Assembly (NCBI GenBank): GCA_943349825.1
Contig: CALQZQ010000002.1
Location: 124,001 to 188,000 of the forward strand
DNA from: Candidatus Peribacteria bacterium
GTDB lineage: Bacteria; Patescibacteriota; Gracilibacteria; UBA1369; 2-02-FULL-48-14
DNA length: 64,000 nucleotides
Direction of reading: 5' to 3'
How positions within the stretch are numbered: the stretch's first letter is position 1; each line of letters begins with the position of its first letter. The notes below the pieces were generated by a model that ran no database searches, was not told where the DNA came from, and saw only the letters and a program-made list of their open reading frames with translations. The position numbers and the translations under genes are program-made. Below are positions 1-64,000 of this stretch, piece by piece.

Positions 1-521
1 CCAAATTGAACCAGGACAAAGGCCACGATGAAAATGGAAAAATGCATAAATGCAACGCGACCGTAGACTTTGGTCATTTGTGTAACAGGATCTACACGCT
101 TCCATTCGCCGCCTTCAATGAAGTTTTTTTGGAAGGAAACTCCATGCGTGAAAAACGTCATGAAAAGTGAAATGAGGAAAGAGTGGGAGGAACTCAGCAG
201 CACCGTGAAAAAATCGGGATGCTTAAGGAAAATAAGAATATTCAGAAAAATAAAGTGACCAAACATAAACATTCCAAAATGGAAGATGAAGAAAAGTACG
301 AGGCCCACTTTGCTTGGATTGAGCTGACCCCATTTACGACGAACAGCATCCGGAACCTTGAGCTGACCATTCGCCTTGATGATCTTAAGCACATTATAAA
401 ATCCTAAAATAGCCGTTTCACACCAGTAAGCCAGCATCATAACGCCCACGTCCCAACCAAAAAATAAGGCCCCCACAATGGGCATCAAGTTCGAAAGAAG
501 AAGCAGGAAAATAGTGGTCAT
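1..521 (-). CDS. DUF6498-like integral membrane protein (partial, runs off the left edge; absent from the ORF track)
   Basis: Own translation of the minus strand from ATG at 521: MTTIFLLLLSNLMPIVGALFFGWDVGVMMLAYWCETAILGFYNVLKII...; open to window edge. Confidence 0.75.
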   Translation of the reverse strand, partial: MTTIFLLLLSNLMPIVGALFFGWDVGVMMLAYWCETAILGFYNVLKIIKANGQLKVPDAVRRKWGQLNPSKVGLVLFFIFHFGMFMFGHFIFLNILIFLKHPDFFTVLLSSSHSFLISLFMTFFTHGVSFQKNFIEGGEWKRVDPVTQMTKVYGRVAFMHFSIFIVAFVLVQF

Positions 522-523
522 CT

Positions 524-1312
524 TTAAGCGTTAAGTTCCAAGCCAATGGGACAATGATCACTGCCTTCCACGTCGCTCAAAATCCACGAGCGTTTCACGT
601 ATGGCAATAATTCTTGCGGCACAAAAAAGTAATCGATCCTCCAACCAACATTTCGTTGTCGTGCGGCCGAGCGGTAGCTCCACCACGTGTAAGCCTCCGT
701 CAGCCCCGGATTCGCATCCCGAAACGTGTCCACATAGCCGGCCGCCACAAACTTATCCAGCCACGCGCGTTCCACCGGCAAAAATCCGGTGATGCCTTCA
801 TTGGCTTTGGGATTGGCCAGATCAATTTCCGTGTGCGCGGTATTGAAATCCCCACAAATCACCAGGTTCTTCCCAGCCTTCCGCAGCTTCTCCAAAAAAT
901 CGAGCAGCTCGTCGTAATAATCCAATTTAAAGGCAATGCGGTGATCACCCTGCCCCCCATTGGGAATGTACAAGTTCACCACGGTCACGGTTCCACCGGG
1001 AAGCCCGGGAGCCGCAAGTTCCGTGAGCACCATTCGCCCCTCGCCATCGTGACGGCCGTTGCCCAGTTCTTTTTGCACGGTCATCGGTTTCTGCTTCGAA
1101 AAAGTCGTTACCCCACTATAACCCGGCCGCTCGGCACAAGCCCACTGGCTATAATAATCCAGCGGATTTTGTAGTTCTTGAGTGAGCTGCCCCGGCTGAA
1201 TTTTATTTTCCTGCACACACAGTACGTCCGGATTTTCTCTTTCCATGAATTCCACGAATCCCTTGTTCCACACCGCGCGGATGCCGTTCACATTGAAGCA
1301 AAGCAGTTTCAT
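524..1312 (-). CDS. xth: Exodeoxyribonuclease III
   Basis: MKLLCFNVNGIRAVWNKGF..., CGDFNTAH, SDHCPIGLEL motifs of the EEP/ExoIII family. Confidence 0.95.
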   Translation of the reverse strand: MKLLCFNVNGIRAVWNKGFVEFMERENPDVLCVQENKIQPGQLTQELQNPLDYYSQWACAERPGYSGVTTFSKQKPMTVQKELGNGRHDGEGRMVLTELAAPGLPGGTVTVVNLYIPNGGQGDHRIAFKLDYYDELLDFLEKLRKAGKNLVICGDFNTAHTEIDLANPKANEGITGFLPVERAWLDKFVAAGYVDTFRDANPGLTEAYTWWSYRSAARQRNVGWRIDYFFVPQELLPYVKRSWILSDVEGSDHCPIGLELNA

Positions 1313-1346
1313 GGCTATAGTTTAACCAAGCTTTATCCCACGCGCT

Positions 1347-2048
1347 ATGAAAAAAATACGCTACAACTGGCTACCCGATTTTGTTTATGGTGGCATCGAT
1401 GGGGCAGTCACCACCTTCGCCATAGTAGCAGGTGTAGTGGGAGCCAATTTATCGACTCCCGTGATCCTCATCATGGGCTTCGCCAACCTCTTTGCCGACG
1501 GCTTTTCCATGGCCACGGGAAAATACCTCAGCGACAAGGCCGAACTCGACCGCATCAATCAAATCCGTGAGTCCGAGGAACAGTCCATCATCGAAAAACC
1601 CAAAGAAGAAAAAAGTGAAATCCGTGAAATTTTGCGCAGTTTCGGTTTTAAAGGCAACGATCTGGCCCGTGCCGCCAAAGTCATCACCAGCAAACCTAAA
1701 ATCTGGGTAAAACTGATGCTCACTCACGAATTCAACGTCATCGAAGAGAACATCAACCCGGTCAGAGGAGCTTGGGCCACCTTTTTAGCCTTCAATACAG
1801 TCGGACTCATTCCACTTTTAGCCTACGTGGTTCAGGCCATCATGGGCTGGACGGACACTCGTGCGGTCTTTTGGGTCACCAGTATAGCCACTTTGGCCGC
1901 CCTCTTCCTGGTAGGAACGGTCAAAAGCCGCTTTTCCAACCGTCATTGGTTCATTGCGGGTACGGAAACAGCCGTTCTAGGGGGTTTTGCAGCCTCTACC
2001 GCGTTCTTTATAGGAGAGATGCTCTCGAAACTACTTAATGTTGGCTAG
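1347..2048 (+). CDS. VIT1/CCC1-type transporter
   Basis: DFVYGGIDGAVTTFAIVAGVVGA N-terminus and several TM segments. Confidence 0.88.
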   Translation: MKKIRYNWLPDFVYGGIDGAVTTFAIVAGVVGANLSTPVILIMGFANLFADGFSMATGKYLSDKAELDRINQIRESEEQSIIEKPKEEKSEIREILRSFGFKGNDLARAAKVITSKPKIWVKLMLTHEFNVIEENINPVRGAWATFLAFNTVGLIPLLAYVVQAIMGWTDTRAVFWVTSIATLAALFLVGTVKSRFSNRHWFIAGTETAVLGGFAASTAFFIGEMLSKLLNVG

Positions 2049-2234
2049 AGCCTTTGTTCCTCCCTTCTTCACAGGTTTAGCAATATGAGCGGTCATTTTG
2101 CGTACCTTGGAGCAGTACTTCTGACGCTTCATCTCCTTGAGTTTGTCTCGTTGAGCCCAACCTGATCCACCAATGTGGCCATGCTCAGATTCCTGGCAGA
2201 TCCAAACGTACGGTACTGATTTTCCTTTAGCCAT
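2031..2234 (-). CDS. bL33-like small basic protein
   Basis: 67 aa; KLKEMKRQKYCSKVRKMTAHI resembles the C-terminal half of L33. Confidence 0.55.
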   Translation of the reverse strand: MAKGKSVPYVWICQESEHGHIGGSGWAQRDKLKEMKRQKYCSKVRKMTAHIAKPVKKGGTKALANIK

Positions 2235-2337
2235 AGTATTGTCAAAAGCGGAGGGAGTATAATTGGGTTTAAATGAATCTGCAAGTCATTTTTAACTTCT
2301 CTTGCCATTGGCATAAAATTCACTACACTAGACCCGT

Positions 2338-2412
2338 GCCGCGGTAGCTCAGTGGTAGAGCAGAGGATTGAAAATCCTCGTGTCGATGGTTCAATTCCGT
2401 CTCGCGGCACCA
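2338..2412 (+). tRNA. tRNA-Phe(GAA), CCA encoded
   Basis: GCCGCGG/TCGCGGC acceptor, GAGGA-TTGAAAA-TCCTC anticodon arm, GGTTCAATTCC T-arm. Confidence 0.95.
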
Positions 2413-2422
2413 ACCCTTTTCT

Positions 2423-2905
2423 ATGCCAGACCTCTTCGCTCTCTTAAACGACCTCCAAATCTCATTCGAGCGGCACGACCACCCGGCTTTTTTCACCATC
2501 GACGACAGCGAAGCCTACCTGAAGGAGCACCCGATTCCCGGTGCAAAGGCCAAAAGCCTTTTTTTACGCGACCGCAGCGGCAATCAGCACTATTTGGTCG
2601 TGATCGAAGGTCACAAACGCCTCGACATGAAGGCCCTGGGCGACACTTTGAACGAAAAACTCTCCTTTGCTTCGCCCGAGCGCCTGATGACTCATCTTAA
2701 ACTCACCCCCGGTTCTGTGAGCCCGCTCGCCTTGATCAATGACGAGGCGAAACACAGCAAAGTCCTCCTGGATAAAGATGTTTTCGACCAAGAACTCGTC
2801 CAATTCCACCCACTCATCAACACTGCCACACTACTCTTGGCGCCCAAAGACGTGCTCAAATTCATTGAGGCGACGGGGCATGAGTACACAATTATTTCCC
2901 TATAA
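2423..2905 (+). CDS. YbaK/ProX-type aminoacyl-tRNA deacylase
   Basis: KAKSLFLRDRSGNQHYLVVIEGHKRLDMKAL and PGSVSPLALINDEAKHSKVLLD motifs. Confidence 0.88.
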   Translation: MPDLFALLNDLQISFERHDHPAFFTIDDSEAYLKEHPIPGAKAKSLFLRDRSGNQHYLVVIEGHKRLDMKALGDTLNEKLSFASPERLMTHLKLTPGSVSPLALINDEAKHSKVLLDKDVFDQELVQFHPLINTATLLLAPKDVLKFIEATGHEYTIISL

Positions 2906-2918
2906 AATCACTAAAACT

Positions 2919-3566
2919 ATGAAATACTATCTATTAAATTTAAGCCTTTTCTCACTACTCCTATCTGCTTGTGGTGCCCCTGTTCAAACCCAAATCTACC
3001 CGCACCTGCTCAGTTTGCAGAGTAGTGATGCAGGATTCGAAACTCTGCCAGTCAAACCACGGAATTTTACTATAGAATACCCGGATTCCGGTGAGTTGAA
3101 CCAATATGGATCAGTTTCCGACCTACTGTTTTATTTGTCAGTTCAAGAAACAGTAGACGGACACATGTCTGAACAATTAGCCTTAACCAATGTGATGATT
3201 CCGGCTTATCCAGGGGCGGAAGATGAGTTAGATGATAATGTAGCCAATGCTTTAGTCATCGCCCTAGACGCTTGGATGCAAGATGAAGAACTGACCGGTG
3301 TTATCACCAGTCAGCAGCTGGTCACTTGGCACGGTTTACCAACTTTAGAAATCCAAGCGACAGCCGACCCCATAACGGCTGATCTAACAGATGGAGGGGA
3401 TGCCTATCTGGTACGTGCTCTGGCAGTCTATCCCGAAGACCTACAATCGGATAATGGTTTGATTATTTTGATGCTGACTGACCCCACCTACTCCGACATT
3501 GATAGCTTTGCCGATTTTGACCAGAGTGGCACCATCAGCAAAATATTGTCTACGATTAGTTTTTAG
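2919..3566 (+). CDS. Hypothetical lipoprotein
   Basis: MKYYLLNLSLFSLLLSACG lipobox; internal start of ORF 2739..3566. Confidence 0.75.
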   Translation: MKYYLLNLSLFSLLLSACGAPVQTQIYPHLLSLQSSDAGFETLPVKPRNFTIEYPDSGELNQYGSVSDLLFYLSVQETVDGHMSEQLALTNVMIPAYPGAEDELDDNVANALVIALDAWMQDEELTGVITSQQLVTWHGLPTLEIQATADPITADLTDGGDAYLVRALAVYPEDLQSDNGLIILMLTDPTYSDIDSFADFDQSGTISKILSTISF

Positions 3567-3688
3567 CCAGCGCTCCATCGAAGCCACTGGACACTCTTAC
3601 CAGTTGGTGGTGCTTTAAGTTTGCACGTGCAAAGATCACAAAAACATGTCAGGGATTTGTCAGGATTTTTTTTGTTAGACTTGTTTTT

Positions 3689-4084
3689 ATGCAAGCAAAA
3701 AACTTCGACACCTGGAACCACGAAAAGAAGGATATCGATGCGCTTCCTTACGAGCGCTTTCATTTTCATGAACGGGAAATCTGGTGGGCCTCTCTGGGAC
3801 TGAATGTAGGGGATGAACAAGACGGTAAAAATGAGCTCTTTGAACGTCCAGTTTTGATTCTAAAGAAGTTCAACAACAAAGTAGTGGTAGTAGTTCCTCT
3901 CACGAGCCATCTAAAGGAAGGAAAATTCTATAAAACGATCAAGTATGGTGCAAAAACTTCGACAGTGATTCTTTCTCAGGTTCGTCTATTGAGTGTGAAG
4001 CGGTTCAGACGATTTGTGAGAAAAATATCGTACGATCAATTTGCAGCCGTACAAGAAAAACTCCAGAATTTACTCTTTGGGTAA
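3689..4084 (+). CDS. PemK/MazF-family toxin-like protein
   Basis: RPVLILKKFNNKVVVVVPLTSHLKEG...SQVRLLSVKRFRR. Confidence 0.85.
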   Translation: MQAKNFDTWNHEKKDIDALPYERFHFHEREIWWASLGLNVGDEQDGKNELFERPVLILKKFNNKVVVVVPLTSHLKEGKFYKTIKYGAKTSTVILSQVRLLSVKRFRRFVRKISYDQFAAVQEKLQNLLFG

Positions 4085-4091
4085 ATTTAAA

Positions 4092-4118
4092 CGGAGCCTC
4101 CTTTCGGAAGCTCCTCGG
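4092..4118 (+). terminator. Possible intrinsic terminator after PemK-like gene
   Basis: GGAGC...GCTCC hairpin just after the stop codon; weak T tract. Confidence 0.4.
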
Positions 4119-4174
4119 GGGCCTAGTGGCCATTTATGATCAAATTCTAGCAAGAGCCCCACCCAAGTTCAAGT

Positions 4175-4873
4175 CTAAAGCGTCGTAAACTGCTCCAAAT
4201 GGATGTCCAACTTCGGCACGCCCTTTTCGTCCATCAGGGTTTTCACCGTTTTCACCATGTCGCCGTTTCCACAGATGTAAACTTGCACGGCCTGCGGATC
4301 AAAATTGCCCAAATGGTCGGTCACACGACCTTTTTCACCCGTCCACGAATCTGTGGGCTGCGATAAAGTCACAATCGCCTTAAAATTTGCATGCGCTTTT
4401 TCCCACTCGCGGAGCTGGTCCACGTAGAATAAATCCTCCTCGTGGCGCACGCCAAAAATCAGCGTCACTTTCCCTGCAAATCCACGTTCAAACACGGCAG
4501 GAACCATGCTGATGAAAGGCGCGAGGCCCGTTCCGGTAGAAATCATAAGCATATCTTTGGGCGAATCGACCAACACAAAATGTCCAAATGCAGCCATAAA
4601 ATTCGCGGTGCCTCCTATCGGTAAGTCGCGCAGCAACTTGGATCCTCGTCCATCCGGCAGCAGCTTCACACAGAGCGAAAATCCCTCCTTGTAGCTCGGC
4701 GTTGAAGACACCGAATACGAACGATTGACCTTGCCGGCCTCATCCACCACTTCCATCATAAAAAATTGCCCGGCTTTGAAGTCCACCGGTTTCTCACCCC
4801 AGCCAAAATCAAACTGATATACATCCGCCGTGAGGGCAGTTTTGCGCAGGAGCGGGGCAGAGAACTTTTCCAT
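4175..4873 (-). CDS. Ferredoxin/flavodoxin-NADP reductase-like FAD-binding oxidoreductase
   Basis: RSYSVSSTP (FAD) and STGTGLAPFISM (NAD) motifs. Confidence 0.9.
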   Translation of the reverse strand: MEKFSAPLLRKTALTADVYQFDFGWGEKPVDFKAGQFFMMEVVDEAGKVNRSYSVSSTPSYKEGFSLCVKLLPDGRGSKLLRDLPIGGTANFMAAFGHFVLVDSPKDMLMISTGTGLAPFISMVPAVFERGFAGKVTLIFGVRHEEDLFYVDQLREWEKAHANFKAIVTLSQPTDSWTGEKGRVTDHLGNFDPQAVQVYICGNGDMVKTVKTLMDEKGVPKLDIHLEQFTTL

Positions 4874-4915
4874 AGCGTTGGCTTTTACGAGGGCTTTACT
4901 TTAGCATTGAGCGCG

Positions 4916-5224
4916 ATGACTGAAAAGCGCGTTCTAAAACTTCATCCAGAAACCTTTCTCCTCCTGGTGAAACAGCTCCGCAAACACAAAGATGAAGCCG
5001 ATATTTTTGAAGTCGACCTCGACAATATGAAAGTGAAGGGCGATCTGAAAGTGATACAAAACTCTTTCGACAAACCGATCATCGGCTGCACCTCCACACT
5101 GGACATGGCCAAACGCGCCGCGAAAGCCACACTTCCTTACGTCAAAATTCCAAAAGACTTGGAACTGGACGATGAATTCCTGACCTTGGTGAGCAATAAA
5201 GGCACGCACTTGCTCTTTTTTTAG
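4916..5224 (+). CDS. Hypothetical protein
   Basis: 102 aa from ATG at 4916 within ORF 4766..5224. Confidence 0.6.
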   Translation: MTEKRVLKLHPETFLLLVKQLRKHKDEADIFEVDLDNMKVKGDLKVIQNSFDKPIIGCTSTLDMAKRAAKATLPYVKIPKDLELDDEFLTLVSNKGTHLLFF

Positions 5225-5236
5225 GCTTATTGTAAG

Positions 5237-5539
5237 GTGTCACCTATGCTCAATTTAAGGCTTAGTCCAGAGGGGAATTCGTTCCAGGGGGAACACGCAG
5301 ACCATGCCTTACGATTGGGTCTAGTAGATTTTCTTGAAGTGGAGGAGGGAGACAAGGTGGTGAGTTTTGCAGTAAACACTTTCCTGGGAGCAGCGAGGCA
5401 GGCCGTGGATGACGTCCCTTTCGCTCTGAATCAAAATGAATTTTTGGCAGCACTCCACGCGGGAGAAATCCAGCCCAACCACATCGTGGACTTGGCGCGC
5501 CAGCTCAAAGTTTCTACTATTATTTCTGTAAAAGCTTGA
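5237..5539 (+). CDS. Hypothetical protein
   Basis: ORF in consistent gene context; start may be 5246. Confidence 0.55.
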   Translation: MSPMLNLRLSPEGNSFQGEHADHALRLGLVDFLEVEEGDKVVSFAVNTFLGAARQAVDDVPFALNQNEFLAALHAGEIQPNHIVDLARQLKVSTIISVKA

Positions 5540-5585
5540 GAAATCAGGGAGGCTTGAGTAAACTGCCAGGGCTTTAGGCCTTTTT

Positions 5586-6677
5586 ATGAACATTCAAATC
5601 GCCATCGTCGGACTCCCCAATGTAGGGAAATCAACTCTCTTCAACGCGTTGACCAAAAGTCAGGCGGCTCAAGCGGCGAATTATCCGTTCTGCACCATCG
5701 ATCCCAATGTGGGCGTGGTGGAAGTTCCCGATGAACGACTTCAAGCGCTAGCTAAAATCACGAACCCCAAGAAAATCATTCCCGCGATTGTGGAATTTGT
5801 GGACGTGGCCGGACTCGTGAAAGGCGCCAGCCAAGGCGAAGGACTCGGCAATCAATTTTTGTCACACATCCGCGAGTGCCATGCGGTGGCTCAAGTGGTC
5901 CGTCACTTCAAAGAAAAAGACATCACCCACGTGCACGACAGCGTGGATCCCAAACGCGACCGTGAAATCATCGAATCCGAACTCATGCTCGCGGATCTGC
6001 AAACCCTCGAAAAAAGAATGCACAAGGCTGCCAGCGAAGCCCGTGGAGGAGCCAAAGAAAAAGTGATTTACAACGAACTGCTCGAACGAATCAAACCCCA
6101 GCTTGAATCTGGAAAGTGGCTCAGCACGCTCGAATGGACCGACGAGGACCGTGAACTGCTGCGCGACCTGCACCTCATCACCATGAAGCCCCTGATGTAC
6201 ATCGTGAATGTGAGTGAAAACGACGTCGCCACCATTTCCGAAGACACTCTCCGCAACGATCTCGGACTCCCCACAGGCACCGCCGTGATCCCGATTTCCG
6301 CGAAAGTGGAATCGGAACTCATCGCATTTTCAGAAGAAGAAGCCAAAGATTTCCTGCAAGAACTGGGACTCAAAGAAACGGGCCTTCGCCGCGTGATCCG
6401 CGAAGCCTACGATCTGCTGGGCCTCCAAACCTACTTCACCGCCGGAGAAATGGAAGTGCGAGCGTGGACGGTGCGAAAAGGAGCCAAAGGGCCGGAAGCA
6501 GCCGGCGTGATCCACACCGATTTTGAAAAAGGCTTCATCAAAGCGGAAGTCATCGACTGGAAAGATTATGTGGCCTGCAACGGCGAATCTGGCGCGCGCG
6601 AAAAAGGCTTGCTCCGCATTGAAGGGAAAGACTACCTTGTTCGTGACGGCGACGTCATGCATTTCCGCTTTAACTGA
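5586..6677 (+). CDS. ychF: Redox-regulated ATPase/GTPase YchF
   Basis: IAIVGLPNVGKSTLFNALTKSQAAQAANYPFCTIDPNVGVVEVPDERL. Confidence 0.98.
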   Translation: MNIQIAIVGLPNVGKSTLFNALTKSQAAQAANYPFCTIDPNVGVVEVPDERLQALAKITNPKKIIPAIVEFVDVAGLVKGASQGEGLGNQFLSHIRECHAVAQVVRHFKEKDITHVHDSVDPKRDREIIESELMLADLQTLEKRMHKAASEARGGAKEKVIYNELLERIKPQLESGKWLSTLEWTDEDRELLRDLHLITMKPLMYIVNVSENDVATISEDTLRNDLGLPTGTAVIPISAKVESELIAFSEEEAKDFLQELGLKETGLRRVIREAYDLLGLQTYFTAGEMEVRAWTVRKGAKGPEAAGVIHTDFEKGFIKAEVIDWKDYVACNGESGAREKGLLRIEGKDYLVRDGDVMHFRFN

Positions 6678-7339
6678 TGCGTATAATTCCGAATCTCTTT
6701 CTAGACGGCAAGCATGCGGTTTCCTTGTACCGCGGCACCGAAAACGATCAGAAAAAAATCTATCCCAAAGCCCCTAAAAGCTACGCCGCTCATTTTGCTG
6801 AACAAGGCGCAGACGCACTTTTTGTGGTGGACTTAAAAGGCACGGAAAGAGCACGCCTCCCCGAACTCAAAGCAGCTTTCGAAGGAGAGCTCTGGTGGGC
6901 GGGCCAAGTCCGAGATTTAGAAGCTCTGGAGTGGCTTTTTGCAAATGGAGCAGACCGCGTGGTCCTGGGCCAAGGAGCAGAAGCTATTTTTCCTGCCGCC
7001 CTCGAAAAATTCAGCCCAGACAAACTCCTCGCCGGCCTTCAAGTTTCTCATTACGACGAAGCCCCTGCTGTCTGTGAACGCTACGTAAAAATGGGCTTCA
7101 AAGACATCGTGGTGAAGGACATGAATGCCGAAGGAACATTATTTCATCCCAACTTCGACCTGATTGAAAAATGCCGTTATTTTTCAGGGGCCCATATTTA
7201 TGCTTCCGGTGGCATAAGCGAAGAACATCACGTCAAACTACTGCAAGACGCAGGAGCCGCTGGAGTTCTTATTGGACGCGCTTTTTTTGAACGTCGTCTA
7301 AACTTAGCGGGATTGAAAGCTCGTTTTGAACACGAGTGA
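6677..7339 (+). CDS. HisA/HisF-like phosphate-binding TIM-barrel protein
   Basis: GADALFVVDLKGT..., ADRVVLGQGA, HIYASGGISEEHHVKLL, GAAGVLIGRAFF. Confidence 0.85.
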   Translation: MRIIPNLFLDGKHAVSLYRGTENDQKKIYPKAPKSYAAHFAEQGADALFVVDLKGTERARLPELKAAFEGELWWAGQVRDLEALEWLFANGADRVVLGQGAEAIFPAALEKFSPDKLLAGLQVSHYDEAPAVCERYVKMGFKDIVVKDMNAEGTLFHPNFDLIEKCRYFSGAHIYASGGISEEHHVKLLQDAGAAGVLIGRAFFERRLNLAGLKARFEHE

Positions 7340-9302
7340 TGGAGACCACTCCATCCACTTTGCGAAGCGACCGCAGGGTGCGCTCGTATTCTTTCACGTC
7401 AAAAATTTCCAAAATAAATTCCATCCGGGAAAGGCTGGAATTGGGACGAGGCAAGGATTGAATGGCGATGATATTGATCCCCAAATTCGCCAATTCATTG
7501 GAGAGATCACGGAGCAGTCCAACACGATTTTGACTTTCGATCACCAACTCGACACGGTGCACTTTTTGTATGGATTCGGATTTCAAACGGCGCGCCTGAT
7601 GACGGTCGTAAACATGAACATCGAGAAGATCGGTCTCCGATCCTATGAGGTCACTTTCGTTGAACAAGCAACCCAAAAGTTCCGATAAATCTACATTGCC
7701 TTTCCCGAGTTCGTACAAAAGTTCTTCCCAGGTTTCAATGCCAAAATGTTCCATGGCCACTACTTTTTGAAGGGGAGTGAGAGCAGTCATGCCGGCCAGT
7801 CCGAGCACCTGCAACTTGTGATCCAAAACTTCCTCTGCGTCATCGAGCACAGTGGTACGATCTTGTTCTTTCAAAAATTCACGTATACGAGTTTTCGCCA
7901 AGTGTGTGTGTACATGGTCGAGCCACTCCATTTGAGGTCCGTCGGATTCTTCGCTCGTCACCACATGCACGGTATCTCCGCTGGAAAGTTGAGTGGTGAG
8001 AGGCGCCGGCTTCCCATTGATTTGTGCAGAAACGGCGAGCATCCCGAGGTCGCTGTGAATGTGATAAGCCAGGTCAATCACGTTGGCACCACGCGGCAAA
8101 TCCACCACGTCGCCCTTTGGGGTGAAAACGAAAATTCGGTCTTCAAAAATATCCAACTTGAGATGTTCGAGGAATTTTCGATTGGAAGAAATATTGCGTT
8201 GAAGGTCCAAAATCTTTTGTACCCATTTGTATTTCTTCTTCACATCTTTTTTAAGAGTGGTTTGTTTTTTGTTGCTGTAAAAATAATGTGCGGCGATTCC
8301 ATATTCATTCTCCAAATGCATCTCTTGCGTACGGATTTGGAACTCCGTCACAATTCCATTCATTCCAAATACAGTGGTGTGAATGCTTTGATAACCGTTG
8401 CTTTTGGGAATGGCGATATAATCTTTTAAACGCCCAATTTTTGGAGTGAAATGTTGGTGTAAAATTCCCAGCGTTTGATAACAAGTCCCAATGTCTTCCA
8501 CCACGATACGTACGCCCAGCAGATCGTAAATTTCGTGAAAACTCTTTCCGCTGCGGAGCATTTTTTTATAAATGCTGTAGAGGTTTTTTTGACGCCCTTC
8601 GATAGCTACGAACGGAACTTTTTTAGCGCGCAAGAGTCGAGTCACGGCTTGAATCGTTTTTTTGCGAACGCTCTCCCGCTCTTTTTCAGAAGCCTCCACC
8701 AGACGAATCATTTCAGCATATTCTCGGGGCAACAAAACGCGGAAACAAGCATCCTCCAGCTGATTTTTGACTTCCCAGATTCCAAGCAAGTTCGCAATCG
8801 GCACATAAATTTCCAAAGTTTCTTTCGCAATACGGTGGCGTTTTTCGGGCTTGGGCACCGCTTCAATCGTTTGCATATTGTGCAAGCGATCCGCCAATTT
8901 AATGATGATGATACGAGGATCCTGCGCACTGTGGATGAAGAGTTTTTTCAGCGATTCAATTTGGCGCGCTTCCATGTCGTCACGGTAGTGGACTTTGGAA
9001 AGTTTGGTGATTCCATCTACTAAAAAACGCACCTTGTCTCCGAATCGCTCTTCAATATCGTCGAGGGTGCGCTCTGTGTCTTCCGGCACATCGTGGAGGA
9101 GACAAGCAATCAGGGTGTCTTCATCCACGCGGAGCCCGGTCAGAATAATGGCCGCGCTCACCGGATGGGTGATGTAGGGAGTGCCGTCCTTGCGCAACTG
9201 GCCTTCGTGAGCAGCTCGCGCAAACTCAAAAGCATCGCGAAGCCGAGCTTCATTCAAGTCAGGAAGATAAGACCGTGCCGTGCTGATGAGCCGTTCGATC
9301 AT
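7269..9302 (-). CDS. relA: RelA/SpoT-type (p)ppGpp synthetase/hydrolase
   Basis: HD (LIACLLHDVPEDT), synthetase (GRLKDYIAIPKSNGYQSIHTTV), TGS and C-terminal ACT. Confidence 0.97.
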   Translation of the reverse strand: MIERLISTARSYLPDLNEARLRDAFEFARAAHEGQLRKDGTPYITHPVSAAIILTGLRVDEDTLIACLLHDVPEDTERTLDDIEERFGDKVRFLVDGITKLSKVHYRDDMEARQIESLKKLFIHSAQDPRIIIIKLADRLHNMQTIEAVPKPEKRHRIAKETLEIYVPIANLLGIWEVKNQLEDACFRVLLPREYAEMIRLVEASEKERESVRKKTIQAVTRLLRAKKVPFVAIEGRQKNLYSIYKKMLRSGKSFHEIYDLLGVRIVVEDIGTCYQTLGILHQHFTPKIGRLKDYIAIPKSNGYQSIHTTVFGMNGIVTEFQIRTQEMHLENEYGIAAHYFYSNKKQTTLKKDVKKKYKWVQKILDLQRNISSNRKFLEHLKLDIFEDRIFVFTPKGDVVDLPRGANVIDLAYHIHSDLGMLAVSAQINGKPAPLTTQLSSGDTVHVVTSEESDGPQMEWLDHVHTHLAKTRIREFLKEQDRTTVLDDAEEVLDHKLQVLGLAGMTALTPLQKVVAMEHFGIETWEELLYELGKGNVDLSELLGCLFNESDLIGSETDLLDVHVYDRHQARRLKSESIQKVHRVELVIESQNRVGLLRDLSNELANLGINIIAIQSLPRPNSSLSRMEFILEIFDVKEYERTLRSLRKVDGVVSITRVQNELSIPLSLDDVQKKRVQ

Positions 9303-9361
9303 GAGTTTGACTAAAACAGATTCCTATTTTATATTAACCAAGCGCTTTGGCGCAAGATCAT

Positions 9362-10456
9362 ATGAATAAAAAAGTACTAGTGGGGATGTCCGGCGGAGTG
9401 GATTCTTCCGTGACCGCCGCTCTTTTGCAGCAGCAAGGCTACGACGTGGTCGGGGTTTACATGAATTTGTGGGCCGATCCCACCGTTTTTGATCTGGATG
9501 ACCGCAAAAAATTCCCTCAAAACAAATGTTGCTCCATCGGCTCACTGATGGCCGCTCGCTCCATCTGTCAGCAGCTGGGCATTCCATTCTACTCGATCAA
9601 TTTCGAAGACGCTTTCAAAGACAACGTGGTGGAATTCTTCCTCGAGGGCTTCCGGGAGGGTGAAACCCCCAATCCCTGCGTGCGTTGCAACAAAACGGTG
9701 AAGTTCGGTTTACTCTTCAAAAAAATGGAAGAACTCGGCTGCGATTTTCTGGCCACCGGGCACTACGCCCGCCTCACGCGCGACGACGACGGCACAGTGC
9801 ACCTCCACCGAGGTTTGGACGCGGCCAAAGACCAAACCTATTTTCTCTACAATCTCACTCAGGACAAACTCCAAAAAATCATCTTCCCGCTGGGCGATTA
9901 CGACAAGCCAGCCGTCAAAAAAATGGCCACCGAGTTCGGGCTCAAAAAACTCGAAACCCAAAAAGAGAGCCAAGGAGTCTGTTTTTACCCCGAAAAAACC
10001 TACTTTGAATTTTTGAAACGCTACCTCAAACCCGGCCAAGACTTCAAACCCGGTGAAATCAAAAACTCCGCCGGCGAAGTGGTGGGCGAGCACCAAGGCC
10101 TGCCTTTTTACACCATGGGCCAGCGCAAAGGCATCGGCATTGGCGGAGGTTCGGCCCTTTACGTGAACAAAGTCGACACCCTCAAAAATACGCTCATCGT
10201 CGGGAACGAAGACGAACTGTTCGCCAAAGAAATCGAACTGCGCGACGTGAACTTCCTTTCCGAATTGCCTCCTGAAGACGAACTCCTGGAAGTAAAAGTC
10301 CGCAGCCAAGGCCATTTCTCTAAGGCACGAGTCACCCAAACCGGCGATCGCACCATCGTCACCTTCGAAAAACCCGAACGCGCCATCATGGCCGGCCAAT
10401 CGCTGGTCCTTTACCGCGGCACCGAACTGGTGGGCGGCGGAATCATGACGTGGTAA
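9362..10456 (+). CDS. mnmA: tRNA-specific 2-thiouridylase
   Basis: KKVLVGMSGGVDSSVTAALLQQQGYDVVGVYMNLW; catalytic cysteines CVRCNK and GVCF. Confidence 0.97.
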   Translation: MNKKVLVGMSGGVDSSVTAALLQQQGYDVVGVYMNLWADPTVFDLDDRKKFPQNKCCSIGSLMAARSICQQLGIPFYSINFEDAFKDNVVEFFLEGFREGETPNPCVRCNKTVKFGLLFKKMEELGCDFLATGHYARLTRDDDGTVHLHRGLDAAKDQTYFLYNLTQDKLQKIIFPLGDYDKPAVKKMATEFGLKKLETQKESQGVCFYPEKTYFEFLKRYLKPGQDFKPGEIKNSAGEVVGEHQGLPFYTMGQRKGIGIGGGSALYVNKVDTLKNTLIVGNEDELFAKEIELRDVNFLSELPPEDELLEVKVRSQGHFSKARVTQTGDRTIVTFEKPERAIMAGQSLVLYRGTELVGGGIMTW

Positions 10457-10466
10457 AACTCTCTGT

Positions 10467-10859
10467 ATGTCCAAAGCCCTCATCGAATTCGATCTCCAGC
10501 TCGGAGAACAAAAAAAATTCACCGGTAAAAAAGGTGAAACCTACAGCATCTCGGCTACGCTTTTTAGCGAGCACGACCACCGGTCAAAACCATTGTATTA
10601 TTACCATCCAGAAAAAATCAGCGAAAACGATCCCAAGCAAGTGGTGCTTTGTGTCGAAGATGATCTGGAAGACGCAAACTACACGAGCCCGTACTCAGGC
10701 ACTATTGAAGGTACTTTTGATGTCTTCCGAAAAGACTATATTTTTGGCTGTGATCTGACGGCAGACCGTATCGTCCACGTCCGAGTGTGCGAACGGAGCG
10801 ACGATCGAGAGGTTTATTCTTCCAAGAACAGAAAAATAACCTGGCCCTTCGGCTCTTGA
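10467..10859 (+). CDS. Hypothetical protein
   Basis: 130-aa ORF directly after mnmA. Confidence 0.6.
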   Translation: MSKALIEFDLQLGEQKKFTGKKGETYSISATLFSEHDHRSKPLYYYHPEKISENDPKQVVLCVEDDLEDANYTSPYSGTIEGTFDVFRKDYIFGCDLTADRIVHVRVCERSDDREVYSSKNRKITWPFGS

Positions 10860-10888
10860 CAGACGAATTCCGTCGCCTCCCTAGGGAA

Positions 10889-10944
10889 GGTTCTAACCTG
10901 TAAGATCCGTACTGGTACGGCGACTTAACCTGCAAAGTTAGACC
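10889..10944. other. Nested hairpin element
   Basis: GG(t)TCTAAC/GTTAGACC, TAAG/CTTA, CCGTAC-TG-GTACGG nested in 56 nt. Confidence 0.4.
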
Positions 10945-11010
10945 ATAATTCCAAGCAACATTCTCGTAATAGGTCAAAGCCTCCTCCTCCAAAAACACCG
11001 GGTTTTGTGG

Positions 11011-11016
11011 TATAAT
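11011..11016 (+). promoter_or_regulatory. -10 box, leaderless position for sortase gene
   Basis: TATAAT 6 nt before ATG at 11023. Confidence 0.5.
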
Positions 11017-11022
11017 GATCTG

Positions 11023-11901
11023 ATGACTCAGAACCCTCTCATCCGCCAACTGGCCCTGCAAGTGGACCGCCGCATCCTCCACACCGAGGACGCCGACTAC
11101 GTGCGCATGGACATTTCCGCCCACGAACACCTGATGGCCGCCGCCGTCACGCTGGTGCGCCCCACCAACACTTGGGAAGGAGTCAAAAGCTTCGCCATCG
11201 CGAGCCTGGTGATTTACCTAGGCCTTTTCAGCATCACCAATGCCGCCGCCTACAGCAAAATCGCCCTCTCGAGCGTGCAAGACGCCGTCCAAAACTATGA
11301 AGCGAACATCCCGGTACAAAGCGCCGCCGCGCTCACCCTGGACCCCTGGACGCAAAAAATCCTCAGTACCACGACAGCCAAAAACCCTACCACGACCCAA
11401 CCCGCCGACGATCTCGCCGCCCTGCTCCCGACTCCGGCCAGCAGCAACGACCGCATCGTGATTCCCAGCCTCAAAGTGAACGCTCCGGTGATTGAGCCCA
11501 GCCTGGGCCTCGAGGCCCTCAAAGCCCAAGATTTCACCACGCTGGAAGATCAAATCCACGAAACTCTGCTTCAAGGTGTGGTGCACTACCCCGGCACCGC
11601 CGAGCCCGGCCAAAAAGGCAATGCTTTCCTCACGGGCCATAGCTCCAATGTATTTTGGGAACTCAGCGATTACAACACGGTCTTTGCACTTCTGCCCAAA
11701 ATCAAAGTGGGGGACGACATTTACGTCACCAACAATCTCACCGAATACCACTACCGCGTCGTCGACAAAAAAGAGGTCCAACCGACCGATGTGAGCGCTC
11801 TACAGCAAGGCGACGATTACAAACTCACCCTCGTGACTTGCACGCCGGTGGGAACGACTTTCCGCCGCTTAGTAGTGACCGCGCTGCTCGTTAAGGATTA
11901 G
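11023..11901 (+). CDS. Sortase family transpeptidase
   Basis: IVIPSLKVNAPVIEP, NAFLTGHSSN (His), LTLVTCTPVGTTFRRLVV (Cys/Arg); TM segment. Confidence 0.9.
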   Translation: MTQNPLIRQLALQVDRRILHTEDADYVRMDISAHEHLMAAAVTLVRPTNTWEGVKSFAIASLVIYLGLFSITNAAAYSKIALSSVQDAVQNYEANIPVQSAAALTLDPWTQKILSTTTAKNPTTTQPADDLAALLPTPASSNDRIVIPSLKVNAPVIEPSLGLEALKAQDFTTLEDQIHETLLQGVVHYPGTAEPGQKGNAFLTGHSSNVFWELSDYNTVFALLPKIKVGDDIYVTNNLTEYHYRVVDKKEVQPTDVSALQQGDDYKLTLVTCTPVGTTFRRLVVTALLVKD

Positions 11902-12361
11902 TCGCCGTTGGCGCACTAGGATCCACTTGATCGAGCTGCTTCAAAAGCTGTTCTTGAGTCTGAGCTTCGGTCGCCTTTTCCGCTTCTTCAGCCTTTTGCA
12001 GCTGCACACGTTCTTGCTTGTGTTGGAAGGCATTCCATTCCTCCAAATGCTTCTTGTTGAGCTTGGAAAGTTCGTCCTGATATTGATCATCCAGCTTGGC
12101 CAATTGATTGGTTTCTTCCTGCAAAATGGTCTTGAGTCGCCCCACTTGTTCTTCGGTCATGATCGGCAAAATCTGGAACCAATAATTGCGTTCATCGTCC
12201 GACATCGATTCGGTCTTTTTGATGAGCTCCACCAAGTCCGGATACTTATCCAAAACCACTTGGGGAACCGTATATTGTTTACCCGAAGCGCTTGCCGTAG
12301 TCACTGGAGCGACTGCTGCGGGCGTTGTAGCGGCTGGATTGATAGGCGTAGTAGGATCCAT
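11891..12361 (-). CDS. Uncharacterised helical protein, paralogous domain with 36194..36913
   Basis: SMSDDERNYWFQILPIMTEEQVGRLKTILQEE...HLEEW. Confidence 0.75.
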   Translation of the reverse strand: MDPTTPINPAATTPAAVAPVTTASASGKQYTVPQVVLDKYPDLVELIKKTESMSDDERNYWFQILPIMTEEQVGRLKTILQEETNQLAKLDDQYQDELSKLNKKHLEEWNAFQHKQERVQLQKAEEAEKATEAQTQEQLLKQLDQVDPSAPTATNP

Positions 12362-12380
12362 ACAAAACTATTATAACAGA

Positions 12381-15200
12381 TTAAGTAGTGGCGGGGGAAG
12401 AGGGAGTTACGAGCTCACCTATAGATATATTATGAAACCCTGGAGCTGCTGCGTCTTGGCTCGGCAGCTGGTAAACCGCTCCATCCTCACTGTTCACCCA
12501 TTGTTTTTGAGCCGAATCGTATTTGATGGATCCGTCGTTAGTGTAAAAAGTGAACTGTCTGTAACCATCATCACTGTTTAACGCTGCGAGCCCGGCAGTA
12601 TCCAGGCTTCCATCCTTAATAATTCCAGGCACCAGGGCGTGGAAGAGGGAGTCGGGATCCAGTTTTTGGCTGAGGTCCACAAAGCCATTTTTATCATGAG
12701 GAACGTACCAAAATGTTCCGTCCTCGCGCTGAACTCCGTAACGCTGTAAGTTCTTAAGGACGTCCGCGTCGTAGTCATCGATTCCTCCTGAGGGTAAATC
12801 ACGTACATTATTTTTCTCGATGGCAGCAGCCAAAGCTTGGTTTCCTTCGACATCACGTTTGGCAGCAATCTCAGCATCCAAATACTCAGCAATGGAAGTT
12901 CCTTTTTGAACCGCAGTGGCGAAAGATTCAGATACACCAAAGCTCTGCGCTTTTTGAGGATCCTTGAGCGTGGCCATAACAACCTGAATATTTGCAGGAG
13001 TATTCAGCAGGGTTTGAGCTGCAGGGAGAGCCATGAGGCGGGCCACCATTTCAGGGGTTGGTTTAGCTTCACCGTCGGAGTAAGCCTGCCAGTCTACTTT
13101 GTCTGCAAGCGAAAGATCAGAAGCATCCACTAGAGCCGCCAGAGCTGTGCGTTCTGCAGAGTCTGTACTTTGAACGAGAATCATTTCTAAAGCTTGGGTC
13201 TGCGCATCGCCACCCGGTTTGCTAAACAATTTAGGAAGTAGCTTTTGAGTAAAGTCTCCAATCGGACTCAGTGGGTCCAAATCAGTGGCATTTTTGACAT
13301 AATCCATCGCGACGTCATAAAATTTATTACTACCTTGAATGTGCTCAAGACCTCCATCTACCTTTTCGGCAACAGGTTCAGGCTTAGCAACGGCGGTCTC
13401 CGTCAATTCAGGCGCATTCGCCGCTAGCGCTGCGCTGAGTTTTGCAGCAGCCGCCTTACCCTCTGCGCCAGCATGTTTTTCCATAGCAGCAACGGCCGCA
13501 CCCAACTTCCGGTCACCTTTAGGACCGATAGCCGTTTCTAATGCACCGACAAGCGCGCCTTCAAGGGCAGTTTTGTCTTCTGGGGTCCAGTCTTTAGGAT
13601 CTTTTGCAAGTAGCGCGTCGTCTTCAAGCGTGGGGATCATGCCATTCACACGAATCACGTCAGCCACTGTTTGTGGAGCCTTCTCCATCACAGCTTTAGC
13701 ATAAGCCGATCTACCTTCAGGGGTTTGAATCAGGGCAGGATCCAAAGCTTGTCCGGTCTCATCAGCAATATAAGCCAGACTGAGGTCTCGCATAGAAGTT
13801 TCTGCAGTAAAACCTTCCTCTTCGATGACACCGACTAATTTATCGGTATCTGCAGCATTGAGAGTCGCTTCAGAAACTTCAGGGCTTTCTGCTTCCTTCG
13901 CACTATCCTTAATCCCCAGCAAATAGCCTCTCTTGGAAATAGCTTCAAAAAATGGATCGGTATCCTTGGCGCCGACTTTGTTAGGGTCCATTAAATCTGT
14001 CAGAAGGGTCTGTAGTTTGACATCATCGGGGTTCGAAGACCCGGCAATCGAAGCGGCCACCTCTTTGATAGTGGGCGTTCCATTGGACAGTTTGCAGACC
14101 CGTTCGTAGGGCTCCATCCAAGTCATGGCATCAAAGTAGTGAGTGAACACATCCTGGGTAGTATTGTCTGGAGCCGTGAATTCTTTGTCGGGGGGAACCT
14201 GTTCAATTTTGAACCTTTTCTGGGGAGGGGTGTCCGTGGTCTCTCCATTGTCTGTGATTTTCATCCCCACCACTTTCACGAGCATCTGTTTTTCTGGTTC
14301 GGTCAGCTTCTCACACCAGCTGTTATTTTCATCGCCCGTCAGCATCATCGATGTGGTGAGCATAAAATATTTCACTTGAGTGGTCATTTTCTCCCAACCT
14401 GTTTTAGGAGGATTATTAGCAATTTGTTGAGCTATACCGAGTTTGAATCCATCCACACGGCTCTCAAAACTTTTCTGCTGCTCATTGCTCAGACTAGGAG
14501 CATTGGCATGCTTATCGCCAGTGGATTTATCGGCGCCTTCAGCTTCTTCAGCTTCTGGGGTTTCGGCGGGCACGGCAGGAGTAACTTCACCGGCCGCCAA
14601 ATCGAGTGCCAGTTTGGCATCGGGGTTTTCTTCCGCCCGTAACTTAGCTTCTTCAGCCTTATAGCGTGCAGCCTCTTCCATAGCATGATCCCGTCCTTCC
14701 TTAGCTTCCAAACGATCCAACTGGCCTTGAGTTTTTTCACGATCTTTGTGAGCTTCTTTCTTCTGTTCCACAGTCTTGGGGTCCGTGCTGTCGATGATCG
14801 CTGTTGCATCGGCCAAAGCAGTTTCCAATTCACCCTTAGTCTCCTCACGTTTTGCACCTTTTTTTGCTTTAGCATCCAAACGATCCGCCACTTTTTCACG
14901 TTTGCTATCAGCGTCATCGGAAGCCGTCTTCTTAGCCTCTTCCAACTCTTGCATTCGGGCCTGAACTTTCTCAATTTCATCCAAAAACCTTACTGCATCT
15001 TTGTCGTTATGGTCAAAATTAGCCTCCTCGTATTTACCTTGAAGATCTTCCAAAGTGGTGTTGAGTCTGCGGATTTTACCTTGCAGCTCAGCTTTGGTGT
15101 CGCCTTCTTCTTGTTTGATCTCCTGCAAATCCTGCTCAGCGGCTTCCACCACAGGATCTGCCTGTTGTGCTTCCGGTTGGTTGGGAGTTGCTTCAGCCAT
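12381..15200 (-). CDS. Large acidic coiled-coil protein of unknown function
   Basis: 939-aa ORF, Glu/Lys-rich heptad N-terminus, Ala-rich centre; operon-like spacing. Confidence 0.8.
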   Translation of the reverse strand: MAEATPNQPEAQQADPVVEAAEQDLQEIKQEEGDTKAELQGKIRRLNTTLEDLQGKYEEANFDHNDKDAVRFLDEIEKVQARMQELEEAKKTASDDADSKREKVADRLDAKAKKGAKREETKGELETALADATAIIDSTDPKTVEQKKEAHKDREKTQGQLDRLEAKEGRDHAMEEAARYKAEEAKLRAEENPDAKLALDLAAGEVTPAVPAETPEAEEAEGADKSTGDKHANAPSLSNEQQKSFESRVDGFKLGIAQQIANNPPKTGWEKMTTQVKYFMLTTSMMLTGDENNSWCEKLTEPEKQMLVKVVGMKITDNGETTDTPPQKRFKIEQVPPDKEFTAPDNTTQDVFTHYFDAMTWMEPYERVCKLSNGTPTIKEVAASIAGSSNPDDVKLQTLLTDLMDPNKVGAKDTDPFFEAISKRGYLLGIKDSAKEAESPEVSEATLNAADTDKLVGVIEEEGFTAETSMRDLSLAYIADETGQALDPALIQTPEGRSAYAKAVMEKAPQTVADVIRVNGMIPTLEDDALLAKDPKDWTPEDKTALEGALVGALETAIGPKGDRKLGAAVAAMEKHAGAEGKAAAAKLSAALAANAPELTETAVAKPEPVAEKVDGGLEHIQGSNKFYDVAMDYVKNATDLDPLSPIGDFTQKLLPKLFSKPGGDAQTQALEMILVQSTDSAERTALAALVDASDLSLADKVDWQAYSDGEAKPTPEMVARLMALPAAQTLLNTPANIQVVMATLKDPQKAQSFGVSESFATAVQKGTSIAEYLDAEIAAKRDVEGNQALAAAIEKNNVRDLPSGGIDDYDADVLKNLQRYGVQREDGTFWYVPHDKNGFVDLSQKLDPDSLFHALVPGIIKDGSLDTAGLAALNSDDGYRQFTFYTNDGSIKYDSAQKQWVNSEDGAVYQLPSQDAAAPGFHNISIGELVTPSSPATT

Positions 15201-15203
15201 CGT

Positions 15204-15596
15204 TTAGATTATGAAAATATCACCGTGTTCTTCGAGGCGTTGCTTCGTTTGAAATAGAGAATCTACGAGGTTTTTAACCTGATAGGTGGCTTCACGAGAA
15301 ATTTGCATCAAATTGTAGATTTCGCGCACTTTGGTGAGCAGCAAAAACGCATTTTGATCCGCAAGGCCCTTGGCTTCCGTGGGCAGCGCGTCGTAAACCG
15401 GCGTATTGAGCAGGGAACTAGGCGAGTACAAGTTGATCGTTTTATCTTCGATTTTAGCCATCAGCAGGTTCAAAAAAGCCTCTTCCTCAGCGCTAAAAGC
15501 CTGGGCTTTCATGGGTTGATTGAGCATTTGCTGGGTAGCCGGATCAATAGCGGCATTGTCGGTAGCCGGATCGTAAAGAGGGTTCAGGTCTGCCAT
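15204..15596 (-). CDS. Hypothetical protein
   Basis: 130-aa ORF 3 nt upstream of the 939-aa gene. Confidence 0.75.
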   Translation of the reverse strand: MADLNPLYDPATDNAAIDPATQQMLNQPMKAQAFSAEEEAFLNLLMAKIEDKTINLYSPSSLLNTPVYDALPTEAKGLADQNAFLLLTKVREIYNLMQISREATYQVKNLVDSLFQTKQRLEEHGDIFII

Positions 15597-15642
15597 ACGT
15601 GTAATTAAATCTATAAATTATAGCAGAAATCGGCTAAATTAG

Positions 15643-19570
<3,928 letters not shown>

Positions 19571-19634
19571 AAAATGTGGAATAGTTTTACGTCAAAAGAC
19601 AAGAACAGTCAACAGGCTACGAAAGGCTTAGGAT

Positions 19635-19934
19635 TCAGTCTTTATGGTCCAAACGGTCCAATCTCAAGAGCTTGAAACCCATGTACACCACAAAGGCGAG
19701 TACGAAAAAATCAATGAGGTTCACTAGAAAATCGCCCCATTTGATTTCTGCCTCTCCAATCTTAAAACTGGAAGCAGATAAATCTTTGGTGAAGCCCAAA
19801 ACTAAACCAAGGAGGGGATTGACCAAATCATTCACGAAAGCGGTGACCACCTTAGTCACGCTGCCTCCCACAATGAACCCCGTGGCAAAACCGACAATGC
19901 CCTGTTTGCGAATGAAGCTGATGAAACCTTTCAT
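19635..19934 (-). CDS. mscL: Large-conductance mechanosensitive channel
   Basis: GFATGFIVGGSVTKVVTAFVNDLVNPLLGL. Confidence 0.92.
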   Translation of the reverse strand: MKGFISFIRKQGIVGFATGFIVGGSVTKVVTAFVNDLVNPLLGLVLGFTKDLSASSFKIGEAEIKWGDFLVNLIDFFVLAFVVYMGFKLLRLDRLDHKD

Positions 19935-19936
19935 GT

Positions 19937-21019
19937 TTAAAAGTCAAAGTGCCGCGATTCTAACACACGTTTGACCTCTGCGACCAACTTGAAAGAACCC
20001 GCAAAAACCCAAAGCTGCGCTTCTTTTTCGCGCGCTAAATCTTCCAACAAGTCCAGCACTGCCGCAGACCCGATTGCGGCAGGTTTTACTCCAGCCCTCT
20101 CGTCACTCAAAGGCACCCACACGGTGCGCGCTTGCGGAAACAGTTTCCAGAGTTCGGGGGCTTTGTCTTTCAAAATGTGAATCGCAAAAAATGGCTCCGG
20201 CAAAAGATGCTCGCGTTGGCATTCTTGCACACGCAGCAAAAAATAACTCAGACTGTCGAAAGTGTGAGCGCCTTCGAGCAGCAGTGTGTGCGGTCCAAAC
20301 GGTACAAATTCAAAACGTCCCGGCAGCACTAGGGCCGCCACGCCTTCCTGCACCACGGAATCCATGGAGTATCCCAGCAAATCCGCCGCCATCACCGCGA
20401 GCCCCACGCTTTCCGGATGATGGTGACCCAGCTCCTGAGCGGGAGCCAAAACCGGTACAAGGCCCTCTCGAGTCAGCTCCTCAAAAACTTCCTGGCTTTG
20501 CGTAGCCACTGTGAGCAGCGGCACTCCGGGCCGGCAAATGCCCAATTTATTTCGCGCGATTTCACCGAGTGTCGAACCCAAAATTTCAGTGTGCTCCAAC
20601 TCCACGTGCGTCAAAATCGTCAGGGCTTTTTTATCGACCACATTGGTCGCATCGGTGCGTCCACCCCAGCCACATTCCAACACCACCATGTCGCAGGCAC
20701 GCTCTTCAAAATACTGCAGCGCAGCCAGCGTGAGCACTTCAAATTCCGTGAGAGTTTCATCTACGGCGCGCACGCGCTCACTCAGTCGTTCCAAATCTTC
20801 GCTCGCAATCATTTCTCCATTCACTTGGATCATTTCTTCATTTCGTAAAATCGCCGGCGACGTGAACAGCCCCACGGTGTCTCCATTCATTTGAATGATT
20901 TTCGCCAACACTGTGGCCGTGGTGCCTTTCCCCTTGGATCCGGCAATATGAACCACGGGGACACTCAGGCCTCCCAACTGTTCAAACGCACGGCGAACGT
21001 TTTCAATATTGTCGATCAT
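19937..21019 (-). CDS. folC: Folylpolyglutamate/dihydrofolate synthase-like Mur ligase
   Basis: VVHIAGSKGKGTTATVLAKI, VLECGWGGRTDATNVV, HVELEHTEILGSTLGEIARNKLGI. Confidence 0.9.
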   Translation of the reverse strand: MIDNIENVRRAFEQLGGLSVPVVHIAGSKGKGTTATVLAKIIQMNGDTVGLFTSPAILRNEEMIQVNGEMIASEDLERLSERVRAVDETLTEFEVLTLAALQYFEERACDMVVLECGWGGRTDATNVVDKKALTILTHVELEHTEILGSTLGEIARNKLGICRPGVPLLTVATQSQEVFEELTREGLVPVLAPAQELGHHHPESVGLAVMAADLLGYSMDSVVQEGVAALVLPGRFEFVPFGPHTLLLEGAHTFDSLSYFLLRVQECQREHLLPEPFFAIHILKDKAPELWKLFPQARTVWVPLSDERAGVKPAAIGSAAVLDLLEDLAREKEAQLWVFAGSFKLVAEVKRVLESRHFDF

Positions 21020-22428
21020 GGTAGAGGTTCTTCCACAGTTTCCCAACCCAAAGATTCTACCAGAGGCGCCTCCATTTCAAAGAACACTTTGATCTCCTCT
21101 CCAAGAACTTTTTTCAGAGCCTCCTCCACCAGCACCAGCGCTCCTAAATCCTGTACCTTATTGAAGTGAAAATCAGAACTAAAGCAAAACTTGAGGTTCT
21201 TGCCGTTCACTTCCTTAAGATGTCCCGTTTGAAACGAAGCACGCACGGATGGATTACTCAGCAAGCCATAAACTTTGGGAAGTTGTTTTTGCACTGCGTC
21301 CATTTGAAGGAGGCCCACCGCCACTGCGGAGGCCGGAACGGACGGAGCAGCCACCGCCGTTTGCGCGAGTCGCTCTGGCCTTTCCGTTTGAGGCTCTACC
21401 GCCTGCATTTCCAAACTTTGTGTCCCACGAATCACCGCAATTTCCAGAGGCAGCGTCGCAATGCTGGCACGCTTGAGTTTCATCCAAGCGTCGTCAAAAA
21501 GTTCTATCCATTGCAGTAATTTGGGGATCACGCCCGTTTTTTTTGCAGCCACCGCCTCATGAAGTTTTCCTCGCAGCAGTCCCAAAAAACTCGTAGTGAA
21601 TTGTTGTAAATCGTGACCTTCACGGTGCGCCTCTTCCACCACACTCAGGCCTTTTTGAGTGTCCGCCGTGCCCAGCGCCACGTACAAGGCTTCGCAGGAT
21701 TGATCGTTGGTGAGTCCCAGTCGTTCGCGCACCAGCTGCACGGTCAATTTCTCATTCGACAACTGCTCAAACAAAGAAATCGCATCCCGCATCCCGCCAT
21801 CCGCCGCCTTCGCCAAAAGTTCCAGCGCTGCCGGTTCCACTTCACGGCTTTCTTTTTCCGCAATCGCAGTGAGTTGCGTTACGATATCTGCATCGGAAAT
21901 ACGTTTGAATTCGTAACGCTGGCAGCGCGATAAAATCGTCTCAGGCACCTTGTGAATTTCGGTGGTCGCCAGAATAAAATAGACATGCGCAGGAGGTTCT
22001 TCCAGGCTTTTCAAAAGCGCATTGAACGCCTCCTTGGTGAGCATGTGCACCTCGTCGATGATGTAGACTTTGGCCTTGGCGCGCGTGGGCGCATAACGAA
22101 TTTTTTCTCGTAAATCCCGAATTTCGTCGATCCCGCGGTTGGACGCCGCGTCGATCTCAATCAAGTCCACCAATTCACCTCGTCCCACCGACTGGCAAAT
22201 ATCACATTCATTGCAGGGTTCTCCCGTCACCATCCTATTTTCACACAAAATAGCCTTGGCAATCAGGCGCGCCGTAGACGTTTTCCCCGTTCCTCGCGGC
22301 CCGGAAAACAAATACGCATGCACCAAACGGTCCTGTTTTAAGGCTTGGAGCAGGGTAGTCCGGATGGGCGCTTGGCCCACCAAGTCCTCAAAACTCTGCG
22401 GTCGATATTTTCTGTAAAGGGCAGTCAT
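21016..22428 (-). CDS. dnaX: DNA polymerase III subunit gamma/tau
   Basis: ALYRKYRPQSFEDLVGQ, FSGPRGTGKTSTARLIAKA, Zn cysteines, IDEVHML. Confidence 0.97.
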   Translation of the reverse strand: MTALYRKYRPQSFEDLVGQAPIRTTLLQALKQDRLVHAYLFSGPRGTGKTSTARLIAKAILCENRMVTGEPCNECDICQSVGRGELVDLIEIDAASNRGIDEIRDLREKIRYAPTRAKAKVYIIDEVHMLTKEAFNALLKSLEEPPAHVYFILATTEIHKVPETILSRCQRYEFKRISDADIVTQLTAIAEKESREVEPAALELLAKAADGGMRDAISLFEQLSNEKLTVQLVRERLGLTNDQSCEALYVALGTADTQKGLSVVEEAHREGHDLQQFTTSFLGLLRGKLHEAVAAKKTGVIPKLLQWIELFDDAWMKLKRASIATLPLEIAVIRGTQSLEMQAVEPQTERPERLAQTAVAAPSVPASAVAVGLLQMDAVQKQLPKVYGLLSNPSVRASFQTGHLKEVNGKNLKFCFSSDFHFNKVQDLGALVLVEEALKKVLGEEIKVFFEMEAPLVESLGWETVEEPLP

Positions 22429-22491
22429 AAATTTCAGCTTTTGGAAGCCAATAATACCCTAATGGTACAGGGGGGCAAGGCTTATAGGAGT

Positions 22492-22539
22492 GTACTGTTA
22501 AATGTACATTCCTGCCCGGGCAAAGATTTTTACAGATAG
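22492..22539. repeat. 48-bp dispersed repeat, copy A
   Basis: GTACTGTTAAATGTACATTCCTGCCCGGGCAAAGATTTTTACAGATAG; ~80% identical to 45489..45537. Confidence 0.75.
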
Positions 22540-22561
22540 ATGAAAAACCGAAATGCTTAGT

Positions 22562-23653
22562 TCACTGTACAGTCTCAATCACCTCCCGCATCGCCTTCTC
22601 AAAAGCCTTCACGCTGTAATTTTGCGCGTGCTTGGCGATCACAGCCGGTTTGTAGCCTTTTTCGTGGATCAGCAGCTGCGTGAGCCCGGCCTCCATGCTC
22701 TCCAGAGTTTGCTCTTCAAAAAACTCGCCAGTCACGCCTTCCACCATGGTTTCGGTGAGGCCGCCCTTTCGCAAACCCAAAACAGGCTTTCCACACGCCA
22801 TCGCCTCCACCGGCGCGATTCCAAAATCGTCTTCCCCCGGGAAAATAAAAGCGCGGCAATTTTCCATGTATTCTTTCACCACTTCATCGGACTTGAAGCC
22901 CAAAAAGTCCACATTCCCGGCGGCCATGCGCCTCAGTTTGCGCTCTTCTGGGCCCGTTCCGATCACCACCAATCTTTTCCCGAGCATGTTGAAGAGTTCC
23001 ACCGCCAAATCAATGCGCTTGTAGTGCGAGAGCTGCGATACGATCAAAAAATAACCTTCATTTTTAGGATGCGGTTCGAAGCGCTCGGTGTCCACCGGCG
23101 GATGAATGATGGTGGATTCCTGACGATAATATTTTCGAATGCGATTCTGCACGGTCTTTGAATTCGCAAGAGCTTCGTCCACACGCTGGGCCGCCAAAAA
23201 ATCCCACTCGCGCACTTTGTGCAAAGCCCGACCCACAAAAAGTTCACCAAAGATTCCCAGCTGCTGCTCTTTCACATACTCGTGCGTGTAGTCCCACGCG
23301 TAGCGCATGGGGGAATGGTAGTAACAGATGTGACGCGTTTCCAAATTGGTCACAATGCCATGCGAATAAGCCCCGGAGCTGGACACGACTACATCGAAAC
23401 CTGAAAGATCGAACTGCTCCACGGCGCCCGGCATGAAGGGAAAAAGAAACTTGTGCATGCCCGGCAAGAAGCGGGGAAATTTCTGCAACGAAGAAGTCTT
23501 CACGCGTTCTTTCGGAAAAACTTTCCCGACTTTTTTTTCATCGTAGAGCAGTGTGTACACGGGCGCTTCCGGATACATGTCCATCAGCACTTTGAGCACG
23601 CGCTCAGCGCCGCCCAGCCGGAGTAGGAAATCGTGAACAAAAGCAATTTTCAT
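22562..23653 (-). CDS. Glycosyltransferase (GT4-like)
   Basis: GGAERVL, LIVSQLSHYKRIDLAVELFN, FPGEDDFGIAPVEAMACGKPVLG. Confidence 0.92.
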   Translation of the reverse strand: MKIAFVHDFLLRLGGAERVLKVLMDMYPEAPVYTLLYDEKKVGKVFPKERVKTSSLQKFPRFLPGMHKFLFPFMPGAVEQFDLSGFDVVVSSSGAYSHGIVTNLETRHICYYHSPMRYAWDYTHEYVKEQQLGIFGELFVGRALHKVREWDFLAAQRVDEALANSKTVQNRIRKYYRQESTIIHPPVDTERFEPHPKNEGYFLIVSQLSHYKRIDLAVELFNMLGKRLVVIGTGPEERKLRRMAAGNVDFLGFKSDEVVKEYMENCRAFIFPGEDDFGIAPVEAMACGKPVLGLRKGGLTETMVEGVTGEFFEEQTLESMEAGLTQLLIHEKGYKPAVIAKHAQNYSVKAFEKAMREVIETVQ

Positions 23654-24738
23654 CAGGAGGAGTGTACGTCAGATTTTTTAAACACGGAAGTCAAAGCCTG
23701 TGCCGCTTTCTTCCACGAAAACTGTTTGAGTCGCTTCTGCCCGCGGGCCACCAATTCTTCTCGCAGTCTTGCATCGCTCGCCAAGCGTCGCATGGCGTCT
23801 GCAAAACCGGTGGCATCCAGAGGGTCCACATATAGCGCCGCATCTCCGCCCACTTCTCGCAGCGCAGGAATATCCGAACAAATCACCGGGCACTGGGCCT
23901 CAAAAGCTTGCAGCAAGGGAAACCCAAAACCTTCCTCCAGAGAAGGAAAAACCAGTGCAGTGGAAGTATGAAAAAGCCGGCTGGCCTCTTTTTCATCCAC
24001 ATAACCCAGGAGGTCCACATTTTCCACAGCGGGCAAACTATAGCCACGCACGGTCTTTCCGGCCAGAATCAAATGGCCCACGTTTTCACGGGAGTAAATA
24101 CTCCAGGCTTCAAGCAATGTAGTGATGTTTTTTTTCGCCTCCAAACGTCCTAAAAAGAAAAACAGCGGATCCGGAGAACGCTTCACTTGAATTGATGGCA
24201 AACTCAGTGGCCCATGCGGCACCACGGTCACACGCTTCGCCCCATAAAACTTTAGCAAATCCACAGCCACCGCTTCGCTCGGCACGAAAATCATCTCACA
24301 CTTCCGCACAGCCCGTCTCGTGCTCCAATTCAAATACCAGCGCGCCCTCCATCCGTAAGCCGAAGGGATTTTTCTAAACGCCACATCGTGCACGGTCACA
24401 AACGAACGCTTGGGCGCAAAAAACGGCAACACATGAGCCGGTACGAACAAAAGATCCGGCTTATGCCAGAGCATTTCCCAAGAAAGTCGCACCAGCGACC
24501 ACAGCCGCGGAAACCACAAAATCTTTTGCAGCTTGCGTGGAAACCCTTCAATCACTTTCGGCGTGTATAGACGCACTTCAAAACCCTCCAATTCCGGCAA
24601 CAGCGCGCGCAAAATTTCGCTGCTGTAGCGCTCGACCCCCGTGGGACAAGAACGCGTGCTGCGTGAGGCATCAATGCCAAGCTTAGGCGGGTGCAGCGGT
24701 CTGGGGGAGACGCTGCCAAGGAGTAGGGGGTGCTTCAT
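23653..24738 (-). CDS. Glycosyltransferase (GT4-like)
   Basis: DPLFFFLGRLEAKKNITTLLEAW, FPSLEEGFGFPLLQAFEAQCPVICS. Confidence 0.92.
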   Translation of the reverse strand: MKHPLLLGSVSPRPLHPPKLGIDASRSTRSCPTGVERYSSEILRALLPELEGFEVRLYTPKVIEGFPRKLQKILWFPRLWSLVRLSWEMLWHKPDLLFVPAHVLPFFAPKRSFVTVHDVAFRKIPSAYGWRARWYLNWSTRRAVRKCEMIFVPSEAVAVDLLKFYGAKRVTVVPHGPLSLPSIQVKRSPDPLFFFLGRLEAKKNITTLLEAWSIYSRENVGHLILAGKTVRGYSLPAVENVDLLGYVDEKEASRLFHTSTALVFPSLEEGFGFPLLQAFEAQCPVICSDIPALREVGGDAALYVDPLDATGFADAMRRLASDARLREELVARGQKRLKQFSWKKAAQALTSVFKKSDVHSS

Positions 24739-25369
24739 TGCGATCAGCCAGAGTTAAAGCCACAATATTTTCCGCTCCCGCCGCCCTTAGCGCCTCTGCG
24801 CACGCGAGCAAGGTGGAGCCGGTGGTCACTATATCATCCACCAGAACGATTTGACCACCCGCCGGAATCCGCCCAAGCACTTCAAAGGCCCCGGCCAAAT
24901 TCCCGAGCCGCTCCACTCGTCCACCCACTTTCACCTGGCTCTCCGTCTCCCGCACGCGCCTCAGCAAACTCAGCACGGGCGCCCCAATAGCCCGACCCAC
25001 GCCCTCAGCCAAAAGCTCAGACTGATTGTAACCGCGCTCCAACTCACGCTTCTTATGCAGCGGCACCGGCACCAAAATCACCTGAGAAGGCTCCAACAAA
25101 AGTTTCAACGCTTCTCGGAGTGGTGGCAGCAAAAACCGCACCACATCGGCCTGATGCGAGTACTTCAAAGGATAAATCAGCCGCTCGAGCAGATCGCCCT
25201 CCTCAAAATACAGCGCCGAACCGACCTTCAAACCTTCTAACGAGCGTACATGCGGATAAAACCCCAGCCTGTCCCGGCACCGCGAGCAGAGCGCCTCGCC
25301 CAAATACCCGCACGAAACGCAGGGCACCGGGAACATAAACCTGACGACAGTATGTAAAAGCTTCAACAT
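24683..25369 (-). CDS. ComF family phosphoribosyltransferase-like protein
   Basis: CSRCRDRL, RGYNQSELLAEGV, IVLVDDIVTTGSTLLACAEALR. Confidence 0.9.
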   Translation of the reverse strand: MLKLLHTVVRFMFPVPCVSCGYLGEALCSRCRDRLGFYPHVRSLEGLKVGSALYFEEGDLLERLIYPLKYSHQADVVRFLLPPLREALKLLLEPSQVILVPVPLHKKRELERGYNQSELLAEGVGRAIGAPVLSLLRRVRETESQVKVGGRVERLGNLAGAFEVLGRIPAGGQIVLVDDIVTTGSTLLACAEALRAAGAENIVALTLADRNEAPPTPWQRLPQTAAPA

Positions 25370-25460
25370 AGCTACAGCATAACAAAAAAGTCCTGACAAA
25401 AAGCTGACTTGTTTGGAGCCGCAGAGGAAAGCGATATAATCATTACTTATCCAACAAATA

Positions 25461-26120
25461 ATGAGCGCTCCACGATTACTTTTTGGAACTCAGCAGCCTC
25501 TTCGAGATAAAGGCGTAATTTTAGAGCAGACTGTGGACGCAGCCTGTGACGATTTATGTCTCGACATAGATCCAAGATTTAGGAAATGGGTACGTGCACT
25601 CATCGAATCTGCCCTGGATAGGAAAGAGGGGGAGGGTTTTGACTTTCTAGACAGACGCGAAACAGTTGCAGAACTATTCAACGGAGCCTTTCAACAGCCC
25701 AGCCCTCGAGTAAGGGCTCACTACCTGGCAACTGCGGGTAGGAAAGCACTGTTGATGTCGGGTGGCATTGGAATCAGGAGCGTCATCAGCGGGCAAAAGG
25801 CGGTGAGCCATTATCGGGAGATGGCGGCTTTATCGCTATCCATGGCAGCGGGGGCAGACCCCACGATCGATGCTCATTATGCCTACGGGGAAGGGGAGCT
25901 AATCACTGACGAGGAAGAATTACAACGTATCAAATGGGCTTTGCAAAGAATGGGCACGCGCTTGAGCACTCCGTGGCTGGCAAGAGTCGCTCGAAAAGTC
26001 CCCGATCTCTCCGGGGTGATTCAGTGGGCGGGCAGTGCACTCATGGGACGAGATTACACTAGGATGACTGCTGTGCCAGGCCTAACCCCTCTGCTCGAAG
26101 TGGGTAAACCTGAAAATTAA
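25461..26120 (+). CDS. Hypothetical protein
   Basis: 219-aa ORF; TATAAT 20 nt upstream of ATG. Confidence 0.7.
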   Translation: MSAPRLLFGTQQPLRDKGVILEQTVDAACDDLCLDIDPRFRKWVRALIESALDRKEGEGFDFLDRRETVAELFNGAFQQPSPRVRAHYLATAGRKALLMSGGIGIRSVISGQKAVSHYREMAALSLSMAAGADPTIDAHYAYGEGELITDEEELQRIKWALQRMGTRLSTPWLARVARKVPDLSGVIQWAGSALMGRDYTRMTAVPGLTPLLEVGKPEN

Positions 26121-26166
26121 TTCCCACTCGCCCTCGACCCGGCCGCCGTGCTACACTGGACGCAAT

Positions 26167-26682
26167 ATGAACGATCAATTTCACGATTCTAAAAAATCCT
26201 CAGAAAAGGGGAGGGGAAGCCGTTCGGGAAGGCCTGCAGGCCGCTCTCGACGCCGTGACGTGCACGAAAAATCCTGCGGGGTGCTGGTGTACCGCCGCGA
26301 CGAATCCGGCATCAAGTTCTTGCTCCTGCATTACCCGGGCGGCCATTGGGATTTTGCCAAAGGCCATGTGGAAAAGCGCGACGCCTCGGAAACCGCCACG
26401 GCCCTGCGCGAACTCACCGAAGAAACTGGCATCACTCAGGTGGAATTCAACGAAGGCTACAAGCACTCCATGTATTACGAATTCAATCGAGGCCCCCGTG
26501 AACGGGTGAAGAAAATAGTCGTCTACTTTCTGGCTGAAACCCCGGAGGAAGTGGTGAAGATTTCCTTCGAGCACCAAAACTTCATCTGGCTGCCCTACGA
26601 AGAAGCCCTGGAACGCCTGACCTACGAGAACGCCAAAGAACTCCTGCGTAAAGCCCTTCCGCACCTGCAATATGAGCTTTGA
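26167..26682 (+). CDS. NUDIX hydrolase
   Basis: GHWDFAKGHVEKRDASETATALRELTEETGI. Confidence 0.93.
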   Translation: MNDQFHDSKKSSEKGRGSRSGRPAGRSRRRDVHEKSCGVLVYRRDESGIKFLLLHYPGGHWDFAKGHVEKRDASETATALRELTEETGITQVEFNEGYKHSMYYEFNRGPRERVKKIVVYFLAETPEEVVKISFEHQNFIWLPYEEALERLTYENAKELLRKALPHLQYEL

Positions 26683-29600
26683 TGCTGCCTTTGCAAAACT
26701 GAACGAAGAGCAAAAAGCTGCCGCTTCTCACATCGACGGTCCCATGATGGTGCTCGCCGGACCAGGCACGGGAAAGACTCAAATCATCGCGCTGCGCATC
26801 GCCAAAATTCTGAAGGAAACGCAGCTTGAGCCGCACAACATCCTTTGTCTGACTTTTACCGAATCCGGCGTGGCCGCCATGCGCCGTCGCCTCCTCGAAT
26901 TCATCGGAACAGCCGCTTACGCCGTGCGTGTCTGCACTTTTCACGCGTTTTGCAACGACGTGATCAAAGAAAATCCTGAAAAATTCCTCTTCGCCCGCGA
27001 ATTAGAACCCCTCACGGAAATCGAACGCATCCAACTGTTCCGCGCTCTGCTCGATGATCTTCCCGACGGCAGCCCCCTCCGCCCCTTCGCCGATCCTTAT
27101 TTCTATCAGCGCGACCTCATTGGAACACTGCAAAATCTCAAGCGAGAGGACATCACACCGGACGCCCTGGCCGAGCTCCTCACGAGCATTGAAAAAACAC
27201 TCGCTCAGCACGAAAGCGCCATCGAAACCTTCATCGCCATTCACGGCGGCAGCCTCAAGGCTGAAGAGCTTTTCGCCATGCAAAAAGAACTCGAAGGCAC
27301 TTTCCTTGCCGCCGCTTTCCTCGGCCTGGACTTGGACGACAAAAAGTCCCGCACCCTCGCCAAAAACAATCTCAAAACCGCCTACCAAGACGCCAAGTCC
27401 CACCTGCCCAAGCAGAGAGCACTCACGGAGTTTTACCGCTCCTACCAAGCCGCGCTCAAACTAAGAGGCCGCTACGACTACGAAGACATGATTCTCTTCA
27501 CGGTGGACAAACTCAAAGCCGACAAAGAGCTGCTCGCGCGTCTCCAGGAACAATATCAATACATTCTCGTGGACGAGTACCAAGACACCAACGGCGCTCA
27601 AAACGAAGTCGTGCGTCTGCTCGGTTCCTACTACGAAAATCCCAACATTTTTGTGGTGGGGGACGACAAGCAATCCATCTACCGTTTCCAAGGCGCTTCG
27701 CTGGAAAACATGCTCGAATTTTACCGCGCCTACAAATCCTCCATCGAGCTCGTGACCCTGCAAAGCAATTACCGCAGCCAACAAACCGTGCTCGACGCCG
27801 CCAGTAGCCTCATTCGTAACAACGAGCAGGGCCTGGAAAATCTCATTCCGGAACTGAAGCAAAATCTCACTGCTGCCACAGCGCTGCCGCCGCAAAAACT
27901 CTCCGTGGCCGAACTGCCCACGCCCGACACCGAACGCTACTTCCTCTCGCGCCAAGTGCAAGCCCTCATCGCCGCCGGCACCGACCCTTCCGAAATCGCC
28001 ATCTTCTACCGCAACAACCGGGACAGTGAAGCCCTCGCCGAACTCTTCCTCCGCCTTAAAATTCCGTTTCATCTTTACTCCGGAAAAAACCTGCTCGAAG
28101 ACAAGGAACTCCAAAAACTCATCGGCCTTTTTGAGTGGCTCGCCGACCCCGTGCACGACCGCCAACTCTTTTTCATTCTCAATTACGATTTCCTCCACTT
28201 CGATGCGCTGGAAATCCTCAAACTCACGCGCCGTGCCGCCGACCAAAAAACTGGCCTTTGGGAGCAACTGGAAACCGCCTCACAGCCGCTGCAAAATTTC
28301 CGTCAAAAAACCGCCGATTGGATCTCTGCCAGCGTCAACAGCACCTTTGTGGAGTTCTTCGAACTCGTGTTAAATGACTCTGGCTACCTCCAAAACATCC
28401 TCAAAAAACCGGACCACCTCGAGCACCTCAATCGCTTGAATACATTTTTTGATCAAGTGAAGCAGTGGAACAAGGCCAATCCCCGACTTCAGCTCAAGGA
28501 ATTCATCGACTATTTGAACCTGCTCCGTGAGAATAAAATCGCCTTGCCCGAAGCGGAACTTTCCACGCAAAAAAAAGCCGTCGCCCTCATGACCGCGCAC
28601 CGCTCCAAGGGCCTCGAATTCGAACATGTTTTCATCATGCAGTGCGTGGACAAACACTGGGGCAACAATCCCAGCCGCGCGAAAATAAAACTCCCCGCGG
28701 GTCTGCTCAAAACCCTGGACACCCTGCACAAAGAAAAGAACGAAGACGAACGCCGCTTGTTTTACGTGGCCCTCACTCGTGCGAAAAAATCCCTCACGCT
28801 GTCGCACGCCAAACTCAGCGAAACCGGCAGGGAAGAAATGCCCTCACTTTTCCTTGCGGAACTCGACCCAGCCACCACGCAAAACCTGGACACCAGCCAG
28901 CTCGAAGCCGAACCCGAAGAGCGACTGCAGGCCAATTTTTATCCACTCGTAAAAACCGCCACGGCCGACGAAACCGCTTTTGTGAAAGGCTTGCTGCAGA
29001 ACTACACCATGAGCGTCACTCACCTCAACAACTACCTCACATGTCCACGACTTTTTTACTACAACAATTTGCTCCGTGTGCCCCGCGCCAAGACTAAACA
29101 AGAAGCCTTCGGGACCGCCATCCACGAAGCCCTCAAGGACCTGCTGCTGCAAGCCAAGCCGGACGAAAAACTCCTACTCGACAGTTTTGAACGTCATCTC
29201 AAGCGGGAAATCCTCGTGGACCGTGATCACCGTGGCATCCTCACTTTTGGACGCGAAACCTTGCAGAACTATTTCGATCACTATCAAAACGAGTTCAACC
29301 CCAAGGTTCTGCTGGAATACAACTTCGCCCCGCACAACGTTCACCTCGAAAACGTGCCCATCACCGGCAAACTCGATAAGATCCAAATCTTGAGCGAAAC
29401 CGAAAAAACCGTCCACACCGTCGACTACAAAACCGGCAATCCGGACAGCAAATCTCCCGAACTCGGCCCAGATGGCAGCTACCGTCGCCAAATCATTTTC
29501 TACCAATTGCTTTGCGACAACTCCACCCAGTTTCCCTACAAAATGGTTTCCGGCGAAATCGACTTCATTCAAAAAAGTTCCAAAGAGCACACCTTTGTGC

Positions 29601-29746
29601 GCCGTCGTTTTGAAGTGACTCCCGAAGAAAAACAGAAACTCACCACCATCATCAAAGATGTTTACGCCGACATTCTAGATCTCAAATTCCTCCATCCCGA
29701 CGAATGGATCACTTGCGGAGAATGCGACTACTGCAAACTTTACTGA
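26672..29746 (+). CDS. UvrD/PcrA-family helicase fused to a PD-(D/E)XK nuclease with likely Fe-S cysteines
   Basis: VLAGPGTGKTQIIALRI; YILVDEYQDTNGAQ; C-terminal LTCPRLFYYNNLL...FGTAIHEAL...GKLDKI...VDYKTG...CGECDYC. Confidence 0.93.
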   Translation: MSFDAAFAKLNEEQKAAASHIDGPMMVLAGPGTGKTQIIALRIAKILKETQLEPHNILCLTFTESGVAAMRRRLLEFIGTAAYAVRVCTFHAFCNDVIKENPEKFLFARELEPLTEIERIQLFRALLDDLPDGSPLRPFADPYFYQRDLIGTLQNLKREDITPDALAELLTSIEKTLAQHESAIETFIAIHGGSLKAEELFAMQKELEGTFLAAAFLGLDLDDKKSRTLAKNNLKTAYQDAKSHLPKQRALTEFYRSYQAALKLRGRYDYEDMILFTVDKLKADKELLARLQEQYQYILVDEYQDTNGAQNEVVRLLGSYYENPNIFVVGDDKQSIYRFQGASLENMLEFYRAYKSSIELVTLQSNYRSQQTVLDAASSLIRNNEQGLENLIPELKQNLTAATALPPQKLSVAELPTPDTERYFLSRQVQALIAAGTDPSEIAIFYRNNRDSEALAELFLRLKIPFHLYSGKNLLEDKELQKLIGLFEWLADPVHDRQLFFILNYDFLHFDALEILKLTRRAADQKTGLWEQLETASQPLQNFRQKTADWISASVNSTFVEFFELVLNDSGYLQNILKKPDHLEHLNRLNTFFDQVKQWNKANPRLQLKEFIDYLNLLRENKIALPEAELSTQKKAVALMTAHRSKGLEFEHVFIMQCVDKHWGNNPSRAKIKLPAGLLKTLDTLHKEKNEDERRLFYVALTRAKKSLTLSHAKLSETGREEMPSLFLAELDPATTQNLDTSQLEAEPEERLQANFYPLVKTATADETAFVKGLLQNYTMSVTHLNNYLTCPRLFYYNNLLRVPRAKTKQEAFGTAIHEALKDLLLQAKPDEKLLLDSFERHLKREILVDRDHRGILTFGRETLQNYFDHYQNEFNPKVLLEYNFAPHNVHLENVPITGKLDKIQILSETEKTVHTVDYKTGNPDSKSPELGPDGSYRRQIIFYQLLCDNSTQFPYKMVSGEIDFIQKSSKEHTFVRRRFEVTPEEKQKLTTIIKDVYADILDLKFLHPDEWITCGECDYCKLY

Positions 29747-30504
29747 CCGAAGTGCACGAAGTTCGCCTTCATGTTGCCGGGCTTTTTAAAGCCACCCGGT
29801 TGACCCAAAATGTAGAGGCGATCGCCCTTCTGGATCACTTCTTTCTCGGCCAAAACCGACAGCGGCACCTCCACAGTTTTTTCCGTGCCATCCGGTAGCA
29901 AAATCGTGACCTCAACGGTGTCTGCATCCACATTCTCCACTTGAGTCACTTCCCCAGAAGAGCTGTATTGGTAGTCGCTGGATTTCGTCACCACGGGGTT
30001 GAATAAAACCGAGCTCGCATCGGCCGTACTCGTACCACTTTGGGTCGCTCCCACCGCAATCCCTCCCACAAAAGATCCCGCGGCCACCACCACAAAGAGC
30101 CCTGCCATCACGCTGGAGAGTTTCCTGGCTCGCACGCCACGAATCATCAAATGGCGGATGCTATAGACCAAGCCCGCGAAGAAAATCAAAGCGGAAAGCA
30201 CCGGAACTTGTTCAAGGAGCGCCCGTGCACCTTCGTAAGTCAAAAGCACAGAAGGGTCCTCGTTCACCACACCCAAATAGCTCGACAAATCGCTGTTCAG
30301 CAGGTTCAAAACCACAGCCGTGAATCCATAGATCAGAGCAGTCACTCCAAAAGCCAACTTCAAGGAAGACCAAAAGACTTGGCGTCGTTCCAGCACCGCG
30401 GCTTTTTTGTCCACGGCTTGCATGATGCGGGCAGCGAGCCCAGCAGGCACGGCCACGTCAGGCTTCAGAGTTTTCAGCAATGGTTCGAGAGAGTCACTTT
30501 TCAT
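29740..30504 (-). CDS. Probable membrane anti-sigma factor
   Basis: TM protein overlapping the ECF sigma gene by 4 nt. Confidence 0.65.
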   Translation of the reverse strand: MKSDSLEPLLKTLKPDVAVPAGLAARIMQAVDKKAAVLERRQVFWSSLKLAFGVTALIYGFTAVVLNLLNSDLSSYLGVVNEDPSVLLTYEGARALLEQVPVLSALIFFAGLVYSIRHLMIRGVRARKLSSVMAGLFVVVAAGSFVGGIAVGATQSGTSTADASSVLFNPVVTKSSDYQYSSSGEVTQVENVDADTVEVTILLPDGTEKTVEVPLSVLAEKEVIQKGDRLYILGQPGGFKKPGNMKANFVHFGQ

Positions 30505-31067
30505 AGAGGGGCTAAATAAGATTTCAAAGTTTTTTTTGCGCGATTCAGGTGCACTTTCACGGTGTTCAGAGGGATTCGCAGCACCTCCGCAATCTCTTCA
30601 TAGGACAGGTCTTGAATGTAGCGCAGCTGCACCACCACCTGATATTTTTTCGGCAGCTTTTGGACCGCCGTTTGCACCTCCTCAACCACTTCGTGCTGAG
30701 CCGCTTTTTCCCGCGGGTTCAATTCTTTCCCCTGCACCCGTTCCACGAAGGAATCTTCCTCTTCTTCGCGTTCCAAGTCTGAGAAATTGAAGTTTTTTTT
30801 CTTCTTCGCCAGGTTGCGGCAGAGGTTCACGCAGATCGTCATCAGCCAGGGCTTCAGCAGGATTTCCCGATCGCTGTTCTTCATCAGCGATTCGTAGGCC
30901 CGGACGAAAGTTTCTTGAGCCACGTCCTGCGCATCTTCACTGTTGTGGGTGAATTTGTAGGCCAACCAGTATACGGGGCGATGGTATTTCTCAACGATCG
31001 CCGCAAACGCCGCTGATTCACCGGAGAGGAGGAATTCCTGGAGCAGAATGCTGTCTGGATCACGCAT
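30501..31067 (-). CDS. ECF-type sigma-70 factor
   Basis: NSEDAQDVAQETFVRAYESL; LPKKYQVVVQLRYIQDLSYEEIAEVLRIPLNTVKVHLNRAKKTL. Confidence 0.95.
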   Translation of the reverse strand: MRDPDSILLQEFLLSGESAAFAAIVEKYHRPVYWLAYKFTHNSEDAQDVAQETFVRAYESLMKNSDREILLKPWLMTICVNLCRNLAKKKKNFNFSDLEREEEEDSFVERVQGKELNPREKAAQHEVVEEVQTAVQKLPKKYQVVVQLRYIQDLSYEEIAEVLRIPLNTVKVHLNRAKKTLKSYLAPL

Positions 31068-31111
31068 GGTTTCATACTATTATACAATCGGGAAAAGAAA
31101 AAGTTTCGTGA

Positions 31112-31135
31112 AACAATTGGCGCCGCCTAATTGTT
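31112..31135. promoter_or_regulatory. Inverted repeat between ECF sigma gene and divergent secreted-protein gene
   Basis: AACAATT-ggcgccgcct-AATTGTT, next to a TGAAAC hexamer. Confidence 0.45.
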
Positions 31136-31168
31136 TAAGCCACTGTCTTCACTCTTTAACCCTATTTT

Positions 31169-31600
31169 ATGAAGAACTTCATTTTTACTTCCCTCCTCAC
31201 AACCCTCCTCCTTGTAGTCCTGGTCCCTGCGGCTTCCGCCTCGAGCATCGGCACTAGCCCTCTGCTCAGCAACCCGGACAAGCTCGCGGAAATCGCCACA
31301 GCTTTCGGTATTTCCACAGAAACCCTCACCACGGAATTGGAAGAAGGCAACACTCTCAAGCAAATCGCCATGGAATACAAAGTACCCAAAGAAACAGCGA
31401 GTACTTACATCAAAAACCACTTCAAGCGTCTCACCGACGATCAACTCCAGCAAATCGCCACGGAACTGAACATCACCACGGACGAAGTAAAGGCGGCACT
31501 CAAAGATAAAACTTTAAAGACGCTCTTCGATGCCCAAGGCACCGACATCAAAATCTTCATGGAAAGCATTGGCGCACCAAAGCCTAAGCACAAACAGTAG
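31169..31600 (+). CDS. Small secreted protein with repeated helical motif
   Basis: Signal peptide MKNFIFTSLLTTLLLVVLVPAASA; LAEIATAFGISTETLTTEL / LQQIATELNITTDEVKAAL. Confidence 0.75.
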   Translation: MKNFIFTSLLTTLLLVVLVPAASASSIGTSPLLSNPDKLAEIATAFGISTETLTTELEEGNTLKQIAMEYKVPKETASTYIKNHFKRLTDDQLQQIATELNITTDEVKAALKDKTLKTLFDAQGTDIKIFMESIGAPKPKHKQ

Positions 31601-32806
31601 TCACAAATACTTCGCTATGCCGTGTGACAACGCATAAGTCACCGGCGTAGTGAGGAGGGTTTGGGCGCAAGGTCCAATGGCAAAATGGCGTTCAGGCGAA
31701 AAGTCCCGGTCGAATTCTTTGCGTCCGATCAAGATTTTTTCTGCCGCATACACCCCGAGTGCCGCCGCCCAAGGCAGCCCAGTGGCGGCGCCCACATACC
31801 AAATCTTTTTATTGTTTTTGTCCGGCCCCATGATGGGGAGCAAATCCTTACTCACACCCAGCATGCCGGGCCACACGGTATCTATTTCAAAGTCGAGAGC
31901 AGGGAACTTCCCGTGGATGTAATTCTTGAGTCGCCGTTCAAAGTGCGCGACATTATTACTGAGCTGCCGCGCGTAAGTATACAAAAGATCACCCCCACCA
32001 ATGAGTAGGCGCTGGTCCCCGGTGACTCTAAAATAGTTGTAGACAAGGTCCGTGTCCCACACCATCATTTCTCCGTCCGGGAATATCTTTTTGATCTGAA
32101 GACTAGACAAAGGTTTTGTGATGCCCAGAAAAGTCTGCACATGATAAACCTCCTTTTTCAGAGCGCCCATGTCGGGGATAAACCGGTCCCCACAGACGAT
32201 GATGTGCTCCACAGAAATCTGCCCGCCTGCCGTAAAAACCGTGGCCCCCTCAATCCGCTCGCAGGCAGTGCCTTCATAAATAGGAACCCCGGCAGCGACC
32301 AGCGCGTCGCGCAATGCCTGGCAATACAAATAACTGTTGATCCCAAAAGTTTCTGGGTAGCGCACGGCTCCAAAGTAGTCACCTGAGCCCAACACCTCCT
32401 CCAACTCCTCTTTTTCATACAAAGTGCTTGCATAACCGAGCTGCCTCCGCGCCTCGTGCTCTTTTTTAATACTCTCAAAACCAGAGCTATTGTTGGCCAC
32501 AAACAAAGAATCCTGCACTTGAATATCGCAAGAAATCTTATAACGTTTGATGTTTTCACGAATACCGTCGACCCCTGAACGCACAAATTCCCAAATCTCC
32601 TTGGCTTTCTTGGAGCCATACGTTTTCAAAAGAGAGCTGAGCTCAATTTCCGAGTCAGGAGTAATAAAGCCGGAGGTTTTGCCGCTTGCCCCAGCTCCAC
32701 AAAACTCTTTCTCAATCAGCACCACCGGCACGCCAGCTGCATGCAGCCTCTGGGCACAGGAAAGTCCTGCCATTCCACCTCCCACCACCACTACAGTCGT
32801 TTCCAT
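31601..32806 (-). CDS. FAD-dependent (DAO-family) oxidoreductase
   Basis: TTVVVVGGGMAGLSCAQRLHAAGVPVVLIEKEFCGAGASGKTSG. Confidence 0.92.
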   Translation of the reverse strand: METTVVVVGGGMAGLSCAQRLHAAGVPVVLIEKEFCGAGASGKTSGFITPDSEIELSSLLKTYGSKKAKEIWEFVRSGVDGIRENIKRYKISCDIQVQDSLFVANNSSGFESIKKEHEARRQLGYASTLYEKEELEEVLGSGDYFGAVRYPETFGINSYLYCQALRDALVAAGVPIYEGTACERIEGATVFTAGGQISVEHIIVCGDRFIPDMGALKKEVYHVQTFLGITKPLSSLQIKKIFPDGEMMVWDTDLVYNYFRVTGDQRLLIGGGDLLYTYARQLSNNVAHFERRLKNYIHGKFPALDFEIDTVWPGMLGVSKDLLPIMGPDKNNKKIWYVGAATGLPWAAALGVYAAEKILIGRKEFDRDFSPERHFAIGPCAQTLLTTPVTYALSHGIAKYL

Positions 32807-32947
32807 TTCACCTGAAAAAAACGCCGTCGGCTGAGGCTTCTTTTCACGATACCAATAGACGTGTGAAGGCGTTTGTATGACCCCAGGATCGCATTAACTT
32901 TACCCTAATACAAGGGCCAAAAATGGCTTTCAAAATCGCCACCTGGC

Positions 32948-34651
32948 TTAAAGCTCGAAAGGAAGGGCTAAAACATCGCCTTTGCGCAAGTCTGCAGCGG
33001 CTGCTCTTCCAATACGATTGTAATCCCAGAAGACTCGATCGAAGCTCAGGTCCTTATGTTGTTTCTGTATTCGCGTAAGTATTTCACCGGCAGAATCACC
33101 CTTTCTTACAGTATACAAAGCCACCTTTTTCGGACTAGTGGCAAGATAAGCTTTTGCCAATTCAAGTTTGTCCTGAGGCACCCACAACTGAACAGTTCCT
33201 GCATTATAGTCTTGATCCCGTGGATCCCCATAATAAGCTCCTGCTCGCACAAACGCGGCATTCCTTCCCAGCAAACGAAACTCCTCAGGGGTCAATCCCA
33301 AGTGTTCAGCAAACTGAACAAGGTCTAAGCCGACAGGAACCTCCATGCTTGGGGTGTGGGCAAGCTCTGCAACAAAATCCTGCACAGGAGTTTGAGGCTT
33401 TACCAGAGAATACGTCTTCCCTTTGAATTCAAGTTCCATCGTCCCTCCAGCCTCAAGTGCATGCCATTGATCCATAAGTTCCTTGAATGCAAAAGCCTGC
33501 CATAAATAAGTTTGTCGTTCAGTTTTCGCCCCCTCGCTGTCGCTGGTTCTGAGCGCGTGCCCCATGTCCATATCGAAAGAAGTGACCAAATTCAAAGAAA
33601 ACAGAGAAACTCCATCTTCATTGACAATGTCTTTTCCTTCCACTGTGGCTTCTAAGAAATTCGTAAATACAAGTTTCGCTACACCGGCCGCACCCATGTT
33701 GTAGGAGTGGATGGCAAAGCCTTCGGGATCCGCAATTTTTACAGGTTCGGAAGGAATGGTCTTCGCGACTATGGACGCATAGCGATCTTGATAACGAGCC
33801 CTTGGAGTTTTAGGAATACTCAAGCGCTCTTCAAAGGCATCCAGCCTGGTTTGATGCGTAGTGGAATTCACTTCAGCTTCAAGCCATTGTTGAATCGAGC
33901 CGGAATACTTCTCCAAAAGCCCCTGGATGGTTTCAGGAAACTTGTCGCCCAGCAGTTTTAGGTAAGCTAAACCATAGAGGATCCCATACAAAGGATCGTA
34001 GCGCAGGTCGTACCAAGCATTCATCTTTTTAGAATCAATACCAAGCTCATCAGGCTTCATCTCTGGGTAGGCACGCAGCAAAACAGAACGGGTGTCACTC
34101 ACGGCATCTTTACCAATTTGTCCCAGACCTGAGTAACCGGAAGGGGACCGTTTAAGCGGATTGAATCCGGCCTCTATGCCGAAATAAGCAAGCACATCGG
34201 GATCCAGACCAACAGATTGAGCGTGGTCTTGAATCAAGGTTTCATACCTTCCCATTCGAAGCAAAACTCCATGAAAATCCTCCTCAATCGCCCGTTTCCA
34301 ATAATCCTCATTGAGCTCACCTTTTTTGCGGGCGCTGAACTTCAACAACAAATGTTGAAGCGCTTTTTCATGCATTTCTTTGAACCTAACTTCGTCTAGG
34401 ATCTCAATGCTATGGCCTAAAAATTTAATCTGTGGACGCCCCGGCTCAACTTCAACAGGTTCAACTGGCGCCACAGGAGCGGGCTCTACTATTTCCTCCG
34501 TACATCCGCCCACACCAGGGATGCTAGCCATACCCAGCACCGCAGCTAAGCCGCCCAGAAAAGATCGACGGTCCACATCAAGTTCCTGAGACCTCAAAGG
34601 CGCCTCAGTTAAGTCCTCACTGCCATCCTGGATTTCACCGCCAAGCTTCAT
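32948..34651 (-). CDS. Lytic transglycosylase-like protein with Tat-like lipoprotein signal and C-terminal LysM-like domain
   Basis: DRRSFLGGLAAVLGMASIPGVGGC; GIEAGFNPLKRSPSGYSGLGQIG; VALYTVRKGDSAGEILTRIQ. Confidence 0.8.
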   Translation of the reverse strand: MKLGGEIQDGSEDLTEAPLRSQELDVDRRSFLGGLAAVLGMASIPGVGGCTEEIVEPAPVAPVEPVEVEPGRPQIKFLGHSIEILDEVRFKEMHEKALQHLLLKFSARKKGELNEDYWKRAIEEDFHGVLLRMGRYETLIQDHAQSVGLDPDVLAYFGIEAGFNPLKRSPSGYSGLGQIGKDAVSDTRSVLLRAYPEMKPDELGIDSKKMNAWYDLRYDPLYGILYGLAYLKLLGDKFPETIQGLLEKYSGSIQQWLEAEVNSTTHQTRLDAFEERLSIPKTPRARYQDRYASIVAKTIPSEPVKIADPEGFAIHSYNMGAAGVAKLVFTNFLEATVEGKDIVNEDGVSLFSLNLVTSFDMDMGHALRTSDSEGAKTERQTYLWQAFAFKELMDQWHALEAGGTMELEFKGKTYSLVKPQTPVQDFVAELAHTPSMEVPVGLDLVQFAEHLGLTPEEFRLLGRNAAFVRAGAYYGDPRDQDYNAGTVQLWVPQDKLELAKAYLATSPKKVALYTVRKGDSAGEILTRIQKQHKDLSFDRVFWDYNRIGRAAAADLRKGDVLALPFEL

Positions 34652-34687
34652 GCCCGAACAATAACATTATTTAGAATAATGTCAATC

Positions 34688-34764
34688 TGGTGGGCGATAG
34701 TGGATTCGAACCACCGACCTCCACAATGTCAATGTGGCGCTCTAACCAACTGAGCTAACCGCCC
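34688..34764 (-). tRNA. tRNA-Val(GAC), CCA encoded
   Basis: Reverse complement GGGCGGTTAGCTCAGTTGGTTAGAGCGCCACATTGACATTGTGGAGGTCGGTGGTTCGAATCCACTATCGCCCACCA. Confidence 0.95.
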
Positions 34765-34792
34765 ACGGTAGCCTTAGGAAAGCCCGCACATT

Positions 34793-35986
34793 CTACTGAA
34801 CGATGGGCGTTCCTGCAAGAGTGCCATCGGGAATCTGCTCAGCGCCGCTTTCCAGAGCGTCGAGGACTTCTTGAAAAGTCAGGTCAGGATTCTCCATAAG
34901 CAATCGAGCCACGGCCGCGCTCACAATCGCTGTGGCCTGGGAAGTCCCACTCTTATAGCCGTATTCATTGTGGGGCAGGGAAGAGCGCACATGATAGCCG
35001 TAAGCCGCCACATCCACCCACACTCCGTAATTGGAACTGGGCAACTTGTGCCCCGTGGCATCGGTGCTGGCCACCGCAATGGTTTGAGCATAGTGCCCAG
35101 GGTAAAATCCGGTATCGGCACCATTGTTACCCGCCGCCGCCACCACAAGCACGCCCTGCGCGTAAGCTGTGCTCACCAATGCTTCCAGAGCGTAAGAAGG
35201 AGAAGGTACCCCAAAACTGGAATTGATCAGATCCACATCGTCATCCAGAGCCTTGGAATACGCTTCGAGCACATTAGAGAGCTTACCGCCGCTGGCTCCC
35301 ACTATCTTATACGGCACGATTTCCACACCCGGCGCGTAAGTCGCAATGATGCCCGCAATATGCGTGCCATGCCCCACGTCGTCGTACATGCTGTCGTCGT
35401 CGTCCACGGTGTTCCAACCGGTTTGCACCGTAGTGCTTGCAAAAATTTCATGCGTTTCATCCATCCCGCTATCGATCACTGCCACTTTCACCGGAGAATC
35501 CACTTCCGAAGACAACTCTACAGGGGGGAGTTCCGGCGCAGCGCCCTGGAGCCTCCAAGTGAAAACAGGGCTTTCTAAACTCAAAATCTGGTCGCTCTCC
35601 ACATGTTCAAACTCAGGAACGCTAGCAGCATAGTCCGCCGCCGCGGCCGCCAAAGCCTCCGGACTCAAAGGAGTCGTGGGTTGAATCAGCAACATAGATT
35701 CGCCTCCATCCAGCGTCGCCACTAGGCCGAGTGCATTGGGATCAGCCTGTTCCAAGGGGAGCAGGGCATCAGCTTGGTAGAGTTGAGTCATCACGGGCGA
35801 ATCCGAAGTCCCGGAAAGGTCCTCCATAGACATGCCATAGCTGTGATTGAGCAGACTGAGTTGTTTCAGAGAATCGCTGGAGAAAGCCGAAAAATGAGGG
35901 TGCAGCTGAGCGTCGATCGTAGCGAGCGTCAAAGCCACCGCAATGGCCAAGGTCACCGGTACATAAGAGAGCCATTTTCGGTTCAT
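34793..35986 (-). CDS. Subtilisin-like serine protease (S8)
   Basis: VAVIDSGMDETHE, GHGTHIAGIIA, GTSQATAIVSAAVA. Confidence 0.94.
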   Translation of the reverse strand: MNRKWLSYVPVTLAIAVALTLATIDAQLHPHFSAFSSDSLKQLSLLNHSYGMSMEDLSGTSDSPVMTQLYQADALLPLEQADPNALGLVATLDGGESMLLIQPTTPLSPEALAAAAADYAASVPEFEHVESDQILSLESPVFTWRLQGAAPELPPVELSSEVDSPVKVAVIDSGMDETHEIFASTTVQTGWNTVDDDDSMYDDVGHGTHIAGIIATYAPGVEIVPYKIVGASGGKLSNVLEAYSKALDDDVDLINSSFGVPSPSYALEALVSTAYAQGVLVVAAAGNNGADTGFYPGHYAQTIAVASTDATGHKLPSSNYGVWVDVAAYGYHVRSSLPHNEYGYKSGTSQATAIVSAAVARLLMENPDLTFQEVLDALESGAEQIPDGTLAGTPIVQ

Positions 35987-36063
35987 GGGGCATGAAATTA
36001 ACCTGTTAAAGTAACAATCCCACAAATCCCACAAAAAGACTAGACAAGATTCCCGGGATTGTA

Positions 36064-36160
36064 TATAATGAACACTTGTTTGACACTTAGTCAAATAAGG
36101 AGAATAAATTTAATTACGGTTGGAGAGGGCTCTTCATGGCGTGGAGGGGGCCCTCTTTTG
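36064..36160 (+). ncRNA. Candidate short transcript: -10 box, palindrome, terminator
   Basis: TATAAT 36064-36069; TTTGAC-ACTTA-GTCAAA 36079-36095; AGAGGGC...GCCCTCT followed by T run. Confidence 0.35.
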
Positions 36161-36193
36161 TTTCCGCTGAATTTATGTTAAAATAGAGACGCA

Positions 36194-36913
36194 ATGGACG
36201 ATCAAAACAACCAGAATCAAGGGGGCGGGTACATGGGAGGCTTCTCGTTTGGTACGGGAGGTTCTCAACCAACCCCACCACCACCTCCTCCGGTGCAACA
36301 ACCCGTGCAGCCTGTTCAACCTGCGTATCAGCAGCCTGTTTACAATCAACCGGCGGCTCAGCCCGTGTACGAGCAACCGGCCTACCAACAACCTGTTGCA
36401 CCCCAGCCTTACCAAGCCCCGCAGCCTGCTTATCAAGCCCCTCAACCGGCTTATCAGGCTCCTGCTCCGCAAGCCCCCATGGGTGGCGGAATGATGGGCG
36501 ACGACCAAGGTGCTGGTGGCCAGCCTCCTTTCGATCCCAACTACCGTTTTGGAGATCGAATGAAGAACTTCACCACGAGCATCGCGTGTCCCGCGCACAG
36601 CCTCAAGTTCGACGAAGCCTACTTCATCAATCTCTTAGCCGGCTCCATTTCACTGAGCAAGGACGAAAAGAAAAAAATCGTCGAATCCATTCCCAAACTC
36701 CGCCAAGAACAAGTGGACGAACTCATTCGCATCTTTGAAGAAGAACGCGCCAAGTTCGTGGAACTTTCCGCCAAGCACGGAGCCCAACTCAAAAAACTCG
36801 AAGACCAACACGCTGCCGACTGGCGCGACCTCGAAATCGAACAAAAAGCCGTCGCCCAAAAAGCCGACGAACAAAACAAGGCAGATGATATTAGAAAGCA
36901 GTTGGGGATTTAG
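36194..36913 (+). CDS. Pro/Gln/Tyr-repeat protein with helical C-terminal domain shared with 11891..12361
   Basis: YQAPQPAYQAPQPAYQAPAPQAP repeats; SLSKDEKKKIVESIPKLRQEQVDELIRIFEEE...HAADW. Confidence 0.75.
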   Translation: MDDQNNQNQGGGYMGGFSFGTGGSQPTPPPPPPVQQPVQPVQPAYQQPVYNQPAAQPVYEQPAYQQPVAPQPYQAPQPAYQAPQPAYQAPAPQAPMGGGMMGDDQGAGGQPPFDPNYRFGDRMKNFTTSIACPAHSLKFDEAYFINLLAGSISLSKDEKKKIVESIPKLRQEQVDELIRIFEEERAKFVELSAKHGAQLKKLEDQHAADWRDLEIEQKAVAQKADEQNKADDIRKQLGI

Positions 36914-38340
36914 TACGCCCTCGCGAACAGCACCAGAGTGTCGGTGTCTTTGCCGGTGAGGACACACTTCGAACCCGCGGGTGCTTTTTCTTCGCAAAGC
37001 ACGCGGATGGTGGCCTTGGTTTTTTCCTGCATCTTTTTTTCGTCTTCTTCGCTGCCACCCCAGGGCGCTTTCACAAAGCCGCCGGTCTCATCGAGAATCT
37101 TGATCAAGTCTTCCAAAGTAGAAGCCTCAGACATATGGGCTTTCAAATTTTCCTGAGCGCGAGCCAGCATGCCACTTTGAATGTCTTCCAAAAGCGCAGG
37201 AATTTTCCCTACGATTTCGCTGAGCGCCATCGGCATCTTTTCGCTGGTGTCGCGGCGAGCCACAATCGCTTCTTGTTTTTCCAAATCGCGTGGGCCCACT
37301 TCAATGCGCAGCGGCACCCCCTTCAGTTCCCATTCGTTGAACTTGAAGCCGGGAGTCACGGTGTCACGCGCATCAAAATGCACACGAATTCCAGCCGCCT
37401 TCAAGTTCAATTTCAGCGTTTCCAAAGCAGCGAGCACAGCCTTTTGTCCGGCCTCATCTTTATAAATGGGAATCAAAACCACATGGTAGGGAGCCACCTT
37501 GGGAGGAAGCACCAAGCCTTTTTCGTCGCCATGACACACGATCAAAGTTCCGATGATACGAGTGGAGAGTCCCCAAGAAGTTTGCCACGCGAATTGCATT
37601 TCGCCTTTTTCATCCTGAAATTTAATACCGAAGGTTTTTGCAAAAGTCTGCCCGAGCAAATGCGACGTTCCCGCCTGTATCACTTTCCCATCTTTAGCCA
37701 GCGCTTCTGTGGTGCGAGTGTAATCCGCTCCGGCAAAAGTTTCCTTGTTGGATTTGGTCCCGGTCACTACGGGCAGCGCCAAAAAGTCGCGGTCAAAATC
37801 TTCGTACATCTTTAGAGCGCGATCCACTTCTATGGCAGCTTCCTCACGAGTGGCATGAGCCGTGTGCCCTTCTTGCCACAAGAATTCCGTGGTCCTCAAA
37901 AAAGGACGCGTACGCATTTCCCAACGCACCACGTTGCACCATTGGTTGATCTTCAGGGGCAAATCGCGGTAGCTGTGGATCCAATCGGCAAAAGAATCGT
38001 ACATGATGGTTTCGGAAGTCGGTCGCACAATCAGTGGTTCACCCAGTTCCTTTCCTCCGCCATGGGTCACCACGGCGCATTCGGGCGCAAAACCTTCCAA
38101 GTGATCTTTTTCTTTGGTCAACAAACTCTGGGGAATGAAAAGAGGGAAGTACATGTTCTGCACGTCCGCTTCTTTGATTCGTCGGTCGAGCTCCTTTTGA
38201 ACGTTTTCCCAAATCGCATAACCGTAAGGACGAATGATCATGCAACCCTTCACTTTGCTGTGTTGAGCCATGTCCGCCTTATCGACGACGTCTTGATACC
38301 ATTGTGGAAAGTCCTGAGCTTGAGAAGCGATTTTTGCCAT
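36910..38340 (-). CDS. proS: Prolyl-tRNA synthetase
   Basis: KGCMIIRPYGYAIWENVQKELD, LIVRPTSETIMYDSF, TEFLWQEGHTAHAT. Confidence 0.97.
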   Translation of the reverse strand: MAKIASQAQDFPQWYQDVVDKADMAQHSKVKGCMIIRPYGYAIWENVQKELDRRIKEADVQNMYFPLFIPQSLLTKEKDHLEGFAPECAVVTHGGGKELGEPLIVRPTSETIMYDSFADWIHSYRDLPLKINQWCNVVRWEMRTRPFLRTTEFLWQEGHTAHATREEAAIEVDRALKMYEDFDRDFLALPVVTGTKSNKETFAGADYTRTTEALAKDGKVIQAGTSHLLGQTFAKTFGIKFQDEKGEMQFAWQTSWGLSTRIIGTLIVCHGDEKGLVLPPKVAPYHVVLIPIYKDEAGQKAVLAALETLKLNLKAAGIRVHFDARDTVTPGFKFNEWELKGVPLRIEVGPRDLEKQEAIVARRDTSEKMPMALSEIVGKIPALLEDIQSGMLARAQENLKAHMSEASTLEDLIKILDETGGFVKAPWGGSEEDEKKMQEKTKATIRVLCEEKAPAGSKCVLTGKDTDTLVLFARAY

Positions 38341-38409
38341 GAGTTCGGTAAAGTAGGCCCATTCTAAGGCATTTCTCCCTAATCTCAAAAGCCAGAGCTC
38401 GGGAAACTT

Positions 38410-38438
38410 TTGACAAAAGATTAAAATATATTAGAATA
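38410..38438 (+). promoter_or_regulatory. Promoter of 38444 gene, near-leaderless
   Basis: TTGACA, 17-nt spacer, AGAATA; ATG 5 nt after the -10. Confidence 0.55.
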
Positions 38439-38443
38439 TAGGC

Positions 38444-39058
38444 ATGATTAAATCAGTGGATTACACTCAGTGGGGTAGAAACGGCATGGAAAGGAGTCGC
38501 TTCCAGGGTGCGCGCTACCAGCTAGACAATCTGGAAGACATGTTTACTGTTCGTAAAGAACTTCTAGCTATCTTGGAAGAAAGTCATTCTAGCCTAGAAC
38601 AAAGGATTTACGACACAAATGCAGTGGCTTTCACCGAAATACCGAGAGCCCCAAGAGCGGAACCTTTTCTCTTGGATACCTGGAAAGGAGTAACTAGACA
38701 CGCTATACCTTCAGAATTGGAAGAGGCGATGAAAACCCTAAGAAGAGGGGCCACGGTGGCAAGAGTAGTCCCGGGCATGGGCGCATTCCTTCGCTACAAC
38801 GCTACAGCTGAACAAAAGCAAACAGTTCATGCACTCACACAAAAGGAAATCGACACGGTGGGAATGGATTTTGTCTTTAGAGGGGAAACGAAGCTAGGCA
38901 CCACAGTAAAAGAGTTCTTAGAGAGTTTGGGTATAGTTCAAAAAAATCCAAAGGGAGAAAGCCCTGCAGATACTTACTCAATAAGCGCTCCGTTCAACAG
39001 AACTCGTGAAGAAGAGGGCCACTACAGGAACTTACTGCTCCAACCCCTCCTCAACTAA
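38444..39058 (+). CDS. Hypothetical protein
   Basis: 204-aa ORF with clear promoter. Confidence 0.7.
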   Translation: MIKSVDYTQWGRNGMERSRFQGARYQLDNLEDMFTVRKELLAILEESHSSLEQRIYDTNAVAFTEIPRAPRAEPFLLDTWKGVTRHAIPSELEEAMKTLRRGATVARVVPGMGAFLRYNATAEQKQTVHALTQKEIDTVGMDFVFRGETKLGTTVKEFLESLGIVQKNPKGESPADTYSISAPFNRTREEEGHYRNLLLQPLLN

Positions 39059-40785
39059 AGCCTCACCCCCTCCGACAAGGATTTGATTTTGATATTGTCC
39101 GGCAGGCTGGGAATCGTGGGAGACCATACGGGCCAGACGCTCACAGTGACGCTGTTCACTTCGGGCAGATTTTGGATGTAATCTTCGGCCTCTTGAATGG
39201 TTTTTCCGGCGATGTGTTCTTTGATTTTCTTAGACAGTTCTGCGCCTCCTTCCAAATCCGGATCAATTTGATATTCCTCTACTCCTTGAATTTGCGCGGT
39301 CACTTTGTAGGTGTCGTTCGCAGGGTCGGCATTCAGCACTTGCAGGCTGATGGAATCACGATCGATGGACACGAGCTGTTTCCCGGGCGTCTGCACGGAA
39401 ACGATTTCCGTTTTCAAAATGGAATAAAGCCCTTCGCTGTCGTAACCCACGCCACTCAGATGGACGCTGCCTGTCACCTCAAAGGAATCCTGCTCTTGGC
39501 CCACCAAATTGTAGGGCAAAGAAATATTGGGACTACCGAAGCTCAGCGTTTCCGAATCTTCCAGCAGTTTCAAAGTGGAGCCCACACTGTTTCCTTCGCT
39601 CAGAATTTCTTTGCGCAAATCCGCCAAAGCCATATCTTTGAGTTGGTTTTCCAATTCCACTTGAGCCGCTTTCAAATCGTCTTCCGTGATATGCATCACA
39701 ATTTCGGAAGTTCCGCCGCTCATGGCCACACTGCTCTGGCCGTACAGCGTCGCGCGGCTGTCTTCTTTGAGCCCGGGCAGGAAGAAGTTTGTGGGATCAA
39801 CATTGCCACGCACCCCGACAGGGCTGCCATTCGCATCCACGGTATCCGCCACCACCGCCACGTCCACCGTTGCGGGAGCCGCCTCCGTTCCCGAAGGCAC
39901 CGTCACATCATTTTGAATCCGGAACACAATGCCATCTTCCGTTTGAAAACGCGTCGTCGCAATCAGCGTGCGTTCGGTTCCGCTCTTGTTCACAATCGTA
40001 ATGGTTCCACTGGAGTTGGTGCCGTTGTTCACCGCTCCACTCGCGGAGTGAGTCACCGTCACATTCACATCGGTCTCCACGGGGTAGGCCTTGAGCTCAC
40101 GTTCATCGTCCGGCTGGGGAATAAAAATCACATTCACCGTTTTGGTCACCACGTCGGAAGACGGTTCAATGGAAACCGTGGCACCGGGCAAAGCCACGTA
40201 CACAATCACAAAAAAGATCGCCGCACTGGCGAGCAAAAAAGTCACCACCCAACGTTTTTTCCCAGGGCTGAGTTGCACACTCTGGCGTTCCAGACGATTT
40301 TTTTTGAGGTCAGACATGTACTTGCGCAGCGAAAATCCTTTGTCTTTGTTTTTCAAATGCCGCACCACATCAAAAATCGAGGATTTCTTTTTGGGAAGTC
40401 GTGAAGGCAGTTCTTCATCCACTTCATTTTGAGTGGCAGCGATGGGCTTCAAAAGCGCCGATTCCGGATCCCGTTCTTCCTTCGCATTCGGCGTGTCGGA
40501 GTCCACATTCCATTCGTCAAACACTTTGATTTCGGCCTGCAAAGCGAGCTTCATTCCGTTCACGTCGTTGGTGATGATGGCCATGGTTTTTTCCACCTCT
40601 TCCATTTTTTGTTTCAAAATTTTCAAGTTCACCACGCTTTGCAAAAGCACCGCGCGGCGAGGCACCACCAAATAAATTTCTTTGTAGGGCAGCGTGGCCA
40701 CGCGTTCAAAAATACTCGTGAGCTCTTCGTCAATTTGCACGAAGATCATTTTCTTTTTCGAAACCTTTTTTATGGAGTCGCTCAT
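39055..40785 (-). CDS. Hypothetical single-pass membrane protein with large extracytoplasmic region
   Basis: WVVTFLLASAAIFFVIVYVALPGATVSIEP then beta-rich domain. Confidence 0.75.
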   Translation of the reverse strand: MSDSIKKVSKKKMIFVQIDEELTSIFERVATLPYKEIYLVVPRRAVLLQSVVNLKILKQKMEEVEKTMAIITNDVNGMKLALQAEIKVFDEWNVDSDTPNAKEERDPESALLKPIAATQNEVDEELPSRLPKKKSSIFDVVRHLKNKDKGFSLRKYMSDLKKNRLERQSVQLSPGKKRWVVTFLLASAAIFFVIVYVALPGATVSIEPSSDVVTKTVNVIFIPQPDDERELKAYPVETDVNVTVTHSASGAVNNGTNSSGTITIVNKSGTERTLIATTRFQTEDGIVFRIQNDVTVPSGTEAAPATVDVAVVADTVDANGSPVGVRGNVDPTNFFLPGLKEDSRATLYGQSSVAMSGGTSEIVMHITEDDLKAAQVELENQLKDMALADLRKEILSEGNSVGSTLKLLEDSETLSFGSPNISLPYNLVGQEQDSFEVTGSVHLSGVGYDSEGLYSILKTEIVSVQTPGKQLVSIDRDSISLQVLNADPANDTYKVTAQIQGVEEYQIDPDLEGGAELSKKIKEHIAGKTIQEAEDYIQNLPEVNSVTVSVWPVWSPTIPSLPDNIKIKSLSEGVRL

Positions 40786-40811
40786 GGGGGCGTGGAGAGC
40801 TTAGCGGAGGA

Positions 40812-42065
40812 TTAAACTTGCATGAGTCGCACGACTTTCTGCAGCATTTTGGTGAGGATTTTTTCTTCGGTCAGAATTTCCATACCGATGCTCGCCAGAG
40901 CAATGGCCGGAATATCCTGAGGAGATTCGAGGAGCTTGGTTTCATCCTTCACGTGCGAAATGTTTTTCGGCAGGAGGTATTTGATCTGCGGTTTGCGAGG
41001 AAACTTGAGTTTCTTGTGCCACTCAGAACCTTCCAAACCGTCTTTCAAAAGGGGAAGCAAAGATCCACCGCCACAAAGATAAACGGTTGGAGGCAGGGAA
41101 TCAATGTCGATGCACTCTTGGAGTGAAAAATAAATACCGGAGAGCCAAATGTCGGTGTCGCTCTGCAGCGCCTTCGCCACAATGGAATAGGACTGGTGCT
41201 CCAGCTGCCCGGTGGAAAAAGCGATCTTCACTTCCTCCGCTTCCTCCTGCGAAATGTTGAGCGATTGAGCGAGCCGCTTGGTGAAGGCACGTCCTCCCAA
41301 ATTGAACATCTTGGTGGCCACCACACTGCCATCCTGCACAATCGTGATGTCCGTAGTGCTGCCGCCAATGTCCAAAAAGATTCCGCTGTAGCCTTGCAGC
41401 TCTGTGCCGCCGAGCAAGCGTCCTACCGAATACGGCTCGGCCATGATGGCGAGCAGTTCTTTATCGAGCTCGGCCGAAATCGTTTGCAGCGCCCCAAAAT
41501 GCACGATGGGCGAAAAGGCATTGAACACACTCATGGTCACTTCGCGGCCTTGGAAGCCAATGGGGTTGGACACTTTGTAGCCGTCGATGCGCGTGTCCAC
41601 AATGGCCGCGTGCACCAGTTTCACGTCGATTTCGTTGAAGCCCGTTTCAAAAGCCAAATCGCCGCGCACTTTTTCAAAGGCTTTCCACTGCACTTTGTGC
41701 ACAATATTTTTGAGTTCCTCTTGATGAATCTTAGAACCGGGATCGCGACGCTTGTACGAAATCGTAGAAGTCGCGCCCTTAATGAGTTCACCGGAAACAC
41801 CGAGCACCAGCTGCCCGGGGCTCACCCCAGCCATCCGTTCGGCTTCGCGCATCGCCGCATGGCAGTGCTCAATCACACCGGCAATATCGGTGATCGTGCC
41901 GGATTCCATCTCTCCGGGGTTCTGCCGCTTCATGCCGCGGCCCAAAATGTGCACCTCTTTGCCCTGTTCCAAGCACACGAGAGCCTTCACGTTTTCTGTA
42001 CCTATGTCTAGGACGGTGAACAGGCGTTCGCGCTTAGGAGCAAGCGGATTTTTGATTCCAAACAT
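40812..42065 (-). CDS. FtsA/PilM-like actin-fold ATPase
   Basis: LFTVLDIGTENVKALV; GIFLDIGGSTTDITIVQDG; SIPPTVYLCGGGS-type motif. Confidence 0.85.
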   Translation of the reverse strand: MFGIKNPLAPKRERLFTVLDIGTENVKALVCLEQGKEVHILGRGMKRQNPGEMESGTITDIAGVIEHCHAAMREAERMAGVSPGQLVLGVSGELIKGATSTISYKRRDPGSKIHQEELKNIVHKVQWKAFEKVRGDLAFETGFNEIDVKLVHAAIVDTRIDGYKVSNPIGFQGREVTMSVFNAFSPIVHFGALQTISAELDKELLAIMAEPYSVGRLLGGTELQGYSGIFLDIGGSTTDITIVQDGSVVATKMFNLGGRAFTKRLAQSLNISQEEAEEVKIAFSTGQLEHQSYSIVAKALQSDTDIWLSGIYFSLQECIDIDSLPPTVYLCGGGSLLPLLKDGLEGSEWHKKLKFPRKPQIKYLLPKNISHVKDETKLLESPQDIPAIALASIGMEILTEEKILTKMLQKVVRLMQV

Positions 42066-42147
42066 GGCGCCAGTGTAACGAAAAATCCCGAAAGATGAAA
42101 CAAAAATGCGTATCTGCTGTTACAATCACTATACTAACCCATTTCGT

Positions 42148-43797
42148 ATGAAGCGATATCTCCCCATACTCGCGATGCTTGCCCTACTGGTGAGTGCGCA
42201 GCCAGCCTTTGCTCTCTCCACCGGAACCCAAGTTTCCGGTTCCAGCGAAGTGAACGCCTACCCGGACTCCGTTTTGACCTACCTTATAGGTTACAGCGAC
42301 TACACCGCCGAAGCCGCCGATTCCACCGCAGACGATATAGGTGTGGGCAGTCTCCCCACCGTTTACATCGGTTCCAACAGCGCTTTTGATCAAATCCTCT
42401 TCGACATCACGACCGCAGGATCCAGCACCCGTTCGACCATGAGCTGTCCGATGTTCGTGGAGTGCCACCATTTTGATCTGGAATACTACAACGGACTCAC
42501 CGCCACTTGGGATGCTCTTACCTATACAGACAACACCGGCAGCTTTCAAATCGCAGGTGCCAATACCTGGGAATTCGATCTTCCGGACGCTTGGGACGAC
42601 GACTCCAACACCAAAGAAACCATCGAAGGAGAAACCCTCTATTGGGTGCGCATCACTTTGAACAGCAACACCTCCAGCGCGAGCACGGCTTACGTGGGTG
42701 AAATTGCACTCCGCAGCTACAACGTAGAAATGACGGTAGAAAATGAACTGGGCAGCTCCATCGACAGCTTGGTTTCCGAAGACTTCAGCATTTCCGGTGG
42801 AACCTCCAACAGCCTGGCCGGTTGGAGAGACATGGGCAGCGGAGTCTACCAATTGGCTCTCGATGCAGATTTGACCGATAGCAACTACAACATTTCCGCA
42901 GGGGAATCCGGCTACGTAGACAGCAGCACAGACAGCGGAGTGCTTTCCACCATACAAAAGGCCCTGAGCCTCACCATGGACTACACTCACCGCATCAACG
43001 TAACGAATGAATCCGGCGCAGCGCTCACTCCCTCCGCAGTCAGCATCGACGGCAATGCGTGCACCCTTTCCGGCACCAGCGCTTACTGCGCCGTGAGCAC
43101 GTCCACCGACGGCACTTCCGGTTCTGTGGCCGACGTCACCGTGACCGCTTCTGGCTACGAAACCAAGACCCAAGAACTCTCAGGCCAACGCGACAGCAAC
43201 TCTGACGCTCAAGTCGTGACCACGGTGGCCCTCAGCGCCATCTCTTGTGACGTGCCCTTCGTGGACATCTACGGACACTGGGCCGAAGGTTACATCGATG
43301 AACTCTTCTGCAACGGAGCCGTGAACGGTCGTGATGCCACGCATTACGTGCCCAACGACAACGTGACTCGCGCTGAATTCTTAAAGATCGCCCTTTTGAA
43401 CGCCGGCTTCACGGTCGACGGTTCTACGGGTGCCGACTTCTCCGACGTGGACTCCGGTGACTGGTTCTATGAATACGTTTCTTACGGCGCTGACGAAGGC
43501 TACATCGAAGGTTACGACGACGGAACTTTCCTTCCCAACGCTTCCATCAACCGTGCCGAAGCCCTGGTCATCCTCATGCGCATCGCGGGTGAAAGCTCCT
43601 CCAGCGTTTCCAGCACTTGGGCCGAATTCTCAGACGTGGATTCCACAGATTGGTTCGCCTACGCTGTGAAAATCGCTGCCGATGAAGGCATTGTAGAAGG
43701 TTACGACGATGGCAGTTTCAGACCCGGCCACGACATCACTCGTGCCGAAGTCGCCGCCATGGCTGTGCGCACCTACGACACCTACTACGCTCCCTGA
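42148..43797 (+). CDS. Secreted protein with three C-terminal SLH domains
   Basis: Signal peptide; SDVDSGDWFYEYVSYGADEGYIEGYDDGTFLPNASINRAEAL and related repeats. Confidence 0.92.
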   Translation: MKRYLPILAMLALLVSAQPAFALSTGTQVSGSSEVNAYPDSVLTYLIGYSDYTAEAADSTADDIGVGSLPTVYIGSNSAFDQILFDITTAGSSTRSTMSCPMFVECHHFDLEYYNGLTATWDALTYTDNTGSFQIAGANTWEFDLPDAWDDDSNTKETIEGETLYWVRITLNSNTSSASTAYVGEIALRSYNVEMTVENELGSSIDSLVSEDFSISGGTSNSLAGWRDMGSGVYQLALDADLTDSNYNISAGESGYVDSSTDSGVLSTIQKALSLTMDYTHRINVTNESGAALTPSAVSIDGNACTLSGTSAYCAVSTSTDGTSGSVADVTVTASGYETKTQELSGQRDSNSDAQVVTTVALSAISCDVPFVDIYGHWAEGYIDELFCNGAVNGRDATHYVPNDNVTRAEFLKIALLNAGFTVDGSTGADFSDVDSGDWFYEYVSYGADEGYIEGYDDGTFLPNASINRAEALVILMRIAGESSSSVSSTWAEFSDVDSTDWFAYAVKIAADEGIVEGYDDGSFRPGHDITRAEVAAMAVRTYDTYYAP

Positions 43798-43868
43798 GCG
43801 TAGAGCTTGGCTCTGGACAAAAGCTGAAAAAGTTCCTAGGCTAAGCGCTTAGGAACTTTTTCTTCATT

Positions 43869-44291
43869 ATGCCAAAAGATGTGACCCCAGACCTCGCCGC
43901 ATTTGCCGATTATGACGAACCCGAGTGTACGGATCCCAAAATCCAAATGGAGGCCGAAGCATTCATGGAGGCAACCCGCAGCCGAAACTCCACGGTGCCC
44001 GGAGTACTCATGATGGTGAGGGAAGGCCTGGCTTTCAAGTTATTGGGGACTACGCTACCGAACAAAGGATGGGGCGATCAAGGAAAGGAATATAGAGAAA
44101 TCACAGCTCCCCAAGGCTACACAATGCTAATCTTGCCGCACGCCACCTATGAGGTTGTTTACGAGGGGGGCCAAGCGAACAGGATCTCAATCGACATGGA
44201 TAGGGAGCAGCACGGGTTCACCATCAGTGCAGATCAAATGCGGATGATCCTGGCCTACAATCAAAACGTCAGTTGGTACCATCGCAATTGA
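43869..44291 (+). CDS. Hypothetical protein
   Basis: 140-aa ORF in gene context. Confidence 0.65.
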   Translation: MPKDVTPDLAAFADYDEPECTDPKIQMEAEAFMEATRSRNSTVPGVLMMVREGLAFKLLGTTLPNKGWGDQGKEYREITAPQGYTMLILPHATYEVVYEGGQANRISIDMDREQHGFTISADQMRMILAYNQNVSWYHRN

Positions 44292-44336
44292 AGCTCTGCT
44301 CGAGTTGTGGCATACTAAAAGCCCTTAAAATTTCTC

Positions 44337-44807
44337 GTGAGCGCTCAAAACCTTAAAATTTCCAAACTCTATTACGCCGTCGATGGAACTCGCGAGCCTT
44401 TCGAAGCGCTCTTTCCAGCGGACGATTTTGTGGCCTTGCCTCTCACCGGGCCCATCGCGGTGAAAGGCGAGCTCATGCGTGTGGAAGAAGGCATCATGCT
44501 CCTGATGCACGAGCTGGAGGCCACTCAAATGGGAAACTGCGGTTTCTGCGAAAAGCCTTTGAAACAAGCCCTCCAATTCCATCCCTCCGAGTGGCTCTAC
44601 CATGAAGAAAAACCTCTGGACTACGACGATTCCGACGAAGCCTTGTTTCTCGATAAAAAACAGCTGGAACTCGATCCCTACGAACCTGTTCGCCAGGAAC
44701 TCATCCTTCACATCGATCCGGCGCCGCATTGTCCCAAAACCTGCAAAGAATTCGCTGAACCGGAAAGAGGGGTGAAGGCTCTCTCTAAGCTCAAAGAAAT
44801 TCTATGA
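44337..44807 (+). CDS. YceD/DUF177 family protein (GTG start)
   Basis: CGFCEKPLKQAL...DPYEPVRQELILHIDPAPHCPKTCKEF. Confidence 0.8.
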   Translation: MSAQNLKISKLYYAVDGTREPFEALFPADDFVALPLTGPIAVKGELMRVEEGIMLLMHELEATQMGNCGFCEKPLKQALQFHPSEWLYHEEKPLDYDDSDEALFLDKKQLELDPYEPVRQELILHIDPAPHCPKTCKEFAEPERGVKALSKLKEIL

Positions 44808-45499
44808 CGCTTCCTGAGCTCCGCGCCCACTTGAGCAGCCTCGCCACTCCAGAACGCGCCGAAAGCTCGCAGCGTTTTTTCAAGACTGGCCCCGGTCAGT
44901 ATGGGGAAGGAGACGTGTTCATCGGCATCACCGTGCCGGTGCTGCGCGCGGCAGCCAAGCAAGCTCGTGATCTTTCCCTGCAAGACCTCCGACCCCTCCT
45001 CAAGTCCAAAATCCACGAAGAGCGTCTCGTCGCTTTGCTCATCCTCGATTCGCAATACGCAAAATCCAAAGACCCAAAAATCGTTGATTTCTACCTAAAC
45101 AACACTGATTGCATCAACAACTGGGATTTGGTGGACGGCTCCGCGCCCTACATCCTCGGCGCGCATCTCCTCACTCACGATCCCAAAATCCTCTACACGC
45201 TTGTGAAGTCCAAGAATCTTTGGGAACGCCGCATCGCCATCATCAGCACCCTCGCGTTCATTCGCGCCGGCCAATTTGAGCACACCCTTGCGCTCTCCGA
45301 AGCACTGCTCACGGACACCCACGACCTCATGCACAAAGCGGTGGGCTGGATGCTGCGTGAAGTGGGAAAGCGGGACCAAGCCACTCTGGAAAAGTTCCTC
45401 CGCGCACACGCGACTCACATGCCGCGTACGGCACTACGTTACGCCATTGAAAGATTTCCGGAACCTCTGCGTCAGCAGTATTTGAAACGTACAGTCTAA
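44804..45499 (+). CDS. AlkD-like DNA alkylation repair protein
   Basis: FIGITVPVLRAAAKQARDLSLQDLRPLLKSKIHEERLVALLIL, NNWDLVDGSAPYILG. Confidence 0.93.
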   Translation: MTLPELRAHLSSLATPERAESSQRFFKTGPGQYGEGDVFIGITVPVLRAAAKQARDLSLQDLRPLLKSKIHEERLVALLILDSQYAKSKDPKIVDFYLNNTDCINNWDLVDGSAPYILGAHLLTHDPKILYTLVKSKNLWERRIAIISTLAFIRAGQFEHTLALSEALLTDTHDLMHKAVGWMLREVGKRDQATLEKFLRAHATHMPRTALRYAIERFPEPLRQQYLKRTV

Positions 45500-45537
45500 T
45501 GTACACTCTTGCCCGGGCAGGAATTTTTACAGAATAG
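45489..45537. repeat. 48-bp dispersed repeat, copy B
   Basis: GTACAGTCTAATGTACACTCTTGCCCGGGCAGGAATTTTTACAGAATAG; overlaps alkD-like stop, ends 3 nt before next ATG. Confidence 0.75.
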
Positions 45538-45540
45538 TAT

Positions 45541-46161
45541 ATGAAACTCTCCAAGAAAAAAATCGCGTTTTTCATAGTCACCACGGCGGTCATCCTCGCG
45601 TTGAGCCCCTTCCTGGTCCAATCCCTCGCCAAAATCTACACCGTCGAAGACGTGCCTGCCGAAACCGTAGCCATCGTCTTTGGAGCAGGCCTCGGGAAAG
45701 CGGGTGGCCCCAGTGATGTGCTTTACGATCGGCTCACCGTAGCCTCCCAGCTCTACAAAGCCGGAAAAGTGCAAAAAATCCTCGTGTCCGGGGACAATTC
45801 TTACGAAAACTACAACGAACCCGAAGTCATGACCACCACCCTCATCGACGCCTTTGCCATTCCCGCCGCCGACATCGGCCAAGATTTTGCTGGTCGCCGC
45901 ACCTACGACACCTGCATCCGCGCCAAAGAAGTTTTTGGCATCGAACAGGCCATTCTCGTCACCCAAGATTTTCACTTGCCGCGTGCCCTCTACACCTGTA
46001 ATTCGCTGGGTATCGAAAGCGTGGGAGTCTCCGCCTCGCTGCAGCCCTATATTTTGGAAGATTATTACGCTTTTCGAGAGTATCCTGCCACCCTCGCTAT
46101 GTTCATGGATCTTTACCTGTGGTCGCCCGATTATATTGAAGGGGAAAAGGAAGAATGGTAG
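45541..46161 (+). CDS. SanA/YdcF (DUF218)-like membrane protein
   Basis: VAIVFGAGLGKAGGPSDVLYDRLTVASQLYKAGKVQKILVSGDN...RTYDTCIRAKEVFG...LVTQDFHLPRALY. Confidence 0.9.
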   Translation: MKLSKKKIAFFIVTTAVILALSPFLVQSLAKIYTVEDVPAETVAIVFGAGLGKAGGPSDVLYDRLTVASQLYKAGKVQKILVSGDNSYENYNEPEVMTTTLIDAFAIPAADIGQDFAGRRTYDTCIRAKEVFGIEQAILVTQDFHLPRALYTCNSLGIESVGVSASLQPYILEDYYAFREYPATLAMFMDLYLWSPDYIEGEKEEW

Positions 46162-46164
46162 TTG

Positions 46165-46470
46165 ACGTGAATCTTGAAACTCCCTTTTGCTTGTTAAGGG
46201 ACCTACTCACTTTTTGAAGCGGGGAGCGAAGGTACTCGGATGCATGATCCTCCTACCTTCTTCCTTAAGGTTTATGCTTCAGAAAGTGAGTAGGTCCCAA
46301 ACCGAAAGAGAGTTTGAAATTCCATAACAGATAGAAGTTCGTGTACCTTTTGGGAAGCATTAACCCTGAAGGAAGCGGAGAGAAAGTTCATGAACTTTCT
46401 CGGAGCGTTCCATGCTGAGTAAAAGGCACACGAACTTCTCTTCTTGGGTTTGGAGTTTCAAGATTCACGT
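46165..46470 (-). mobile_element. MITE-like two-arm palindromic element, copy 1 (inverted relative to copy 2)
   Basis: Perfect 19-bp TIRs ACGTGAATCTTGAAACTCC/GGAGTTTCAAGATTCACGT; arms 46198-46298 and 46333-46439. Confidence 0.85.
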
Positions 46471-46550
46471 TAGTTTCCCTTGCAATCCTGTTAAAATCCT
46501 CTAAAATACGCAAGCTAGGCCCAAGCGGCCAACCTTAAAGTCTACCGAAT

Positions 46551-46793
46551 ATGGCAAAACATGCAGTCCCGAAACAGAAGCAGTCGAAAGGACGTTCCAG
46601 TCGTCGTTACAAAACTTTTGTAGGTAAAACTCAAAAGAAATTGGCCAACGCCGCTGTAACCGTGATTTGCCCAAAATGCAGCGCTCCTGTGAAAATGCAC
46701 AATGTGTGTAAGGCCTGCGGCTTCTATCGTGGTAAAGACATGATGGCCAAGGTGAAAAAAGCGGAAGCCAAAGTCACCAAGATCAAAGCTTAG
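46551..46793 (+). CDS. rpmF: 50S ribosomal protein L32
   Basis: AVPKQKQSKGRSSRRY...CPKCSAPVKMHNVCKACGFYRGKD. Confidence 0.95.
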   Translation: MAKHAVPKQKQSKGRSSRRYKTFVGKTQKKLANAAVTVICPKCSAPVKMHNVCKACGFYRGKDMMAKVKKAEAKVTKIKA

Positions 46794-46821
46794 TCAGCTG
46801 TTCTTTTAAATTCTTCTCCTC

Positions 46822-47232
46822 ATGGCCTCCAAACGCCATATTCTCCGCAGCATCGTGGTACAAGCCCTGTTTGCGTGGGAATTCCGTGGTGGAGATCCTG
46901 AGGCTATTTTGGCGTACAACCTGGTGAATGGGGCCGGCAGTGTGGACGATCAGCCTTTTGCCTTGCAGCTCCTGCAGAAGGTGATCAAAAATCACAAAAA
47001 AATAAAGTCGACCATTGAAAAATACGCTCCCGAATGGCCTTGGGAGAAAATTGCTCCCGTCGATCGTGCCATTTTACAGATCTCCGTGGCCGAATTGCTC
47101 TTCGATAAAGACATCCCCGCGCTGGTGGCGATCAACGAAGGAATCGAGCTCGCGAAGGAATATGGAACAGAAAGCTCTTCAAAATTTGTGAACGGCGTAT
47201 TAAGCTCTCTATACGATGACCGTAAAAATTAA
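46822..47232 (+). CDS. nusB: Transcription antitermination factor NusB
   Basis: [60 protein letters not shown]. Confidence 0.93.
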
Positions 47233-47917
47233 ACAACTCGCCCAGCTTCAGGATAAGATCGACGCCCACTTCACGGACGAGACGCTCCTGACCCTCGCTT
47301 TCATTCACAAGTCCTACGTGAACGAGCACGAAAACGAAGAAGGCCACAACGAACGCCTGGAATTTTTGGGCGACGCGGTTTTGGAACTTTCTGTCACTCA
47401 CTACCTCTACAAAAACTATCCCGACCAGCCCGAAGGCCAGCTCACCAATTGGCGCAGTGCTTTGGTGAAAGGGAAGAACCTGGCTCGCGTGTCCCGCAGC
47501 CTCGAACTCGGCCAGTACTTGTTGCTCTCCCGTGGGGAAGAACTCTCCGGTGGTCGCGAAAAAGATTACATCTTGGCCAACACCATGGAGTCGCTCATCG
47601 GTGCGATTTATTTGGACAAGGGGTTTGAAATGGCCAACGAATTCATCCTCAAAAACATCGTAATCCTTCTCAAAGAAATCATCGAACAAGGGTTGAACGT
47701 GGACGCGAAATCCCACGTGCAAGAACTCGCTCAGGAAAAACTCAGTCTCACGCCCACCTACGAACTGCTCTCCGAATCCGGCCCGGACCACGACAAAGTC
47801 TTCGAAATGGGAATCTACTTCGGTGAAGAACTCGCCGGCAAAGGCAACGGTCCCTCTAAACAAGAAGCCGAACAATCCGCCGCAAAGAATGCACTGAAGG
47901 AAAAAGGATGGAATTAG
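47216..47917 (+). CDS. rnc: Ribonuclease III
   Basis: [23 protein letters not shown]-terminal dsRBD. Confidence 0.97.
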
Positions 47918-49293
47918 GCCATCTTCGGAACCAACAATTCAGTTCGTTGTGAGCCGACTTTTAGGAGTCCGATGGGAAAGTCCAAATACTTCGAGAAATA
48001 CATGCCTTCCTTCACGCCTTTGAGCTCCAAGGGCTCATGCTTCATCGCTTTTTCCATCTGTTCTTTCGTCAGCTCAATCACATTCTTTGTGGCCATACTC
48101 GTGAAAAATACAGACCCTTCGTGGCTCGGTTTCATCTCCTCGTTTTCATAAGTTTTGAGGGCAGGCAAAGCCAGCGAAAAACCCATTGGGGGAGGAAGTC
48201 GCAGCAAATCTTTTCCGACCAAGAACAAATGATGCTCGAAGGGAACCCACTCGCAGTCCTTCACGGTGATACCAAAATGATCCTTCAAAAATACATCATA
48301 AATTTTCCGCTCGTCTTTTTTGAGCACGCGCAGGGAATTGCGTTCTTCGTGTCTTTCGCTCGGCTGCGCAGCGGTCTTGGTGATGGCGATGCAGAAGAAT
48401 CCTTTGGTCTTCGTTTTGTGCGGCCAGAAGCGGATTCCTTGCAGTCCGGCCAGCTGCACCGGCACTTTGATTTTCTTTTTCTTGAGTTCCTTCATCGCAT
48501 TCGCATCCACCGCGGCTTCCGGAGTCTTCGCCAAAAAATCTTCCACCACACCGTCATTTTCCACGGCATTCAGGGCGCACGTGGAATAGAGCAAACGCCC
48601 CCCGGGCTTGAGCATGCGGAAAGCGGAACGCAGCAGTCCAAATTGCAGTCCCGAAAAATGCTTCAGCCCCTTCTTGTTCCAGTAATTCGGTTGCCCTTCG
48701 TTCGTCACAAAAAGTCCTTCGCCGCTGCACGAGGGATCGAGCAAAATCCTATCGAAAGTTTCCGGATAAATGTCGGCCATTTTGGAAGCGCTCATGCGGC
48801 TCACATAGGCATTCACAATGCCCAGGCGACTCAAATTCGAGCGCAGCGCTTTCAGCCGATGCGTATCCATGTCGTTTGCGACCAAAACTCCGGTATTGTT
48901 CATGCGCTGCGCCATGTGTGTGGTTTTTCCCCCCGGCGCCGCCGTGAGATCCAAAACAAACTCGCCCGGCTGGGGGTCCAGCACCTCCACTGCGAACATC
49001 GAGGCTGCATCCTGCGGATACGTGAAGCCCGCGTGGTAAGGCATCTTGAGGGCCCACTCTACTCCCGCTCCGGTCAGTTCGATTCCATCGCTGGAATAGG
49101 GGCTGTCCGCCACTTCATAGCCCTGGCTTTTGAACCATTTCGTCAGCGCCTTCTTCGTGATTTTCAGAGTATTCACTCGAATGCTACGCGGCCCCATCAC
49201 TTTTTTCTCAATCGAACTAAAAAATTGTTCAGCATCCTTCTCGCCGATCAAAGTGCGGAAATAATCTTGAAATGGCGCTTTCATTTGTGTCAT
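47914..49293 (-). CDS. RsmB/RsmF-family RNA (cytosine-C5) methyltransferase
   Basis: FVLDLTAAPGGKTTHMAQRM; LLDPSCSGEG; LLYSTCALNAVEND. Confidence 0.94.
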   Translation of the reverse strand: MTQMKAPFQDYFRTLIGEKDAEQFFSSIEKKVMGPRSIRVNTLKITKKALTKWFKSQGYEVADSPYSSDGIELTGAGVEWALKMPYHAGFTYPQDAASMFAVEVLDPQPGEFVLDLTAAPGGKTTHMAQRMNNTGVLVANDMDTHRLKALRSNLSRLGIVNAYVSRMSASKMADIYPETFDRILLDPSCSGEGLFVTNEGQPNYWNKKGLKHFSGLQFGLLRSAFRMLKPGGRLLYSTCALNAVENDGVVEDFLAKTPEAAVDANAMKELKKKKIKVPVQLAGLQGIRFWPHKTKTKGFFCIAITKTAAQPSERHEERNSLRVLKKDERKIYDVFLKDHFGITVKDCEWVPFEHHLFLVGKDLLRLPPPMGFSLALPALKTYENEEMKPSHEGSVFFTSMATKNVIELTKEQMEKAMKHEPLELKGVKEGMYFSKYLDFPIGLLKVGSQRTELLVPKMA

Positions 49294-49337
49294 AACGAGA
49301 GCAGTCTAGTGGAGTTTCCATTCTTTTAAAAGTCGCC

Positions 49338-49604
49338 ATGCAAATTTTCTTCACTGCCTTCATTACCATTTTCCTCGCCGAGCTGGGAGACAAGACCCAA
49401 ATCGCCACTTTGCTCTTCGCCTCCAACAAAGACACCAGCAAGTGGGTAGTGTTCTTTGGAGCAGCATTGGCGCTCACTCTCACCAGCGCCATCGCAGTGC
49501 TTTTGGGCGGCACCATCAGCGAATACGTCAGCGAGAAGACCCTTAAACTCGTGGGAGGGATGGGTTTTATTGTCGTAGGGGTTTGGACTTTATTGGCTAA
49601 ATAA
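49338..49604 (+). CDS. Single-repeat (half-size) GDT1/UPF0016 membrane protein
   Basis: 88 aa with one ELGDKTQ motif. Confidence 0.88.
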   Translation: MQIFFTAFITIFLAELGDKTQIATLLFASNKDTSKWVVFFGAALALTLTSAIAVLLGGTISEYVSEKTLKLVGGMGFIVVGVWTLLAK

Positions 49605-49609
49605 ATGCC

Positions 49610-49885
49610 ATGCTTTACCAGATTATTTTGCTCACCCTCACCGTTGAACTCCTCACCATAGCGGGACGTGCTCTTTTCGGTTCCAACAAAGCACGCTTCA
49701 AAAAAAACACGTTCAAATACAAAGTTCGCATTCACCACGGTTACGTGGGGGCTGTCTTCGTCGCGCTGAATTTCCTCTTTCCTTCAGACCTTCTTTTCAT
49801 CACCGGTGCCACGCTCTTTTTCTCCGACGCCATCCACCACTTTCTTGTTTTACCGCTGTGGGTGGGAAGAACCGAGTTTCCCTAA
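49610..49885 (+). CDS. Hypothetical membrane protein
   Basis: 91 aa, hydrophobic, directly after the GDT1-like gene. Confidence 0.65.
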   Translation: MLYQIILLTLTVELLTIAGRALFGSNKARFKKNTFKYKVRIHHGYVGAVFVALNFLFPSDLLFITGATLFFSDAIHHFLVLPLWVGRTEFP

Positions 49886-50239
49886 AAGCGCACTCTTCAG
49901 CGTTTCCAAACACAGAGTCACGCACTTCACTCGAGCCGGCCCCAAATCTGAAATCTCCAGCCACTCAAATAAATCTTTGGTGCAAAGTAGTCCGAGTTGT
50001 TTCATGGACTTTCCCTTCACCTCCTCTGTGAGCACCGAAGCCGCCGCGGTACTGATCGCGCAGCCATCGCCTTCCCACGTGGCCTCCACGACTTTCCCGT
50101 TCTTCACACGTAAATAGAGCCGCACATGATCGCCGCACGTGGTGTTCACACCACTCGCACTCAAGTCAGGCTTTTTCATCGCACCCTTATTCAGCGGATG
50201 TTTCGCCAGGTCGACAATTTGTTCGCCGTAGAGATCCAT
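49850..50239 (-). CDS. sufU: SufU/IscU-type Fe-S scaffold
   Basis: NTTCGDHVRLYL, GDGCAISTAAASVLTEEVKGK, RVKCVTLCLETL. Confidence 0.93.
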   Translation of the reverse strand: MDLYGEQIVDLAKHPLNKGAMKKPDLSASGVNTTCGDHVRLYLRVKNGKVVEATWEGDGCAISTAAASVLTEEVKGKSMKQLGLLCTKDLFEWLEISDLGPARVKCVTLCLETLKSALLGKLGSSHPQR

Positions 50240-50241
50240 AA

Positions 50242-51447
50242 TTAAAGTTCAAAAATTTTAGCGACTTTTTTCAGCCCTTTCGACAGCGCTTCCACGTCTT
50301 TTGCCGTGTTGTAGAGGCCAAAACTCACGCGCACCGTAGAGACTTGGCAGAGCGCCTTCATCAGGGGCATGGTGCAGTGGTGGCCGGCCCGCACGCACAC
50401 ACCTTGATCGCCCAAAATCGCGGCCACGTCGTGAGGATGCACTCCCTTCACGTTGAAAGAAATCGAGCCGCGGTGCTGATCAAAACCCTTGGGGCCATAT
50501 ACTTCTACAAAAGAAAGTTCATTCAGCTTTTTAAAAGTATATTCCTGCATTTCTCGATCATGTTTCATCAGCGTATTTTTTCCGACTTCCATCATGAATT
50601 CCATCGCCGCTCCCATGCCGATGACTTGGGCTACGGACGGGGTGCCCGCCTCAAATTTCCAGGGGATGTCGTTCCATGTGGAAAATTCTTCACTGACTTC
50701 GCGGATCATGTCACCGCCCCCGAGCCAGGGATCCATGGTTTCCAATATCTCTCGCTTCGCATACAAAACACCGGCACCGGTAGGTCCATAAATTTTGTGT
50801 CCGGAGAACGCCAAAAAATCCACGTCGAGCTTTTGAACATCCACGCTCATGTGCGCCACGAGTTGCGCTGCATCCACACAAATTTTGGCGCCCACTTTTC
50901 GTGCCAGTCTCACGACCACCGGTAAATCAATCAAAGTTCCCAGCGTATTGGAAAGCCCCGTCACACTGATGATCTTCGTTTTCTTGGTGACGAGTTTTTC
51001 CAGCGCTTTGTAATCCAAATTTCCGGTGCTCAAAATAGGGCAGAATTTCACTCTGGCTCCTTTCTCTTTGGCAACGATTTGCCATGGAACTAGGTTGGAA
51101 TGATGTTCCAAAACGGTGAGCAGCACTTCATCTCCTTTCTTCAAAAATTTTCGTCCCCAGCCCAGCGCCACAATATTCAAACTTTCGGTAGCTCCACGTG
51201 TGAACACCACTTCGCCGTCTTTCCCGGCATGCAAAAATTTCCGTGCGATTTCACGTACCGATTCGTATTTTTCTGTGGCAGCTTCCGCCATGGGGTAGAG
51301 CCCGCGGTGCACGTTGGCATTGCTGTTCAAGTAATAATCCTGCTCGGCCTTCATGGAGCTGTCCACACGTTGAGATGTGGAAGCACTGTCCAAGTACACG
51401 AGCTTGGGATGTGTTTTGAAAATGGGAAAACGGGCGCGAAGGTTCAT
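50242..51447 (-). CDS. sufS: Cysteine desulfurase SufS
   Basis: YLDSASTSQR; DFLAFSGHKIYGPTGAGVLYAK; RAGHHCTMPLM. Confidence 0.96.
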   Translation of the reverse strand: MNLRARFPIFKTHPKLVYLDSASTSQRVDSSMKAEQDYYLNSNANVHRGLYPMAEAATEKYESVREIARKFLHAGKDGEVVFTRGATESLNIVALGWGRKFLKKGDEVLLTVLEHHSNLVPWQIVAKEKGARVKFCPILSTGNLDYKALEKLVTKKTKIISVTGLSNTLGTLIDLPVVVRLARKVGAKICVDAAQLVAHMSVDVQKLDVDFLAFSGHKIYGPTGAGVLYAKREILETMDPWLGGGDMIREVSEEFSTWNDIPWKFEAGTPSVAQVIGMGAAMEFMMEVGKNTLMKHDREMQEYTFKKLNELSFVEVYGPKGFDQHRGSISFNVKGVHPHDVAAILGDQGVCVRAGHHCTMPLMKALCQVSTVRVSFGLYNTAKDVEALSKGLKKVAKIFEL

Positions 51448-52079
51448 AGCTTTTTCAGAATAGCAGAATAATAATCCTCGCGCTGCTCTGCGGGCAACCC
51501 TTCCAAAGCTTCCCTAAAAAATCCTTCCACCAAAAGTTCCATGGCAGCGGCTTCAGTAAGCCCGCGGGACAGCAAATAAAATAATTTTTCCGCATCTACT
51601 TTTTCCAAAGTGGCAGCGTGCGAAGCTTGCACTTCATCGTGTTCGATTTCTAGGGCCGGCACGGCTTCAATGCGCGCACCCGGGGACAAAAGCAAAGAAT
51701 GTTCGTGCAAACTGCCTTCCGCTCCAATGGATCCAGGAGCCATCTTGATGAGCCCATAAAATTGACTGAGAGCTTGGTCTTTCACGGCGCCCTTGGCCAC
51801 CAAGCTAGAAACGGTTCCACGCCCCTGATGGATGTGCTCCAAACGCAAAGTCTGCTCCTGTTTTTTATCACCAAAGAACACCACGTGCGAATTCACACTG
51901 CTGTGCTCTCCCTGGAGTTCCACCACCACGTGCGTCTTGGAAGATTTCTCATCCAGCACCGGCAAAAAATAATCCAATTTTGCTCCGGCCTTCAGCACAA
52001 AACGCAGCTGCTCATTCGGCGCACCCACGTGGGCCAGCGACCGACCTTCACCAACGACAATATTTTTGAGTGTAGGCAT
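51444..52079 (-). CDS. sufD: SufD-like, short form
   Basis: HEHSLLLSPGARIEAVPALEIEHDEVQASHAATLEKVDAEKLFYLLSRGLTEAAAMELLVEGF. Confidence 0.88.
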   Translation of the reverse strand: MPTLKNIVVGEGRSLAHVGAPNEQLRFVLKAGAKLDYFLPVLDEKSSKTHVVVELQGEHSSVNSHVVFFGDKKQEQTLRLEHIHQGRGTVSSLVAKGAVKDQALSQFYGLIKMAPGSIGAEGSLHEHSLLLSPGARIEAVPALEIEHDEVQASHAATLEKVDAEKLFYLLSRGLTEAAAMELLVEGFFREALEGLPAEQREDYYSAILKKL

Positions 52080-52081
52080 AA

Positions 52082-53494
52082 TTAAGCGATAGCACGTTCC
52101 ATTTCCATTTCAATGAGTCGATTCATTTCCACCGCGTATTCCAGCGGCAGTGCTTTCACAATCGGCTCAATGAATCCATTCACAATCATCGCGAGCGCCG
52201 CTTCTTCGGAGATCCCGCGGCTCTGCAAATAAAAGAGTTGTTCCTCGCTGATGCGGCCCACACTGGCTTCGTGCCCAATCGAAACGTCGTCTTCTTGAAT
52301 CCGCATGGTGGGGAAGGTGTCGTTTTTGGAAAGCGCGTCCAAAATGAGTGCGTCACAACGGATTTGTGACTTCGCACCCGTCGCACCTTTGGCCACGTGC
52401 AAGAGCCCGCGATACACATTCACGCCGCCATTTTTAGAGATGCTTTTGGAAAGCACCGTGGAAGATGTGTCCGGAGCCAAATGCATCACTTTCGCGCCCG
52501 TGTCTTGAATTTGTCCGGCATTGGCAAACGCTACTCCCAAATGATCCGCACGCGCACCGCGTCCCTTCAAAATCGAGCACGGATAGAGCATCGTGCGTCC
52601 ACTGCCCAAATTTCCACCCACCCATTCCATGATGGCATTTTCTTCCACAATCGCGCGCTTGGTGTTCAAATTATAAGTGTCTTGCGACCAGTTCTCCACG
52701 CTGGAATAACGGAATTTGGCCGACGGCTTAACAAAAATTTCCACACAACCCGCATGTAGGGAAGTGCTGCCATATTTGGGAGCCGAACACCCTTCGATGT
52801 AATGCGCCTCTCCACCGCTCTCCACCACAATCAAGGTGTGTTCGAATTGCCCCATGCTCTTGGCATTCATGCGGAAGTAGGCCTGCAGTGGCGCGGTCAC
52901 TTTCACGCCCTCGGGAATATACAAAAAGGTTCCGCCACTCCACACGGCGCCATGCAGCGCAGCGAATTTATGATCGTGCAGCGGCACACACTTCATAAAA
53001 TATTTTTTCACCAAGTCCGGATACTTCTGCAGCGCAATGTCCATGTCTTCAAAAAGCACGCCCTTCGCTTCCCATTCTTCTTTCAGCTTATGATAAGCAT
53101 TCAGCGAATCGTACTGAGCTCCCGTTCCAGCCAAAACTTTTCTTTCCGCTTCCGGAATCCCGAGCCGTTCAAAGGTTTTTTTAATGTCGTCCGGCACATC
53201 CTCCCACTTCGTCGCGTAACCGCCCATTTCCGAAGGCGCCGCGTAATAAATCAAACTTTCAAAATCGATGTCAGAAAGATCCACACCAAACTTTGGCAGA
53301 GGCATTTTCAAAAACGCCGCCAAACTTTTCAGACGATGCGCCAGCATCCATTCCGGCTCTTTTTTGTCCGAAGAAATCCGACGGATCAGCGCCTCAGAAA
53401 GGCCTTTCTGAGCCTTCAGCGCGTAGCTCTGTTGATTGGCTCCATCAAAAACACTGCGGTCCAAATCCTGCAAATAATCGAGTGCGCCACTCAT
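52082..53494 (-). CDS. sufB: SufB
   Basis: YIPEGVKVTAPLQAYFRMNAKSMGQFEHTLIVVESGGEAHYIEGCSAP. Confidence 0.97.
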   Translation of the reverse strand: MSGALDYLQDLDRSVFDGANQQSYALKAQKGLSEALIRRISSDKKEPEWMLAHRLKSLAAFLKMPLPKFGVDLSDIDFESLIYYAAPSEMGGYATKWEDVPDDIKKTFERLGIPEAERKVLAGTGAQYDSLNAYHKLKEEWEAKGVLFEDMDIALQKYPDLVKKYFMKCVPLHDHKFAALHGAVWSGGTFLYIPEGVKVTAPLQAYFRMNAKSMGQFEHTLIVVESGGEAHYIEGCSAPKYGSTSLHAGCVEIFVKPSAKFRYSSVENWSQDTYNLNTKRAIVEENAIMEWVGGNLGSGRTMLYPCSILKGRGARADHLGVAFANAGQIQDTGAKVMHLAPDTSSTVLSKSISKNGGVNVYRGLLHVAKGATGAKSQIRCDALILDALSKNDTFPTMRIQEDDVSIGHEASVGRISEEQLFYLQSRGISEEAALAMIVNGFIEPIVKALPLEYAVEMNRLIEMEMERAIA

Positions 53495-54270
53495 AGCATT
53501 TTAAGGGATGAAGGAATCTGCCGGCGAACATAGTCGTAGCCTTCCTTTTCCAGTTTTTTAGCGAGTTCTTTGCCGCCGCTCATCACCACACGTCCATCGA
53601 TCATGATGTGGATGAAATCCGGCTTCAAGTACTTCAGCATGCGTTCGTAGTGCGTGATCATCACAATGCTCTGCTCGGGCTTTCGCACCTCCGCAATCGC
53701 CTCACAAATCGTTTTCAGCGCATCGATGTCCAGACCCGAATCGGTCTCGTCCAGCACCGCGAGCTTCGGTTCCAAAAGAGCCATCTGTAAAATCTCCACT
53801 TTCTTTTTCTCTCCTCCTGAAAATCCTTCGTTCACATTGCGGTTCAAAAACGACAGTGGCAACTTGAGCCGCTCCATCATTTCCTGGACCTGCTTCTTAA
53901 ACGTATACAGCGGCACTGGCTTGAAGCTTTTCTTCCGAGCGCCCATCACACTGTTGTAAGCCGCTCGCAAAAACGACACCAAATTCACACCCGGAATTTC
54001 TTTGGGATATTGAAAAGCCAAAAACAGTCCCGCCGCCGCACGTTCCTCCGGTCGCATCCCCAGCAAATCCTTTGTGCCCAATTTCACACTGCCATCCGTC
54101 ACGGTGTAGCGAGGATGCCCCATGAGCGTAGAAGCCAGCGTACTTTTGCCACTTCCATTCGGCCCCATGATCGCATGCACTTCACCGGCCCCAATCTTCA
54201 AATTCAAACCGTGCAAAATCTCTTTGCTTTCGACTTTCACTTTCAGGTTGGTGATGCTCAGTAGCGCCAT
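53491..54270 (-). CDS. sufC: SufC ATPase
   Basis: MGPNGSGKSTLASTLMGHP; FSGGEKKKVEILQMALLEPKLAVLDETDSGLDIDAL. Confidence 0.97.
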   Translation of the reverse strand: MALLSITNLKVKVESKEILHGLNLKIGAGEVHAIMGPNGSGKSTLASTLMGHPRYTVTDGSVKLGTKDLLGMRPEERAAAGLFLAFQYPKEIPGVNLVSFLRAAYNSVMGARKKSFKPVPLYTFKKQVQEMMERLKLPLSFLNRNVNEGFSGGEKKKVEILQMALLEPKLAVLDETDSGLDIDALKTICEAIAEVRKPEQSIVMITHYERMLKYLKPDFIHIMIDGRVVMSGGKELAKKLEKEGYDYVRRQIPSSLKML

Positions 54271-54397
54271 AGTTTTTTAAGTACGTCTAGAGTACTGGGA
54301 ATGGCCCCGAGAATCAATACCTAGGGAAGGGAGCTTAAGAATAAATTTGACTTTTGTAAAGAAATGGACAATATAAGCCTATATCTAACTTTTAAAA

Positions 54398-54598
54398 ATG
54401 CCTGAACAAATCAGATCTGCAGAAGATGATAAAATGTTCCGTGGAAAACAAATCACTCTGCGACACGGACCTGGAGAATTAGATGAAGCAATGAAAAGTT
54501 GGGCAAGAGCGGTTGGGGCAGCTGCTTTGATAGCCTACGACAAAGAGCAAGGGAAAACGGTTGCAGTCTGGACCAACGAAGATACACAAGCGGTTTAG
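54398..54598 (+). CDS. Hypothetical small protein
   Basis: 66-aa ORF. Confidence 0.5.
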   Translation: MPEQIRSAEDDKMFRGKQITLRHGPGELDEAMKSWARAVGAAALIAYDKEQGKTVAVWTNEDTQAV

Positions 54599-54691
54599 AA
54601 TCCTTCATTGAAAAGTCTTCCAACTCCCTCTACACTAGCTCTGCCTTTAAGGCATTTGTTCTTTGTAAATGTGGGCCCGTAGCTCAGTTGG

Positions 54692-54925
54692 TTAGAGCAG
54701 GAGGCTCAAGTCGAGCGAAGCTACGTTGAGATTAGGATTATGAGTTTCTGCGTGACAATTGTTACAGAGCAGAATGCATTTTTTGAGTTCTTTTAAGATG
54801 AATTCCTCTTTTCTATTGGAAAGAGCGCGTGCATCTAAATTGAAATCTTTCTCTTTAGGGTTGAGATGGTGAAAGGCAAGGGCGGATAGATTTTTTCTAT
54901 AACCACACTTGCTGCATTTACTCAT
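54692..54925 (-). CDS. HNH endonuclease, antisense inside the group I intron
   Basis: CSKCGY...LAFHHLNPKEKDF...ELKKCILLCNNCHAETHN. Confidence 0.85.
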   Translation of the reverse strand: MSKCSKCGYRKNLSALAFHHLNPKEKDFNLDARALSNRKEEFILKELKKCILLCNNCHAETHNPNLNVASLDLSLLL

Positions 54926-55153
54926 AACCGAATTTTATCTCAATATGCTTCCCTTGCAAGGGCTGTTGGTAGAGGAATCTACCAATGAACATTTGCCAAA
55001 TTCGGGGAACCCTTCCTGCATCATGCAGTGGCGATCCCGAGCCAAGACCTCATTGAGGTAAGGTGTAGAGACTAGACGGCAAACACCCAGAACGGGTGAA
55101 GGTATAGTCCAGCTCACGAACTCGAAAGAGGTCACGAAAGTGATAGCGAGACG
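54707..55153 (+). other. Group I intron in anticodon loop (after U33)
   Basis: P/Q/R/S-like AAATTCGGGGAACCC, GATCCCGAGCCAAG, GTGTAGAGACTAGACGGC, AAGGTATAGTCC; P7 GACTA/TAGTC, P8 CACCC/GGGTG; terminal G. Confidence 0.93.
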
Positions 55154-55209
55154 CATAACTTCTTGGTCGTTGGTTCAAGTCCAACCGGGCCCACCATCCA
55201 AAAGTACGA

Positions 55210-55230
55210 AAAGTTTGCTAAACTTTTTCT
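55210..55230 (+). terminator. Intrinsic terminator after intron-containing tRNA
   Basis: AAAAGTTT-GCT-AAACTTTTTC. Confidence 0.55.
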
Positions 55231-55422
55231 GCATTTGAATTATGGGATCTATGAAAAAACTTGAATTCCGAAGGATAACTGATGAAACTATCTATAGATT
55301 CAGTCTAGTATGATCTTGTTTGGCTATAAGTCGAAGAGCTCGTGTGACCATCCTCAACTTTGCCGAGTCCTCCTTCAAAAAAGGAGAAAAATTTGGTATA
55401 ATGATAGGGAATAAAAACAAAA

Positions 55423-55824
55423 ATGCTAGAACTAGTACCTGATCAGCCCAAAAAACTATCTGCCGATTTTTTAGAGAAAGCGGGCATTCGCTGTTTCGAA
55501 ACAAATGAATTTAAAGATTGGTACGAGGCCATCCATGCGATTTTGGGTGAATCCGGGGTGGAACTGAGTGTCGATGTAATACGGGAACTTTTTTGTGGCT
55601 TGCCGGATTCCGCAGACGACGAAATCTTTGCGCTGACCCTAATTTCTTACCTGGTCGACAACAACTTGCTCACTAAAGCTCAAGTAGAAGACGAAGGTTG
55701 GGACGCCATTTTCCCTTCAAAAGAGGAAATGGAACGGGTGCACAAAGAGACTTCAGGCACCTTAGCTGAAGGTCAACACCTACGAGCAGAGCTCGAGCGC
55801 ACGATCGATCAAATGGCAAGTTGA
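55423..55824 (+). CDS. Hypothetical protein
   Basis: 133-aa acidic ORF; TATAAT 20 nt upstream. Confidence 0.65.
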   Translation: MLELVPDQPKKLSADFLEKAGIRCFETNEFKDWYEAIHAILGESGVELSVDVIRELFCGLPDSADDEIFALTLISYLVDNNLLTKAQVEDEGWDAIFPSKEEMERVHKETSGTLAEGQHLRAELERTIDQMAS

Positions 55825-55855
55825 GCCTTCAAACACTGCTTTTAAAGCCCACTAT

Positions 55856-56374
55856 TTAAATGGATTCCACACTGTCCCCGGAGTCCTCTTCTTCAGATGG
55901 ATGCAGGGCTTCGTCGTACAGGGCCTGCAGCACTTCCGAGTCACAGTGGTATTCCCCGCACACGGCAGTGTCCTCCACGCACAAATCTTGGCGACTGACG
56001 ATCTGAGTGTAGACATTCAGCCACGGAATCGCAGTTTCACACCACCACTCACTGCTCACGTAGATGGTTTTTTCGTCGCGATCAAAATCCCAGTCCGTCA
56101 CCTCTGTGGATTCTTCAATGGGCAGCGTGAAATTTTTATGCCCATCCGTGTCCAAACCTTCACCGGTAGCCAATTCCAGTATGTTATAACCGATGCCAGG
56201 AAGCGTGCTGCCGTCGGAAAGAAAGTGGATGTCAAAAGTTTCCAAATCATGATCCTGCCAGGTGGCTATTTTACTGTCGTCAGCGGTACAAGCCATGGCC
56301 AAAAGCAGCGGGGCCGCCAAGACACTCCGCATAGAGGATTTTATTACCGATGGAAACTCAGGAAGTCGCTCCAT
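55856..56374 (-). CDS. Hypothetical lipoprotein
   Basis: SVLAAPLLLAMACTADD lipobox. Confidence 0.65.
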   Translation of the reverse strand: MERLPEFPSVIKSSMRSVLAAPLLLAMACTADDSKIATWQDHDLETFDIHFLSDGSTLPGIGYNILELATGEGLDTDGHKNFTLPIEESTEVTDWDFDRDEKTIYVSSEWWCETAIPWLNVYTQIVSRQDLCVEDTAVCGEYHCDSEVLQALYDEALHPSEEEDSGDSVESI

Positions 56375-56554
56375 AGTAAATTAAAATAGGATTCATCATT
56401 GTCGCAAGACTTGACCCGTTTGAGCAAGCACGCCTCGCTCACTTGGGGCAGCGCAAAGCACACTTTTGTTTTGTACTAGCCATTCGTCAGATCTCACTTT
56501 GAAACTTGAAAAGCCCGCCAAAACCACTATACTCATCCCGCAATTCACTTATGT

Positions 56555-56631
56555 GGGCCCATAGCTCAGTTGGCTAGAGCGCTTCCATGGCATGGAAGAG
56601 GCCGTCGGTTCGAGTCCGATTGGGTCCACCA
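56555..56631 (+). tRNA. tRNA-Ala(GGC), CCA encoded
   Basis: GGGCCCATAGCTCAGTTGGCTAGAGCGCTTCCATGGCATGGAAGAGGCCGTCGGTTCGAGTCCGATTGGGTCCACCA. Confidence 0.95.
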
Positions 56632-56685
56632 TATTGACATTTAACGTATATGTTCTATTATACGTCCTCTTCACCGTGAGCACCT

Positions 56686-57237
56686 ATGCCTAAAGATGAG
56701 AACATACCAACTGCTCCGCCGCCAAAGCCAGATCCAAGAGTTTTGGTCGCTAAACCACATCCTCGAGAAGTAAAGGGTGACGCAAATGTCGATGAGTGGA
56801 CAGCGCTTGAACAAAGCACAACAGCTTTTTTAAATGAATTGGCTACTGAATTGTTTAGATACAGGTCAGCTATCCTTGCGGGTACGTACTTTTCTGTGTT
56901 TTGTTGTGCAGTCCCAATAGTTGCGCAGTGTGGCTTCAAAATAGGTGGCATGACATCTGAAAAGACTCCAACTGGCCATACACCACATTTTACTCAGCCT
57001 GAAGAGCGCCTCGTACAAGTGGTGGGCGCTAGGGGCTCTATGCAGCTTACAGATCCCGGTTTAGCTCAGGGACAATTTATCTGTGACAAGGAGTCTTCCC
57101 ATGTAAGTGTAACAAGCTGTCAAGGAGAATACTCTGTCACGGTAGATTACCGATGTGAAGTGGGACCCAATGCAACCAACATTTACCGCACGGTGAATTA
57201 CCAATGGGACCCAAACTGCTCACTCTCTACTCAATGA
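56686..57237 (+). CDS. Hypothetical membrane protein
   Basis: SAILAGTYFSVFCCAVPIVAQCG TM segment; ATGA overlap with next gene. Confidence 0.65.
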   Translation: MPKDENIPTAPPPKPDPRVLVAKPHPREVKGDANVDEWTALEQSTTAFLNELATELFRYRSAILAGTYFSVFCCAVPIVAQCGFKIGGMTSEKTPTGHTPHFTQPEERLVQVVGARGSMQLTDPGLAQGQFICDKESSHVSVTSCQGEYSVTVDYRCEVGPNATNIYRTVNYQWDPNCSLSTQ

Positions 57238-58328
57238 AAAGAGACCCTAATCTTTTTGGAGAAAATTTCCTTAGGAATTTTGATTCCGCACAAGGCTTAA
57301 ATTCAGATTTAAGCGACTTGCATCGTGATTCTATGGAGTCCTTAAGGAGGTTTAGAAGTATGAAGGCGGAAGGAAACGAAGCGAGGGAACTGAAGTCCGA
57401 TTTCTTCCCCCGAGGGAGGCTCAGGGAGAATTATGTAGCCGGCGTAAATGCAGCTAGTTCTAGAAGAGTGGCTGCCGCGGCTGACGACTTGAGAGAGATG
57501 TTTTTTAGAAGAGTGCTTTTGACCACGCAAGTTTTACATGAAAGACGGGAAAACTTTACTCGCTCCAGTTTAATGATAGATCATCCGGCTCACCACGTTT
57601 GGAGTGCCGAAGACAACCGCTTAAGTACGGTGGGGATGACACAAGGAGGCTTTGGGACCTGCTACCTTTTGGGTGTGATGAGTGGGATGTCTACTCATCC
57701 AACAGGTTTTCTGCACCTACAGCGTGCAATTGATCCCACACCTTCCAATAGTCAGTGGACAGTATCTTTCGGAGATTACTCCACCGTAATCAAAGTCTCG
57801 GACTTAATAGAAATAGAGTCCGTAAGGGGGAGGGCGGGTGTGCAAGCAAACTCATGTGCGCTCGAAATTTTGGAAAGAGCCTATCTCCGCTATCAAAAAG
57901 AACAGGTAGACGCCTATATTCCAACTATTCGCAAGGAAGAAATGGAAGGAGAAGGTGATGGTAAAGGAGGTGGTGCTAAAGGTAAACGCCAAGTCTTTCA
58001 GGATTTTGTAAGGCCATCTTATTTGGAAAGTGCAAGATATGCCACACCCTCCATGGGCGTACTAAATTCACACAACTCTAGAAGAATCCTGACCGCTTGG
58101 ACTCGCCCCTCTCCTCATTGGAAACTTGAATTCGTGAGTGAGGCCCGTGGTAAAAATGTTGAGGTCATCAACCACCACGCCTATACTCTGGAACAGATAG
58201 ATCGGAGTAGGCAAAACTTGGTCATTGTAAACCCACACGACACCGAACGACTTCGCTGGCGACTGACCTTTGAAGAATTTTGCAAACGGTTCCATCATCT
58301 TTACGTGGGAACTTTCCGGGAACTATAA
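57234..58328 (+). CDS. Calpain-like (C2) cysteine protease candidate
   Basis: GGFGTCYLLGVMSGM (Cys), NHHAYTLEQID (His), LVIVNPHD...W (Asn). Confidence 0.7.
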   Translation: MKRDPNLFGENFLRNFDSAQGLNSDLSDLHRDSMESLRRFRSMKAEGNEARELKSDFFPRGRLRENYVAGVNAASSRRVAAAADDLREMFFRRVLLTTQVLHERRENFTRSSLMIDHPAHHVWSAEDNRLSTVGMTQGGFGTCYLLGVMSGMSTHPTGFLHLQRAIDPTPSNSQWTVSFGDYSTVIKVSDLIEIESVRGRAGVQANSCALEILERAYLRYQKEQVDAYIPTIRKEEMEGEGDGKGGGAKGKRQVFQDFVRPSYLESARYATPSMGVLNSHNSRRILTAWTRPSPHWKLEFVSEARGKNVEVINHHAYTLEQIDRSRQNLVIVNPHDTERLRWRLTFEEFCKRFHHLYVGTFREL

Positions 58329-58432
58329 AACAACCAGTTCTAAGAGCATCGCTCTTGGTCCACCAAAAACCTTTGCTGCTCCCTTCCTCCGGAGTTCGTT
58401 TTCAGGTATAATAAAAAGATTATCTACTCACT

Positions 58433-59227
58433 ATGGAGTCCTACATCCATCAACCCGACGCCGAGCCCAACCGAAAAGAGCGGACTCATAATTACGCACT
58501 GGAACAGGAAAAAATTAAATCGGCCTCCAACCAAAATCGCCAACAGCTCATGGAAGAGCTAGCCACTGAGCAAATGCGAGTTTTGGAGACAACGCTTTGT
58601 AATCGAGAACTTAAAGGGGGAGTGAAGGTGCTGAGAGACAAGGTCTACACCAGAAAGGATACCTATACACCTCCAATCACCACCCATGGATCCTTCAGCT
58701 TTTACGATGCGCATGGAAATAAAATCGGAAGCATCAGCTCAGACCTAGGTAATCCTCCCTTTAAAATTCGGTGCGGTTTAGTCAATACACTGCAAGGATT
58801 GCCGAGCAGTGAAGTCATCCCCTGCAAAAAGGTCTCTGAAGTAGAACGCTTCATGTCTACGGTGTGGCTTACCCTTGCCAAAGAGCAAAAAAACTTAGAA
58901 CGAGCAGCGGAACTCCGAGGCAACTTGGACGATCTAGTGGGAAAGCCCATCTGTGGGGGCCAACTCCAATTGGGGGAAGTGATGAGCAACGGTATTCACA
59001 TGTATGTGATTTTAGACCCAGCTGGCAAGCAAGTCGGAGAACTTACCCCTACGGTAGACACCTCCACTTGGAACGCAGGTTGGTCAATGAACCTGTATGC
59101 CGAACAGGGAGGAATACTCGCTCGTGATAAAGAGGCAGTCCGTCAATTTTTAACCAACGACCCTTTTTGGATTGAAGTGGCATCTAGAAATCTAGCAGAT
59201 CCGGCACATGTAGCTTCCAATGAATAG
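58433..59227 (+). CDS. Hypothetical protein
   Basis: 264-aa ORF; TATAAT 20 nt upstream. Confidence 0.65.
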   Translation: MESYIHQPDAEPNRKERTHNYALEQEKIKSASNQNRQQLMEELATEQMRVLETTLCNRELKGGVKVLRDKVYTRKDTYTPPITTHGSFSFYDAHGNKIGSISSDLGNPPFKIRCGLVNTLQGLPSSEVIPCKKVSEVERFMSTVWLTLAKEQKNLERAAELRGNLDDLVGKPICGGQLQLGEVMSNGIHMYVILDPAGKQVGELTPTVDTSTWNAGWSMNLYAEQGGILARDKEAVRQFLTNDPFWIEVASRNLADPAHVASNE

Positions 59228-59230
59228 AAA

Positions 59231-59258
59231 TTGACGACGAGCAGATACATGTTATAAT
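59231..59258 (+). promoter_or_regulatory. Promoter of 59282 gene
   Basis: TTGACG, 16-nt spacer, TATAAT. Confidence 0.65.
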
Positions 59259-59281
59259 TCGCGAGCTTTTTTAGAAAAAAC

Positions 59282-59860
59282 ATGTCAATAGACGGCCCAA
59301 AGGGCAGAGATGAGGGCATAGAAGCGCGACGCGTGCAGCTCGGTTTGAGTGTGATCACCACTCCAGGGACCTTGGCTGAACAAGTAGCGAATTCCGCTAG
59401 AGAAATATTGGCGTTCACTGGAAAAGGGCCGGTGCTCGTCGGAGCTGTATCCGACGACCCTTACACGGAGTTTATGGACGACATGGATGAAGCTCTCTAC
59501 AGAGAAGCTTTGGCCTATGCCACTGAAGCGCTGCAAGGTATAGATCACGATCCGGCGACTCTTTTGGCGGTGATTTTAAACGAAATCCTCTTACGCGAAG
59601 AGCACTGGCTGACCCCAGAGGAGGAGCCCGAGCCCGAAGAACACGAGATAGAAGGACTTTCACAAGAAGTGGAAGGAAGTATCTACCACCTCTTCGATCC
59701 TGAGTCTGACGACTATGGAGAAGACATTGAAGCCCTGGGAGACGAGGACGAGGATGAGGAAGGCCAGGAAGTGGTTCGTCACGCTTTCAGCCTCCATGCA
59801 CCCGATGCTTTTCCGAAGCTTTGCCGGGCTATCGACGAGTATGTGGCGGACTTAAAGTAG
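59282..59860 (+). CDS. Hypothetical protein with acidic C-terminal region
   Basis: 192-aa ORF with clear promoter. Confidence 0.65.
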   Translation: MSIDGPKGRDEGIEARRVQLGLSVITTPGTLAEQVANSAREILAFTGKGPVLVGAVSDDPYTEFMDDMDEALYREALAYATEALQGIDHDPATLLAVILNEILLREEHWLTPEEEPEPEEHEIEGLSQEVEGSIYHLFDPESDDYGEDIEALGDEDEDEEGQEVVRHAFSLHAPDAFPKLCRAIDEYVADLK

Positions 59861-59894
59861 ACAAGCACCTCCACACGTGTCTTAATGCCTACAT

Positions 59895-60857
59895 ATGCAA
59901 AGCGATCTGATTAGAAAAGCCACGGAAGTCCTCCAAGGGGGAGGTCTCGTCGCTTTTCCCACCGAAACGGTTTATGGCCTCGGGGCCAACGCCTTTGAAA
60001 GTGCTGCTGTCGAAAAAATCTTCAGCATGAAGGAGCGTCCCAGTTCCAATCCGCTCATCGTACACATCGCTGAAATCAGCCAGTTAAAAGATTTGGTTGA
60101 AAAAGTAGAACCCATGGAACAGCTGCTGATTGCTGCTTTTTGGCCTGGCCCGCTCACGCTCGTGTTCCCAAAGTCCGACAAAGTACCCAAAATCGTCAGT
60201 GGCGGCTTAAAAACCGTGGCGGTGCGCATGCCGGCTCACCCGATGGCCTTGGAACTGATCAAGAGCTGTGGCTTTCCCATAGCCGCTCCTTCGGCCAATC
60301 CATCCGGCAAACCCAGCGCCACCCACCACGAGCACGTAAAAGCCTATTTTGGAGATCGCATCTTCCGCATGGAAGGAGGCGAAACCCAGCACGGCTTGGA
60401 ATCGACCGTGGTTCAGGTGAAAAACAAAGTGCCGCACATCTATCGTCTTGGCTCGGTGACTCCGGAAGACATCGAACGTGTAACAGGTGTAAAGCCCGTG
60501 ATAGACACGCGTTCACCGCATTCGCCGGGCACCCATTTCAAGCACTATTCCCCAGAAACGCAGCTCTGCGTCTTGACTAAAGAAGTCTGGAAAACCCGCA
60601 TTTACCAAGCCCTGGAGCACGGCAAGCGCGTGGGCATTTTGGCCACCACAGAAAGCGCCAGAAGTTTGAGAGGTTTCGAAGTCACCGTCTTCGATCTTGG
60701 CTCCGAATCCAACCTCATGGAAGTAGGCTCCCGCCTCTACAGTGGCTTGATTGAGCTCGATCAACAGAAGTTGAATATAATTTTTGTTCAAGAATTTCCA
60801 AAAACAGGTTTGGGACTCGCCATCATGGACAGGCTCCAACGCGCTGCCAGCCGCTAA
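59895..60857 (+). CDS. L-threonylcarbamoyladenylate synthase (Sua5 type)
   Basis: GGLVAFPTETVYGLGANAF; PSSNPLIVHI; APSANPSGKPSAT; C-terminal Sua5 domain. Confidence 0.96.
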   Translation: MQSDLIRKATEVLQGGGLVAFPTETVYGLGANAFESAAVEKIFSMKERPSSNPLIVHIAEISQLKDLVEKVEPMEQLLIAAFWPGPLTLVFPKSDKVPKIVSGGLKTVAVRMPAHPMALELIKSCGFPIAAPSANPSGKPSATHHEHVKAYFGDRIFRMEGGETQHGLESTVVQVKNKVPHIYRLGSVTPEDIERVTGVKPVIDTRSPHSPGTHFKHYSPETQLCVLTKEVWKTRIYQALEHGKRVGILATTESARSLRGFEVTVFDLGSESNLMEVGSRLYSGLIELDQQKLNIIFVQEFPKTGLGLAIMDRLQRAASR

Positions 60858-61161
60858 CGTGAATCTTGAAACTCCAAAGCCAAGAAGAGATGTTTGTGCG
60901 CCTTCTGCTGAGCATGGAGCGCTCTGAGAAAGTTCATGAACTTTCTCTCCGCTTCCTTTCATGCTTGATGCTTCCCAAAAGGCGCACAAACATCTACCTG
61001 TTATGGAATTTCAAACTCTCTTTCGGTTTGGGACATACTCACTTTCTGAAGCACAAACCTTAAGGAAGAAGGTGCGAGGATCATGCATCCGAGTACCTTC
61101 GCTCCCGCTTCAGAAAGTGAGTATGTCCCTTAGAGCGGGAAGAGAGTTTCAAGATTCACCT
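60857..61161 (+). mobile_element. MITE-like two-arm palindromic element, copy 2
   Basis: TIRs GTGAATCTTGAAACTC (60859-60874) / GAGTTTCAAGATTCAC (61144-61159); arms 60888-60995 and 61030-61129. Confidence 0.85.
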
Positions 61162-61209
61162 CGCTAAGCTTGCAAACAGATCGGTTTCATTTTAGAATCA
61201 TAGTCCACA

Positions 61210-61947
61210 ATGAAAACCGACCTCAAAAACAAGACTCTCTTCCTCGTCATCGTCCTGATTGCTTTTCTGGACGGCATGTTGGTGATGCAGCACGTTTCGG
61301 AGAGCGCCCCCGTCAGCACGGCGAATCAGGTGCGTGTGCTTCAGGATTCCCTCAGTTCTAAAACAGCACCGGCAGCACTCACCGAAGTCATCGCCACAGA
61401 GCCCGAAGCCAAATCCGTCCCTTTCACAACTCAAGCGCCTCTGGGCTACTGGACCACAAAACCTTGGGCCGATTTTGCCGAAGAAGCCTGCGTCTACATG
61501 GCCTACAAGTGGGGAACGGATTCGGAAATGCCAGGCACCGCCGAAACCGCCACCAATCTGGAAGCCATCGGCCAGTGGGAAACGGAACATCTGGGCAGCT
61601 CTGCCCTCACCGACATTTCGCAAACCCTGCAAATCCTCAACCAAGCTCTGGGTTACGCCAAGGCTACGATCAGCACAGACACATCTGTTGCGAACCTAAA
61701 AACCCTGCTCGATAGTGGCGCCATCCTCATTGTGCCCGTGAACGGGCAAATCCTCGATAACCGTTACTATGGAGACCCTGCGCCGGAGTACCACATGATT
61801 GTGCTCTACGACTACAATGCCGAGGGCTTCCTGGCCAACGACCCTGGTACTTCTCGTGGAAAGGGAGCGCTTTACCCAGAAACAAAAATCCTGGAGAGTC
61901 TCCAGGATTTGAATGGTGAGAAAAGAATGATCGTCGTGACCCGTTAA
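61210..61947 (+). CDS. Membrane-anchored peptidase C39-like domain protein
   Basis: VPFTTQAPLGYW...FAEEACVYMA; EYHMIVLYDYNAEGFLANDPG. Confidence 0.85.
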   Translation: MKTDLKNKTLFLVIVLIAFLDGMLVMQHVSESAPVSTANQVRVLQDSLSSKTAPAALTEVIATEPEAKSVPFTTQAPLGYWTTKPWADFAEEACVYMAYKWGTDSEMPGTAETATNLEAIGQWETEHLGSSALTDISQTLQILNQALGYAKATISTDTSVANLKTLLDSGAILIVPVNGQILDNRYYGDPAPEYHMIVLYDYNAEGFLANDPGTSRGKGALYPETKILESLQDLNGEKRMIVVTR

Positions 61948-62273
61948 GCAGCCTTTTTCTTTGTGGGCTTGGCCTTCTTGGGAGCAGTAGCTTCTACTTT
62001 TTTCTTAGGGGTTTCAGCGGCAGCAATGCTGCGAGCGAGCAAAGATTTGCGACGGTCAGCGGTGTTGCTAGCGAGTATGCGTTTTTTTGCAGCGGTGTCG
62101 ATCAACTTATAAGCGGCAGGGAGCAATTTTTCAGCCTTAGACTTGTCGCCATCCTTGCAGGCATCCATCACTTCACGAATAGCCTTACGCAGTGCGGTGC
62201 GCACATTGTAGTTGCGAGCCTGTCGTACGAGAGATTGTCGAGCGCGTTTCTTGGCAGATTTGATGATTGGCAT
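61944..62273 (-). CDS. rpsT: 30S ribosomal protein S20 with Lys/Ala/Pro-rich tail
   Basis: MPIIKSAKKRARQSLVRQARNYNVRTALRKAIREV. Confidence 0.95.
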   Translation of the reverse strand: MPIIKSAKKRARQSLVRQARNYNVRTALRKAIREVMDACKDGDKSKAEKLLPAAYKLIDTAAKKRILASNTADRRKSLLARSIAAAETPKKKVEATAPKKAKPTKKKAA

Positions 62274-62336
62274 TCCTTGCGATTTAGAAAATTACCCGTA
62301 GAATATAGGGACTGTATCTGATCTTGTCAAAGGAAA

Positions 62337-62918
62337 ATGGCAAAACCCCTCATCCTTGCTTCCGGAAGTCCTCGCCGAAAAGAGCTGCTCACCATGCTTG
62401 GCCTGCCGTTCACCGTGGATCTCCCCAGCGATTTTGCCGAGTTTACAGGTTCACAAGTAACAGATCCCGCCGAACTTGTGCTCAAAAACAGCCAGGGAAA
62501 AGTTCAAACCGTGTCTCTGCGCCATCCCGACGCCCTTGTTCTCGGCGTGGACACGGTGGTCTTTCACGGGGACCAGATCCTGGAAAAACCTAAAAACGCC
62601 GAGGACGCCTTCCGCATGCTGAAGCTCCTTCAAGGCAACATGCACACCGTTTTCACGGCTCAAGTGCTCTTGGACACCGAAACTCAGCGCCAGCTCGAAT
62701 CCGTAGAGCAAACCGCCGTCACTTTTCTGCCCATGACCGACGAGCAAATCCGCACCTACATCGCCACAGGCGAGCCCATGGACAAGGCCGGAGCCTACGC
62801 GGCGCAGGGCATTGGGGCACAGTTCATCCAAAAAATCGACGGCGATTTTTTCAACGTGGTGGGCCTGTCGGTCTCTCGTTTTATGGAGCTCTACACCCAG
62901 CTTGACCAATCTGTCTAA
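62337..62918 (+). CDS. maf: Maf-like nucleotide pyrophosphatase
   Basis: PLILASGSPRRKELLTMLGLPF; VLGVDTVV; GAYAAQGIGAQFIQKIDGDFFNVVGL. Confidence 0.95.
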   Translation: MAKPLILASGSPRRKELLTMLGLPFTVDLPSDFAEFTGSQVTDPAELVLKNSQGKVQTVSLRHPDALVLGVDTVVFHGDQILEKPKNAEDAFRMLKLLQGNMHTVFTAQVLLDTETQRQLESVEQTAVTFLPMTDEQIRTYIATGEPMDKAGAYAAQGIGAQFIQKIDGDFFNVVGLSVSRFMELYTQLDQSV

Positions 62919-62953
62919 AGCCCCTAAAGTGGAACCAATCCTAACCCAACGCC

Positions 62954-63427
62954 ATGGGAAATAAAGCTGGTAAAATTGCACTCGGACTGGGCCTCATCAC
63001 CGGAGCCGTCACCGGCTTCCTTTTCGCTCCTGAAGAAGGAAAGAAAATCCGTCAGAAACTCGCCAAAGGCGACACGAAAGGTCTGCTCAAAGATCTCGAA
63101 GCCGTGGGCGGAGAAATCAGAGACATGATCGTGGACCTCGGCAAAATGCCTCCTGTGAAGGAAGCTTTGGAAAAAGCCAAAGACAAGGCCGCCGATGTAG
63201 CCAACATGAAGCGTGAAGAGCTCGATACTCTCCTCAAAACAGCCTCTAAAAAGGCAGATCAGTTCAAGAAAAAACTGAGCGACTATGTTAAAGAACAGAA
63301 ATCGGTTTTAGAAGAACACCTCGATGTAAAAGGGAAGCCTTCAAAGAAAAAAGCCGCTCCTAAAAAGAAGCTCATCGCCAAAAAGCCCGCCGCTAAGAAA
63401 CCTTCCACAAAGAAGCGCAAAAAATAG
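62954..63427 (+). CDS. YtxH-like protein with lysine-rich histone-like tail
   Basis: GLGLITGAVTGFLFAPEEGKKIRQKL; tail KPSKKKAAPKKKLIAKKPAAKKPSTKKRKK. Confidence 0.85.
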   Translation: MGNKAGKIALGLGLITGAVTGFLFAPEEGKKIRQKLAKGDTKGLLKDLEAVGGEIRDMIVDLGKMPPVKEALEKAKDKAADVANMKREELDTLLKTASKKADQFKKKLSDYVKEQKSVLEEHLDVKGKPSKKKAAPKKKLIAKKPAAKKPSTKKRKK

Positions 63428-63496
63428 GCCCATTGCCTAGTCGCCACTCTAGGATTAAAATAGAGGAGACGAGTCTCGGAAGGCTATACGCAAAAG

Positions 63497-63523
63497 AAAA
63501 CCCCCAAACGGGGGTTTTCTTCG
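63497..63523 (+). terminator. Intrinsic terminator
   Basis: GAAAACCCCC-aaac-GGGGGTTTTC. Confidence 0.85.
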
Positions 63524-63537
63524 TCTATTCAGGCGGG

Positions 63538-63607
63538 TGGACCGCAGGGGATTCGAACCCCTCTTCTTGAGAGTGACGAGTCTCAGAAGGTGACCAACAC
63601 GCGGCCC
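63538..63607 (-). tRNA. Non-canonical tRNA-like gene or tRNA pseudogene
   Basis: Perfect GGGCCGC/GCGGTCC acceptor and AGGGG-TTCGAAT-CCCCT T-arm; rudimentary D-arm, 8-nt anticodon loop, no encoded CCA. Confidence 0.5.
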
Positions 63608-63734
63608 GTGTCTGAACAAACACATCCTAAAACACCGACCTTACAAAACACCTGACTTTTTTCTTTCATTCCGCTGACAAAAACCTGACACGATCACGCA
63701 CAGTTGAACAACTTGTGTATTTAAAAGTGCACAA

Positions 63735-63980
63735 CTAATTCCCCAAGAGCAACAATTTCTTCGCCCTCTTCAACTTCTTCAGCGCGCACTCCCGCTTCAG
63801 CGCCGCACTCCAAGTTTCACACTCTTCGGAATACGCCAACTCAACAGGTCGCCGGGCTTTGGTGTAACGCGCGCCCTGCTTAGAATTATTGTGTTCCCGA
63901 ATGCGCCGCTCTAAATCCTTCGTGGAACCCAAGTAAAAAGTTCCATCCGAGCAGCGCAACATGTAAACGTGGAAGCTCAT
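63735..63980 (-). CDS. GIY-YIG nuclease-domain protein (UPF0213-like)
   Basis: MSFHVYMLRCSDGTFYLGSTKDLERRIREHNN...GARYTKARRPVELAY. Confidence 0.95.
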   Translation of the reverse strand: MSFHVYMLRCSDGTFYLGSTKDLERRIREHNNSKQGARYTKARRPVELAYSEECETWSAALKRECALKKLKRAKKLLLLGN

Positions 63981-64000
63981 TTTTGAGGCATGCTTTTTAA

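Follow-up and report, generated by a model that had tools for sequence, protein, structure and literature searches.

The 306-bp sequence at 46165-46470 is a copy of a mobile element that belongs to a previously unmatched family of the structured MITE, or inverted-hairpin, kind. The reading that we prefer, and to which we give about an even chance as a whole, is that of a non-autonomous MITE-type transposon with a conserved core and with hairpin arms that are kept matched partly by hairpin-templated copying. All positions refer to the window, that is, the whole stretch of 64,000 nucleotides that was analysed (C2:124001-188000), which comes from a 1.25-Mb genome that is 98.8% complete.

Results

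Copy 1 of the element (46165-46470, plus strand) was delimited by direct reading and by a genome-wide match to about 12 copies. It is bounded by terminal inverted repeats (TIRs): ACGTGAATCTTGAAACTCC at 46165-46183 (left TIR, plus strand) is the exact reverse complement of 46452-46470 (right TIR, minus strand, placed by direct reading and by the copies). Letter-level re-reading bore out the perfect 19-bp inverted repeat proposed in the first-pass annotation, and the arms C and B and the 22-bp palindrome described there were correct in letters and position. The sequence GTGAATCTTGAAAC in the TIR is common to the copies, and the element ends carry ACGTGAATCTTGAAAC. Between the TIRs lie hairpin C with its flanking bases (46195-46301), which has its GGAA...CTCC sense on the minus strand, and its inverted homologue, hairpin B (46333-46439), which has that sense on the plus strand. 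Copy 2 (60857-61161, minus strand) is inverted relative to copy 1, with hairpin B at 60886-60997 (minus strand) and hairpin C at 61027-61132 (GGAA...CTCC sense on the plus strand). As had been claimed, the reverse complement of copy 1 aligns with copy 2 from end to end, at 90% identity over query positions 3-306.

The whole element is predicted to fold into a closing terminal stem and two long hairpins. Its RNA fold reached -146.7 kcal/mol, compared to -82.2 +/- 4.7 for shuffled sequences (z -13.8), and its DNA fold gave a z of -12.2 against shuffles. The fold energy, the roughly 12 copies and covariation beyond that of shuffles confirm that the element is real and not a product of chance. Elsewhere in the window, at 54671-55195, a group I intron (Rfam RF00028 at 54941-55134, 61.7 bits) interrupts a tRNA gene, and about 230 bp of extra sequence separate the intron core from the 5' exon; ARAGORN did not report this split tRNA.

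A DNA search confined to this genome identified the roughly 12 copies on several contigs. Five are full-length (c1-c5), and c2-c5 have the same plan as copy 1 (306 bp, 19-bp TIR). Copies c6-c10 and c12 are truncated at one or both ends, with edges set by eye, and c11 keeps both ends and the C hairpin only. Across copies, TIR length is 16-19 bp. Seven copies have both ends recognisable and were taken as testable for target site duplications (TSDs); five of the seven are flanked by TSDs of 5-7 bp (TAGTT, CGCTAA, AAAATA, TTTTAAG and CTAAA), and no TSD was found in the flanks of c3 and c5. Random re-pairing of left and right flanks matched the TSD total in 0.045% of cases (permutation p = 0.00045). 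The TSDs of copy 1 (TAGTT) lie at 46159-46163 and 46471-46475, the left one holding the TAG stop of a DUF218 gene (45541-46161), and those of copy 2 (CGCTAA) lie at 60852-60857 and 61162-61167, the left one holding the TAA stop of a Sua5 gene (59895-60857). In all, the TSDs of c1, c2 and c4 overlap a stop codon, and a stop codon lies within 7 nt of 10 of the 12 copies, compared to about 15% of permissive window positions. This adjacency may reflect a target preference, or the survival of harmless insertions.

The combination of TIRs with TSDs of 5-7 bp suggests insertion by a cut-and-paste transposase. The MITE-like character assigned in the first-pass annotation is upheld by the TIRs, the TSDs, the dispersed full-length and truncated copies and the absence of an internal gene, and we consider MITE-type mobility very likely. 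All 13 exact GTGAATCTTGAAAC sites in the genome fall inside the roughly 12 copies, and no autonomous element with these ends was therefore seen in the genome. At up to one mismatch, neither this genome nor 90 genomes of the order yielded a TIR-sharing autonomous element. Type II MITEs may be without a TIR-sharing autonomous element. The copies encode no gene and are too short for a transposase, and searches for the Y1 and DDE_Tnp_1 families found no transposase for the element. Exact TIR matches in GTDB genome contigs numbered 75, about the chance number for a 16-mer, and a Peribacteria match inspected among them had no partner end. The core and TIR patterns had no match in viral contigs, the element had none in plasmids and phages, and a search of Rfam 15 gave no family above the gathering threshold. 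A genome of the same genus (G001) contains no copy; synteny with it is broken at copy 1, and no clean empty site is found there.

When nine C hairpins were used to build a covariance model, the model matched the element's own B hairpins, on the opposite strand (E 3e-5 to 3e-4). This establishes B and C as inverted homologues, and the GGAA...CTCC sense is thus represented by one hairpin on each strand. Along the C-minus/B-plus strand, the plan common to the hairpins is, in order, an outer stem, a one-sided A-rich loop of about 8-13 nt, GGAA, an inner stem, GA, a GGATCATGATCC-like apex (C type), GA, the inner stem, CTCC and the outer stem. The first-pass annotation had recommended a covariance-model search of related genomes; ours detected single-hairpin relatives in four other genomes of the order, G004 (E 3e-11), G005 (8e-11), G037 and G044, and no match beyond these among 292 genomes sampled from the class. 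The core is conserved across five genomes and two families, and GGAA, CATG and CTCC are invariant in 13 core sequences from four other genomes and this one. The outer stems have nothing in common between genomes, yet they are paired over roughly 18-30 bp. The single-hairpin version is present in six copies in G044 and five in G037, and the outermost stems differ between these copies with pairing retained. An alignment that combined all cores proved misaligned in its apical part and was left out of the models; phylum-wide core matches in G113 and G364 had no hairpin context and were rejected. The inverted homology of the hairpins, the TSDs, the stop-codon adjacency and the relatives in other genomes all go beyond the first-pass annotation.

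Some individual loci deserve mention. Two further members of the family carry B-type cores, at G005:C1:84623-84675 and G003:C26:5140-5188, in which the apical palindrome is changed on both sides (AAAGTTCATGAACTTT and AAAGATCATGTATCTTT, respectively). At G037:C7:2845-2899, a further, unrelated perfect palindrome, GGACAATTGGC...GCCAATTGTCC, sits in the inner stem of a related hairpin, an arrangement that looks like the insertion of one hairpin into another. At G044:C6:42155-42249, a related hairpin lies in frame within an ORF of about 245 codons that resembles a methyltransferase gene; the conserved-looking RLRLLDVGCGNG is encoded by the hairpin's right arm, which the left arm matches in inverted form. 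The idea drawn from this copy, that arms are inverted copies of host flanks, was dropped for the present genome because the arms of its copies share a common ancestor.

In the nine C modules, 95.1% of 345 cells are paired and 14 base pairs show two-sided changes (shuffled mean 6.4); in the ten B modules, the corresponding values are 98.3% and 16 base pairs (shuffled mean 5.2), giving 30 such pairs in total. The covariation score was reached by none of 500 shuffles, and when the register was slid, pairing fell to 36-55%, below that of the true register. The earlier claim that the stem differences between copies 1 and 2 are compensatory was slightly overstated, since in the outer stems four pairs are changed on both sides and three on one side; in arm B, a pair that is G-C in copy 2 is an A/C mismatch in copy 1. 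The accompanying proposal, that the fold is maintained by selection or by palindrome-templated correction, survives because compensation is in excess in the added copies (9 C and 10 B modules) and the element matched none of the described families.

Mean pairwise divergence was 0.30 for the arms and 0.087 for the cores; for the three linkers, which are short (about 12-37 nt), difficult to align and perhaps constrained, it was 0.22-0.33. The arms are thus 3.4 times as divergent as the core and evolve near the linker rate; if the linkers are indeed constrained, the true time scale is longer and the tempo argument weaker. For each copy pair, the fraction of arm base pairs changed on both sides is 0.20-0.24, against 0.08-0.11 for one-sided differences, a 2.1-2.5 fold excess, with 1-4% G-U and 3-4% mismatch in the arms, the pairwise counts being non-independent and some mismatches representing decay after insertion. 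A stepwise mutation-selection chain, tuned to the observed G-U and mismatch levels, gave at linker divergence an arm divergence of about 0.04-0.05 and a two-sided to one-sided ratio of 0.16-0.28, and it neared a ratio of 2 only with neutral sites close to saturation. In the closest copies, doubles and singles numbered 15 vs 13 and 38 vs 16. Transversional changes made up 47 of 92 classified double changes in C and 77 of 189 in B (124 of 281 together), and no G-U step bridges such changes. This tempo is consistent with a process in which the two arms change at once, and template switching between hairpin arms is one such process.

The core, which evolves more slowly than linkers and arms, is asymmetric and retains a GA/GA internal loop. 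In G044, a T-G pair situated between compensated pairs is kept in five of six copies, which counts against templated correction because efficient correction would have erased it. Slow, asymmetric and recurring in several genera, with its GA/GA loop and, in G044, the T-G pair retained, the core cannot be explained by correction, and we think it quite probable that it is functional. One strand is more stable in all 10 modules of G044 and G037; the copies in this genome show no clear preference for one strand. Strand-specific wobble was examined as a sign of RNA function, and G-U counts by strand over all modules are 58 vs 57.

Discussion

In the mechanism that we propose, a cut-and-paste (DDE-type) transposase, now absent, would have mobilised the element in trans by way of the TIRs. 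The core would be kept by selection, through a putative partner that recognises the fold, and the arms would have no sequence constraint of their own. Hairpin-templated DNA synthesis, that is, template switching between the arms, would restore their match in single steps, acting on top of selection for the fold; as a result, the arms would drift at about the linker rate and stay complementary. Our results suggest that both causes act, selection on the core and templated matching of the arms, since the arm changes are too fast and the intermediates too few for stepwise compensation alone. That at least part of the arm matching is made in single templated steps we regard as an evenly balanced proposition. 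More tentatively, the arms may be rewritten in single templated events, possibly at each transposition, and the covariation would then be a mutational record and not itself evidence of selection.

Alternatively, ordinary selection for a folded form, of RNA or of single-stranded DNA, could by itself keep the same element paired through stepwise compensation, an explanation that we consider rather unlikely. It is in keeping with the conserved asymmetric core, its GA/GA internal loop and invariant GGAA, CATG and CTCC, with the conserved T-G pair in G044, and with the more stable strand in every G044 and G037 module. It is at odds with arms that evolve as fast as linkers through few G-U or mismatch intermediates, with the stepwise model, in which arm divergence comes out 5-6 times lower and two-sided differences are much scarcer, and with the lack of G-U strand bias over all modules. 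The opposite extreme, in which palindrome-templated correction acts alone on an unselected fold and the hairpins are passengers of a TIR-bounded element, seems improbable to us: a core 3.4 times slower than the arms and common to several genera, and the persistence of internal mismatches and an asymmetric loop, speak against it, although it accounts for the arm rate near that of linkers, for the many transversional double changes and for arms that are perfect even in the truncated c8, c9 and c12.

Slightly less credible still is a host-functional structured RNA, such as a 3'-end mRNA stabiliser or processing signal, that was spread by old transposition. The proximity of 10 of 12 copies to a stop codon (at most 7 nt) would agree with such a role, as would the inverted arrangement, which makes the element orientation-independent. 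However, no U-tract terminator was found at the element, the same-genus genome G001 is without it, and the stop adjacency, measured in part from truncated-copy edges set by eye, may also stem from survival of harmless insertions or from a TA-containing target.

Like prokaryotic MITEs such as Coxiella QMITE2, Correia and ERIC (PMC10969869), the element is shorter than 500 bp, has TIRs within 4-30 bp and flanking direct repeats, lacks a transposase, is intergenic, has a predicted strong stem-loop transcript and occurs in truncated copies. It differs from them in its two inverted homologous hairpins, in a core common to several genera, in arms that are hypervariable yet matched, and in that no TIR-sharing autonomous element was found. 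Nor is it AT-rich, its hairpin modules in this genome having 35-51% GC (most 44-49%); AT-richness is typical of MITEs but does not define them (PMC10969869).

REPINs, which are inverted REP doublets moved by RAYTs (PMC3116915), likewise consist of two inverted hairpin units in a mobile doublet and combine conserved parts with a variable region. Bertels and Rainey reported that compensatory changes on both sides of REPIN hairpins are common (PMC3116915), and covariation in a mobile hairpin is therefore not new. In contrast to REPINs, the element has TIRs and TSDs, longer units and a different arrangement of core and variable parts. The foot of the core is GGAA/CTCC in 13 of 13 aligned cores, with no GTAG (or CGTC) tag; the Y1 gene (PF01797) is absent from this genome, G004 and G044, and the single PF01797 genes in G001 and G005 are not flanked by the element's core. 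Given the missing tag, the missing Y1 gene and the presence of TIRs and TSDs, the element is not a REP or REPIN.

Mitochondrial DNA repetitive or double hairpin elements are also mobile, structured, intergenic hairpins, but their stems are conserved and their loops vary (PMC2800124). The present element reverses this pattern, in that its stems vary around a conserved core, with divergence of 0.30 in the arms against 0.087 in the core. Rickettsia palindromic elements (named in PMC3733652) are comparable by description, being palindromic, and one G044 relative is located in frame within a gene; the present genome's copies, in contrast, are intergenic. Template switching has been proposed for RNA stems in rRNA and microRNA genes, where the evidence that it maintains stems was called circumstantial (PMC8794818). 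The mechanism described there, like the one that we propose, would produce two-sided stem changes in one step, including multiple adjacent ones, but our stems belong to a multi-copy bacterial mobile element.

Two-sided stem changes are normally taken as proof of selection on a fold, yet template switching has been argued to produce them in one step (PMC8794818). The element, with its many copies and three classes of rate (TIR and core, linkers, arms), offers a direct test of templated stem change. Its core motif, GGAA...CATG...CTCC, provides a handle for finding relatives and the mobilising enzyme in little-known small genomes, and the element itself is a natural test of how paired stems evolve, with arms that change almost freely and yet match.
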